Part shown: one piece after another, positions 1 to 38,340 of the stretch
Position numbering within the stretch: the stretch's first letter is position 1
Layout of the letters: each line of letters starts with the position of its first letter
From: a virus
Length of the DNA: 38,340 nucleotides
IMG/VR virus record: IMGVR_UViG_3300005563_000064
Location: 1 to 38,340 of that record
Direction: 5' to 3' (one strand)
Made by a program: the position numbers and the translations under genes
Notes under the pieces: generated by a model
The model's database searches: none
Seen by the model: the letters and a program-made list of their open reading frames with translations, nothing else
What the model was told of the DNA's origin: nothing

Positions 1-56
1 GGAGCAGCATCAAAAACGCTTTCCAATTCCCCCCGCAGATCGTCTTGGGTTGCCAT
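1..56 (-). CDS. Scaffold-like capsid assembly protein, N-terminal fragment (runs off left edge)
   Basis: Only the first 18 codons are present, beginning MATQDDLRGELE, behind a strong AAGGAGG ribosome site. The gene continues beyond base 1. Its place after portal and zinc ribbon and before the capsid gene (in transcription order) is where podoviruses keep the scaffold, and the right edge of the window carries the matching C-terminal part, ending with a similar RDEISAAFEQS stretch. The function is inferred from position and from the helical, Gln-rich C-terminal fragment; the fragment itself is too short to identify. Confidence 0.6.
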   Translation of the reverse strand, partial: MATQDDLRGELESVFDAA

Positions 57-75
57 TCGGCCTCCTTGGGGTTGA

Positions 76-402
76 TTAAAGACCGTAACCGGCCATAACT
101 TCGTGCAAATCCTTCTTTATATCTCGCGGCTTTTCAGCAGCCTTTTGTTTCGGCGTCTCATTGCCAATTTCGACCAATCCATGATCGCGCAAATGTTCTT
201 TATGCTTGGATCGAGATGTAATCATTTCACCAGTTGCCATACTTTGATAAGGCTGAATATCGGCTACAACGTAAGGCGCGCAAATCTTACGCCGCATCTG
301 TTCTCCGCAGCAGCTAGGCAAATTCTCATCCATTTTAGCTACAGAACGATATAGATCCTGTTCTGCATGGCAGGAGTCACAATGCATAAGATAGATAGGC
401 AT
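76..402 (-). CDS. FmdB-like zinc-ribbon protein
   Basis: 108 residues. The N-terminus MPIYLMHCDSC, followed by a Cys-Cys-Gly-Glu knuckle near residues 31-34, has the spacing of the FmdB/CxxC-type zinc ribbon that is common in phages beside portal genes. The C-terminal half contains SRSKHKEHLRDHGLVEIGNE, a stretch I recall from this phage family with unknown function. The ATG overlaps the portal stop by one base (TAATG), so the two are translationally coupled. Zinc binding is expected from the family; a role in capsid assembly or regulation is unproven. Confidence 0.7.
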   Translation of the reverse strand: MPIYLMHCDSCHAEQDLYRSVAKMDENLPSCCGEQMRRKICAPYVVADIQPYQSMATGEMITSRSKHKEHLRDHGLVEIGNETPKQKAAEKPRDIKKDLHEVMAGYGL

Positions 403-2486
403 TAATCCCTCGCAGCTTCATTAGCAGCTTGGTTTTGCTGCGTTGTCAAAGTGGTCTGCGCAGAGATTTCAGCCGTTGTAATTTGTGTTTCCGCTTGTTT
501 CTCGGCCTTCCATTGCTCCAATTGCATGCGCATTATTTCAATCTGCATTTCAACCTGACCGCGTTGTGCTTCGGCCTGCGCTTCCATTGCTAAACGCTGT
601 TGTTCAAATTGAGCTTCCATCTGCATTCGTGCACGTTCAATCGCCATATCAGCTTGAGCGCGTGCAGCTTCTGTTTGCTGGTCAATCTGCGCTTTTTGTT
701 GAGCAATCTGCATGTCCATCTGCATCTTTTGCTGTGCCTGCTGCTGTTCAGCTTGCATCTTCATTTGCTCAGGGTCTGGCTGTTGTGGCTTGGGTTGACT
801 GAGAGCTTTAACAGTCGATTCGAATGCGGCTTCGATAGGACGGCCAGCTTTGAATCCACGCACACCGAACATCAGCATTTCACCCATCAATGGTGCCAAT
901 TCTGGCACTTGTTGAGCAGCCTCTACTGCTTGTTTCAGGAAGCCGCCAGCAGCTTGCAGGAACTCCATCCGAGATTGTTTCTCTTGCTGCTCATCCAACT
1001 CGACCATCGAATCAGTAGCTACCTCAATCTGATAATTACGTAGTGGCTCAGACTTAAGCAATTGAATAGCTTGGTCAGCTAACGGCGCATCATCCGTACC
1101 CATAATCCCGGAGATATCTTTCAATGCCTGGGAAGAATAGAAATTGCAGATCATGTCTGCTTTTAGACGCAGGATATCTGACGCAAAACGCGCCACATCA
1201 CCGATTGTTTCTTTCAACCGGAGAGAAGCATAATTGCTCTTGATTTGTTGCGCTGTAGCAGTCTCAGAAGCCACAGAAGAGCCTCGGATAATATCGGATA
1301 GACCAGTGATATCGTAGATGACCTGTTTGCAGATATCGCGGGCTTTGTACAACTCATTCAAAGCACCGATAACCATGTCAATCGGCAGAAAATCAGTCGT
1401 TCCTTTGATGCCTTTCTCGCCGAACTGCGCCCAGTTATCAACAGGGATCATCACATTATCAACGCCCTCATTCAGAAGACGTTGAATACCAGTCTGACTT
1501 GCATCATAGACGCCAACAACCTTGACTGCCTTGACCAGCATCGAAATACGCTGCGTCAGATTGTCTAGTTCATTTGCTTGGTCCTGATACTCGATATAGT
1601 CAGCAACAGGGATGAGCGTATCGGTTGTCAGTGTTGCATAGAGAGGCTTAGGGCATGGGAAGAAGCCATCCAATTCGGTTGGATCTTCCTTAGTATCAAG
1701 CATCTTGCTGAATTCTTCAGCTACCCAATACGCCGTGAGAGTGGATTTATCCCAAATCTCCCAGACCTTCGCCTTCTTCATCTTCTCGGTCGAGGCGCTC
1801 ATTGCCAGTTCTTGCTGCAATTCCTCAAGACCTATAGGCACACTTGCTAGTGGCACTTCTTTGAATATCTCGCCAAAACGCTCTACACCTTCTTCACGGC
1901 CCATATAGACACGACGAGCTACCCAAGTCACTTCTTCCCATGTACGGGCAGGAGAGCATCGGAAATCTTCCCAGAACACATAATCAGCAGGCGTGCATTC
2001 ATACTTGTTTGGTACAACGTCTTGCTGTGCATCATCAGTAGTTTGAACTTGTTGATCGTTAGGGACTTGCGCCTCAAATCGAACCCATGCTACGCCACGG
2101 CCTGGAAGAAGGCGATCAAGCAAAGCTCCCCGAATAGCAGCGTCAAAATCGCAATAATGATCAATTTCATATTGCAGCACTCGCTCAAGGATTTCGGATG
2201 CACAACGAGCCTCGGGAGCGGCATCTTTATAACGCCGCTCGACCTGAGCTTTAGGCTTCTTGCTGTAGATAGCCGGAAACATGGTGCGGACATTCGACCA
2301 GAGAATGTTGTATCGCTTCTCTTTGAATGCGCCTTGTCGATCATCTCGGAAACGACGAACGATCTTCTTGCCACGTTCGATCCACTTCTTTTGATCCTTT
2401 TCGGCAAGCTTGAGCGCAATCAACCATTGTGAAGCACTCTTAGGCTCATCCTTGTCTACCGAAGTATCGACAGAATCGTCAATCAT
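402..2486 (-). CDS. Portal protein
   Basis: 694 residues, the size of P22-type portals. It forms the dodecameric ring at the capsid vertex through which DNA is packaged and ejected and on which the tail is built. The N-terminal two thirds has portal-like features (an early RFRDDRQ segment, a WSNVRTMFPA helix, a TGLSDIIRG segment near residue 395). Residues about 570-670 are extremely rich in Gln, Met and Ala with heptad character, a coiled-coil or barrel-like C-terminal extension. It lies directly downstream of TerL and a small gene, with one-base overlaps on each side, in standard head-gene order. Confidence 0.9.
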   Translation of the reverse strand: MIDDSVDTSVDKDEPKSASQWLIALKLAEKDQKKWIERGKKIVRRFRDDRQGAFKEKRYNILWSNVRTMFPAIYSKKPKAQVERRYKDAAPEARCASEILERVLQYEIDHYCDFDAAIRGALLDRLLPGRGVAWVRFEAQVPNDQQVQTTDDAQQDVVPNKYECTPADYVFWEDFRCSPARTWEEVTWVARRVYMGREEGVERFGEIFKEVPLASVPIGLEELQQELAMSASTEKMKKAKVWEIWDKSTLTAYWVAEEFSKMLDTKEDPTELDGFFPCPKPLYATLTTDTLIPVADYIEYQDQANELDNLTQRISMLVKAVKVVGVYDASQTGIQRLLNEGVDNVMIPVDNWAQFGEKGIKGTTDFLPIDMVIGALNELYKARDICKQVIYDITGLSDIIRGSSVASETATAQQIKSNYASLRLKETIGDVARFASDILRLKADMICNFYSSQALKDISGIMGTDDAPLADQAIQLLKSEPLRNYQIEVATDSMVELDEQQEKQSRMEFLQAAGGFLKQAVEAAQQVPELAPLMGEMLMFGVRGFKAGRPIEAAFESTVKALSQPKPQQPDPEQMKMQAEQQQAQQKMQMDMQIAQQKAQIDQQTEAARAQADMAIERARMQMEAQFEQQRLAMEAQAEAQRGQVEMQIEIMRMQLEQWKAEKQAETQITTAEISAQTTLTTQQNQAANEAARD

Positions 2487-2806
2487 TACGAGCCTTCACC
2501 TACCGACACATTGACGTTAGCTGTACCAGTTGCAGCAATCACGCTTATATTCAGGCGGCTATCAGCAGGAATACTAAACACTACGTCTTGGCCTGCAAGA
2601 ACAGGGGAACATGTAGCTGCTGCTGTTGTGCTAGGAACTGTAGCGACCTGAGCACCAGTGCCAACAGAGACATATACAGCCGAAGCCCCTTCATTAGCAA
2701 TCCGCAAACTATTACCAATGGCCGGAAGCTGCACAGATGCGCTAGCTGTAGTAGTAGCCGCGATAACACGGGTCAATGATTGCCCGGAAAATAGATCAAT
2801 CTTCAT
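2486..2806 (-). CDS. Small virion-like beta protein of unknown function
   Basis: 106 residues, rich in Ala, Val, Ser and Thr, with alternating hydrophobic strands (for example VYVSVGTGAQV and NISVIAATG). No signal peptide, no cysteine cluster. Composition resembles small capsid decoration or fibre-base proteins; two other genes in the window (5853-6209 and 35952-36338) have the same general look. It begins in an ATGA overlap with the TerL stop and shares one base with the portal start, so it is a true member of the head operon. No specific function is recognised. Confidence 0.7.
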   Translation of the reverse strand: MKIDLFSGQSLTRVIAATTTASASVQLPAIGNSLRIANEGASAVYVSVGTGAQVATVPSTTAAATCSPVLAGQDVVFSIPADSRLNISVIAATGTANVNVSVGEGS

Positions 2807-4212
2807 ATTCTGTCGTCCCTAGTTGGGGTGGATTTCCATAAATCATCAAGTGGCGCTGTTACGATGCGACCGTTCATGCCTTTTGCTGGGAAGACTGGCG
2901 GCTTATCAGCAGGCTTAATAATGACTTCCTGCATAGCCTGGCAACCATACGCAAAAGCATCTGACGGATGACTCGCCCAATTGTGAATTGGCTCTTTCGA
3001 GAAAACCTCAGTGTCCTTATTAAACTCAAACTCCCACGCTTCCAACCCATCAATTCCTTCTTCGCAAGCATCTTCATTGAACGCGCATCTGGCGATAACT
3101 GCTCTAGCTGCGCTAATTTGGTCAAGCTTGCGAGACTGATCAACGATCTTCATATGATCGTGGCCGAATCCCTTTACGAACCGTTCGATACTTGTGTGCT
3201 TGCTTTGAAACGTTTTAGCCTTAGCATCATGCGGAAGGAATATCTTGCCTAGCTTGCCTTTTGCTTCTTTAGATGAGAAATCAATCCCTACGATTTCAGT
3301 CAACACTTCCTGAATGCGAGGAATCCAGTCATCAGCATCAAACCCCGACTCTCCCTCGTACTTCAATAGGTTGAATCCACCCGGCAGAGGTTGCCAGTAC
3401 CACCAAGAGGCCGTATCTCTAAATCCCAAGTCACTAGAAACATAGATAGGCGCACCGTTAGGATCATAGGCAATATCGTTTGTTATCCGACCTTCCCTAC
3501 GTGCTGCTGCTACCCACTTACCAAGGATAGAACCTTGCAAGTTGCCGAATGCGCCTTCCCATACGTGATCGTATGTATCAGGACGTTCTAGCAGATCGCT
3601 AACTCTGGTTCGTTCAAGCGTCGCAGGAAACCAAGGATTATCCCGCCAGTTAATCTCAGCGACTTTAATACGTGGATTCTTGCTTAAACGAAACCGCTTG
3701 TGAACTGCTGAACTCTTCCGCTCTGGATTCCAAGTTACCCACAGCTCTGCATTCCAGTCGTCGCCCTCTTCCCGCAATGTAGGAATTAGCGTCTTAAATG
3801 CGTTCTCTGTAACTGGCTCGCCCTCATCTACCCAGCAAATAAGGATACGTCCCTTAGACTTGATACTGTCGATATTGCGATCTAAGCCAGCAAAGGAAAA
3901 GGTTATGCGCCCATCTTTACTCTTGATGTACTTCTCACCTATGTCGTAATAAGCAAGAAGAAAAGGCTCCTCCTCTATTGCTCGTTTACATTCTTCCAGG
4001 CTTGAATCTTCAAGAGAGTTCATGAACTGGCGAGCGCAAAGAATTTGGCCTTTGATGCCCTGCTTACCGTATATGTAACCTCTCACTGCTGCCATCTTGG
4101 CGAAGGATCTTGTCTTGCCTGATCCTCGACCGCCATGTGCGCCTCTTACATCTGCCTCACCACTAAAGACCGGAACTAGCTTCTTAGGCAGCTTTACTTG
4201 AATCGTGGTCAT
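2803..4212 (-). CDS. terL: Terminase large subunit
   Basis: 469 residues, normal for the family. It is the packaging motor: an N-terminal ATPase drives DNA into the prohead and a C-terminal RNase H-like nuclease cuts the concatemer. Visible motifs: Walker A GGRGSGKT at 27-34, Walker B ILICWVDEGE at 123-132 with catalytic Glu, and nuclease acidic residues at SSDLGFRDT (Asp261), FLPHDA (Asp329) and HPSDAFAYG (Asp418). It overlaps TerS by four bases (ATGA) and the next gene likewise. No truncation or missing catalytic residue is apparent. Confidence 0.96.
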   Translation of the reverse strand: MTTIQVKLPKKLVPVFSGEADVRGAHGGRGSGKTRSFAKMAAVRGYIYGKQGIKGQILCARQFMNSLEDSSLEECKRAIEEEPFLLAYYDIGEKYIKSKDGRITFSFAGLDRNIDSIKSKGRILICWVDEGEPVTENAFKTLIPTLREEGDDWNAELWVTWNPERKSSAVHKRFRLSKNPRIKVAEINWRDNPWFPATLERTRVSDLLERPDTYDHVWEGAFGNLQGSILGKWVAAARREGRITNDIAYDPNGAPIYVSSDLGFRDTASWWYWQPLPGGFNLLKYEGESGFDADDWIPRIQEVLTEIVGIDFSSKEAKGKLGKIFLPHDAKAKTFQSKHTSIERFVKGFGHDHMKIVDQSRKLDQISAARAVIARCAFNEDACEEGIDGLEAWEFEFNKDTEVFSKEPIHNWASHPSDAFAYGCQAMQEVIIKPADKPPVFPAKGMNGRIVTAPLDDLWKSTPTRDDRI

Positions 4213-4529
4213 TGCCCGATTAGTTCAATACGGCTCACTGTTTCGATTGCATCACCATCCTTACCAGTGATTTCAGTACGAGCCAACTTAGGCGCAGCAA
4301 ACTCAGCCAACTTAGCCAGCAAATCAAGCGCCTTGCCCGGATCAGGCTTAACGTCTCCTGAGCCTTCTGCGACCTGTTGCAGCCAAGTTGCTACATTGGT
4401 ACGGTTGTCATCCAAAAGCGCCTGTACGGTCATTCTGAACTCTTGCGTAGACTTATTGACACATCCCTTTGGGCGTCCTTGACCGGGCCTTTTCTCACCT
4501 TTCTTAAAGGTTCCTGGGTTTGTTGACAT
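4209..4529 (-). CDS. terS: Terminase small subunit candidate
   Basis: 106 residues. The N-terminus PGQGRPKGCVNKS is the basic AT-hook-like start typical of small terminase proteins of the DUF5681-like type, followed by helices for oligomerisation. It should recognise the packaging site and load TerL. Its ATG lies behind a GAAGGA ribosome site and its stop overlaps the TerL start (ATGA). It is the first gene after a promoter and terminator pair, so its expression, and that of the whole late operon, probably depends on read-through of that terminator. Confidence 0.8.
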   Translation of the reverse strand: MSTNPGTFKKGEKRPGQGRPKGCVNKSTQEFRMTVQALLDDNRTNVATWLQQVAEGSGDVKPDPGKALDLLAKLAEFAAPKLARTEITGKDGDAIETVSRIELIGQ

Positions 4530-4573
4530 ACTGTTAATCCTTCTCGGTGTTAGACCGATACTGATTAGAAATC

Positions 4574-4605
4574 AAAAAAGCCGCTACCGTAACTGGTAGC
4601 GGCTT
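4574..4605 (-). terminator. Strong intrinsic terminator just upstream of TerS
   Basis: On the minus strand the sequence folds as AGCCGCTACC, a six-base loop, GGTAGCGGCT and then a run of six T. Arms are 4579-4588 and 4595-4604, with one further A-T pair at 4578/4605. It lies between a good promoter (4668-4696) and the TerS start (4529), so without antitermination it should stop late transcription after about 90 bases. On the plus strand no T-run follows, so it acts on minus-strand RNA only. Confidence 0.9.
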
Positions 4606-4667
4606 AAACTCACGCTGACGCGGAGGAGAGTGAAATTTTGGAGGCAATTCGACTGCCTTCACGCGGA

Positions 4668-4696
4668 ACTATACTACTCGTTTTGTAGGAATGCAA
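4668..4696 (-). promoter_or_regulatory. Candidate late promoter (pR'-like)
   Basis: Minus strand: -35 TTGCAT (4691-4696), 17-base spacer, -10 TATAGT (4668-4673). The predicted start near 4661 gives a short leader with a small hairpin (arms 4643-4646 and 4654-4657, nested in 4630-4634 and 4658-4662), then the terminator at 4574-4605, then TerS. The -10 is a five of six match to consensus. This matches the lambda pR'/tR' arrangement in which Q lets polymerase pass the terminator. Confidence 0.65.
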
Positions 4697-4707
4697 TACT
4701 TTTGTTT

Positions 4708-5103
4708 TCAGAATAAATAACTTGTTTTTGGATTTTTCTTGAGCAATCTTTCTAAATCTGTTTTTGCCTCATCGTAAGTTTGAATAAGGTCAATAAAATT
4801 GAACTTTATCACCTCTCCTATCCCTAGCGTGCTATAGACTGCCCATTTGTGCCGATGTTTAAGGCTTTCAATGCATGCGTTGGTCGCCGCTCCTATTTCT
4901 GCATCATGCGCTAGCTGAGCCTCAAATGGGTCATGGCCGTAACCATCCTCATTGGCTGTCAATCCTCCCATTGGCCTTGCGCTGAGATTTGCTGCTTGAG
5001 TGCCTGACATATGGTACCTCCAGCATTCCAGGCAGTAACCAATTGCATCTGAGCGAATGTTTGATTGCGCTTGATACTCTTGTTTCGTTACTCGGCGTAG
5101 CAT
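4708..5103 (-). CDS. Candidate Q-like late regulator (hypothetical)
   Basis: 131 residues behind an AAGGAG ribosome site. It has a CLEC pair near residues 24-27 and a helical C-terminal half ending KTSYLF. I recall similar proteins in Burkholderiales phages, starting with the same ARRVTKxxYQAQSNIRSDAIG type of N-terminus, without a firm function. It ends 12 bases before the -35 of the late promoter, exactly where lambdoid phages keep Q. No classical Q zinc finger is visible. The regulatory role is an inference from position; it could instead be an unrelated last gene of the early operon. Confidence 0.6.
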   Translation of the reverse strand: MLRRVTKQEYQAQSNIRSDAIGYCLECWRYHMSGTQAANLSARPMGGLTANEDGYGHDPFEAQLAHDAEIGAATNACIESLKHRHKWAVYSTLGIGEVIKFNFIDLIQTYDEAKTDLERLLKKNPKTSYLF

Positions 5104-5112
5104 TTTCTCTCC

Positions 5113-5856
5113 TTACATTTGAATTTCTTGCCCTGCTCGATAAGTAAATGTTGGCGTACCCGTGTTGTTGACTGTACGCAACCTTGCGTAATAACCAGCA
5201 GGAACAAATCCGCTCACTACGTTTGTAGTTGGCTGAACACCTTGTAAAGCAATTGCCAATGTGTAAGTTTGCCCATTTCCTGCAATACTTAGGGTTTGAA
5301 CGTTTGTCGTGAAACCACTGTCACTCGCAATCTCCAAGATTACATCCCCATTCTGTCCACCAGCGATAGAGGCAGTTACCGTAATTTGAACACTATAAAC
5401 GACGAGAGCAGGACGCGTGGTGCTAATTTGAAACGCCGTATTCAGCGATCGTGTTGCGCTAGATTGGCTAGGAGGCGTGATTGTGGGGATAGTGGGCTTA
5501 TTCAGGATTTGTGCCACACCGCTAGAGGCATTCCAATCGCTGTTGACTTGAGCAGCCGGGATAGATGGCTTATTGAGGATCTGGCTAAGACCTGTGCTTG
5601 AATTCCAATCTGCATTCACCGGCGTTGCGGTTACGTCCAATACGCTACCAGTGAAAGCTAAGCCTGACCCAAGCGTTACCCAGAAAGGCGCATTGTTCGG
5701 AATATCGTACCCAATCACCCCAGCACTTGGAGGTGGCCCGATATCCTGAGTGACATTCCCATTGTCATTTGAATTGCGGCTCATCATTCGAGTCGAGTAA
5801 GGAGCGGCAAACGAAAGTTGGCTAACTGCCAACACAGTGAGAATGAGGTATTTCAT
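5113..5856 (-). CDS. Secreted protein with phage-fibre repeats
   Basis: 247 residues from the ATG at 5856, which overlaps the preceding stop as ATGA; an ATG 12 bases upstream is less likely. The N-terminus MKYLILTVLAVSQLSFAAPY is a clean Sec signal peptide, unusual for a virion protein. Near residues 80-125 a motif of the type DWNSSTGLSQILNKPSIP occurs twice; this repeat is well known in phage tail-fibre and structural proteins. The rest is beta-rich. It sits outside the late operon, between tRNA-Tyr and the Q-like gene. Possibly exported to the periplasm or cell surface; function unknown. Confidence 0.7.
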   Translation of the reverse strand: MKYLILTVLAVSQLSFAAPYSTRMMSRNSNDNGNVTQDIGPPPSAGVIGYDIPNNAPFWVTLGSGLAFTGSVLDVTATPVNADWNSSTGLSQILNKPSIPAAQVNSDWNASSGVAQILNKPTIPTITPPSQSSATRSLNTAFQISTTRPALVVYSVQITVTASIAGGQNGDVILEIASDSGFTTNVQTLSIAGNGQTYTLAIALQGVQPTTNVVSGFVPAGYYARLRTVNNTGTPTFTYRAGQEIQM

Positions 5857-6209
5857 GCGTGAATCCATGTGTTGGCGTCAATCTTTTGGAATGTGAAGCA
5901 GTCGCTTGCCGTCAAGGCTGATATGGTATTCATAATGGTTGTTGCACCATTAAGTGTTAAAGCGACAATGTTTTGAGATGTACAGATAGTTACCCGTTGA
6001 CCGATTCGGCTACTAGCTTCATTCGGCAACGTAACCGTCAAAGTAGCCAATGGGCCAGCAGGCGCAAGGTAAGTTGTCTGGTCAATTGAGTTATTGGCAA
6101 AGACGACTGTTTGCCCTGTAGTTGGGACAAGTTTTACTGTCGTGTTCTTTGAAGCGTATAAAGCATCAGCAGTGACTTGCTGCATACCTGAGGAAGATGA
6201 TCGTAGCAT
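5853..6209 (-). CDS. Small virion-like beta protein
   Basis: 118 residues, Thr, Ala and Val rich, with strands such as VTLPNEASSRIGQRVTI. The sequence resembles phage fibre-tip or decoration domains that follow a VTLP plus IGQRVTI pattern. No signal peptide, unlike its downstream partner, with which it overlaps by ATGA. The start follows a CGGAG ribosome site. It is the first protein gene after tRNA-Tyr in the same direction, so it may be co-transcribed with the RNA unit at 6283-6638. Function not recognised. Confidence 0.65.
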   Translation of the reverse strand: MLRSSSSGMQQVTADALYASKNTTVKLVPTTGQTVVFANNSIDQTTYLAPAGPLATLTVTLPNEASSRIGQRVTICTSQNIVALTLNGATTIMNTISALTASDCFTFQKIDANTWIHA

Positions 6210-6282
6210 GACGTACTCCGAAGTTAATGTTTATTTTTAATCCTCGGACGGTTGCGCCCTCTTACGTATTTTACTAGAAACT

Positions 6283-6368
6283 TGGTGGAAGGAGAAGGAT
6301 TCGAACCTTCACGGACTAGCCGACCTGCGGGTTACAGCCGCGTGCCCTACCGAATAGGCGTCCCTACC
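6283..6368 (-). tRNA. tRNA-Tyr (anticodon GTA), CCA encoded
   Basis: The minus strand folds as a class II tRNA of 86 bases: acceptor GGTAGGG with TCCTTCC (one mismatch, one G-U), D stem GCCT with GGGC, anticodon loop CTGTAAC giving GTA, a long variable arm with a CGG/CCG stem, T arm GAAGG TTCGAAT CCTTC, discriminator A and a genomic CCA. The long variable arm and GTA anticodon identify tyrosine. The acceptor mismatch and an AC instead of the usual U8 to A9 make it slightly degenerate, so charging efficiency is uncertain. Phage tRNAs usually supplement host decoding. Confidence 0.88.
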
Positions 6369-6638
6369 ATTATTACTTGTGCTTACCTGCGTATTGAATA
6401 GGCGATCCAAGATTGATACGCGGGGCCGAGATTCTCAACCACATTTAAGATTGCCCTCTGGTTTGTCCCATAAGCTAATCTTGTTCACCTAATGGGAGGA
6501 CTCTGCGTGCAACTGCATAGCAAGTAATACAAAGTCCGTACTGCCATGCTCCCATTAAGTGCCTTGTTTCGTAAGGCAACGGATATATATCGTGACGGAA
6601 TATATATCACCAATAGAAAGCGCGATGATTCCAAATCG
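6369..6638 (-). ncRNA. Candidate structured RNA leading into tRNA-Tyr
   Basis: No gene fits here, but helices are dense. On the minus strand: 13 consecutive pairs between 6549-6561 and 6486-6498 (one G-U), inside which GACT/AGTC pairs (6499-6502 with 6533-6536); 9 pairs between 6600-6608 and 6582-6590; TGCCTT/AAGGCA (6560-6565 with 6573-6578); AAGATT/AATCTT (6447-6452 with 6477-6482); GCGTAT/ATACGC (6389-6394 with 6416-6421). The G-U in the longest helix would be a C-A mismatch on the plus strand, favouring minus. A promoter lies just upstream. Family not recognised. Confidence 0.6.
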
Positions 6639-6645
6639 CATACTC

Positions 6646-6673
6646 ATCATAGCAAATGTACTGTTAAATACAA
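6646..6673 (-). promoter_or_regulatory. Candidate promoter of the RNA/tRNA-Tyr unit
   Basis: Minus strand: -35 TTGTAT (6668-6673), 16-base spacer, -10 TATGAT (6646-6651) preceded by TGC, an extended -10. The predicted start is near 6638. It overlaps the end of the gene at 6664-6906. The same TATGAT hexamer is used by the early plus-strand promoter at 15980-15985. Confidence 0.5.
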
Positions 6674-6906
6674 GGGTCAATCCCCATTTCTGCGAGGATT
6701 TCATCCGAAAGCTTAGCCAACGGATATGATGGGCATTTTAATTCATGCGCATTCATCATATATAAAACATTAGCCAAACATTCGATTTTTGTTTTGTGAT
6801 TAAATTTTTCTCCACTAGATACATGCGTTGTGTATCCACCGCCTATATCTTCATAGATATAGAAATCTGAATTACCCTCATAGCCAAAACGAACATAGGC
6901 CATCAT
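6664..6906 (-). CDS. Hypothetical protein
   Basis: 80 residues, acidic to neutral, soluble, with aromatic N-terminal half (FGYEGNSDFYIYED) and a helical C-terminus ending GIDPCI. The start at 6906 overlaps the upstream stop (ATGATG), so it is in the same translational chain as the next two genes. No family recognised. Its 3' end contains the candidate promoter for the RNA unit. Confidence 0.7.
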   Translation of the reverse strand: MMAYVRFGYEGNSDFYIYEDIGGGYTTHVSSGEKFNHKTKIECLANVLYMMNAHELKCPSYPLAKLSDEILAEMGIDPCI

Positions 6907-7220
6907 TTTTCCTTTAAATAGTACATATCTTGCTTAAGCATAATTCTGCCATTGTCGCATTGATAATATGGAACTGGGCCACGCCCGGCATATCCTACAA
7001 CTTGGCAGTTATGATTCGTCATATAAGCCCTAGCGCGATCTTCTCTACCCCAACTCATCTTTGCCGAAGCAACGAACAAAATAATCGCCATAAGACCAAC
7101 AATCAAAGTAACAACCCACCAAAAGACTTTCCAATACTTATTCATCTCTGGCTCTGTCAAATAATCTTCATAAGAAATTATTGAGATTCCTTGGTATCTT
7201 TCATTTGGATGCGGAATCAT
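6903..7220 (-). CDS. Single-pass membrane protein
   Basis: 105 residues with one transmembrane segment at about 31-52 (VFWWVVTLIVGLMAIILFV). The downstream part, with REDRARAYMTNHNCQVVGYAG and a YQCDNG segment, belongs to a phage family I recall by its AKMxWGRE junction; function unknown. The C-terminal two cysteines could form a disulphide if it faces the periplasm. Start at 7220 forms TAATG with the previous stop and has a GGAG site; an internal ATG at residue 26 is a possible alternative. Confidence 0.75.
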   Translation of the reverse strand: MIPHPNERYQGISIISYEDYLTEPEMNKYWKVFWWVVTLIVGLMAIILFVASAKMSWGREDRARAYMTNHNCQVVGYAGRGPVPYYQCDNGRIMLKQDMYYLKEK

Positions 7221-7585
7221 TATTTCTCTCCTTCATCTGGAACTTCATTGCCAAACTTAAATTTCACAATGCCCAGACAAGTAACGATGAGCAATGTTGG
7301 GCCGTATAACCCATGGTGCGATTCCCATTCTCCGATTAGTTTTTGAGCACCAGGACAATACTCTTCCACCAGAGGGCCTCCAATTGACCAATCCTCAGAA
7401 GGATTATACAAAACTTCTTTTGGCTCAGGCCTTGGTGCGGATGCAGAAATAAAGCCAGGATACTCAATCATCTCCACGCAGAAATAGCTATCCTCCCTCT
7501 GATGCTTGATGATCTTTACATTCTTCCCTAATGCTTTTCCGGTCCAGTAGTCCAGCAAATAGCCGGAGAGTTCAGAAGTCTTCAT
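7220..7585 (-). CDS. DUF2591-type phage protein
   Basis: 121 residues. The N-terminus KTSELSGYLLDYWTGKA, a central YNPSEDWSIGGPLVE and the ending KFKFGNEVPDE match the recognisable layout of DUF2591, a family almost confined to phages. Function is unknown. It has a GAGGAA ribosome site and lies one base after the HNH gene and one base overlapped with the membrane protein gene, in the middle of the small-gene operon. Confidence 0.8.
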   Translation of the reverse strand: MKTSELSGYLLDYWTGKALGKNVKIIKHQREDSYFCVEMIEYPGFISASAPRPEPKEVLYNPSEDWSIGGPLVEEYCPGAQKLIGEWESHHGLYGPTLLIVTCLGIVKFKFGNEVPDEGEK

Positions 7586-7586
7586 G

Positions 7587-8114
7587 TTATTCCTCTATCT
7601 CGATAGGAACAGCAATGGCTCCATGATTTTTATGAAATCCATTTTCCGTTAAGTATTTTTGAGCAACTTGATATGCATCTTCACGAGTAGCATAGGATCC
7701 AAGATATTTCGTTTGGCACTTAGCAAGCCATCGTTTGTTTTTCTTATGGTAATAGACATTGGGCAAGCCAGATGTATTGGTTACGTACATTTTTCTGTTT
7801 TTTGAATTGTCAATTTTTTTAACAAGCCTTAAATTGCAAATTCGATTATCTGCACGGTTATGGTTTAAATGATCAATCTCGCCATCTGGGAACTCACCAT
7901 GATAAATAAACCATGCTAAACGATGAGCGCCAATAGAAGTTTGTTTAGTCAAGCCAATTCTTATATAACCATGCGTATTAGGACTCCCCGCTATTTTCCC
8001 CGCAAACTTTCTGCTTTTACTACCCCAAGTAAAAATTCCAGTATCAGGGTTATATTCAACTCTTTCAGAAGCAAATTTGTACTTTTCTAAACTCCTATCT
8101 TTAGTTAATCTCAT
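7587..8114 (-). CDS. HNH homing endonuclease with AP2-like domain
   Basis: 175 residues. The HNH core is at about 60-98 (AHRLAWFIYHG, EIDHLNHNRADNRICNLRLV), followed by an AP2-like DNA-binding segment (VYYHKKNKRWLAKC, YLGSYATREDAYQVA). Such free-standing enzymes nick or cut DNA lacking the gene and spread by repair. It closely parallels the second copy at 9562-10089; both share a GFHKNHG motif near the C-terminus. It is not inside a host gene; it is inserted between coupled operon genes, using an ATGA junction on its upstream side. Confidence 0.92.
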   Translation of the reverse strand: MRLTKDRSLEKYKFASERVEYNPDTGIFTWGSKSRKFAGKIAGSPNTHGYIRIGLTKQTSIGAHRLAWFIYHGEFPDGEIDHLNHNRADNRICNLRLVKKIDNSKNRKMYVTNTSGLPNVYYHKKNKRWLAKCQTKYLGSYATREDAYQVAQKYLTENGFHKNHGAIAVPIEIEE

Positions 8115-8341
8115 GTCTTTCCTTCCTTCGCTGCATTAACAGCAGTCAACTTACTTGGAATCCGCTTGCAAAATAGCTCCTTCCGGGCTTCATATGACAA
8201 CCTAGCTTGCTCTACCTCATACTCGTCGTATGGCTCGATATCATCTTTCATGTGCTTGGTAAAGTAGTCCAACCAGACGCATATGATTACCGTCAACACA
8301 ATTGTTACTCCAATACCAAGTAACCCGTAATATTGGCTCAT
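8111..8341 (-). CDS. Small membrane protein
   Basis: 76 residues from the ATG at 8341, which overlaps the preceding stop (ATGA) and has AAGGA six bases upstream; longer readings of this frame extend into antisense-like sequence and are not supported. One transmembrane segment at about 7-27 (LLGIGVTIVLTVIICVWL) is followed by a charged cytoplasmic tail. No family recognised. It belongs to a cluster of three consecutive small membrane proteins. Confidence 0.7.
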   Translation of the reverse strand: MSQYYGLLGIGVTIVLTVIICVWLDYFTKHMKDDIEPYDEYEVEQARLSYEARKELFCKRIPSKLTAVNAAKEGKT

Positions 8342-8448
8342 GGCCATTCCTTCGTAACGTGAATTTCGACAAAACCTATCAGCCATCCAAATGCAGCAGA
8401 TACGATGACAAGTAACGAAACGATTCCGATGATTTCTAGAAAGTTCAT
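8338..8448 (-). CDS. 36-residue membrane peptide
   Basis: The frame reads MNFLEIIGIVSLLVIVSAAF, then GWLIGFVEIHVTKEWP and stop. The start has a consensus AGGAG seven bases upstream, itself overlapping the stop of the preceding gene, and its own stop overlaps the next ATG (ATGA). These junctions make it a real gene despite its size. It is almost entirely one hydrophobic helix with a short polar tail. Function unknown. Confidence 0.7.
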   Translation of the reverse strand: MNFLEIIGIVSLLVIVSAAFGWLIGFVEIHVTKEWP

Positions 8449-8456
8449 GCTTTCTC

Positions 8457-8960
8457 CTAATCCGATGATGAACATGACGAACTACTATCCGAACTTGAAC
8501 TACTGCTATCAGATGAATAGCTAGAACTAGAGCTAGAATCACACGACGAAGAAGACGATGGACTTGAGCTACTGGACCAATCGGCACTAGCACCAGCACC
8601 ATCAAATGTCCCACCGCCGCCTACAGGAAATGAACTAGCGTGCGGATGCGGATTGCTAGAATAGCTATTTGGCTGGATAGACTGGCTAAGAATTAAATAC
8701 GTCAGGAATGGATCAGATGCTCCACTATTTGATTCTACCGTTCGAGAAACTGAGGATGTTGGCGCAATAAACGCCTTAGCAGTGTAGGACCGAAGACGTT
8801 CATTAGTCCTCAAAATAGAGTGTTGCAGCTCTTCTTCTGCGATTCTGTCCGACTCTTCCCTTGCTTCCTTAGCAGCTTTCGCCGCAACATAGCTTTTATA
8901 CGCAGAATAGCTAAGCCATAATACGCCGATAGCAAGTGCTGATATGATAATTAGTTCCAT
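8457..8960 (-). CDS. Membrane-anchored protein with poly-serine tail
   Basis: 167 residues with a GGAGAAGAAT ribosome site. An N-terminal hydrophobic anchor (about 3-20) is followed by a basic coiled-coil-like segment (KAAKEAREESDRIAEEEL), a linker, a GGGG patch near 115, then about 40 residues that are mostly serine with scattered Asp, Cys, Tyr and Pro. Serine codons are mixed, so this is selected at protein level and not a simple DNA repeat. Similar anchored low-complexity proteins occur in phages with no known role. Confidence 0.75.
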   Translation of the reverse strand: MELIIISALAIGVLWLSYSAYKSYVAAKAAKEAREESDRIAEEELQHSILRTNERLRSYTAKAFIAPTSSVSRTVESNSGASDPFLTYLILSQSIQPNSYSSNPHPHASSFPVGGGGTFDGAGASADWSSSSSPSSSSSCDSSSSSSYSSDSSSSSSDSSSSCSSSD

Positions 8961-8970
8961 ATTCTTCTCC

Positions 8971-9306
8971 CTAGATTAATCCGTTATTCTTCAAGCTTCG
9001 CGAAGCCTCACAAGCGTCCATGTGTTGTTTCAAGTTGTAGATTCCCATGGGTTTAAATTCAACAGTCCGACTCTTCGCAATGCCCTCTTTATCTTCAATT
9101 ACCAATTGATTGCAATGCCAGAACATCGTTTTCTTCTTCTCTGTCCTCTCAATCAATCGTTGATCAGCTAGAGAATAAAGCGCAGCAGATAGACCGTGTG
9201 GACTGATACCGATCTGTTTGGCAATCTCAGATGACTTGAACTTAGTTCCTCGCCATCCTTGGAGAAAATCTAGGATTGATTGCATATTTGGCGTCATGCT
9301 GGACAT
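8971..9306 (-). CDS. Winged-helix DNA-binding protein
   Basis: 111 residues. Residues about 6-60 look like a winged helix: ILDFLQGWRG, then SSEIAKQIGISPHGLSAALYSLADQ (helix-turn-helix) and a charged wing. The C-terminal half is unassigned. The start at 9306 has AAGGA seven bases upstream and overlaps the preceding gene by 13 bases. It probably regulates phage transcription; target unknown. It pairs with a second winged-helix gene directly upstream. Confidence 0.7.
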   Translation of the reverse strand: MSSMTPNMQSILDFLQGWRGTKFKSSEIAKQIGISPHGLSAALYSLADQRLIERTEKKKTMFWHCNQLVIEDKEGIAKSRTVEFKPMGIYNLKQHMDACEASRSLKNNGLI

Positions 9307-9572
9307 AATTTTTCCTTCTCAAAATACTGTTCACGGATACTGTGGCAATCTGGATGATTCCAATTAACAACAATAGACCGATGCCGATAATGATTGCGGT
9401 GAACTGCCTTGTTCTTTTCCAATGCCAGGATATGCGCTCCAGCAGCATTCGTAGCAGAGAAATCAAACTTATCGCAAATAGCCTGACGTGTTGGTGAGCG
9501 TCCATCCTTGATTACTGTCTCGCAGATGTAGCCTAGGATTTCTAATTGACGAATGGTTAGTTTACTTATCAT
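9294..9572 (-). CDS. LexA-type winged-helix protein
   Basis: 92 residues from the ATG at 9572, which has GGGAGA five bases upstream; an ATG 30 bases further up lies inside the HNH gene and has no good site. Residues 4-60 follow the LexA DNA-binding domain: LTIRQLEILGYICETVIKDG, SPTRQAICDKFDFSATNAAG, HILALEKN. There is no peptidase domain, so it is not a self-cleaving repressor. Possible regulator of the early genes. Confidence 0.75.
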   Translation of the reverse strand: MISKLTIRQLEILGYICETVIKDGRSPTRQAICDKFDFSATNAAGAHILALEKNKAVHRNHYRHRSIVVNWNHPDCHSIREQYFEKEKLCPA

Positions 9573-10089
9573 CTTTTCTCCCATGATTTTTGTGAAAACC
9601 ATATTTCAATTCTGCTGACTTTCTTGCACAGATTGATTCGAAATAGTCTTCGAATATACCAATCCATTCCATTTTCCCATCGACCTTAATCTTTGCTTGC
9701 CATTTCCCCGTACTCTTATGCCAGCTTATACCTGTAATACCGCTGACATTATTTTTACTCTTTGAACGATTTCGCTGATTTTCTTGATGGGACACGATCC
9801 TTAGGTTTTCCAATCTATTGTCATCGCGAATATGGTTTATGTGGTCAATCTGGTCTTTTGGCATTATTCCGTGAGAATATAACCATACAAGCCTATGCTC
9901 CAAAAAACTAATACCATTGATAACAATACTCCTATATTTATTTTCTCTAAGATAGCCAGCCATATTTCCAACAGTCACTTTTTGGCGCGCTCCGATCCAA
10001 AAGAATCGACCTATTTCAGGATCGTATCGAAGTATAGATTTCAAATAATCTTGGTTGATTTCGTGGATATTATTCTCCTTTAATGTCAA
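9562..10089 (-). CDS. HNH homing endonuclease with AP2-like domain (second copy)
   Basis: 175 residues. HNH core at about 65-100 (LEHRLVWLYSHGIM, QIDHINHIRDDNRLENLRIV), AP2-like segment at about 117-150 (GITGISWHKSTGKWQAKI), and a C-terminal YGFHKNHG shared with the copy at 7587-8114. The start is uncertain: the only upstream initiator in frame is a TTG at 10089 without a good site, while an AAAGGAG motif lies downstream at about 10076 with no standard start after it. A seven-codon frame from the ATG at 10093 may be a relic of the gene start that was interrupted. Confidence 0.88.
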   Translation of the reverse strand: MTLKENNIHEINQDYLKSILRYDPEIGRFFWIGARQKVTVGNMAGYLRENKYRSIVINGISFLEHRLVWLYSHGIMPKDQIDHINHIRDDNRLENLRIVSHQENQRNRSKSKNNVSGITGISWHKSTGKWQAKIKVDGKMEWIGIFEDYFESICARKSAELKYGFHKNHGRKDDK

Positions 10090-10092
10090 ACA

Positions 10093-10290
10093 TTACTTCA
10101 ATGGCGAATCGGGTTCTTCAACGAAGATAGAAACAATGCACGAGATCCACAGCAATCCAAAAATTGTTCCAGTTACCCCCCACACCCAACCAGATGCATC
10201 TAATCGGTCGAGCAACAACCACATCGTGATCGAAAACGAAACTGGCAACGTTGTTGGAATATTTTGACGATTGAAAACGCGTTTCTTCAT
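10093..10290 (-). CDS. Two-helix membrane protein
   Basis: 65 residues with a strong AGGAGAAG site. Two hydrophobic segments (about 15-28, MWLLLDR region, and 33-57, WVWGVTGTIFGLLWISCIV) with a basic N-terminus, hence probably an integral inner-membrane protein. No family recognised. Its stop is followed by an ATG in TAATG arrangement that opens only a seven-codon frame, hinting at a disturbed junction with the HNH gene. Confidence 0.65.
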   Translation of the reverse strand: MKKRVFNRQNIPTTLPVSFSITMWLLLDRLDASGWVWGVTGTIFGLLWISCIVSIFVEEPDSPLK

Positions 10291-10303
10291 TTTTACTTCT
10301 CCT

Positions 10304-10657
10304 TTAGTGTCTTACAATATTCTTAACCTGCTTGCGGAATTCCTCATAGCCTGCTCCTGCACGGGCTATAGGCTCTTCATACGTCTTGATAAGGGCCTTG
10401 GTCTTCTCTACTAGCCCAGAAGGCGCTGAGGCTTGTTTATCAATCTTAAGCTGCTGTACAGGGAACAGACCAGTCCAGCTACGCTCTATCGACTGATTGA
10501 TGATCGCCTCTACGTCAGCACCCTCAGACTTCCAGACGGTTAGTTTGTTAATCAGAAGCTTCTGTGCGTACTCTGTCGCTTGATATTTCTGGCCCATTTT
10601 TTTGCGCATGGCAATATAGGCTTCCCAAGCTTCCTTTGGTAACCAATCGGGGATCAT
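10304..10657 (-). CDS. Replication-associated helical protein (O-protein C-terminus-like)
   Basis: 117 residues. The pattern WLPKEAWEAYIAMRKKMG, a long LLINKLTVWKSEG helix, then QSIERSWTGLFP is a module I recognise from the C-terminal part of many phage replication initiator and DnaT-like proteins, where it follows a winged helix. Here it stands alone. It may help load host helicase, which would matter because no other replication initiator is visible. The assignment is a motif-level inference. Confidence 0.6.
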   Translation of the reverse strand: MIPDWLPKEAWEAYIAMRKKMGQKYQATEYAQKLLINKLTVWKSEGADVEAIINQSIERSWTGLFPVQQLKIDKQASAPSGLVEKTKALIKTYEEPIARAGAGYEEFRKQVKNIVRH

Positions 10658-10659
10658 GA

Positions 10660-10866
10660 TTACTTCTCTGCGAAATCAATTACTTCGGTTGCAATATTGC
10701 GCTTAGACTGCGCCGCGATTTGCAGTTGCACTTTCACAGTACGCAAAATCTCTCGCGCTTGGCCTGCAATGGCATCCCCTTGCGCTGGCAACATCGAATC
10801 ATCTTTGATGTTATTCAAGGTTTCCCAAAGGGCTTGCTTCAAATTAGTTGCGGTTAAGTCTTTCAT
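10660..10866 (-). CDS. Conserved phage hypothetical protein
   Basis: 68 residues from the ATG at 10866 behind AGGAGAAGAG; a longer reading starts upstream without a site. The pattern TNLKQALWETLNNIKDD, GDAIAGQAREILRTVKVQL and a VIDFAEK ending is a small helical phage family I have seen beside replication and CII-type genes. Function unknown. It overlaps the zinc-finger gene upstream by 23 bases. Confidence 0.7.
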   Translation of the reverse strand: MKDLTATNLKQALWETLNNIKDDSMLPAQGDAIAGQAREILRTVKVQLQIAAQSKRNIATEVIDFAEK

Positions 10867-11359
10867 ATTCTCTTCTCCTAGTTTGTGCTTTGTTAAAAGT
10901 ACCATTTACAATCGAAATTTCATACTTGCTTTGACGCTCTTCCACTTCCTTATCAATCTCTAAAACTGCTAAAAATACTTCCCAAAATTCCCCATATTCT
11001 TTTCTTGCCCTATATCCTTGGTCGTATTTCTTTTTCCACTCTTTGTATTCAGGAGTTCGGCAATACTCCACATGCTGCGCCATTTTCTTTTTTCGCTCTA
11101 GTGCGGCTTTGATCGGGTCGTAATTTTTTACGAAATAATCATGTTTCTTTGCTTTCAATAATGCGGCATTCTTTTTTCTATATTCTTCGTCATACAGTCT
11201 TTTTTCTTCTTTTTTCTGAATTACTGTTTTGCAATTTCTGCGACTAGAACCAAAACAAGTTTTTGAGCAGAATAATAGTGCGCCGACTTTTTTTGCCCTA
11301 TTTACATGGCTTGTTGATTTCTCAACTTCTGTTTTGCAGTAGGAACATTGCACTATCAC
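10844..11359 (-). CDS. Zinc-finger phage protein, highly basic
   Basis: 171 residues starting at a GTG with AGAGG six bases upstream. The N-terminus carries two cysteine pairs (CSYC at 5-8 and CSKTC at about 31-35) of a treble-clef-like zinc finger, followed by a long Lys, Glu and Tyr-rich helical region. The arrangement resembles HNH-associated or nucleic-acid-binding zinc proteins, but no HNH histidines are seen. It is the first gene after the 487-base RNA-like region. Confidence 0.6.
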   Translation of the reverse strand: MIVQCSYCKTEVEKSTSHVNRAKKVGALLFCSKTCFGSSRRNCKTVIQKKEEKRLYDEEYRKKNAALLKAKKHDYFVKNYDPIKAALERKKKMAQHVEYCRTPEYKEWKKKYDQGYRARKEYGEFWEVFLAVLEIDKEVEERQSKYEISIVNGTFNKAQTRRREYERLNRN

Positions 11360-11846
11360 TTTTAACCTCTACTTGTTCTTTAGTTTTGTCTTTAAGGTTT
11401 AGTAGTTAAGTAGATATCCAAGAGGTTTGAGCAATACTCAGGATAGCCCTATTTAAAGAGATCTATCCTTTATAAGCATCCAGTGAGGAATCGCTTAACT
11501 CGTCAGCCTTTTCGCGTACCAGGGTGCTAACTTCGTCGCCCTGTTGTGTGGTTCTTCCTACGCTGCCTACCGGTCCCACTATTCACCACAAGCTGCCGTC
11601 GTTCTCATTACCCGGCTTGTAGGTCCAGAACGCAAAAAAGCCATTGAGTCTGGATTCTTATCAGTTGGGCGGGTTCTAGGTAGAGTGATCCCTAAAACGA
11701 TACTGATAAAAACCCAAGCTCAATGGCTTGCACTCTCTTTTACTATCCCCGCCAAAGGACAACTGAATTATTCAACATCTCCGTCAGACTTGCAAGCGTT
11801 TTTCTTACAAATATCGGATAAATCGCACAAAACTATGCCGGTTTTC
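11360..11846 (-). ncRNA. Long structured gene-free region, candidate ncRNA
   Basis: No credible gene in 487 bases. The core is a rod-like hairpin at 11634-11728: 10 pairs (11719-11728 with 11639-11648), 8 pairs (11702-11709 with 11658-11665) and 7 pairs including one G-U (TTTTAGG with CCTAGAA), ending on the minus strand in a run of T. Further helices: CGTTCT/AGAACG or, alternatively, 11586-11593 with 11615-11623; 11520-11524 with 11539-11543; 11440-11446 with 11463-11469. The G-U and the T-run both favour the minus strand. The promoter is unclear. Family not recognised. Confidence 0.55.
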
Positions 11847-12041
11847 CTACAAATATTTCCATGCTACGGAAGATTTCCACTTATCGCCTATCTCCTTCAT
11901 ATGTTGATGAAAAGTAAAGTTCTGATACGCCTGCATCGGTGTAGATCCCCAATATCCTCGGAGGAAATGCCTCTCAGTACGATCATGTGTGCACAACCAG
12001 TGACCGTCTACGCGGCGTAAATGAGGAAGTTGCTTAGCCAT
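11847..12041 (-). CDS. Small hypothetical protein
   Basis: 64 residues behind GGAGACTAAT. The sequence LPHLRRVDGHWLCTHDRTERHFLRGYWGSTP is rich in His, Arg and Trp and looks compact; a nucleic-acid or metal-binding role is possible but not shown. It is the last gene before the RNA-like region, one base after the preceding stop. Confidence 0.55.
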   Translation of the reverse strand: MAKQLPHLRRVDGHWLCTHDRTERHFLRGYWGSTPMQAYQNFTFHQHMKEIGDKWKSSVAWKYL

Positions 12042-12042
12042 A

Positions 12043-12261
12043 TTAGTCTCCAGCGTCTTCGGCGATTGCTGCGGCTAGGCAGAGAGCCATGACGGCGTGC
12101 TCTGAGCACATAAGCGTATTTAACCAACCAGTTTGGTAATAATATCCACGCAAATTATCATTTTTGTAGCCTGTTTCATTGATGGCTTTTAAAAGACCTC
12201 TAGGGTCACCTTTAAACTCATACTCAGCCGCCAGCCGCAATATTTCGCTCGACTTAGTCAT
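12043..12261 (-). CDS. Small hypothetical protein
   Basis: 72 residues, mostly helical, acidic C-terminus (AAAIAEDAGD). Contains EILRLAAEYEFKGDPRGLL. Starts in an ATGA overlap with the upstream gene. No family recognised; operon position is the only support beyond the open frame. Confidence 0.6.
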   Translation of the reverse strand: MTKSSEILRLAAEYEFKGDPRGLLKAINETGYKNDNLRGYYYQTGWLNTLMCSEHAVMALCLAAAIAEDAGD

Positions 12262-12581
12262 TCCTTATTCTCCTGATCATCTATGTAACGGCGGATAGCT
12301 GCGTTGGCGACACATCGCAAACCTTCATCCCGACTATTTAATTCATGAGCACAATTTGGATCTCGATGGTTCCATGCTCGTAATTCTTCATCCGTCAAAC
12401 TTGTCTTGGGATATTCACGCTGTGGCTTTATGCGGAATTCACAACTTGTAGCAGTTTGGAGCAAACTAAAAACGCTATTTCCACAATCTTCCCACGTATT
12501 GCTAATCGGAGATTTCCACTCAATTTCCTTGCCATCTGCGATTGCGCGAAGGATTTCTGCATGCTTATGTGGCTTACCCAT
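12258..12581 (-). CDS. Conserved phage protein with KPHKHAEILRAIADG motif
   Basis: 107 residues. The N-terminal half (KPHKHAEILRAIADGKEIEW, then a Trp-containing segment and FRIKP near residue 52) is a widespread small beta-rich phage domain of unknown function that recurs in many accessory regions. The C-terminal half (TDEELRAWNHRDPN, AANAAIRRYIDD type) looks helical and may be a second module. TAATG coupling to the upstream gene. Confidence 0.7.
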   Translation of the reverse strand: MGKPHKHAEILRAIADGKEIEWKSPISNTWEDCGNSVFSLLQTATSCEFRIKPQREYPKTSLTDEELRAWNHRDPNCAHELNSRDEGLRCVANAAIRRYIDDQENKE

Positions 12582-12829
12582 TACTCTTCTCCCTCTTTAA
12601 TGATTTCAATAGGGTCATAGCTAACAGTCCAAGATCGACCTCCTTTTGGACAAAATCCAAAACCACATTTCAACGGATATCGGATTGGCAAGGATCCAGG
12701 CACTTCACATATCGCCATTGTTTTGGTGACACGGGTTACTTTATCAACTCGTTTACCAAAACAATGACTAACTAATATCCCATCTCCAACTTCTAAAAGT
12801 TGACCGTCAGATTTTTTTCTATATTTCAT
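12581..12829 (-). CDS. Small beta-rich hypothetical protein
   Basis: 82 residues: KKSDGQLLEVGDGILVSHCFGKRVDKVTRV suggests an SH3-like barrel, followed by a Cys-containing CGFGFCPKGGRSW. No signal peptide or membrane segment. Its ATG overlaps the stop of the 53-residue gene upstream. Function unknown. Confidence 0.65.
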   Translation of the reverse strand: MKYRKKSDGQLLEVGDGILVSHCFGKRVDKVTRVTKTMAICEVPGSLPIRYPLKCGFGFCPKGGRSWTVSYDPIEIIKEGEE

Positions 12830-12987
12830 ACTTTCTCCCTATCTTCCCTGAATTGATCAATCCTACCTTGTGCATTAGCTCCTTGGAGCATGTTTACTAC
12901 TATCGAGTATTCTACCGAGCCTGGAACTAGGTTAAGCAAGTTAGCAGGATCTTGTGTGGCTAGGTAGTAGTCAGCGTTGAATATCAT
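12826..12987 (-). CDS. 53-residue conserved phage protein
   Basis: The frame begins MIFNADYYLATQDPANLLNL and continues with a VNMLQGANAQGRIDQF stretch. Both ends are ATGA overlaps with neighbours (12984-12987 and 12826-12829), and AGGAGAGAAG lies before the start, so this is a coupled operon gene. I recall similar short proteins in Burkholderiales phages, with no function. It fills what otherwise looks like a gap. Confidence 0.75.
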   Translation of the reverse strand: MIFNADYYLATQDPANLLNLVPGSVEYSIVVNMLQGANAQGRIDQFREDREKV

Positions 12988-13298
12988 TTCTTCTCTCCTA
13001 AAATTTGCCTTAATGATGCAGTTTCGATTTCATCTAGTTTGTTAATATCGTCTTGCAAGTCAAAAAACTCAATCTTTTGACGGCTACGCTGCAATGTCCA
13101 TCCTCGCTTTGCCATGAACCAAAGGAAGACATCAATGGTGTACATGTGGGCATCAATCCAAGTTAGCCGTGGCATCACATCATGCTTGGATACAAATGTG
13201 TGGATAGCTTTGAAAACGTGCTTCTGGTCGTGAAAGTCTTTTAATGGGGATGGAAGGTAATCCCCATTATCTAAGAATTGTTTTAAATTTTTACTCAT
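12984..13298 (-). CDS. Hypothetical protein
   Basis: 104 residues, helical, with LPSPLKDFHDQKHVFKAIH and WIDAHMYTIDVFLWFMAKRG. No membrane segment, no catalytic motif seen. It follows NinG with an eight-base overlap, a position where lambdoid phages often carry small nin-region genes. Function not recognised. Confidence 0.65.
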   Translation of the reverse strand: MSKNLKQFLDNGDYLPSPLKDFHDQKHVFKAIHTFVSKHDVMPRLTWIDAHMYTIDVFLWFMAKRGWTLQRSRQKIEFFDLQDDINKLDEIETASLRQILGEKK

Positions 13299-13851
13299 TT
13301 TCTAGTTCCTTTTTCATCTGTTGAAACTTCTTCTTCATTTCGATAAGCTCAGGGATTGTCCATTTACCGGGAGCAGTGTTCTTTTCAACTGATTCAACAC
13401 GATCCACTCCGATTCTTGGAATGAGGCCAATTCTATAATCCACCCCCATCCCGCTTCCGTATCGGTTGCACTTTTTGCATTGTCCATGAGCATTATCGAA
13501 ATGAAACCGTAAGTGGGGCGCACTGCCAACCGATCTATAATGTCCACAGTCAAACCCGCCTCCAATTGCTTCCCGTGCGAGAGTAACACCGCAGGAAATG
13601 CATGGCTTATCGCGGTCCCTAGTGCGGATATACGCATTGAAGGCAATCTGTGTCTCCTTGATGTAATCTGAACGTGTCTTTAACTTGTCCAACTTTAGCT
13701 TCGTTTCTTTCCGGTCTGCCATCTGTTTCTTTTTTAGCTTTTTGGCGCGCTCTTGTTCGATCCAGGCTAAAGCACAGTCAACATTGCTGCATACTTTGTG
13801 CGAGATGCTGCGCTTAATGAACTCTTCTCGGCAGATTTTGCACTTAGTCAT
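13291..13851 (-). CDS. ninG: NinG/Rap recombination protein
   Basis: 186 residues. Zinc-binding pairs CKIC (4-7) and CxxxxC (21-26), a basic helical linker, then CISC (84-87), FDCGHYRSVGS (100-110), LRFHFDNAHGQCKKCN (114-129). This is the layout of lambda NinG (Rap), an HNH-like structure-specific endonuclease that stimulates RecBCD-type recombination. It follows the methylase gene: the alternative-frame stop (TAA) abuts its ATG, while the methylase frame overlaps by eight bases. Confidence 0.92.
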   Translation of the reverse strand: MTKCKICREEFIKRSISHKVCSNVDCALAWIEQERAKKLKKKQMADRKETKLKLDKLKTRSDYIKETQIAFNAYIRTRDRDKPCISCGVTLAREAIGGGFDCGHYRSVGSAPHLRFHFDNAHGQCKKCNRYGSGMGVDYRIGLIPRIGVDRVESVEKNTAPGKWTIPELIEMKKKFQQMKKELENE

Positions 13852-14572
13852 TTAGGATTTCCCATGCTGCTGCTGCCACTCGCGGAACTTGTCCGTTTCC
13901 AATGGCTTTAAGTCGGTCCATCCCAAAGGCCACATCATGGTTAATTCTGCGAATAAGGGGTTGAGGTAAATCGGATCTGTTTCGCAAGTCCTCAATCCCT
14001 CGCACATTTTTGCCCCACGGAAATCTGGAGAACCTAAAAACCTGTCTTTGCTTGAACCCTTCCCTTCGTTCGCCCCTATTGTTGGTAGCTTCAATCCAGA
14101 TTCGCTCTCGTAAATGAACTCCGCCGGCATCTGCGCATGAAAGCACTCCCCATCTTGCATTGAACCCCATCGAGGCCAAATCTCTAAGGACGACTCCAAG
14201 TCCTCGAATAGTGAGTGCTGGGCTGTTTTCCACATAGACCCGTCTTGGCTTAACTTCGCAAATGATTCTTGCAAAATGCTTCCACATCCCGCTTCTTCCC
14301 CCTTCGATTCCTGCGCCTTTGCCAGCGACGCTGATGTCCTGGCAGGGGAATCCTCCAGAAACGATGTCAACAATGCCGCGCCATGGTCTTCCGTCAAAAG
14401 TCGTAACGTCAGACCAAATTGGGAAAGGCGCGAGAATTCCATCGTTTTGTCGTTGCGCCAGAACTTGTGCGGCGTAGGCATCACGTTCAACTGCGCAAAC
14501 GGTTCGCCATCCGAGCAGGGTTCCGCCGAGTATGCCTCCGCCAGCGCCTGCGAAAAGAGCCAACTCATTCAT
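13844..14572 (-). CDS. DNA cytosine-5 methyltransferase
   Basis: 242 residues, short for the family. Motif I FAGAGGG at 7-13, motif IV GGFPCQDIS with catalytic Cys77, motif VI as VENSPAL (ENS in place of the usual ENV, 115-117), motif VIII RERIWI (155-160), motif X IGNGQVP (224-230). The target-recognition region, about 160-210, is very small, so specificity may be relaxed. Its product would protect phage DNA from host restriction. The same DNA encodes a second uninterrupted frame (13852-14568). Confidence 0.92.
   Translation of the reverse strand: MNELALFAGAGGGILGGTLLGWRTVCAVERDAYAAQVLAQRQNDGILAPFPIWSDVTTFDGRPWRGIVDIVSGGFPCQDISVAGKGAGIEGGRSGMWKHFARIICEVKPRRVYVENSPALTIRGLGVVLRDLASMGFNARWGVLSCADAGGVHLRERIWIEATNNRGERREGFKQRQVFRFSRFPWGKNVRGIEDLRNRSDLPQPLIRRINHDVAFGMDRLKAIGNGQVPRVAAAAWEILND
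13852..14568 (-). CDS. Overprinted full-length second frame of the methylase gene
   Basis: 238 codons without a stop, in the other frame of the same strand, starting four bases after the methylase ATG (ATGAATGAG holds both starts) and ending eight bases before its stop, directly abutting the NinG ATG. Its protein reads like a real one: CSDGEPFAQLNVMPTPHKFW, DSPARTSA (73-80), WKTAQHSLF (113-121), WPRWGSMQDGE (131-141), WPLGWTDLKPLE near the C-terminus. I recall phage proteins with this motif order near cytosine methylases. DSPARTSA is the shifted reading of the catalytic GGFPCQDIS. Whether it is expressed is unknown. Confidence 0.6.
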   Translation of the reverse strand: MSWLFSQALAEAYSAEPCSDGEPFAQLNVMPTPHKFWRNDKTMEFSRLSQFGLTLRLLTEDHGAALLTSFLEDSPARTSASLAKAQESKGEEAGCGSILQESFAKLSQDGSMWKTAQHSLFEDLESSLEIWPRWGSMQDGECFHAQMPAEFIYESESGLKLPTIGANEGKGSSKDRFLGSPDFRGAKMCEGLRTCETDPIYLNPLFAELTMMWPLGWTDLKPLETDKFREWQQQHGKS

Positions 14573-14578
14573 ATCACC

Positions 14579-15019
14579 TCAATATTCATTAGGATTAGCG
14601 TGGAACTCAACACCAAGCGAGCAACCTAAAACATATACTTGCTCCAGATATTCGCTCATGCCACGCGTTGTTAGCTCGGTAGTGCTACCTACTAGGACAC
14701 GGTCACCTTTCGGCGTGTAGTCCCATTTAACGTATCCTGGCAGCGTTAGAAGCGGGTCGAACTCTTCTGGCAGGAACTCTTGTTTACAGTATTCGTGCCA
14801 TGTCTTCTCAGAATACTTTTTCCCATCCGAATAGCCTTGTTCAGCAAGATCCTTTAACGGGCCAGTCCACATCAAAGCATTCTGCGACAGCTTGCGTACT
14901 TTTGTCTTTGGCTGAATTACCACCTCATAACTATCGTTACAAGGTAGATTGCGGATGATTGCGATAGCACGGTCTCGGCGAGTAGAATCAACGAGGATGA
15001 TTTTATGAAGGTTAGTCAT
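14579..15019 (-). CDS. ninB: NinB recombination protein
   Basis: 146 residues from the ATG at 15019 behind GGAAAG. The core VVIQPKTKVRKLSQNALMW, then a WHEYCKQEFLP segment and LTTRGMSEYLEQVY near the end are diagnostic of lambda NinB (Orf), a recombination mediator that helps load recombinases on SSB-coated DNA. It overlaps the upstream coiled-coil gene by eight bases and precedes methylase and NinG, forming a nin-like recombination block. Confidence 0.93.
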   Translation of the reverse strand: MTNLHKIILVDSTRRDRAIAIIRNLPCNDSYEVVIQPKTKVRKLSQNALMWTGPLKDLAEQGYSDGKKYSEKTWHEYCKQEFLPEEFDPLLTLPGYVKWDYTPKGDRVLVGSTTELTTRGMSEYLEQVYVLGCSLGVEFHANPNEY

Positions 15020-15314
15020 GCGCTCTTTCCATCGCTTCGCTAAACTCCACAATACGATTTTCAATTTCATCTTCCAAATCAATGATTCTTTGCTTTGCAT
15101 CAGAAAGTTCGACCTCCAACTCTTCAACACGCTCTTTCAACTCTTCGCCCCAATTACGCAAAGTGTCATTTGCTTTTCGCAAATCTTCAAGCAAACCATT
15201 TTTTCTGTATCCAACGGCGGCATCCAACTCGCTTGCGGCTGTTTGTACATTCTCAATAAGGCGGATCACCTCATCAATATCAGGGCATGTATAGCCGATT
15301 GGTCCGGGAGCCAT
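15012..15314 (-). CDS. Coiled-coil protein
   Basis: 100 residues. After a Cys-containing N-terminus (GPIGYTCPDIDE) residues about 40-95 form a long heptad-rich, highly charged coiled coil (ELKERVEELEVELSDAKQRI). Such proteins often oligomerise or bridge partners. The start shares one base with the 27-codon gene upstream (TAATG). No function recognised. Confidence 0.65.
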   Translation of the reverse strand: MAPGPIGYTCPDIDEVIRLIENVQTAASELDAAVGYRKNGLLEDLRKANDTLRNWGEELKERVEELEVELSDAKQRIIDLEDEIENRIVEFSEAMERAHD

Positions 15315-15397
15315 TATGTGTACCTTTCGATAAATCCAACAAGTAAAAGTAACGCTGTAATAGCGAGTAGGTAGTGGTTGGGATAGCTAGTGGTCAT
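15314..15397 (-). CDS. 27-residue membrane peptide
   Basis: Reads MTTSYPNHYLLAITALLLLV and GFIERYT, one hydrophobic helix with a short charged end. Its ATG overlaps the previous stop (ATGA) and its TAA overlaps the next ATG (TAATG), so it is exactly fitted into the operon. The size alone would not support it; the junctions do. Confidence 0.6.
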   Translation of the reverse strand: MTTSYPNHYLLAITALLLLVGFIERYT

Positions 15398-15534
15398 GAC
15401 ACTTCGCCCTCAAACAAACAAAACCAAACCAAAGAACTAATAGCCCATCCGACAGCAGGGTAATTTCCGATTAAGATGCAAGATGTAATCCCGATAGCGT
15501 GAGCGATATAAATTAAGATTTTTAACGCCTTCAT
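15394..15534 (-). CDS. 46-residue membrane protein
   Basis: Begins MKALKILIYIAHAIGITSCI and ends WFCLFEGEVS. Two hydrophobic stretches could form a hairpin in the membrane. GGAG lies seven bases before the start, and both ends are ATGA junctions. Function unknown; it could modulate host membrane processes early in infection. Confidence 0.68.
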   Translation of the reverse strand: MKALKILIYIAHAIGITSCILIGNYPAVGWAISSLVWFCLFEGEVS

Positions 15535-15695
15535 TTGCCTCTCCTCTCACATTGACGACATTTCGTCGAATCATTTTCATATTGCGCGATACTGCGACGT
15601 TTTCGGCAACTGATGCAGGTGCGTTGCGTGTGCGAGTAGTGCAGCATGTTGCGGGTGTTATTACGAAAGGCCTGCAATTGGTCAGGGCTACTCAT
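15531..15695 (-). CDS. 54-residue zinc-finger protein
   Basis: Two CxxC pairs (CISC at 27-30, CRQC at 46-49) in a basic context (RKRRS, CERRGK) predict a small zinc ribbon that binds nucleic acid. It overlaps the HTH gene by ATGA and the next small gene by ATGA. Likely an early regulator or host-takeover protein; no family assigned. Confidence 0.7.
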   Translation of the reverse strand: MSSPDQLQAFRNNTRNMLHYSHTQRTCISCRKRRSIAQYENDSTKCRQCERRGK

Positions 15696-15868
15696 TTCTT
15701 GACTCGCTTGAAATAGTTTTCCAATGCGATAATCGTTACCCGGCTACGCTTTGCTTCTGGATCATTAATAATGTTCTTCATCGTTTGAGCGGTAACACCT
15801 GTCTTTGCCTCAATGACTGCCAGGTTATCGCGCTCATGCTCAAGTTTATTTGCTAACTGTTGATACAT
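15692..15868 (-). CDS. Small helix-turn-helix protein (Cro-like candidate)
   Basis: 58 residues from the ATG at 15868, chosen because GGAGG lies seven bases upstream; a start 12 bases further up lacks a site. The core LAVIEAKTGVTAQTMKNIIN reads as a helix-turn-helix (helix, turn at TGVT, recognition helix), followed by VTIIALENYF. It is the first gene of the minus-strand early operon, next to the operator dyad, so autoregulation as a Cro-like repressor is likely. No CI partner is present. Confidence 0.7.
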   Translation of the reverse strand: MYQQLANKLEHERDNLAVIEAKTGVTAQTMKNIINDPEAKRSRVTIIALENYFKRVKK

Positions 15869-15895
15869 ATTTACCTCCATTTGATCGACAACTGA

Positions 15896-15923
15896 ATCGT
15901 AGCATATATAAGATAATATTCAA
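15896..15923 (-). promoter_or_regulatory. Divergent early promoter, minus strand
   Basis: Minus strand: -35 TTGAAT (15918-15923), 16-base spacer, -10 TACGAT (15896-15901) preceded by TGC (extended -10). The -35 overlaps the left arm of the operator dyad. The sequence around the -10 and start, TACGATTCAGT, mirrors TATGATTCAGT of the plus-strand promoter, which supports the call. Confidence 0.55.
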
Positions 15924-15943
15924 GCAAATGTTTTGTGAATATT
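15915..15943. promoter_or_regulatory. Operator-like dyad between divergent promoters
   Basis: Perfect 8-bp inverted repeat AATATTCA (15915-15922) and TGAATATT (15936-15943) separated by 13 bases. It overlaps the minus-strand -35 and lies 14 bases from the plus-strand -35. A dimeric regulator, most simply the HTH protein encoded at 15692-15868, could bind here and switch both operons. Confidence 0.6.
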
Positions 15944-15956
15944 TTTAAAATAAAGC

Positions 15957-15985
15957 TTGCTATCGTATTCTGAGTATTCTATGAT
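15957..15985 (+). promoter_or_regulatory. Divergent early promoter, plus strand
   Basis: -35 TTGCTA (15957-15962), 17-base spacer, -10 TATGAT (15980-15985). Expected start near 15992. It would make the 390-base structured leader and then the plus-strand early operon. The region GATTCAGT after the -10 is the inverted copy of ACTGAATC at 15891-15898 beside the opposing promoter. Confidence 0.65.
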
Positions 15986-15991
15986 TCAGTC

Positions 15992-16384
15992 ATCGCACAG
16001 AAACAAACCTGAACGGCGAACACAAGACTAAGGTTAGATATGTGCGTAAAGTTTGGCAAACCTTCCCAAGCTTGCTCGCCAGTCGGTGCACAGCAAGACA
16101 GTTGGAATGCCCGTTAAACCTCCGCCGCGTTAGTGCGGAGGGCCAACAGGAAAGAGGGAGCCACAGCAAAACGGACTTCCCGATGCATGCGCAGTACCGA
16201 ACGCGCTGAGAGGGCATGCAAACAAAGGGTGTAATCCTCTTTTTCCTGTTGGTGGATATCCGTAGCGCGAGCGGATGTGAGTGCGATGTAACGAGGCGGG
16301 TAATTTACTCAGGTCGCATATTAGTTGACCGCCCAACCGGAAATGAGCAACCGGCCACCAACTTCAATTTATAGGGAGAGAATA
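15992..16384 (+). ncRNA. Structured 390-base leader or stand-alone ncRNA
   Basis: Between promoter and first gene the RNA can form: GGCGA/TCGCC (16015-16019, 16076-16080) enclosing CAAG/CTTG and AAGGTT/AACCTT; CCTCCGC/GCGGAGG (16119-16125, 16135-16141); a 15-bp helix 16143-16157 with 16236-16252 (two-base bulge) enclosing TGCATGC/GCATGCA (16184-16190, 16214-16220); ATCCG/CGGAT (16258-16262, 16272-16276); and crossing helices 16281-16286/16314-16319 and 16295-16299/16329-16333, a possible pseudoknot. CAACCGG occurs twice just before the gene. No open frame of note. Not recognised as RNase P, tmRNA or a group I intron. Confidence 0.65.
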
Positions 16385-16912
16385 ATGAAAACAACTTTGA
16401 ATGAAATTCGTGAAAATTCGCCATGTCATGAAGGATGGACTAAATTGCTCAAGTCTTTGAATAAGACAAAAGCAGATGATGCGCCAGTTTCAATTACCCA
16501 AGTTTTGGACAGCAATGGATTGGATGATGCTTTGTGGTGTCTACGTGCAGTAAAAGGACATGACAAAGAAATCCGCTTGTTTGCTGTATGGTGCGCTCGT
16601 CAAGTTGAGCATTTGATGACCGATCAACGCAGTAAAGATGCATTGAATGTCGCAGAGAAATTTGCAAATGGCGATGCGACACAGGAAGAATTGGCTGCTG
16701 CGTGGGCTGCTGCGTGGGCTGCTGCGAGGGCTGCTGCGGGGGATGCTGCGGGGGATGCTGCGAGGGATGCTGCGTGGGCTGCTGCGTGGGCTGCTGCGGG
16801 GGATGCTGCGTGGGCTGCTGCGAGGGATGCTGCGTGGGCTGCTGCGAGGGATGCTCAAGAAAAAGAACTGCGTCGTATCTGCGCAAAGATTGATCAAGAA
16901 GCAGAAGCATGA
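16385..16912 (+). CDS. Ala-rich tandem-repeat protein (Imm5-like)
   Basis: 175 residues from the ATG at 16385 behind GGGAGAG. Residues 1-104 form a helical domain with LRAVKGHDKEIRLFAVWCAR, similar to the phage and bacterial family grouped with Imm5-type putative immunity proteins. Residues about 105-156 are 13 four-residue repeats AA(W/R/G)(A/D), predicted as a continuous helix with one variable face. The ending QEKELRRICAKID is a normal helix. It is the first gene after the structured leader. Function unknown. Confidence 0.75.
   Translation: MKTTLNEIRENSPCHEGWTKLLKSLNKTKADDAPVSITQVLDSNGLDDALWCLRAVKGHDKEIRLFAVWCARQVEHLMTDQRSKDALNVAEKFANGDATQEELAAAWAAAWAAARAAAGDAAGDAARDAAWAAAWAAAGDAAWAAARDAAWAAARDAQEKELRRICAKIDQEAEA
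16697..16852 (+). repeat. 13 tandem 12-bp repeats, GCTGCGNGGGMT
   Basis: Thirteen uninterrupted units within the Ala-rich gene. Variation is restricted to base 7 (T, A or G) and base 11 (C or A), coding AA then W, R or G, then A or D; the other ten positions are invariant. The unit length keeps the frame whatever the copy number, and all frames stay open across it, producing spurious long frames on both strands. Confidence 0.95.
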
Positions 16913-17088
16913 AATACATTTACGCAATCGCCTTTCTACTTTCTGCTGCCTATCTGATGAAGATGCCAGTGGATGAGGCAAAGCCAGTGTTGGCGAAACA
17001 GGTTAAGCAAGATCCATATAAGGCCGAATGGGAAGCTTTGACTAAAGAAGCTGAACGTCTTACGTTTCCAATTGCTGCATATAAATAA
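16909..17088 (+). CDS. 59-residue membrane or secreted protein
   Basis: Begins MKYIYAIAFLLSAAYLMKMP in an ATGA overlap with the preceding stop, and ends LTFPIAAYK. The hydrophobic N-terminus (3-17) is a signal anchor or uncleaved signal; the rest is a charged helix. It is co-transcribed with the Ala-rich gene. No family recognised. Confidence 0.7.
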   Translation: MKYIYAIAFLLSAAYLMKMPVDEAKPVLAKQVKQDPYKAEWEALTKEAERLTFPIAAYK

Positions 17089-17109
17089 ACTGATTAAACG
17101 GAGAGAAGA

Positions 17110-17625
17110 ATGTCTGAAAAAGGGAAAACACATTACCGTAAAGCTTTTGATTCGCCATATCTGAGTAGCGCTGATATTGTTGAGCCGACGGTTTTGACAG
17201 TTAAGCATGTGGTCTTGTCTTCTGATTTGACGAAGAAAACAAAAGACCATTTCAACACGGCACATTTCGTTGAAACTGAGATTCGGCCAGGAGAAAAGCT
17301 AAAGCCGATGATTTTAAATGCCTCTAACAGCAAAACTATGAAGGCTCTGACTAGCTCGCCATTCATTGACGATTGGCAGAATGTCCGCATTACTGTGTAC
17401 GTTGATCCAAATGTACGGTTTGGCAAAGAAATGGTAGAGGGCTTGCGAATCAGTCCACATGCTCCTGAAAAACGTTACTTGACTCCTGATAACGTTAAGG
17501 GATGGGACAATGCAAAAACCGCATTTAAGCGTGATGGGAATCTGGTCGCGGTGTTGTCGCGTGTTGATATGTCGCCAGAACATCAAACTCAGCTTATGGA
17601 AGAGTGCGAGGAGCCTAAGGAATGA
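17110..17625 (+). CDS. Conserved phage protein beside the YqaJ exonuclease
   Basis: 171 residues, GGAGAG site. The sequence KGKTHYRKAFDSPYLSSADI, a DPNVRFGKE segment and EGLRISP is a conserved phage family often found directly before YqaJ-type recombinases. Its place suggests a role in phage recombination, perhaps accessory to annealing, but no annealase fold (Erf, RecT, Beta) is apparent. Its stop overlaps the YqaJ ATG by four bases. Confidence 0.75.
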   Translation: MSEKGKTHYRKAFDSPYLSSADIVEPTVLTVKHVVLSSDLTKKTKDHFNTAHFVETEIRPGEKLKPMILNASNSKTMKALTSSPFIDDWQNVRITVYVDPNVRFGKEMVEGLRISPHAPEKRYLTPDNVKGWDNAKTAFKRDGNLVAVLSRVDMSPEHQTQLMEECEEPKE

Positions 17626-18236
17626 TTTTCCATAATGTAGAGCAAAATACAGAGGCTTGGCAAGCGCTGCGAACCGGAAAAGCGACTGCCTCTAACTTCG
17701 CCTGTTTCATGGCGAATGAAGGAAAGGCATTTGGAGATCCTGCAAAACGTTATGCATTGCAGATTGCCTTAGAGCGGATCACTGGAAACAAATCTGAGGT
17801 GAACTTCACAAATGACCACACCGAACGCGGCCATGAGCAGGAGCCGATTGCGCGCATGCTTTACGAAGAAGAAAACTTTGTGGATGTGCAAAACGGCGGA
17901 TTCTTTGATTGCGGTCTCTATGGCGATTCGCCAGATGGGCTTATAAACCATGACGGCGTTATTGAGATAAAAAGTGTCATTGCGCCAGTCCATTATGCTA
18001 CGTTGCGACGCGGTAGTTTTGATCCTGCATACCGCTGGCAGTTTATTGGGCATCTGGATTGTACAGAGCGCGTCTATGTAGATTTCGTCAGCTATTGCTC
18101 TGAATTTCCTAAAGATAAGCAATTGATCGTCCATCGGTTAACCAAGGATGATTGCGCAGATGAGCTAACACGACTTGCTAATCGTCGTGATGAATTCTTG
18201 AATTTAGTTGAGCAAATTTTCCAGGAGATTAAGTAA
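17622..18236 (+). CDS. YqaJ-type viral recombinase exonuclease
   Basis: 204 residues, the normal size. It is a lambda-exonuclease-like nuclease that resects double-stranded ends for single-strand annealing. Motifs: GHEQEPIAR at 70-78, GDSPDGL at 101-107 (Asp105), EIK at 115-117, together the PD-(D/E)XK catalytic site, and a WQFIGHLDC helix. It is encoded between the conserved partner and SSB, with an HNH gene inserted before SSB. Confidence 0.93.
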   Translation: MIFHNVEQNTEAWQALRTGKATASNFACFMANEGKAFGDPAKRYALQIALERITGNKSEVNFTNDHTERGHEQEPIARMLYEEENFVDVQNGGFFDCGLYGDSPDGLINHDGVIEIKSVIAPVHYATLRRGSFDPAYRWQFIGHLDCTERVYVDFVSYCSEFPKDKQLIVHRLTKDDCADELTRLANRRDEFLNLVEQIFQEIK

Positions 18237-18715
18237 TGGCCATGACTAGCGACGAAAGATTTTGGAGAAAAGTAGAAAAGAAAGGGAAAACAGAGTGCTG
18301 GCTATGGCTTGGCGCGAAAAAGCCATCCGGGTATGGGAACGTTAGGCGCAACAAAATTTACACAACCGCGCACAGAATTTCTTGGGGAATAACATTTGGG
18401 CCAATTCCAAATGGCATGCAAGTGCAGCACTCATGTGACAATCCTTCATGTTGCAATCCTAATCATTTAATGCTTGGTACAGTTATATCAAATTTTATTG
18501 ACATGGTGAAAAAGGGCCGGGCCAACTCAAACCACACTAATAGAAGTTTTGGAGAAAAACATCAAAACCATAAACTTACCAGTAAACAAGTTTATGAAAT
18601 TAGGGAGAAGTATATTCCTGGAAAAGTGAGGCAAGCAGATCTGGCTAGTCAATATGGAGTTAGTCAGCGCACAGTAAGCATAATCATCAGAAAGGAAGGT
18701 CGCATACATGGCTAA
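18236..18715 (+). CDS. HNH endonuclease with C-terminal HTH
   Basis: 159 residues. HNH core at about 43-80: [30 protein letters not shown]. Residues about 100-155 ([34 protein letters not shown]) form an HTH for target recognition. It differs from the two AP2-bearing enzymes elsewhere in the window, so it is a separate acquisition. It begins in a TAATG overlap with the YqaJ stop and ends eight bases inside the SSB start. Confidence 0.93.
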
Positions 18716-19148
18716 CGTAAATAAATTCATTGGAATTGGTAATCTTGGACGCGATCCTGAAACTAGATATATGGCAAACGGTGAGGCAGTAACCAATATT
18801 ACAATCGCATGCACAGAATCATGGAAAGACAAGACAACAGGCGAGAAAAAAGAATTGACAGAGTGGGTGCGCGTAACTTTTTATAGAAAACTTGCCGAAA
18901 TTGCAGGGCAGTATCTGAAAAAAGGAAGTTCTGTCTACGTCGAAGGAAAGTTACAAACACGTAAATGGACAGACAAAGACGGCGTTGAAAAATACACTAC
19001 TGAAATCATCGCTGACAGCATGCAAATGCTCGGAGGGCGTTCTGATGGTGGCCAAGCGCCCGCACGTCAAGATCAGCAAGATCGCCAACCTGCTGCCGCC
19101 CGCACAGCACCAAACTTTTCTGATATGGACGACGATATTCCATTTTAG
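18708..19148 (+). CDS. ssb: Single-stranded DNA-binding protein
   Basis: 146 residues. OB fold at 1-110 ([46 protein letters not shown]), a Gln, Ala and Arg-rich linker, and the acidic tip DMDDDIPF that recruits recombination and replication partners. It works with the YqaJ exonuclease and NinB in this genome. Full length with no missing segment. Confidence 0.96.
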
Positions 19149-19150
19149 TC

Positions 19151-19179
19151 TTGTAATTTCAATCTTCATCGTCTAAGAT
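19151..19179 (+). promoter_or_regulatory. Candidate promoter after SSB
   Basis: -35 TTGTAA (19151-19156), 17-base spacer, -10 TAAGAT (19174-19179), both four of six consensus. The expected start is near 19187, just at the foot of the leader hairpin. It would serve the accessory genes from 19286 onward. Confidence 0.4.
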
Positions 19180-19186
19180 GAATTTG

Positions 19187-19245
19187 TGGCGCTAGAGTTA
19201 GCTGCTCGAAAGATAGGTCTCTCCCCTTCTCCCTATCGCGCGCCA
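19187..19245 (+). ncRNA. Nested hairpin in the leader of the accessory genes
   Basis: Outer helix TGGCGC/GCGCCA (19187-19192 with 19240-19245), inner helix GATAGG/CCTATC (19212-19217 with 19232-19237), a pyrimidine-rich terminal loop. There is no T-run, so it is not an intrinsic terminator. A small TTCATC/GATGAA hairpin precedes it. It may be a cis-regulatory element or RNA processing site. The stretch 19149-19285 contains nothing else. Confidence 0.45.
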
Positions 19246-19285
19246 TGTCAGTATAAACAAGGGTTGGTTTGAAGGAGCCATTAAA

Positions 19286-19528
19286 ATGCAAAATTTCACA
19301 CATGAAGATATCGGATATGTTCGCGCATATTTACAACGCTCGCCTTCGGATTCGTTAAAGAAAGAGGCGGATCAAGTTATCGGATTTCTGCAAAGCCAAG
19401 TTGAGTTTCTGAAACAAGAGAATGAAGAACTGGTTAAGTCTTCGGACAACCGCGTTCAATCGCTTGCTGATCAACTCGCAGAAGCCCAACAAAAGTGCAA
19501 CGACTACATGCTGAAAGCGAGCATATAA
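19286..19528 (+). CDS. Small coiled-coil protein
   Basis: 80 residues behind GAAGGAG. Residues about 25-75 are a coiled coil (VIGFLQSQVEFLKQENEEL, ADQLAEAQQKC). It is the first of a run of accessory genes. It shares one base with the next gene (TAATG). No function known. Confidence 0.65.
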   Translation: MQNFTHEDIGYVRAYLQRSPSDSLKKEADQVIGFLQSQVEFLKQENEELVKSSDNRVQSLADQLAEAQQKCNDYMLKASI

Positions 19529-20508
19529 TGGACATGACAATCGAACAAGCAATGAAAGTTGCCGCTGAGTTGGAAGAACGTGGTTGCTTGAATGAGCCTG
19601 CTAAAGCTGCACGAACTTTGCTCGCGCACATCAACAGCCTGGCATCGCCGCAAGTAACGGATGAGCAGATCGCTTTTGAGCAACATGTCAAGAATATCTT
19701 CCCGCACAGTTGGGAACTTGATTTGGCGTCTGATCGAATGACGGGGTATGGAAGTTTGCAAACCATGCTGATGTGGGGAGCATGGCAAGCCCGCAGTCGT
19801 CTATCGGCATCTCAAGAATCCGTCCCGCAAGGATGGCTTGATGTAATTGCCAAGGTTCGCAAAGGAATCGACACCTATAGCGAATCCTCTTTTGACAATA
19901 GCGGATATCGAAACTATGCCCATGTGATGCTTGATGCTGTCGTTGATGGCTTGGATGACCTCTCAGCACCGCCAGCAGCAGAGACGCCAAAGCCGACTGC
20001 GGAAGTTCAGGGCTGGATCGTATTGGATGCCGCCGAAGTGCAAAGTGGCGTTGACCGCGTGCGCTGGGCCGAGGGATTGATTCGTCAGTTACCAGAGACG
20101 CATGACGGACGCAATAGCTGGCTGATGAATTACGGCAAAGGCGGTTACACCAAAGCAGCGCCCCAAGAGGCGGAGACGGTAGCAGCTGCAATATCTACAA
20201 ATTTATCTAATCTTATTGCTGAGATCGAAAAGCAATGGGGGACGAGAGTAAACAACGTTACGACCCTTTATAAAATCACGGCAGATCAACTCGCTCAGCT
20301 TACGCTACTGTCGCAGGAACAAGCGCCAGCATCTGTAAGCGCGCTGGATAAGGAAGCCGGGGAATGCCAGCGGATCGTGCGGACTGGCGATCAATCTCTG
20401 ACACTGACGTTTTCATCCTGCCGTGCCGCCAACGCGTTCGAGAAGGCGCTCCGCGCAACGCCGCCGACATGGGCGCAATCCCAACCGCAGCAGGTGACGA
20501 AACCGTGA
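19528..20508 (+). CDS. Modular phage accessory protein (Ea22-like)
   Basis: 326 residues from the ATG at 19528 (TAATG junction); an upstream ATG at 19495 is inside the previous gene. The segment IAFEQHVKN and then a MLMWGAWQARSRL motif is a module repeated in many phage accessory proteins, as is WIVLDAAEVQSGVDRVRWAE. The protein appears to be a mosaic of such modules joined by Ala/Pro linkers (APPAAETPKPTAE). Function unknown. This region is visibly more GC-rich than the structural genes. Confidence 0.6.
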   Translation: MDMTIEQAMKVAAELEERGCLNEPAKAARTLLAHINSLASPQVTDEQIAFEQHVKNIFPHSWELDLASDRMTGYGSLQTMLMWGAWQARSRLSASQESVPQGWLDVIAKVRKGIDTYSESSFDNSGYRNYAHVMLDAVVDGLDDLSAPPAAETPKPTAEVQGWIVLDAAEVQSGVDRVRWAEGLIRQLPETHDGRNSWLMNYGKGGYTKAAPQEAETVAAAISTNLSNLIAEIEKQWGTRVNNVTTLYKITADQLAQLTLLSQEQAPASVSALDKEAGECQRIVRTGDQSLTLTFSSCRAANAFEKALRATPPTWAQSQPQQVTKP

Positions 20509-20720
20509 AGACTTATTACTTCGGCGAACCATCTCGCTCTCTGCTAAAGGCAGCTTTTTGGTTGAGAAACAAAGTCTGGTTCTTGCGGTATCCGATAGCG
20601 ATAATCCTGGCTCTGTTTTGGATCGTCTTGCTGCCACCGGCTTATTTAATCATCAAATTGTCATCGTTCGCGCATGCCGTTGCTGGATGGTGCGGTTTCG
20701 ATTCAAGAGATTGGGAGTAG
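20505..20720 (+). CDS. Membrane protein, GTG start
   Basis: 71 residues starting at GTG in a GTGA overlap with the previous stop. One long hydrophobic region at about 30-55 (PIAIILALFWIVLLPPAYLI), perhaps a helical hairpin broken at the prolines. Longer readings of this frame run into the preceding gene and are not supported. No family recognised. Confidence 0.6.
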   Translation: MKTYYFGEPSRSLLKAAFWLRNKVWFLRYPIAIILALFWIVLLPPAYLIIKLSSFAHAVAGWCGFDSRDWE

Positions 20721-20723
20721 GAA

Positions 20724-21464
20724 ATGAACTTAGACATAGAACGTGAGCGCCGGGAGTTTGAGGCGTGGTACTTTGATTCGGGAGAATCGGGATTTAACGC
20801 CAATCGTCGTGATGCGGAAGAAGGCGTACATGCAGCCTTCAAGGACATGTCATTCGCAACATGGCTTGCCGCCAAGCGTGCCGTCGTGGGGAGCGCGGAG
20901 CCGGTGGCGTGGCTGTACGACTGCGTTGGAGCTAAGCATCTACAGTTGCATCGTGACGATCATTTTTATTCCTTAGACAACGGGAAAAGCTATGTTGTTG
21001 GTCAACCTCTAATTCTCATGAGCGGAGATACTCGAAGAGATCCAGTCATAGCTGTTGTAAAAGATGGAGAAATTACCCACATGCGGGCAAGCGAAGCCAT
21101 AGCATTCACCGCCCCTCCAGCGCCTGTAAGTGCGGAGCCGGTTGACATGGAAGATACTTGTCGTGCCGAATGGAAAGAGTTGACGCACAACGCCCGCAAA
21201 GATATCCACTATCCAGACTTCCGTGCGATCTGGTTACAAGGTCGCGATTTCGGTATCAGCGAAAATTCCCCACCAGCCACAGATGCGAAGGACAGCGAGC
21301 GCTGGAAGGAAATAGCCGAATATCAATTGGCGATGCGCGTCTACCCAGAAATGCCTGGTCTCGCCATTGGATCGCTTGACGCCATGTTCAATCACGGTTG
21401 GCGCTGGCCAGGTCGGCAAGCCGACATCGACGCAGCTATCGCAGCAAAGGAAAAAGCGCAATGA
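20724..21464 (+). CDS. Modular phage accessory protein (Ea22-like)
   Basis: 246 residues, AGGAAATGAAC start context. N-terminal RREFEAWYFD and FATWLAAKRA, then AEPVAWLYDCVGAKHLQLHR and SERWKEIAEYQ, are typical repeated modules of phage accessory proteins that are shuffled between genomes. A possible small beta domain lies in the middle. Function unknown; it stops in an ATGA overlap with the next gene. Confidence 0.65.
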   Translation: MNLDIERERREFEAWYFDSGESGFNANRRDAEEGVHAAFKDMSFATWLAAKRAVVGSAEPVAWLYDCVGAKHLQLHRDDHFYSLDNGKSYVVGQPLILMSGDTRRDPVIAVVKDGEITHMRASEAIAFTAPPAPVSAEPVDMEDTCRAEWKELTHNARKDIHYPDFRAIWLQGRDFGISENSPPATDAKDSERWKEIAEYQLAMRVYPEMPGLAIGSLDAMFNHGWRWPGRQADIDAAIAAKEKAQ

Positions 21465-21682
21465 CCGAAGAAGAGAAAGTTGGTCGCGCCTTATTGCGCG
21501 CATGCACTGATCTGCCAGAAGGTTGGACGATCAGAATCGACCTCGAAAACGGCGCGGGCGACATTGAAATATGCGATTCAAAGGGCGACATTTTAGCCTT
21601 GGATTTATCGGGAGAACCGTTCTCTGATCAAATCAATGTACACATCGACTATGCAATCGAGTTTGAGAAGGAATCTCCATGA
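21461..21682 (+). CDS. Small acidic hypothetical protein
   Basis: 73 residues from the ATG at 21461 in an ATGA junction. Strands WTIRIDLENGAGDIEICDS and a strongly acidic composition suggest a small alpha/beta domain, possibly DNA mimicking, but this is only an impression. It overlaps the following gene by four bases. Confidence 0.6.
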   Translation: MTEEEKVGRALLRACTDLPEGWTIRIDLENGAGDIEICDSKGDILALDLSGEPFSDQINVHIDYAIEFEKESP

Positions 21683-22158
21683 GCCACCAGTTACCTGAAC
21701 TGCCGGACAAGCGTGCATTGCCAGTTATCGGAAGCGGGATCGCTGGACATGGAAAAGGCTACACCGCCGACCAAATGCGCGCCTACGCCGAGCTCGCCAT
21801 TGCCAGCGTGAAGCGGGAGCCGCTGAGAGATTGCCACACATGTAGCCTGCCGATGTCGAAAAATCCACATCCCGATGCCGGTCTTCCATCAAAGGTGCTG
21901 GAGGTGAATGTGCAAAACGTTTGCATTCCGTGCCTGACCCTGAGTCGTCACCAGTGGGCTGAGCGCGCATCCAAGAGTGAGAACGATGCCCGGCGCTGGC
22001 GCAAGCTTTGCGTATTGCTCGACGCGGCGGCAGAAGAAAACGGCGAATTCCCTAGCGCCATTCACGAAGCATTTCAGATGGGCGGCGAAGCAACTTGCGA
22101 AGCCATCGACGCTGCACCAGTCACCGCTACTACTGCCAGCAAAGGGGATGGGGAATGA
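21679..22158 (+). CDS. Modular phage accessory protein with zinc-binding cysteines
   Basis: 159 residues. GYTADQMRAYAELAIASV is a widely shared phage module; CHTC and CIPC (near 52-55 and 82-85) could bind zinc. The C-terminal part is helical (WRKLCVLLDAAAEENGEFP). Function unknown. It ends in an ATGA overlap with the ASCH-like gene. Confidence 0.6.
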   Translation: MSHQLPELPDKRALPVIGSGIAGHGKGYTADQMRAYAELAIASVKREPLRDCHTCSLPMSKNPHPDAGLPSKVLEVNVQNVCIPCLTLSRHQWAERASKSENDARRWRKLCVLLDAAAEENGEFPSAIHEAFQMGGEATCEAIDAAPVTATTASKGDGE

Positions 22159-22826
22159 AAACTCGTCCAATATTGTTTTCTGGACCAATGGTGCGAGCAC
22201 TGCTAGCAGGTGAGAAAACGCAGACGCGGCGCATTATTAAGAGCCAGCCGTATAGCAACGGATATCACTTTGATGGACAGGAAATCCTTTGTCATAACGA
22301 CTATCTTCCTCCGAGCGCGATGCTCATGGATGTGAAGTTCGGTAACTACATCGACACCATATCTAATCTCGAAGGGTGGGAATCTCTATGCCCATATGGC
22401 CAGCCTGGCGACAGACTATATGTCCGAGAAACATGGAATTTCAATAAGAACGCAATCGGATCTGCACGTGAAGAAGACGGCCCTTTTGAATACGCTGCTG
22501 ACGGCCATAAATCACAGACTATCGATGATCGATGGTGGCCGAGTATTCATATGCCACGCTATGCCAGTCGGATCATGCTGGAAATCACTAAAGTGCGCAT
22601 CGAGCAGCTTCACGATATCACCGATGATGATGCCTACGACGAAGGCGTGCAGACTTGGGCGGCCGAAGTTCAGGAGAACGGCAACAAGTTTTCAAGTATC
22701 CGCAGCGCTTGGCAGGCACTATGGGAAGGCATCAACGGCGTGGAAAGCTGGAAGTCGAATCCGTGGGTATGGGTAGTCGAATTCAAACGCGTGACGCCAC
22801 CAGCACCAGGCACTGAGGGAGAGTGA
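22155..22826 (+). CDS. ASCH-like phage protein
   Basis: 223 residues from the ATG at 22155 (ATGA junction). TRPILFSGPMVRALLAGEKT and QTRRI, CPYGQPGDRLYVRETW and PSIHMPRYASRI are the recognisable signature of a phage family close to the ASCH RNA-binding domain, which shares a fold with PUA. It may bind modified RNA or nucleotides; no function is established. It is the last well-supported gene of the plus-strand operon. Confidence 0.75.
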   Translation: MKTRPILFSGPMVRALLAGEKTQTRRIIKSQPYSNGYHFDGQEILCHNDYLPPSAMLMDVKFGNYIDTISNLEGWESLCPYGQPGDRLYVRETWNFNKNAIGSAREEDGPFEYAADGHKSQTIDDRWWPSIHMPRYASRIMLEITKVRIEQLHDITDDDAYDEGVQTWAAEVQENGNKFSSIRSAWQALWEGINGVESWKSNPWVWVVEFKRVTPPAPGTEGE

Positions 22827-22827
22827 A

Positions 22828-22899
22828 GTGAGTAAGAAACCGAAGCGCGATGAGCGTAGACAAGCACGCGAACGCAAGCGTAACCCTAATGACCGATAG
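22828..22899 (+). CDS. Possible 23-residue basic peptide
   Basis: GTG start with GGGAGAG about six bases upstream, encoding VSKKPKRDERRQARERKRNP and a short end. It follows the ASCH-like stop by one base and overlaps the convergent Rz gene by 14 bases. The composition, almost all Lys and Arg, fits a nucleic-acid-binding peptide, but the small size leaves it uncertain. Confidence 0.35.
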   Translation: MSKKPKRDERRQARERKRNPNDR

Positions 22900-23353
22900 C
22901 TAGATAATCAGCTTGAGCATTCACTTTGTCAGCAAGTCTTGCAGTTTCTTTTGCCAAATCGCTGTATTTGTCTGAGCATTCTGCAAATAGGTCGATCCCG
23001 ATTTCTCCTTTGTCGCTAGTTCCGTTGGGATTGGTGGGGGCTTGGGACAATCGACGCTTGTAATCGGCAATTGCGTTGCGCAAGCTGAGATTAGAACTGG
23101 TAAGAGTAACAACGGCAGATTGCGTGTTTGCTTTTGCTTGGTCATATGCATCATCCTTTTGCTTTGCTTGGGTTTGCCAATCTTGCTCTTTCTTCCTGTA
23201 TTCTTCGGATACCTTTTCTGCACGTGCTGCGGCCTCCAGATTGGCTTGGTCAAACCCTTTTGAGTATTGATGGCTACCGTAGAAATAAACGCCTGCAATC
23301 GCTATTAAAAGACCTCCGAGGAAGATTGCAATCTTGGTTGGTAGATCAAGCAT
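22886..23353 (-). CDS. Rz: Rz-like inner-membrane spanin
   Basis: 155 residues from the ATG at 23353 behind AGGAG. An N-terminal transmembrane anchor (about 7-25, IAIFLGGLLIAIAGVYFYG) is followed by a periplasmic coiled coil rich in Ala, Lys and Gln. It bridges to the outer-membrane lipoprotein Rz1 and fuses the membranes at the end of lysis. Rz1 is nested inside it in another frame. It is the last gene of the late operon, converging with the plus-strand operon. Confidence 0.88.
   Translation of the reverse strand: MLDLPTKIAIFLGGLLIAIAGVYFYGSHQYSKGFDQANLEAAARAEKVSEEYRKKEQDWQTQAKQKDDAYDQAKANTQSAVVTLTSSNLSLRNAIADYKRRLSQAPTNPNGTSDKGEIGIDLFAECSDKYSDLAKETARLADKVNAQADYLAIGH
22921..23145 (-). CDS. 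Rz1: Rz1-like outer-membrane spanin lipoprotein, nested in Rz
   Basis: 74 residues from the ATG at 23145, with AAAGG a suitable distance upstream; further ATGs lie 6 and 9 bases before. Signal sequence NLPLLLLPVLISAC with lipobox cysteine 22, then a proline patch CPKPPPIP typical of Rz1. It lies wholly inside Rz in a different frame, as in lambda. Processed by signal peptidase II and anchored in the outer membrane. Confidence 0.85.
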   Translation of the reverse strand: MTKQKQTRNLPLLLLPVLISACATQLPITSVDCPKPPPIPTELATKEKSGSTYLQNAQTNTAIWQKKLQDLLTK

Positions 23354-23744
23354 CCGCGCTCCTAATCTCAATCGTAATCGGATCTTTCGCTGCTTGCAGT
23401 TTAGCAAATAGTGCATCGAATGCAAGACGGCTATTGCCTACGAAATTCTTGCCTTGAGACTGGCCTGGAAGAATGCAACCATCCGTGTCCTTATCCGTAT
23501 TGCCAGGATGAATACGAATACCTTCATAGTTTGGAACGTCTACGAGAAGAGGAAGAATACGACCGAATCTAGGGGACTGTGTGAGGATGATTTTGTATGT
23601 GCCAGCCGGAATGGCCGTCTCGCCTTTGATCTTCTCAGGGCGCTCTACATCTTCCAGCGAATAGCATTCAAACTTGCCATCAATGTAGATCGTTCCGAGA
23701 GTCGATTTGTCGGAACTTTTTTGCCGCTGTAGAACTAGTTTCAT
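23346..23744 (-). CDS. DUF5675 protein, candidate lysis enzyme
   Basis: 132 residues. TLGTIYIDGKFECYSLEDVE, TAIPAGTYKI, GIRIHPGNTDKDTDGCILPG match DUF5675. The HPGN...GC pattern resembles the histidine and cysteine arrangement of L,D-transpeptidase-like folds, and the gene lies between holin and Rz, so it may act on peptidoglycan as an endolysin. No other muralytic gene is visible in the window. Family and position are clear; the activity is inferred. Confidence 0.7.
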   Translation of the reverse strand: MKLVLQRQKSSDKSTLGTIYIDGKFECYSLEDVERPEKIKGETAIPAGTYKIILTQSPRFGRILPLLVDVPNYEGIRIHPGNTDKDTDGCILPGQSQGKNFVGNSRLAFDALFAKLQAAKDPITIEIRSADA

Positions 23745-24109
23745 ACAATGTCCTTTGCGTCTTTGATGACTTCACCGATATCTTTATCTTCCCGGTTATG
23801 CATCCAGACTGCTATGCCACGCGTGATAAACCATGCTGGTGCGCCAATGAATGCATAGAAAACACCCGGGAATTCATGTGCTTTCACCATTGGTAGAACT
23901 CCGTCTACAACCGATACAAACCAATCTCCGAGCCACGTTGAGAAGATGATCGCAGCAGCCATGCGGCAGATGAACTCTTTACGGTTAAATGTGCCATCTT
24001 TGTTTAAAGGCGGCAAAGCTAAGTAAAGCATAGAAACTCCTATTGCCCCACAAACGGCTTTAAAGCCATAGGCCTTTATAAGACCTAACACCCCTGCTTC
24101 GTAGGACAT
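23741..24109 (-). CDS. Holin candidate
   Basis: 122 residues with three hydrophobic segments, about 17-35, 48-66 and 80-100 (for example FYAFIGAPAWFITRGIAVWM), and a charged tail ending EVIKDAKDIV. Its size, topology and position directly before DUF5675 and Rz/Rz1, with an ATGA overlap, fit a class I holin that forms the lysis pore. No specific holin family is recognised by sequence. Confidence 0.65.
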   Translation of the reverse strand: MSYEAGVLGLIKAYGFKAVCGAIGVSMLYLALPPLNKDGTFNRKEFICRMAAAIIFSTWLGDWFVSVVDGVLPMVKAHEFPGVFYAFIGAPAWFITRGIAVWMHNREDKDIGEVIKDAKDIV

Positions 24110-24124
24110 GTAAGTTATCCCCTG

Positions 24125-24862
24125 TTACGGTTGCATTGATTGAAGCTGTAATGACGCTTCTTCGTATTGAATAATATGACCGCCCGGATAGTTTCGGAAT
24201 GTCACCTCATTTATCGATGAGAAATGGTCTCTTGCATCGGTTTGATGATGAAACAAAATTTCCGTGTCTTCATCGCTTCCGTTAAGATGCAATTTTACCC
24301 CAGAGATAGAACGCGATGCCGGAGAGCGTGCGTAGTACTCATTTGGGTATTGAGTCGGTGTCCCTCCTATACAAGATTCTAGCTCGCCACGATGGTTAGG
24401 GTTCTCTGCATACCATTGGGCTAGATCATTAATGAAACACCACAAGCTAGCACCATAAACGACGCCAGGATATGCAGCCATGTACATTAAAGCTACGTAA
24501 CCACCACCTGATTTTCCGACCATCAATACCCGTTCGATCATGGGGTATTTTTCTTTCGTCACCATGATGACTCGATGAATGCGCTCTAATTGTGCTGGAT
24601 GGCCTGCGCCTTGAGGTTGATTGTTCAAGCCGCCAAAGTTAGGGCAAATCCATACTGCATTATTCATCCCTGTAAAGGATAATGGGTCAGCTAGACATTC
24701 ATCTTTTGTGCTAGACCATGCGTGAACTTGAACAATGGCGACTTTCGGCCAGCCTTTTACTCCCTCGTAATAAGGCTCATCCCCTGCATATTGCAAAGTA
24801 AGTGGACACTCTGCGCTAGTAGCTGTCAGGTCTCCATATAGGCTTTCAATCTGGATATCCAT
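24125..24862 (-). CDS. Alpha/beta hydrolase (tail-associated esterase candidate)
   Basis: 245 residues from the ATG at 24862 (TAATG junction); a start 60 bases upstream lies within the previous gene. The nucleophile elbow is MVGKSGGGYVAL (Ser118), a candidate acidic residue lies in LNGSDEDTEIL, and the catalytic His is in PGGHIIQY (about 229). The fold resembles prolyl-oligopeptidase-like esterases. Next to fibre and carbohydrate-binding genes, it may deacylate surface polysaccharide during adsorption. Substrate unknown. Confidence 0.8.
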   Translation of the reverse strand: MDIQIESLYGDLTATSAECPLTLQYAGDEPYYEGVKGWPKVAIVQVHAWSSTKDECLADPLSFTGMNNAVWICPNFGGLNNQPQGAGHPAQLERIHRVIMVTKEKYPMIERVLMVGKSGGGYVALMYMAAYPGVVYGASLWCFINDLAQWYAENPNHRGELESCIGGTPTQYPNEYYARSPASRSISGVKLHLNGSDEDTEILFHHQTDARDHFSSINEVTFRNYPGGHIIQYEEASLQLQSMQP

Positions 24863-25410
24863 TATCCGAAAACCTGTGCCTTGGCGATTTGACAAAGTGC
24901 GCCACTTCCTTTGCAAACCCATTGGACACCGAGATAAGAACCTGGGGTTTGGAAAATGTCAGTCTTAGTTTCTCCGCCCGTCCAAGTTTTACCTGATTCA
25001 CTAGCTTGTGTGACCCAATTCACGCCATCAACCGTCGTTTGTACGCCCCATGTACTAGGAGAAAGATCGCCGGTATCAGACCGAGCAGTGATCGAAGCTT
25101 GCGAACATTGTTGAGCAGAGGGAAACATGATACGCAATACTTGCGGGGAGGAAGGAGTTGCTTGGCTAGCGGACGACCAAATAGCCGCCCATTGATTAGA
25201 TACAGTGTTGCGGAAAGCTAGCCATGCACTTGCGTACGCGCCCCCGCTATTGTATTCACTCGTCGCCGATGCGATAAAACCAGACGTATTAGCGCCTGTC
25301 ATCACCGGAATAATAGGTGTTAAAACGGGAATTGTTTGAACTGGAGTTACCGATACCGTCCCAGAAAGTCGGTATGCAACACCATTAATATTCACAAATA
25401 CATCGCTCAT
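24862..25410 (-). CDS. Discoidin (F5/8 type C)-like carbohydrate-binding protein
   Basis: 182 residues from the ATG at 25410, AAGGA upstream; an ATG nine codons earlier has no good site. Residues about 55-180 follow the F5/8-C pattern: SGGAYASAWLAFRN, WAAIWSSASQA, VLRIMFPSAQ, STWGVQTTVDGVNWVTQAS. Such domains bind surface sugars. Placed between the tail fibre and the esterase, it probably belongs to the adsorption apparatus. Confidence 0.7.
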   Translation of the reverse strand: MSDVFVNINGVAYRLSGTVSVTPVQTIPVLTPIIPVMTGANTSGFIASATSEYNSGGAYASAWLAFRNTVSNQWAAIWSSASQATPSSPQVLRIMFPSAQQCSQASITARSDTGDLSPSTWGVQTTVDGVNWVTQASESGKTWTGGETKTDIFQTPGSYLGVQWVCKGSGALCQIAKAQVFG

Positions 25411-25427
25411 TTTTATGGGTTCCTTAA

Positions 25428-27038
25428 TCAATTCCAACCACGGTCAAGATAAAAAATTGTGTCCCAATTAGCAGCTGTATAAGCAGTTGAAGACCCAGTA
25501 GTTGCATTTGGAATAGTAAAGCCCGCAGTATTTGCAATCACACTTACATATGATCTTGAAACACGAACAGCAATTGCAACAGTTTGCGCGCTAGATGAAA
25601 AACTAGTTACGGGAACTTGGTCGCCGACTGCGTATCCTACATCTGCGGATTGGCATTCGAGAACTACATTCCAAGAAAGTGGAACCATTCCTAAAGCATG
25701 TGTTTTCTGTAGAACAGTGCTGCTTGGGACGCCCGCATCTCGGATTACCGTTTGACCGCGTAAGGAATACCATGTGATCGCAGTAACAACGCCACCAGCA
25801 ACAGTAACTTCTCCTACGGGGACTTCGTAAGTTTGTACGGCCAGAGATCCATTGCCAACCTTACCAATCATCTGTTGGATGTTAAAAGTAAACTGCCCAT
25901 TCGTTACAACATCTGCTCCACCCCAACGAGTATTCGGCGCTAATGTTCGTGTTTGTGTTGTGCAAGTACCATCCGAATTTACAATCAAGTCTAGATACAT
26001 TGTTCCGTTTACATTAAGTCCTGTCCACGAAGGATTGGTAATTTGCCCTGTACGGTTTAGTAATGCGTTAGCTGCTGTGGCAGTAAGAACGCCAGAGGCG
26101 GTCACAACAGTTGAACCAGTCGATCCTCCAAATGCAGAGAATCCGTTTGTATCTACAGGGCCATCCAAAATTGTTTGACGACGAGTTTGTACAATCGCAT
26201 AGGAGAATGCGGGGCTAAGAACAATGAAATCAGTGCCGTCATAAATAACATCAGAGATGAAATTGGCACTAATAATGGCGGGCTGTTTTACGCCTAACGT
26301 GTCGTATTGTTTTAGATTTTTTGCCCCTAGACCAGACACGTTTAGCGTGTTTGAACCTGCTGTTCCTGCGGCATGAAAATTGACATTAAACCGCTGATAG
26401 ATGGAATAGGCTGTAATCGCAGGAGTCGGCGTAAGAACATACGCCGGAGCGGTTCCAGTGCTTGCAAATGCAGTGTATCGCTGAGCTTGAATGCTAGAAG
26501 CTGAAATATACCGAGCTACATACCAACCATCAGGAGTGCCTGTAGTTGCCTTCGGCATAACCACTAGAATATCGCCAGCCGCCGTCAATAAATCTGCGCC
26601 ATCTGGGCAAATCAATGTTGCGCTATTTGTCAAAGTAAGTGCGCCAGCCATTCGCAGGAATCGTGGGCCATTATAATTTGTCCCGAAACTGGTAATTGTT
26701 GTTGTTCCAGTGATCCTCAAAAAGCAAGTATTTTGAACTCCGACATCGGTAGTTGCTGCGGAAGTAACGTCAATTTCGATACCTTGGCTGAACAATTGCT
26801 GCCAACGCAAGGAATCACCTGCATTTGATCCTGGCGCTAGATTGGTAAGCTTGTTACCATTCATATTGATATTACCCGCAATCGGGGTTTGTCCATCGGC
26901 AGATACACTTTGTGTAAGTGCATTGGCAATATCAACCAATTGAGAGTTAAAATCTGGACCAGTAGCCAGCGCACCGTTAATCTGTGGATTCCACGAATTA
27001 ACTGGGCTGGAATATGTTCCTGAACCGTTTCTTGGCAT
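25428..27038 (-). CDS. Tail fibre protein
   Basis: 536 residues. The N-terminus MPRNGSGTYSSPVNSWNP, with VDIANALTQSVSADGQTPI and GNKLTNLAPGSNAGDSLRW, is the conserved tail-attachment start seen in podoviral fibres such as those of BPP-1-like phages. The rest is beta-rich and variable, with a lectin-like C-terminal region (TAANWDTIFYLDRGWN). It should recognise the host receptor. Good GGAG site; no truncation is seen. Confidence 0.88.
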   Translation of the reverse strand: MPRNGSGTYSSPVNSWNPQINGALATGPDFNSQLVDIANALTQSVSADGQTPIAGNINMNGNKLTNLAPGSNAGDSLRWQQLFSQGIEIDVTSAATTDVGVQNTCFLRITGTTTITSFGTNYNGPRFLRMAGALTLTNSATLICPDGADLLTAAGDILVVMPKATTGTPDGWYVARYISASSIQAQRYTAFASTGTAPAYVLTPTPAITAYSIYQRFNVNFHAAGTAGSNTLNVSGLGAKNLKQYDTLGVKQPAIISANFISDVIYDGTDFIVLSPAFSYAIVQTRRQTILDGPVDTNGFSAFGGSTGSTVVTASGVLTATAANALLNRTGQITNPSWTGLNVNGTMYLDLIVNSDGTCTTQTRTLAPNTRWGGADVVTNGQFTFNIQQMIGKVGNGSLAVQTYEVPVGEVTVAGGVVTAITWYSLRGQTVIRDAGVPSSTVLQKTHALGMVPLSWNVVLECQSADVGYAVGDQVPVTSFSSSAQTVAIAVRVSRSYVSVIANTAGFTIPNATTGSSTAYTAANWDTIFYLDRGWN

Positions 27039-27059
27039 GCTTTACTCCAAAGAGGTTAT

Positions 27060-27191
27060 ATGTCTGATCAATATGCACGACTTATTGCAGTCGCAATTAC
27101 AATGGTGGTTGCGCCTTACTTATGGCGACTGGTTTTGCGTTCCTATCGCCAATGGAAGGCTACCCGCAATCGCAGGAGCACTAGCGCGTAA
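27060..27191 (+). CDS. Possible small antisense membrane protein
   Basis: 43 codons on the strand opposite the late operon, with AGAGG before the ATG. It reads MSDQYARLIAVAITMVVAPY followed by a basic tail with two Arg/Lys-rich runs, a plausible single-pass protein. It spans the 81-base gap between fibre and ejection genes and overlaps the latter. No promoter is visible on this strand; listed with low confidence. Confidence 0.22.
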   Translation: MSDQYARLIAVAITMVVAPYLWRLVLRSYRQWKATRNRRSTSA

Positions 27192-28940
27192 TGCATCAGA
27201 AATCGCTTTGAAACTTTCCGGGCGTTTAGTCAATGCAGCCGCAGTGATTTTGCCGCCAGTTTTCGTATAAGGAAGTGTTGCAGCTAATGCGGCTGCAAGC
27301 AATTTAGGATTAATCATTGCTAGTCCACCTGCTGCCCCTGCCCCTACCATTGATCGTCCAGCAGTGCCAGAATCGGGATACTTGCTACCCAATACGGTCT
27401 TGCCTGCTTCGCTAAGATCCTGCATTAAAGCATCGCCAGTTGCAAATCTTCCTTTTCCAGCGGATTTATCCATACTACGAACAGCGTTTTGTAATTGAGC
27501 AGGAGTGAAAATACCTTCATCTGCGCCAACCTTGCTCGCGGCATCCCGTAACCGAACAAAGTTTGCATACCCTTGATTAATCTTACTTAGTTGATCTGCA
27601 TAATTCGGGTTTGACCGAGACAATGTTTCTCGGGCAGACTTTAATACTTCCCCCAAAGCAGCGGCAATATCTTGATCAGCAGGGTTTGAACTGCCGGAAT
27701 ATTTCTTGATGCTTTGTCCCAGAGCAGATTCCATATCTTTAAAGTTACGGCCATCCATTGCTCCAGATTTGCTAATCCTGCTTAGAACATCATTTTGCAA
27801 AACTTTGTTGAATTGCTGAGCAACTTGAGGATTGGTTTGGGCATTTTGCACAAGTCCAGTTAGATTTTGTAATTCACTAGAAAACTGCTGATCTGCTTTG
27901 AATTGTAGTTTTGGGAGTAGATCATCATAAGACTTTGTAAGCGCCGACTTAACGCCTTCAATACCTTCTCGCCCGACTTCTTTTGGAACAGCTGCTCCAA
28001 TAGGGTCTAACGCCCTTGCATATGCTGCACGGTTGAAATCTTCTACACCTCGACGCTGCGCACCTGAAATCATGTCGCCAATCAATGGCAAGCTGGTTAG
28101 CTTATCTTCTGTCTTGGCTACTGTACCACCTAAAATTTGACCTGGAGTAGGAGTTATGCCTTGCGCCATCAATGCTTTGACTTCTGGCGATGTATTCGGC
28201 TTAACCATACTTGCAACTGCGCTTGTAGCAGGTCCAGCAACAGCGCCTAATCCAGCAGAAAGAGCCATTTGGCGCGTTTTCTGATCGCCATAATCTCCCT
28301 CAGTGACCGGCATAACCGCACCACCCAACGTTCCGCTTAGAGCGCCAGACAGCATGCGTGGCAATAAAGATGCGCCAGGAGGAATTGCCGCAGCCATAGG
28401 AGCCGCTGAAAGTACATTTCCGCCCATGCGCGCCCAATCAATACCTTCTTGACCAGCATCTTTACGTGCAGCTTGCAATGCTTGTTCGCGTTGCTGAATT
28501 CCTGCATCAATCTGCGCAGAATTTGCAGGCGTCATGCCAAGTGCTTTAGTAATAGGACCGATAATTGGAGCTTCATTTACGGCTTGAGTGCCACGGTTAA
28601 CCGCATTCACCAAACCCTCTGGAAGCATGTGCGTCAATGCTTGAGCGCCACCATGAATAGGGTCTGTAAGACCAGTAACAAAGCGATTGCCAAAGCTAGC
28701 ATCTCCTTGTTGAGGAGGTGGAACTTGCACTTGTTCTGGAGGCTGCTGAGTTTGCAAAGGACCAAGCGCACCAATATCAAGAGATGGCCCCATTTCATTA
28801 GAACGTGGCACCTCTTGCTGTTGTGGCTGATTATGAATCTGAGGAAAATTCTTCTGAATCGCAGATGCAATAGCCTCTTGCGGCATATTGTCAGGAAATT
28901 CAAGAACTCCTACACCAGGAACTTCAACTTGTTGAGCCAT
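27120..28940 (-). CDS. Internal virion (ejection) protein
   Basis: 606 residues. The N-terminal VEVPGVGVLEFPDNMPQEAI motif marks large podoviral internal proteins. It is Ala, Gly and Pro-rich, with low-complexity Gln/Pro near 38-80, a hydrophobic glycine-rich stretch at about 190-245, and a helical C-terminal half. Such proteins are packaged in the capsid and ejected to form the DNA conduit. It overlaps the preceding gene by TAATG. Confidence 0.75.
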   Translation of the reverse strand: MAQQVEVPGVGVLEFPDNMPQEAIASAIQKNFPQIHNQPQQQEVPRSNEMGPSLDIGALGPLQTQQPPEQVQVPPPQQGDASFGNRFVTGLTDPIHGGAQALTHMLPEGLVNAVNRGTQAVNEAPIIGPITKALGMTPANSAQIDAGIQQREQALQAARKDAGQEGIDWARMGGNVLSAAPMAAAIPPGASLLPRMLSGALSGTLGGAVMPVTEGDYGDQKTRQMALSAGLGAVAGPATSAVASMVKPNTSPEVKALMAQGITPTPGQILGGTVAKTEDKLTSLPLIGDMISGAQRRGVEDFNRAAYARALDPIGAAVPKEVGREGIEGVKSALTKSYDDLLPKLQFKADQQFSSELQNLTGLVQNAQTNPQVAQQFNKVLQNDVLSRISKSGAMDGRNFKDMESALGQSIKKYSGSSNPADQDIAAALGEVLKSARETLSRSNPNYADQLSKINQGYANFVRLRDAASKVGADEGIFTPAQLQNAVRSMDKSAGKGRFATGDALMQDLSEAGKTVLGSKYPDSGTAGRSMVGAGAAGGLAMINPKLLAAALAATLPYTKTGGKITAAALTKRPESFKAISDALRASAPAIAGSLPLAIGTQNQSP

Positions 28941-30322
28941 TAGCGGAAACTCCCTGTAGCTGGATCATAAACAAGACGTTTTGCAAGTGCTTGCGGCGCT
29001 TGTACAGGCTGTTGTGCTGGTACGGAATCTTGCATAGCTGGACCTTGATAGAACGGCGCAATGCCGCTCAAATTAGGATTATTCTGCATGACCTGCAACT
29101 TGCGTTGATGCTCCTGATATTGGAATGCCGCTGCACGTTTAGCCGCATTTGCCAATTGCTTGATTTCGTTAGCAGTCAAATCAATATCGCCAGACACCGC
29201 ACGTTGAGCAAGTGCGCTTTCGCCTTCTGTAATAGCACCCTGACCGCGCATTTGTTGGCGACCTTGCAAAGTCAATTGCGACAGATTTTGCAATGCTGTG
29301 CGAGTATTTGCGATCTTTTCAGCTGTATCCTTACCGCCAACGCCAAGTGTATCGGCGATTTGTGCACCTTTTAGGCGAACATTTGCGCCGGGCCCTGTAT
29401 AAGCAGGTCCACTCAATGCCCCCAGAATTTGGTCTGCTGCCTGTGCTTGTTTTACCGCACCCTCAGCCGCCAAAGTAGATTCTTTCATCATTGGCCCAAC
29501 TTGAGATGCTAGGCTTTCACCAGTTTTCACATCTGTCTTAACTTGAACATTTGTAGCTCCAGACTTTGCGATATCCTTCTTAACTGCAACCAATGGAGTA
29601 TTGGCGACCCAATTACCTTGAGTATCTTGAATAAGAAGGTCTTTTGCTGGGCTTCCTGTATTTTGTATTACTTGCCCAGGCGTCGAAGCATAAGGGTCTA
29701 CGGCGACGTGACCGCCACCAGTATTAAGGAATTCTTGCTTTCTGACAGCCACAAGATCCGCTGGATTTTGGGTTTGAACAAATTTCTGCACACTTTGAGG
29801 CGTGTAATCTTTAGGGGCAATTTTATCGAACAAGGATTCTGGACCCTTTTGCGCCAAGAAAGACTGCATGCCGAATTGCTGCAATTCAGGGACGCCGGAA
29901 CTAATCAAACCAAGAGATGCGCCGCGAGGGTTAGGCGCTACTGCTGGCATCGCTCCTTGTGTCGGTTGATCTGGCTCTGTGCCATAGATATTTACGTCTT
30001 GCGCCGGTGTACCTGTGCGCAATTTGTCATAGTTTCCAAGCGCCTCGGCAATTTTTGCCTGTTTATTCTGATTAAAATCTTTTTCTTTATCAGCGGTTGC
30101 TTTTGTTGCATAGGCCGATGCCAATGCCTGACCGATTTTCCCCCAGACTTCGCCTTTACCAATTGGTATTGCATAACCTCCAGGCGGAGTCGGCTGAGAC
30201 TGCAATGGGGCTTGTGCTTGTTGCGCTAAAGCCTGAGCAAGTTGTTGTTGACGCGTTAGCTGTGCTTGTTCCGTTGCGATATCACCAGACCCAAAACTTG
30301 CGGTATTAGTAGTGAATGCCAT
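28940..30322 (-). CDS. Internal virion (ejection) protein
   Basis: 460 residues, Gln and Ala rich. The N-terminal third has a helical TRQQQLAQALAQQAQ segment, and the C-terminal third a helical LQNLSQLTLQGRQQMRGQG and TANEIKQLANAAKRAAAFQ. The ending LVYDPATGSFR is a common tail of such proteins. With its neighbour it makes a pair of ejection proteins. The start overlaps the PAPS-reductase-like gene by 17 bases, GAGG site present. Confidence 0.7.
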   Translation of the reverse strand: MAFTTNTASFGSGDIATEQAQLTRQQQLAQALAQQAQAPLQSQPTPPGGYAIPIGKGEVWGKIGQALASAYATKATADKEKDFNQNKQAKIAEALGNYDKLRTGTPAQDVNIYGTEPDQPTQGAMPAVAPNPRGASLGLISSGVPELQQFGMQSFLAQKGPESLFDKIAPKDYTPQSVQKFVQTQNPADLVAVRKQEFLNTGGGHVAVDPYASTPGQVIQNTGSPAKDLLIQDTQGNWVANTPLVAVKKDIAKSGATNVQVKTDVKTGESLASQVGPMMKESTLAAEGAVKQAQAADQILGALSGPAYTGPGANVRLKGAQIADTLGVGGKDTAEKIANTRTALQNLSQLTLQGRQQMRGQGAITEGESALAQRAVSGDIDLTANEIKQLANAAKRAAAFQYQEHQRKLQVMQNNPNLSGIAPFYQGPAMQDSVPAQQPVQAPQALAKRLVYDPATGSFR

Positions 30323-31001
30323 TTATTACCTCATCCAATTGGTTTAAGTCTTGTTTAATCGCATCGCGCATGTCGATCAACACTGATTCGACATACTCTT
30401 TTTTCTCGTTCGGAAGCTTGGAAATGCGCTCCAGATTATCTTCTAAATATGCTGTGCAGCTCCAGCAATCATGGGATGATTTTTCTTGCGAATAATACTC
30501 AGGAAGTTTTTCACCGAGATATTTTTTAACCTGTTCCGTTGACCAGTTTTCTATGGGGAAAATGTATTGAATTCCATTGATCACATCTCCGCTTTTTACT
30601 GGGCCTTTTTTTTCATCTTCTGACCGCTGACCGCGATAGATTACTTCCATCCCTTCACATGCTTTAGCAAGTGGTTGCCAGATATTCGCATTGCAGCACG
30701 ATAGATAATCGGTAAATTTTCTGCCTTCTGTACCATGCACTATATGACCGAAATTTGTATTGCGAATTGCCAAAACATCAGAAGGGAAACCGTAGCTTTC
30801 AATGTAAGATGGTTGATCGCTTTTCACTTCTTGAAAGTGTGGAACGAGATTTTTAACTTTCTCCATCAACTCAATAGTTTCCTGATAGGCTGCGCCAGTG
30901 TTTCCCCAAACCACTAGTAACTCATTCCAAATAGGTTCCAGCAAATAGAGGCATGCAAGAGAGTCTTTCCCGCCTGAGAACTGCAATGCTTTCTTTAGCA
31001 T
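30306..31001 (-). CDS. PP-loop (PAPS reductase/DndC-like) enzyme
   Basis: 231 residues. PP-loop SGGKDS at 9-14 binds ATP; RGQRSEDE near 123-130 and CWSC at 179-182, with CC at 102-103, are typical of phage PAPS-reductase-like proteins. Members activate a substrate by adenylation, in sulfur assimilation, tRNA thiolation or DNA phosphorothioation. No Dnd partners are present. It is encoded inside the ejection-protein block, so it may modify DNA or a nucleotide pool rather than serve the virion. It could be an auxiliary metabolic gene. Confidence 0.85.
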   Translation of the reverse strand: MLKKALQFSGGKDSLACLYLLEPIWNELLVVWGNTGAAYQETIELMEKVKNLVPHFQEVKSDQPSYIESYGFPSDVLAIRNTNFGHIVHGTEGRKFTDYLSCCNANIWQPLAKACEGMEVIYRGQRSEDEKKGPVKSGDVINGIQYIFPIENWSTEQVKKYLGEKLPEYYSQEKSSHDCWSCTAYLEDNLERISKLPNEKKEYVESVLIDMRDAIKQDLNQLDEVINGIHY

Positions 31002-31639
31002 TTAATCATTCTCCAAATAGCAGGAATTGTACCGTCAAACACTGAATCATAATCTTCCCCAAGAACTGATTTTCCATATTCACCAGAGTCTTTAGGTTCT
31101 ATGTAAAGATCTAGTTTAAGTCCGCTTTCAATGGCTATTTGTTCAAGTTCATTCCTGCTTAAAACGGTGTATTCCACTGACTCCATTGATTCATTAGATC
31201 CACTTATCCTTACCATGTCATAGATGAAAAGAACGCCTCCAATTCTGAGCAACCTAGCGGCTTCTTTCAATGCTTGCGAATGATCTTCATGGCCGATAGA
31301 GAAACAAAACATCGCTCCATCATATAAGCCTGATCTTTCATTAACTTTTAAAAAATCACCATGAATCCATTTGCAGTTTTTAGGTGAGTATCTAAGCTGA
31401 ACTTCGCTGATGTTTACCAGTGTGAAAAATAAATCAGGGCGTTTTCTTTGCAATATTCTGGCAACTTCGCCTGTTCCACTACCCAAGTCGATCACATTTG
31501 AATTAAGGGGAAAATCGGCCCATCTTTCCAAGCGCCTTACATGCTCAACATCTGATTGTGCAAAACGATGGATTTGCAGAACCCTATGTCCTGCATTAAC
31601 CATTGCTGGAGTTAAAGCATCAATTAAATCAATGTCCAT
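30995..31639 (-). CDS. SAM-dependent methyltransferase
   Basis: 214 residues, class I Rossmann fold. Motif I VIDLGSGTGEVA at 49-60, a WIHGDFLK motif II/III-like strand, and the GVLFIYDMV strand are visible. No DNA-methylase DPPY/NPPY motif is present, so the substrate is likely a small molecule, lipid or sugar rather than DNA, though this is not certain. It is coupled to the PP-loop gene (seven-base overlap) and to a Gln-rich structural gene (TGATG). Confidence 0.8.
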   Translation of the reverse strand: MDIDLIDALTPAMVNAGHRVLQIHRFAQSDVEHVRRLERWADFPLNSNVIDLGSGTGEVARILQRKRPDLFFTLVNISEVQLRYSPKNCKWIHGDFLKVNERSGLYDGAMFCFSIGHEDHSQALKEAARLLRIGGVLFIYDMVRISGSNESMESVEYTVLSRNELEQIAIESGLKLDLYIEPKDSGEYGKSVLGEDYDSVFDGTIPAIWRMIKC

Positions 31640-32499
31640 CAGAACAAAGCCGCCGCGCCGATTGCTGCGCCAGCTAGGCCAGCCGTTGCCGAGTTCCCTG
31701 CATTTGCGCTACCTACACCAGCGTTGTAAATGCTTTGATCGTATCCTGCTTGACCTTGTGCCGCTCCAAGATAGTTCGCGCCTGCGGTTTGGCCTTGTTG
31801 CGCAACATTAATCTGCGATGGGTTTGTAACTTGTGATCCTGTACGAATTGCATTCAATTCATTTAGAGGATTATTACGATTAGTGGATTCTTGGCCGTAT
31901 TGTTGTTGCTGTTGTTGCATTCCAAGATTAATAGCTTGTAAAGCTGCTTGTGTTTGCGCATCGTTTCTGGTTTGACCAAATTGATTTTGAGCATTTCGCC
32001 AAGCCTCCGAACCCAAGGTAATGCCTTGATTTGCCAGGCGCTGGTCCAATTGGGATTGCTGTTGTTCATACTGGGGATTCAGGCGTGTCATCAGCGATTC
32101 ATACGCTGTATTGGTTGCCTTAGTTGGGTCATATGTCGCTGCATATGGAGCATTCAATGCATCATTAACCCGCCCATATGCCGAGTTTTGCAAGCCAGCC
32201 AGATTCAAACTTGTTAGGTTTTGCTGATCGAGCAGTTTTTGCTGTGTAGGGTCAAGCGTGACATTGGCGCTCCATTGGTCAGGATCGCTAGAATTTGGCT
32301 GAGCATAAGTGATGCTTCCATATGGAGTATATGTATTTACACGGTTTGCTTTTGCTGCTGCTCGCGCCGCCTCAATATTCCCCTGAGCAGTTTGTTCCGC
32401 AGCGCCTTTATAATCTGGAGCAGGGGCGGGATCTGGGGCATCTTTGTAATATAAGCGACGGCCTGTAGCGTCGTATCCGTCTCGATTAAGCAATCGCAT
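31639..32499 (-). CDS. Gln/Ala-rich structural (ejection) protein
   Basis: 286 residues. Early DPAPAPDYKGAAEQTAQGNI, then TYTPYGSITYAQ and a RLANQGITLGSEAW motif are the signature of a podoviral structural family located near ejection proteins, some annotated as tail or internal proteins. A glutamine run occurs near residue 190. The C-terminus is Ala and Gly-rich (AGLAGAAIGAAALF), perhaps membrane-active. Function inferred from family memory and position. Confidence 0.65.
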   Translation of the reverse strand: MRLLNRDGYDATGRRLYYKDAPDPAPAPDYKGAAEQTAQGNIEAARAAAKANRVNTYTPYGSITYAQPNSSDPDQWSANVTLDPTQQKLLDQQNLTSLNLAGLQNSAYGRVNDALNAPYAATYDPTKATNTAYESLMTRLNPQYEQQQSQLDQRLANQGITLGSEAWRNAQNQFGQTRNDAQTQAALQAINLGMQQQQQQYGQESTNRNNPLNELNAIRTGSQVTNPSQINVAQQGQTAGANYLGAAQGQAGYDQSIYNAGVGSANAGNSATAGLAGAAIGAAALF

Positions 32500-32912
32500 T
32501 ATTTATCCTTGATCCAAGTGCATTCATCATTCAACATGCGCATTACGATTCCATCTTTTTCGCCATACCAATGCTTCAATGTGGCCTCATAGACAAAACC
32601 TAGTCGCCTGTCAATTTCTTGAGCCTGATGATTGTCGTCTTCAATAATTGCCGTGATTCTTCGCTTACCGCACGTTATGAACGGATAATGAAATACAGCC
32701 CGTAAATACTCTTTAGTCATGAAGCGAGGGGTAGAACTAGCTACACTCAACTCACAATTGTGTTCAGAAAATCGTGAAAATGCTGTTACCCCCATTATCT
32801 GACAATCTTGTGTTACAGAAGCGATAACTTTTGCATTTTCAGGAGTAAATTTTACTTTCAAGATATGGTTAATGAATTCGTAGAAAGCTGGATGCTGTTC
32901 TATGATAACCAT
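32499..32912 (-). CDS. GNAT-like acetyltransferase
   Basis: 137 residues, one third of the pattern matching GNAT: a beta segment KRRITAIIEDDNHQAQEI and RRLGFVYEATLKHWYG, corresponding to the acetyl-CoA binding region and the last strands. Several podovirus genomes carry such a gene among tail genes; its substrate is unknown. TAATG couplings on both sides place it firmly within the late operon. Confidence 0.7.
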   Translation of the reverse strand: MVIIEQHPAFYEFINHILKVKFTPENAKVIASVTQDCQIMGVTAFSRFSEHNCELSVASSTPRFMTKEYLRAVFHYPFITCGKRRITAIIEDDNHQAQEIDRRLGFVYEATLKHWYGEKDGIVMRMLNDECTWIKDK

Positions 32913-34432
32913 TAAAGAATCCCGCCCTTCTGATAAAGATAATCTGTCGCTTGCCAGTAAACATCCCCTGCATTCCCTTGGACTTTAATTCGCAAAGCTG
33001 CTGATTGAGCCCAATCACCAACGGTTTTCCAACTTGTAAAAGACCGTTGACCACCACCCCAAAACATCGAGCCCCAAAACATTTGACCCCAAATCATGCC
33101 AGAAGGCGGCGTATAGGTAAAAGCGCCTGTCACATCTGAAATCATGTAATCAATATTGAGACCGTACACAATTGATGGAATGCCAGTAGTTGTTAGATAC
33201 GGCTTTACCATTGTGAAGTATTTTCGCTGCGCGCTCGAACCGAAAGTTTGGAACGATGGGAGCGCATCAGCAACAATCTGCGAACTATTGTCAGTTGATC
33301 CTACCCAAGCTAACTGGACAGAATTTTGATTGCCATAGTACAAACCGGCAGATGTATCGCGCCAACTACTAGCGTTCCATGCCGTGAATTTTGCCCAGGC
33401 TCCGGTAATCGTATTTTGTACATATTGGAAATTCTGCCCATTACCTGCTGGTACATTTAGAATCACCATATTCAAGCTGTTGAACAGAAGAGGAACCCAT
33501 CCGAAATTGTTCTTGTATTGCGTTACAGCGGCAGAAATGCCATTCTGTATTTTGTCTGTAATAGAAACACGCTTATCAATAGATGCTGAGAGAAGACCTT
33601 TACTTAAAGGGTATAGCCCCTCTTCTGTCATCACTAGAATATCGCCTGCTAATTTAGTGCAGCAACGGCGACCAATAGGACGGCCAATTGTATAAACACC
33701 GACAAGCTGGAATGTAGCTGCTGTTGATGGATCAGTTCCGCTATAAACAGCAAACTCGCCATTTGATGATACAAAAACCAAATGGTCATCTGCACCGTCA
33801 CCTGCATCAATGGTCCAAGCAGAAATGGCTACTAAATAACCGCCTTTTCTAAATACCGAACCAAGATCAAATTGATTTGCTGCGCCTCCAATCGAATTGA
33901 CCGGTAGATACCAAGCTCGCAATGCATTGGTTTCTACCATCCAAAGACGATTTTTAAATAAGCAGCCTTGAACTAGAAGTGTAGTAGTGACACCTGTAAT
34001 CGCTGGCGTGCTCGCTCCATCAATTGCGGTCCATGTTGTGCCGTTATAAAGTTGCGGCTTATCAACTCCATTGAAGAGGTAAAGAAAATTACCTCCTGGC
34101 GTTGTAATCGCCGCATCTTGCCAGCGATTGCCAATCTGTCCTGTAACAACAGGTGCACCAATTGCACCAGAGGATGTTACATCGTAGATATTTCCAGCCG
34201 AAGCAGCGAACAGCTTAATATTTCCTGTTGGGGGCGCATAATCAACAACCGTTTCGACAGTAGATGAAAAGCCAGTTGCCCAATTTGTACAGCCCTTTCG
34301 GATGCCGACTTGAGAAGGATAAGGAAACCAGTTTTCAAGAATAACCGCATCCTGTGGCGGCATATCCTGCAATGAATCTCGGTCATTAAGGCCACCTACC
34401 GGAGCGGGGAGATTCTTAGATGCTGTTGCCAT
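32912..34432 (-). CDS. Packaged DNA stabilisation (gp10-like) tail protein
   Basis: 506 residues. It has the beta-propeller-like layout of P22 gp10-type tail hub proteins: GGLNDRDSLQDMPPQDAVIL, repeated strands such as NRWQDAAITTPGGNFLYLF and DHLVFVSSNGEFAVYSG, and MIWGQMFWGSMFWGGGQ near the end. It should plug the portal vertex and carry tail spikes or fibres. One-base overlaps with neighbours; no frame disruption. Confidence 0.75.
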   Translation of the reverse strand: MATASKNLPAPVGGLNDRDSLQDMPPQDAVILENWFPYPSQVGIRKGCTNWATGFSSTVETVVDYAPPTGNIKLFAASAGNIYDVTSSGAIGAPVVTGQIGNRWQDAAITTPGGNFLYLFNGVDKPQLYNGTTWTAIDGASTPAITGVTTTLLVQGCLFKNRLWMVETNALRAWYLPVNSIGGAANQFDLGSVFRKGGYLVAISAWTIDAGDGADDHLVFVSSNGEFAVYSGTDPSTAATFQLVGVYTIGRPIGRRCCTKLAGDILVMTEEGLYPLSKGLLSASIDKRVSITDKIQNGISAAVTQYKNNFGWVPLLFNSLNMVILNVPAGNGQNFQYVQNTITGAWAKFTAWNASSWRDTSAGLYYGNQNSVQLAWVGSTDNSSQIVADALPSFQTFGSSAQRKYFTMVKPYLTTTGIPSIVYGLNIDYMISDVTGAFTYTPPSGMIWGQMFWGSMFWGGGQRSFTSWKTVGDWAQSAALRIKVQGNAGDVYWQATDYLYQKGGIL

Positions 34433-35340
34433 TAGTTACCGCCCGGCCAATTTCCATCCTGCACGTTCCATTCTGTCATGAGGATTTCACCAAATACTGG
34501 GGATAGGCTAAGCTTAGGTGCGCTCTTGTCTTGGGCCATACACGCTTGAAGCAATGCGCCATATTCAGCAGCATTAAACGAATAATCTAAGCCTTTAGCT
34601 TGCATCCATCTAAGTTTTAGACCGGCGACCATAAGAGAGTCATCGTAAATGCAAGTATCAGTATCCGCAGTGAAATAAGGTTTTCCTACATTAGTTGCGC
34701 TATATGCCCAATTAGCTGAAATATACTCGTAGGCAAAGATCAAAGCATTAGGAGGTGGCGGGCTAATCTGGATCGCGTTAGCCTGAATACGGAAGCGTTC
34801 GCGTGGGCCAGCATATACGACACCAGATTTATAAGATTGCCACTCCTGCGGCGATTTAGGCCCCATCAGAGGCCATCTATTTGTACGATCCCACTCTGTT
34901 TGCGGAATTTGCTTTAGCCAGTCACTAGGAAGTGGATAGCCAACCTGAGAAAACTGCAATGTCTGACTCTGAGTCATTGTTGCAGGCTGATCCATCGTTA
35001 CTTGCGTAGCGGAATCAATACTTAGAATTTGAGCAAATGGGTTAATACCTAAGCCCGTTACTCCAAAATTAACAGAGAGATTCGCCGTGCTTGGAATTCC
35101 CGTGATGATGGCCGATCCTGCAACTGTGTTACCTGCAAGATTGTAGGCAACAGTCGTCAGCAAATATTGCTTATCCAATTTCTCCCACTCAAAATTTCGA
35201 GTGAGGTCATGACCATGGCGGTTCAGCAATGCAAACAACTGCACGGTTTGCTGGTCCTGACTGCCGACTACAAGAGAAGGCGAATCAAGCGCCAATTCTT
35301 GGCATGTCTGCTGGATAAGTTGCAGGAGGGTTATGCTCAT
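34432..35340 (-). CDS. Head-tail connector / tail tube-like protein
   Basis: 302 residues. QLIQQTCQELALDSP, ALLNRHGHDLTRNFEWE, QIPQTEWDRTNRWP and a PKSPQEWQ segment are recognisable from podoviral connector proteins of the gp4/tail-tubular-A type, which sit directly beneath the portal. The C-terminal KLRWMQAKGLDYSFNAAEY region is helical. Coupled by TAATG to the gp10-like gene and abutting the gene upstream. Confidence 0.7.
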   Translation of the reverse strand: MSITLLQLIQQTCQELALDSPSLVVGSQDQQTVQLFALLNRHGHDLTRNFEWEKLDKQYLLTTVAYNLAGNTVAGSAIITGIPSTANLSVNFGVTGLGINPFAQILSIDSATQVTMDQPATMTQSQTLQFSQVGYPLPSDWLKQIPQTEWDRTNRWPLMGPKSPQEWQSYKSGVVYAGPRERFRIQANAIQISPPPPNALIFAYEYISANWAYSATNVGKPYFTADTDTCIYDDSLMVAGLKLRWMQAKGLDYSFNAAEYGALLQACMAQDKSAPKLSLSPVFGEILMTEWNVQDGNWPGGN

Positions 35341-35907
35341 TTATTCAGCTTTCGGACGGCCTGGACCGCGTTTGTTATCAAGTGCAGCAGTATTCAAGGC
35401 TGCGAGTTGAGCCTTCATACTGTCCAATTCCTCTTGCAGATGTTTTTCGCGCAAAGCACGCGCTTCATTCTCTGCATTCCCGGCAGCAGCCTCAAGAGCT
35501 GCCTTAGCCTTTGTGCGCAGTTCATACATGCCCATTCCGAGAGCATGAACAGATGCATCAGAGAGATTCGACAGTTGCTCTACTGTATGAACCTCATGAT
35601 AGTTAAGCTCTTTCACTTGAGAAGCTGTAACAGCAGGCCATTCCTTCAAGATCCAACCGCGAACTTGTGTGGTCAAACCTTCTTTGAAAGCTTTGTATTG
35701 ACGAGGGAAGCGGAACTTGTGCGTTTCATCGACTTTCGTGTCAATGACGAGCTTATTGTCTCCTGGGACAAGGATACGCACCATTTCAACGTCCATGAAT
35801 ACTGGACGGCCAGCGGCATCGCTCTCAACACCATTCTTGATGGCATCGGTGTAAAAATGTACGGTCAATACGGAATCGTTCTGACGTTCAGCAGTGAAGT
35901 TGTCCAC
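35341..35907 (-). CDS. Structural-region protein with coiled coil and AT-hook-like end
   Basis: 188 residues. The N-terminal half (VFMDVEMVRILVPGDNKLVID) is beta-rich, the middle holds a FPRQYKAFKEGL helix, and residues about 125-175 form an acidic coiled coil. The last ten residues KRGPGRPKAE resemble an AT-hook, which binds the DNA minor groove. This family occurs between capsid and connector genes in related phages; function unknown. Confidence 0.65.
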   Translation of the reverse strand: MDNFTAERQNDSVLTVHFYTDAIKNGVESDAAGRPVFMDVEMVRILVPGDNKLVIDTKVDETHKFRFPRQYKAFKEGLTTQVRGWILKEWPAVTASQVKELNYHEVHTVEQLSNLSDASVHALGMGMYELRTKAKAALEAAAGNAENEARALREKHLQEELDSMKAQLAALNTAALDNKRGPGRPKAE

Positions 35908-35926
35908 TGATTTCTCCTAGAAAGAA

Positions 35927-35944
35927 TCCCCCATTTAAGGGGGA
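35927..35944. terminator. Small hairpin between capsid-region genes
   Basis: TCCCCC (35927-35932) and GGGGGA (35939-35944) with a six-base loop. On the minus strand it is followed by TTCTTTCT, on the plus strand by CTTTTG, so neither side has a good T-run. A partial attenuator or RNase processing site in the late transcript is more likely than a true terminator. Confidence 0.4.
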
Positions 35945-35951
35945 CTTTTGA

Positions 35952-36338
35952 TTAAGCCGACAGGACAGCGTAATAAACGCCGTTACCCTTGGCTACGAAA
36001 TAAGCAGTCTTGCCGGAAGCGACCGAGACTGCTGTATTTGTTGCTGCCAAGCCGATAGAACCGCCAGTAGGTGGATATACCGACAAAGCATTTGCACCTT
36101 GGTTAGCGATAAAGAAGCTATCACCTCCCACAATGCCAGAAGTAGCAGTCGATGCCGGGAGGATTGCCCCGGTCGATGCTGCTACAGTTGTAAATTCAGT
36201 GAACTCTGTCTGAATCGCGTAAGCAGTACCTTGGGTAGAGCCTGTGGCGGTTGCGCCAGCAGTGCTATACCCATTCAAGGCGATTGCTTGTTGACCAGAA
36301 AAGCCACTGCCCATCAATGTTTTGATTAGGCCGGGCAT
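35952..36338 (-). CDS. Small capsid-associated beta protein
   Basis: 128 residues rich in Ala, Gly, Ser and Thr, with GFSGQQAIALNGYSTAGATA and SIGLAATNTAVSVASG. It resembles other phage decoration or head-fibre-base proteins, and the position just after the major capsid gene agrees. AAGGAG site. No precise family. Confidence 0.65.
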   Translation of the reverse strand: MPGLIKTLMGSGFSGQQAIALNGYSTAGATATGSTQGTAYAIQTEFTEFTTVAASTGAILPASTATSGIVGGDSFFIANQGANALSVYPPTGGSIGLAATNTAVSVASGKTAYFVAKGNGVYYAVLSA

Positions 36339-36347
36339 AGTATCTCC

Positions 36348-36647
36348 TTAGACAGAAGCAGCGGAGAACCAACCTTGATCACCAGTGACCATAGCAGTCG
36401 CAGGAGAAGTATACGCGCCACCTGTAGCAGTTACCAGGAAGGTTGTAGGGCTGATTGTGCAGACCGCTGTAGAAGCAGTGATAGAGGCATTTGCTTGTGC
36501 GTACACATAACGTTTGCCATCACTTGCCCAGACTTGATCGCCAAGACGAGCTTGCGGCTTATCAGCGCCCGAAGCCAGATCAGTAGCCAGAACTGTGACA
36601 AGAGGTTTAACCCCAAGTTTGGGGGTAGAGGTAAATGGTGCAGCCAT
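36348..36647 (-). CDS. Small capsid-region protein
   Basis: 99 residues. PKLGVKPLVTVLATDL, RLGDQVWASDGKRYVYAQAN and the VTGDQGWFSAASV ending indicate a compact beta protein. It directly follows the major capsid gene and could be a decoration or head-completion protein, though I cannot place it in a family. GGAT-type site upstream; nine bases before the next gene. Confidence 0.65.
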   Translation of the reverse strand: MAAPFTSTPKLGVKPLVTVLATDLASGADKPQARLGDQVWASDGKRYVYAQANASITASTAVCTISPTTFLVTATGGAYTSPATAMVTGDQGWFSAASV

Positions 36648-36664
36648 GATTTATCCTTTCTTTC

Positions 36665-37654
36665 TTAAGCGCCAAGAACGGCTTGGAATTGCGAGCCGGA
36701 TGTGGTGAGATTACCAGCCCAACCGATCAGCTTGACAATCGCATCTTGATTGACCGACTGACGATCGCCGCCAATCGGAACCATGTTGCGGTCACGGTGA
36801 GGGCGGAAGAAGATGTAATCGGTATTCAGGAAGTACATACGGTTTGTTGGGATAGAACCACCGATACCGCCATCCAAACGAACCATCATCTTCTTGCCTG
36901 CGCCGAAGTATGCCAAGCTGGAGAAGCCTGCACCGGCATCTTCTTCGGTAGTCACTCGCTGGATAGCTTGCAACGATTCCAAGAACAGACGATAGTAGTT
37001 GTTGTCCGCAACGCACAGATCAGGAGAATCAGTACCACGAACAGTTTGCAGGATGGTGCGGTTCATGTACGACTGGATATTCGAAGCATTCGCAGGTGCG
37101 CCACCATCAGTTACACCCGAGAATGCAACGTTACGCCAGAAAGTCCAAGTCGCACGGTTAATGCCGCCGTAAGTACCAGTTGTCGGGGTGGTAGAGATTG
37201 CAGCAGCAAGACCGGTAATATCTTTACCACCGTTGCCTGTGCCATCCGAATAAACACCAGCAGAGATTTGGTTCATCAGTTGCTTTTCGGCGACCATAAT
37301 GCGGCCTTCCAGCAAGTCAATGATCGCTTCTTTGCCCGAATTCATCAGCTGTTCCAGGCCCGAGATAGTGACGGCAGCAGCGTACTGCTTAATGTCATAT
37401 TGTGGCGCTGTCAACGGACTATTCGGAGTAATGTCGATCACATCGTAACCAGAATACGAGCTTGCATTCTGGGTATTTGGATCGTTATACATCAACTCTT
37501 GCAGGATCACGTTACCGCCAGAGAATGGCTTAACGTTGCCTTTCGAGTTCAGGTATTGAAGCAACGCATTGTTTTTCAATGTGTTGTCGGCGAGCTTGCC
37601 GGAACGATTTTGAATCGTAGTAGTGACAATATCTGTCAGATTGGGGGATGCCAT
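36665..37654 (-). CDS. Major capsid protein
   Basis: 329 residues. It begins MASPNLTDIVTTTIQNRSGK and has YDVIDITPNSPLTAPQYDI, an E-loop-like KQYAAAVTISGLEQ, and a C-terminal NMVPIGGDRQSVNQDAIVK and LTTSGSQFQAVLGA pattern that matches podoviral major capsid proteins of BPP-1/BcepC6B type (HK97 fold expected). Placed between scaffold and small head proteins, behind a good AAGGAG site. Several hundred copies make the shell. Confidence 0.85.
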   Translation of the reverse strand: MASPNLTDIVTTTIQNRSGKLADNTLKNNALLQYLNSKGNVKPFSGGNVILQELMYNDPNTQNASSYSGYDVIDITPNSPLTAPQYDIKQYAAAVTISGLEQLMNSGKEAIIDLLEGRIMVAEKQLMNQISAGVYSDGTGNGGKDITGLAAAISTTPTTGTYGGINRATWTFWRNVAFSGVTDGGAPANASNIQSYMNRTILQTVRGTDSPDLCVADNNYYRLFLESLQAIQRVTTEEDAGAGFSSLAYFGAGKKMMVRLDGGIGGSIPTNRMYFLNTDYIFFRPHRDRNMVPIGGDRQSVNQDAIVKLIGWAGNLTTSGSQFQAVLGA

Positions 37655-37665
37655 TTAAAACTCCT

Positions 37666-38340
37666 TTAAGATTGTTCGAAAGCAGCCGAGATTTCGTCTC
37701 GCAACGAATTCTTAGGCTGAGAGGCCATACCTGATGCTGGCGAAGAACCTTTAACGCCTACCGCTGCGGATTTCGCACGATGTGCATTTGCTTGTTCCTG
37801 TGCCGCACGGGTTTGCTGTTCGAGCAAAGCTTTCCGTGTTTCTGGATTGGCATAAACTGCTTGATCATAAGCATCTTGCAAGTCGTTTGCCTGTCCGCCA
37901 TCAATCAAGGCTTTCATGTGCATACGAACTTTGTCAAAATGTTCATGGCCTGGTGCTTCGGCAAACTTTTGAATCTCGCTGGTTACAGCTTGCATTTCGC
38001 GGGTTTGCTGTCCTTCTAAATACTGCTTATTTTGTTGCTCAAGTTCATACATACGTTGCTGCATCTGCGCAACTTCTGGAGCGAATTGCTGATTTAGGTC
38101 GATCCCATAATATCGAGCCAATCCCATAAACTTTTCAAACTTTACTGCTGGAGGCGCATTTTTTAGATCGTTATCCATTTTGAATAACTCTCCGATTGCC
38201 TGTTCTCCAGTAATCCCGAATTGCTTATAATTTTCCTTGTATTGTTCGGCAATTTGAGTAAAACGAGAACCAGCCTCAGCCAAAGGAGCCATTTGCTTGT
38301 ATGCAGGGCTTTCCTCAAACTGTTTGCCGTAGCCTTTATG
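37666..38340 (-). CDS. Scaffold-like capsid assembly protein, C-terminal part (runs off right edge)
   Basis: 224 codons, open through the right edge, where it reads HKGYGKQFEESPAYKQ. It is helical and Gln-rich (for example MYELEQQNKQYLEGQQTR), with a Lys and Ser-rich linker and a short helical end RDEISAAFEQS, as in phage scaffolds whose C-terminus binds the capsid protein. It follows the capsid gene spacing by 11 bases. The N-terminal fragment at 1-56 completes it, apart from missing sequence at the break. Confidence 0.75.
   Translation of the reverse strand, partial: HKGYGKQFEESPAYKQMAPLAEAGSRFTQIAEQYKENYKQFGITGEQAIGELFKMDNDLKNAPPAVKFEKFMGLARYYGIDLNQQFAPEVAQMQQRMYELEQQNKQYLEGQQTREMQAVTSEIQKFAEAPGHEHFDKVRMHMKALIDGGQANDLQDAYDQAVYANPETRKALLEQQTRAAQEQANAHRAKSAAVGVKGSSPASGMASQPKNSLRDEISAAFEQS

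Follow-up and report, generated by a model that had tools for sequence, protein, structure and literature searches.

A conserved structured RNA ahead of the early genes of a phage, and its moderately supported place in a mosaic superfamily that includes tmRNA-type tags

Introduction

Large phage RNAs without an established function are a recognised open problem. The locus considered here belongs to an IMG/VR virus record of 38,340 bases, the whole of which is called the window throughout. It is flanked by a minus-strand block on its 5' side, including a short gene (15692-15880), a NinB homologue and a C5-cytosine methylase, and by a plus-strand early block on its 3' side, encoding a 175-aa phrog_18326 protein, a YqaJ/RecE-type exonuclease, an HNH endonuclease and an SSB. 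The ~390 nt in between had been proposed to form a large structured RNA, either a stand-alone molecule or a switch that gates the early operon. The locus therefore raises two questions: is this RNA real, and does it serve the genes behind it or act elsewhere in the cell?

Results

The leader carries no credible gene and follows a promoter-like site

Two features bracket the RNA:

15957..15985, plus strand: promoter-like site TTGCTA-17-TATGAT before the RNA (consensus match only)
16385..16912, plus strand: first plus-strand gene after the RNA, 175 aa, phrog_18326, function not assigned

As originally predicted, positions 15992-16384 are without a credible gene; neither of the two minus-strand ORFs found there (75 and 68 aa) has a PHROGs or Pfam match. 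The promoter-like site agrees with the consensus at 9 of 12 positions and is not evidence on its own, three such sites having been found where 1.7 are expected. Because nothing resembling a terminator turned up between the RNA and the first gene (16385), the RNA would be at least co-transcribable with that gene as a leader. Relatives of the first gene are numerous in viral contigs, and its homologues in L010, L030 and L064 likewise sit behind an RNA of the same kind, which makes four phages with this arrangement. Among 69 scored relatives of the gene, 44 have an upstream ORF ending at most 100 nt away (the ORF calls are mechanical).

The first plus-strand protein contains a long Ala-rich tandem repeat (window 16690-16855) whose repeat number differs in relatives, for example in L030. 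Elsewhere in the window, 11498-11622 on the minus strand matches the Rfam family RF02932 (Betaproteobacteria-1 RNA) at 51.8 bits, against a cut-off of 49.4. This match represents a second structured RNA of the window phage and hints at a betaproteobacterial host.

A conserved core is supported by covariation

The predicted fold of the leader comprises the following parts, all on the plus strand:

15994..16046: 5' stepped hairpin, CGCACA/UGUGCG with AACCU/AGGUU inside (predicted fold)
16052..16111: 5' module UUUGGCAAACCUUCCC...GGAAUGCC, 59 of 60 positions identical in L010
16119..16141: P0 hairpin, 7 bp, directly 5' of P1; perfect pairing in seven members with differing sequences
16119-16125/16135-16141: P0 strands
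16143..16252: core (P1, P2, P3, GAGA loop); six independent members, covariance model R1
16143-16159/16235-16252: P1 strands
16175-16176/16231-16232 and 16179-16181/16227-16229: P2 strands
16184-16190/16214-16220: P3 strands
16208-16211: GAGA loop in the core
16247..16365: 3' domain, related to the 3' domain of HK620/ST4-type RNAs (match of covariance model R2)
16248-16255/16355-16362: possible closing helix of the 3' domain
16258-16263/16271-16276 and 16337-16340/16351-16354: hairpins of the 3' domain

The long stem with a nested 7-bp stem of the original prediction corresponds to P1 and P3, and its perfect 7-bp hairpin to P0. The expectation that the RNA would fold better than shuffled sequence is clearly borne out for the core only (z = -4.17, 0 of 200 shuffles as good), whereas the whole leader exceeds its shuffles modestly (z = -2.06, 4 of 100 as good). 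The proposed pseudoknot (16281-16286/16314-16319 crossing 16295-16299/16329-16333) fares worse: it can be drawn, but an equivalent crossing pair occurs in 297 of 300 shuffles. This stretch is not alignable across homologues, and no homologue was found for the stepped hairpin at 15994-16046.

By BLASTN, window positions 16143-16257 have a counterpart of 79% identity in Aeromonas phage ST4, where it precedes three tRNA genes and carries no annotation. Scanning viral contigs and bacterial genomes for sequence patterns adds the core members L004, L006, L007 and L008, of which L007 is the same prophage as L095, from Pseudomethylobacillus aquaticus H-5; the core thus recurs in ST4, in this prophage and in three further IMG/VR phages. 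The six cores align across ~110 nt and each folds with a z-score of -3.2 to -4.2. In the window, the core match includes the conserved elements GAAAGAGG, GAGAGG and GGGUGNAAUCCUCUUUUUC, and R1 scores it at 110.3 bits and the others at 112-123, all of these being training sequences of the model.

Homologues keep P0, P1, P2 and P3 despite their differing sequences. RNAalifold identifies seven pairs changed on both sides, and the P2 pair 33-93 is A-U, G-C or U-A depending on the member. In a permutation control for which the helices were placed by hand and the relatedness of members is not corrected for, cognate P0 strands are paired at 42 of 42 positions, against a mean of 58% for swapped strands (cognate value reached by 1 of 5040 permutations), and cognate P3 strands at 40 of 40, against a mean of 64% (2 of 720 permutations). 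This pattern has the appearance of selected RNA structure. The prediction of a large structured phage RNA was thereby settled by homologue comparison, by which the window RNA is judged real and conserved.

Searches beyond these members were less productive. Some 770 proteobacterial genomes yielded no additional core to R1, and BLAST with the window RNA against plasmids and E. coli genomes returned nothing useful. DNA-pattern matches at L003, L005, L009, L090-L094 and L096-L099, mostly protein-coding, were rejected as chance, as was a distant R1 match in a proteobacterial genome (L118, 36.5 bits) on account of its G-rich low complexity. A T-arm reading of the conserved GGGUGNAAUCC was dropped, its bases covarying with ACUUCCC as an ordinary helix. 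Rfam, compared with the region up to E = 5, returned no family except a chance miRNA model; the absence of any GOLLD or ROOL covariance match up to this limit vindicates the earlier reluctance to assign the RNA to either.

The RNA is built from exchangeable modules

The closest relative of the first gene, at 81% aa identity, lies in L010, where a leader is also present. This leader keeps the 60-nt 5' module and the last ~25 nt before the start codon, while the core between these flanks has a different sequence on the same plan: a hairpin, then a long helix GCCAACAUAGAA/UUCUAUGUUGGC. As the flanks are conserved and the core is replaced by another of the same plan, the window RNA is a mosaic, and the pair of leaders displays module exchange directly. 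The L064 core resembles that of L010. In L030, three tandem RNA units stand before a copy of the phrog_18326 gene, and in the third of these (L030:2040-2187) P1 (CAACACAGAAG/CUUCUGUGUUG) is continuous with the acceptor stem of a tRNA-like cloverleaf that has both D and T arms. BLAST of this unit in phages found nothing; for Klebsiella phage KP591P1, a similar arrangement is predicted, with a cloverleaf capping P1.

The 3' domain moderately links the RNA to a wider superfamily

The 3' part of the ST4 RNA (GGUGAAUGCGCAGGCUGAUGCGC ... GCCGGAGAUCAGCACCGGCCACCAC) is common to HK620, swi2, 2_D05, STGO-35-1 and others, and a query consisting of the 3' domain and the preceding P1 domain matches 205 phage records. 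R2, a covariance model of the 3' domain trained on sequences other than the window, matches the window precisely at 16247-16365, the place expected from P1, which it follows directly; the score is 17.7 bits and the E-value 8.9e-5 in 501 nt. In a 116-kb search the E-value of this match is 0.02, and one chance match elsewhere in the window scores equally; for these two reasons we call the link moderate, and the membership of the window RNA in the HK620/ST4-type mosaic superfamily is moderately supported. R2 also matches the P1-like phage RCS47 and, with varying strength, L030 and L064. The two 3' hairpins of the relatives may touch through a loop-loop contact. The complementary loops GCUGAU/AUCAGC of HK620-type RNAs are absent from the window, where the loop is AAAUGAGCAA and the other loop holds no GCUCAU partner.

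Several tandem 3'-domain matches in RCS47 (L108:1687-2501) overlap plp and upl, two minus-strand genes whose annotation may be spurious. Pieces of HK620-type RNA are held by 410 of 5426 complete E. coli genomes, and the listed matches have no annotated feature beneath them.

Relatives carry tmRNA-type tag frames

The HK620 query matches 846 phage records, mostly through a module at the start of HK620-type RNAs. At all 12 loci read that carry it, this module contains UAAAU, then GCA AAC GAN, seven further codons and a stop. The tags encoded include ANEEMYLAVA, ANDNVFLAVA, ANDNTFLAVA, ANDDVVLMAA and ANDDLMMVAA. The tag of E. coli tmRNA is ANDENYALAA, with U85-A86 upstream of the resume codon, and the HK620-type frames have U-A at the positions of this dinucleotide. 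A pattern scan of viral contigs yields at least 120 matches with at least 23 different tags; among the matches listed, synonymous codons occur at most varying tag positions, the opening codons, and in part positions 7, 9 and 10, being set by the pattern itself. Tag frames were located at:

L101:2798-2830, L105:1510, L106:1541, L107:1573, L108:1046, L109:1056, L110:1567, L120:485, L123:717

RNAs with tag frames occur in HK620, Felix O1-like, Kuttervirus, Schitoviridae, P1-like and Klebsiella phages.

With default settings, ARAGORN called no genuine tmRNA at the tag-frame loci read; its tmRNA in L102 is spurious, joining the RNA to a separate tRNA-Met. The window RNA contains no tag reading frame with resume codon and stop, and default ARAGORN found neither a tmRNA nor a tRNA-like domain with an acceptor end in it. 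Permissive settings gave a dozen spurious 'permuted tmRNAs' in the window, which were not taken as evidence. Phage tmRNA as such is already known: tmRNA genes have been reported in 402 phages (PMC9004378), and ARAGORN tmRNAs in Felix O1 and Moogle are mentioned in announcements of Felix O1-like phages (PMC4392139, PMC4319497). A search of the open-access literature found no description of the mosaic superfamily described here.

Members occupy varied genomic positions

The RNA lies in the early leader in the window and in L004, between two genes in L007/L095, in the late leader between pR' and the holin gene in HK620 and HK629, and before terminase genes in 2_D05 and 62AhydR11PP. It stands beside tRNA genes in ST4, L006, L008, swi2, STGO-35-1, KP591P1, wV8 and RCS47. 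Behind the RNA of swi2 and STGO-35-1 come one tRNA and then convergent genes; L004 has a promoter-like site, TTGACA-17-TACTAT, after the RNA and before the next gene. No single downstream gene is constant across the family, the neighbours differing between the window, L004, L007, L008 and ST4. Given that relatives adjoin tRNA genes or terminase genes or lie in the late leader of HK620 and HK629, they have no cis target in common.

Discussion

Judged by comparison of sequences, the RNA ahead of the early genes is real, conserved and structured. It represents a new family that Rfam lacks and that carries no annotation in the records read. The family is tied moderately to a superfamily of phage RNAs that is very widespread and has members with tmRNA-type tags.

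We propose that the ~390 nt form the structured 5' part of the early transcript and belong to a mosaic superfamily whose common scaffold would consist of the P0 hairpin, a long P1 whose apex can be exchanged and a two-hairpin 3' domain. A 5' domain with a tmRNA-type tag and an apex in the form of a tRNA-like cloverleaf would be optional parts, the window variant having a different apex (P2/P3) and no tag. Transcribed from the predicted promoter, the RNA would probably be cut from the early leader and, once folded, act in trans. The varied positions of relatives, the convergent genes behind some of them, the promoter-like site in L004 and the near upstream ORFs of gene relatives all point to such action, with the leader as merely the carrier of the RNA here. 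The tag and tRNA-like modules of relatives in turn suggest the host translation apparatus as the target, be it the ribosome, SmpB or tRNA-processing enzymes, and a decoy or capture role would be the simplest guess for the tagless window form. We give a probability of roughly 0.55 to this reading: a structured mosaic phage RNA, most likely trans-acting and probably cut from its leader, that works on the host translation apparatus. The missing tag frame and tRNA-like domain of the window RNA and its weak R2 match in the large search stand against this reading, as does the lack of a terminator before the first gene, and the four phages with the same gene family behind the RNA would also fit a cis role. 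More tentatively, the superfamily might derive from tmRNA, its tag, tRNA-like and scaffold modules serving to capture or redirect host ribosomes or SmpB, and its tagless forms serving as decoys.

Of the two roles first proposed for the RNA, a stand-alone molecule is possible, while a switch gating the operon is less supported, since relatives of the RNA precede different genes or no co-directional operon and 44 of the 69 gene relatives have a near upstream ORF, which leaves little room for an RNA. Such a cis-acting leader would change conformation, and a ligand or protein could in this way control translation of the early operon or elongation through it. Two partners are open to the strand GUUGGUGG (16248-16255): CCAAC of P1 (16143-16147) and CCACCAAC (16355-16362), the latter ~10 nt before the ribosome site. 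The three-strand overlap recurs with changed sequence in L010 (GCCAAC/GUUGGC/GCCAAC) and in HK620-type RNAs (CACAAC/GUUGUGGUG/CACCACAAC). The constant phrog_18326 family behind the RNA in the window, L010, L030 and L064 adds to this case. However, the model favours the P1 form by 8.6 kcal/mol, the swi2 RNA stands before a tRNA without a co-directional operon behind it, and the next gene of L004 has its own promoter-like site; we consider a cis switch unlikely.

Two further readings are less supported still. Processive antitermination by a put-like RNA, which modifies RNA polymerase soon after the early promoter, would agree with where the RNA lies: directly behind a promoter in the window and L004, and within the pR' leader in HK620 and HK629. 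Put-type elements measure ~70 nt, which counts against this reading of a ~390-nt RNA, and in swi2 and STGO-35-1, where only a tRNA and convergent genes follow, there is nothing to antiterminate; we regard it as highly improbable. An assembly made of RNA only, a nanocage or scaffold in the manner of GOLLD and ROOL that needs no translation target, is suggested by the phage origin, the tRNA neighbourhood of relatives, the size and the multi-domain fold (PMC12286853). The lack of a GOLLD or ROOL covariance match and the smaller size, ~390 nt, speak against it and make it improbable, if somewhat less so than antitermination. A trans-acting RNA directed at translation remains our preferred reading.

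The present work adds one more family to the large phage RNAs that await a function, and shows that such RNAs evolve by module exchange. The relatives provide a concrete biochemical hook in their tmRNA-type tag and tRNA-like domains, and the family suggests that such RNAs serve phages in acting on the host machinery of protein synthesis. As the HK620 RNA is testable in laboratory strains of E. coli, the role of large phage RNAs becomes directly testable.

Several known RNAs bear comparison with the family. In HK620 and HK629 the relatives lie where lambda has its 6S, or pR' late leader, RNA, between pR' and the holin gene; the likeness noted here is one of position, and the window RNA, unlike lambda 6S, lies in an early leader. 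STnc100 (RF02076) and PasD are prophage RNAs too and are described as base-pairing sRNAs, PasD1/D2 lying near the antiterminator Q (PMC13192938). STnc100 has no match in the window at the Rfam gathering score. In the upstream part of the ST4 RNA region, L002:5547-5655 gives a sub-threshold match (39 bits, cut-off 47), from which STnc100-like modules may join the same mosaic. GOLLD (RF02032) and ROOL (RF03087) are, like the window RNA, large folded phage RNAs without an established function, often found near tRNA genes, and GOLLD combines a conserved 3' part with a variable 5' part (PMC12286853); the window RNA differs from both in its conserved core and is shorter. The remaining comparison is with tmRNA (ssrA, including phage-encoded and permuted forms), to which some relatives are alike in carrying a tRNA-like domain and HK620-type relatives in their 10-codon frame A-N-[DE]-...-A-stop, while the window RNA has neither module. 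The arrangement also differs: in the relatives the tag lies 5' of a closed cloverleaf, in tmRNA within a tRNA-like domain whose CCA end is free.
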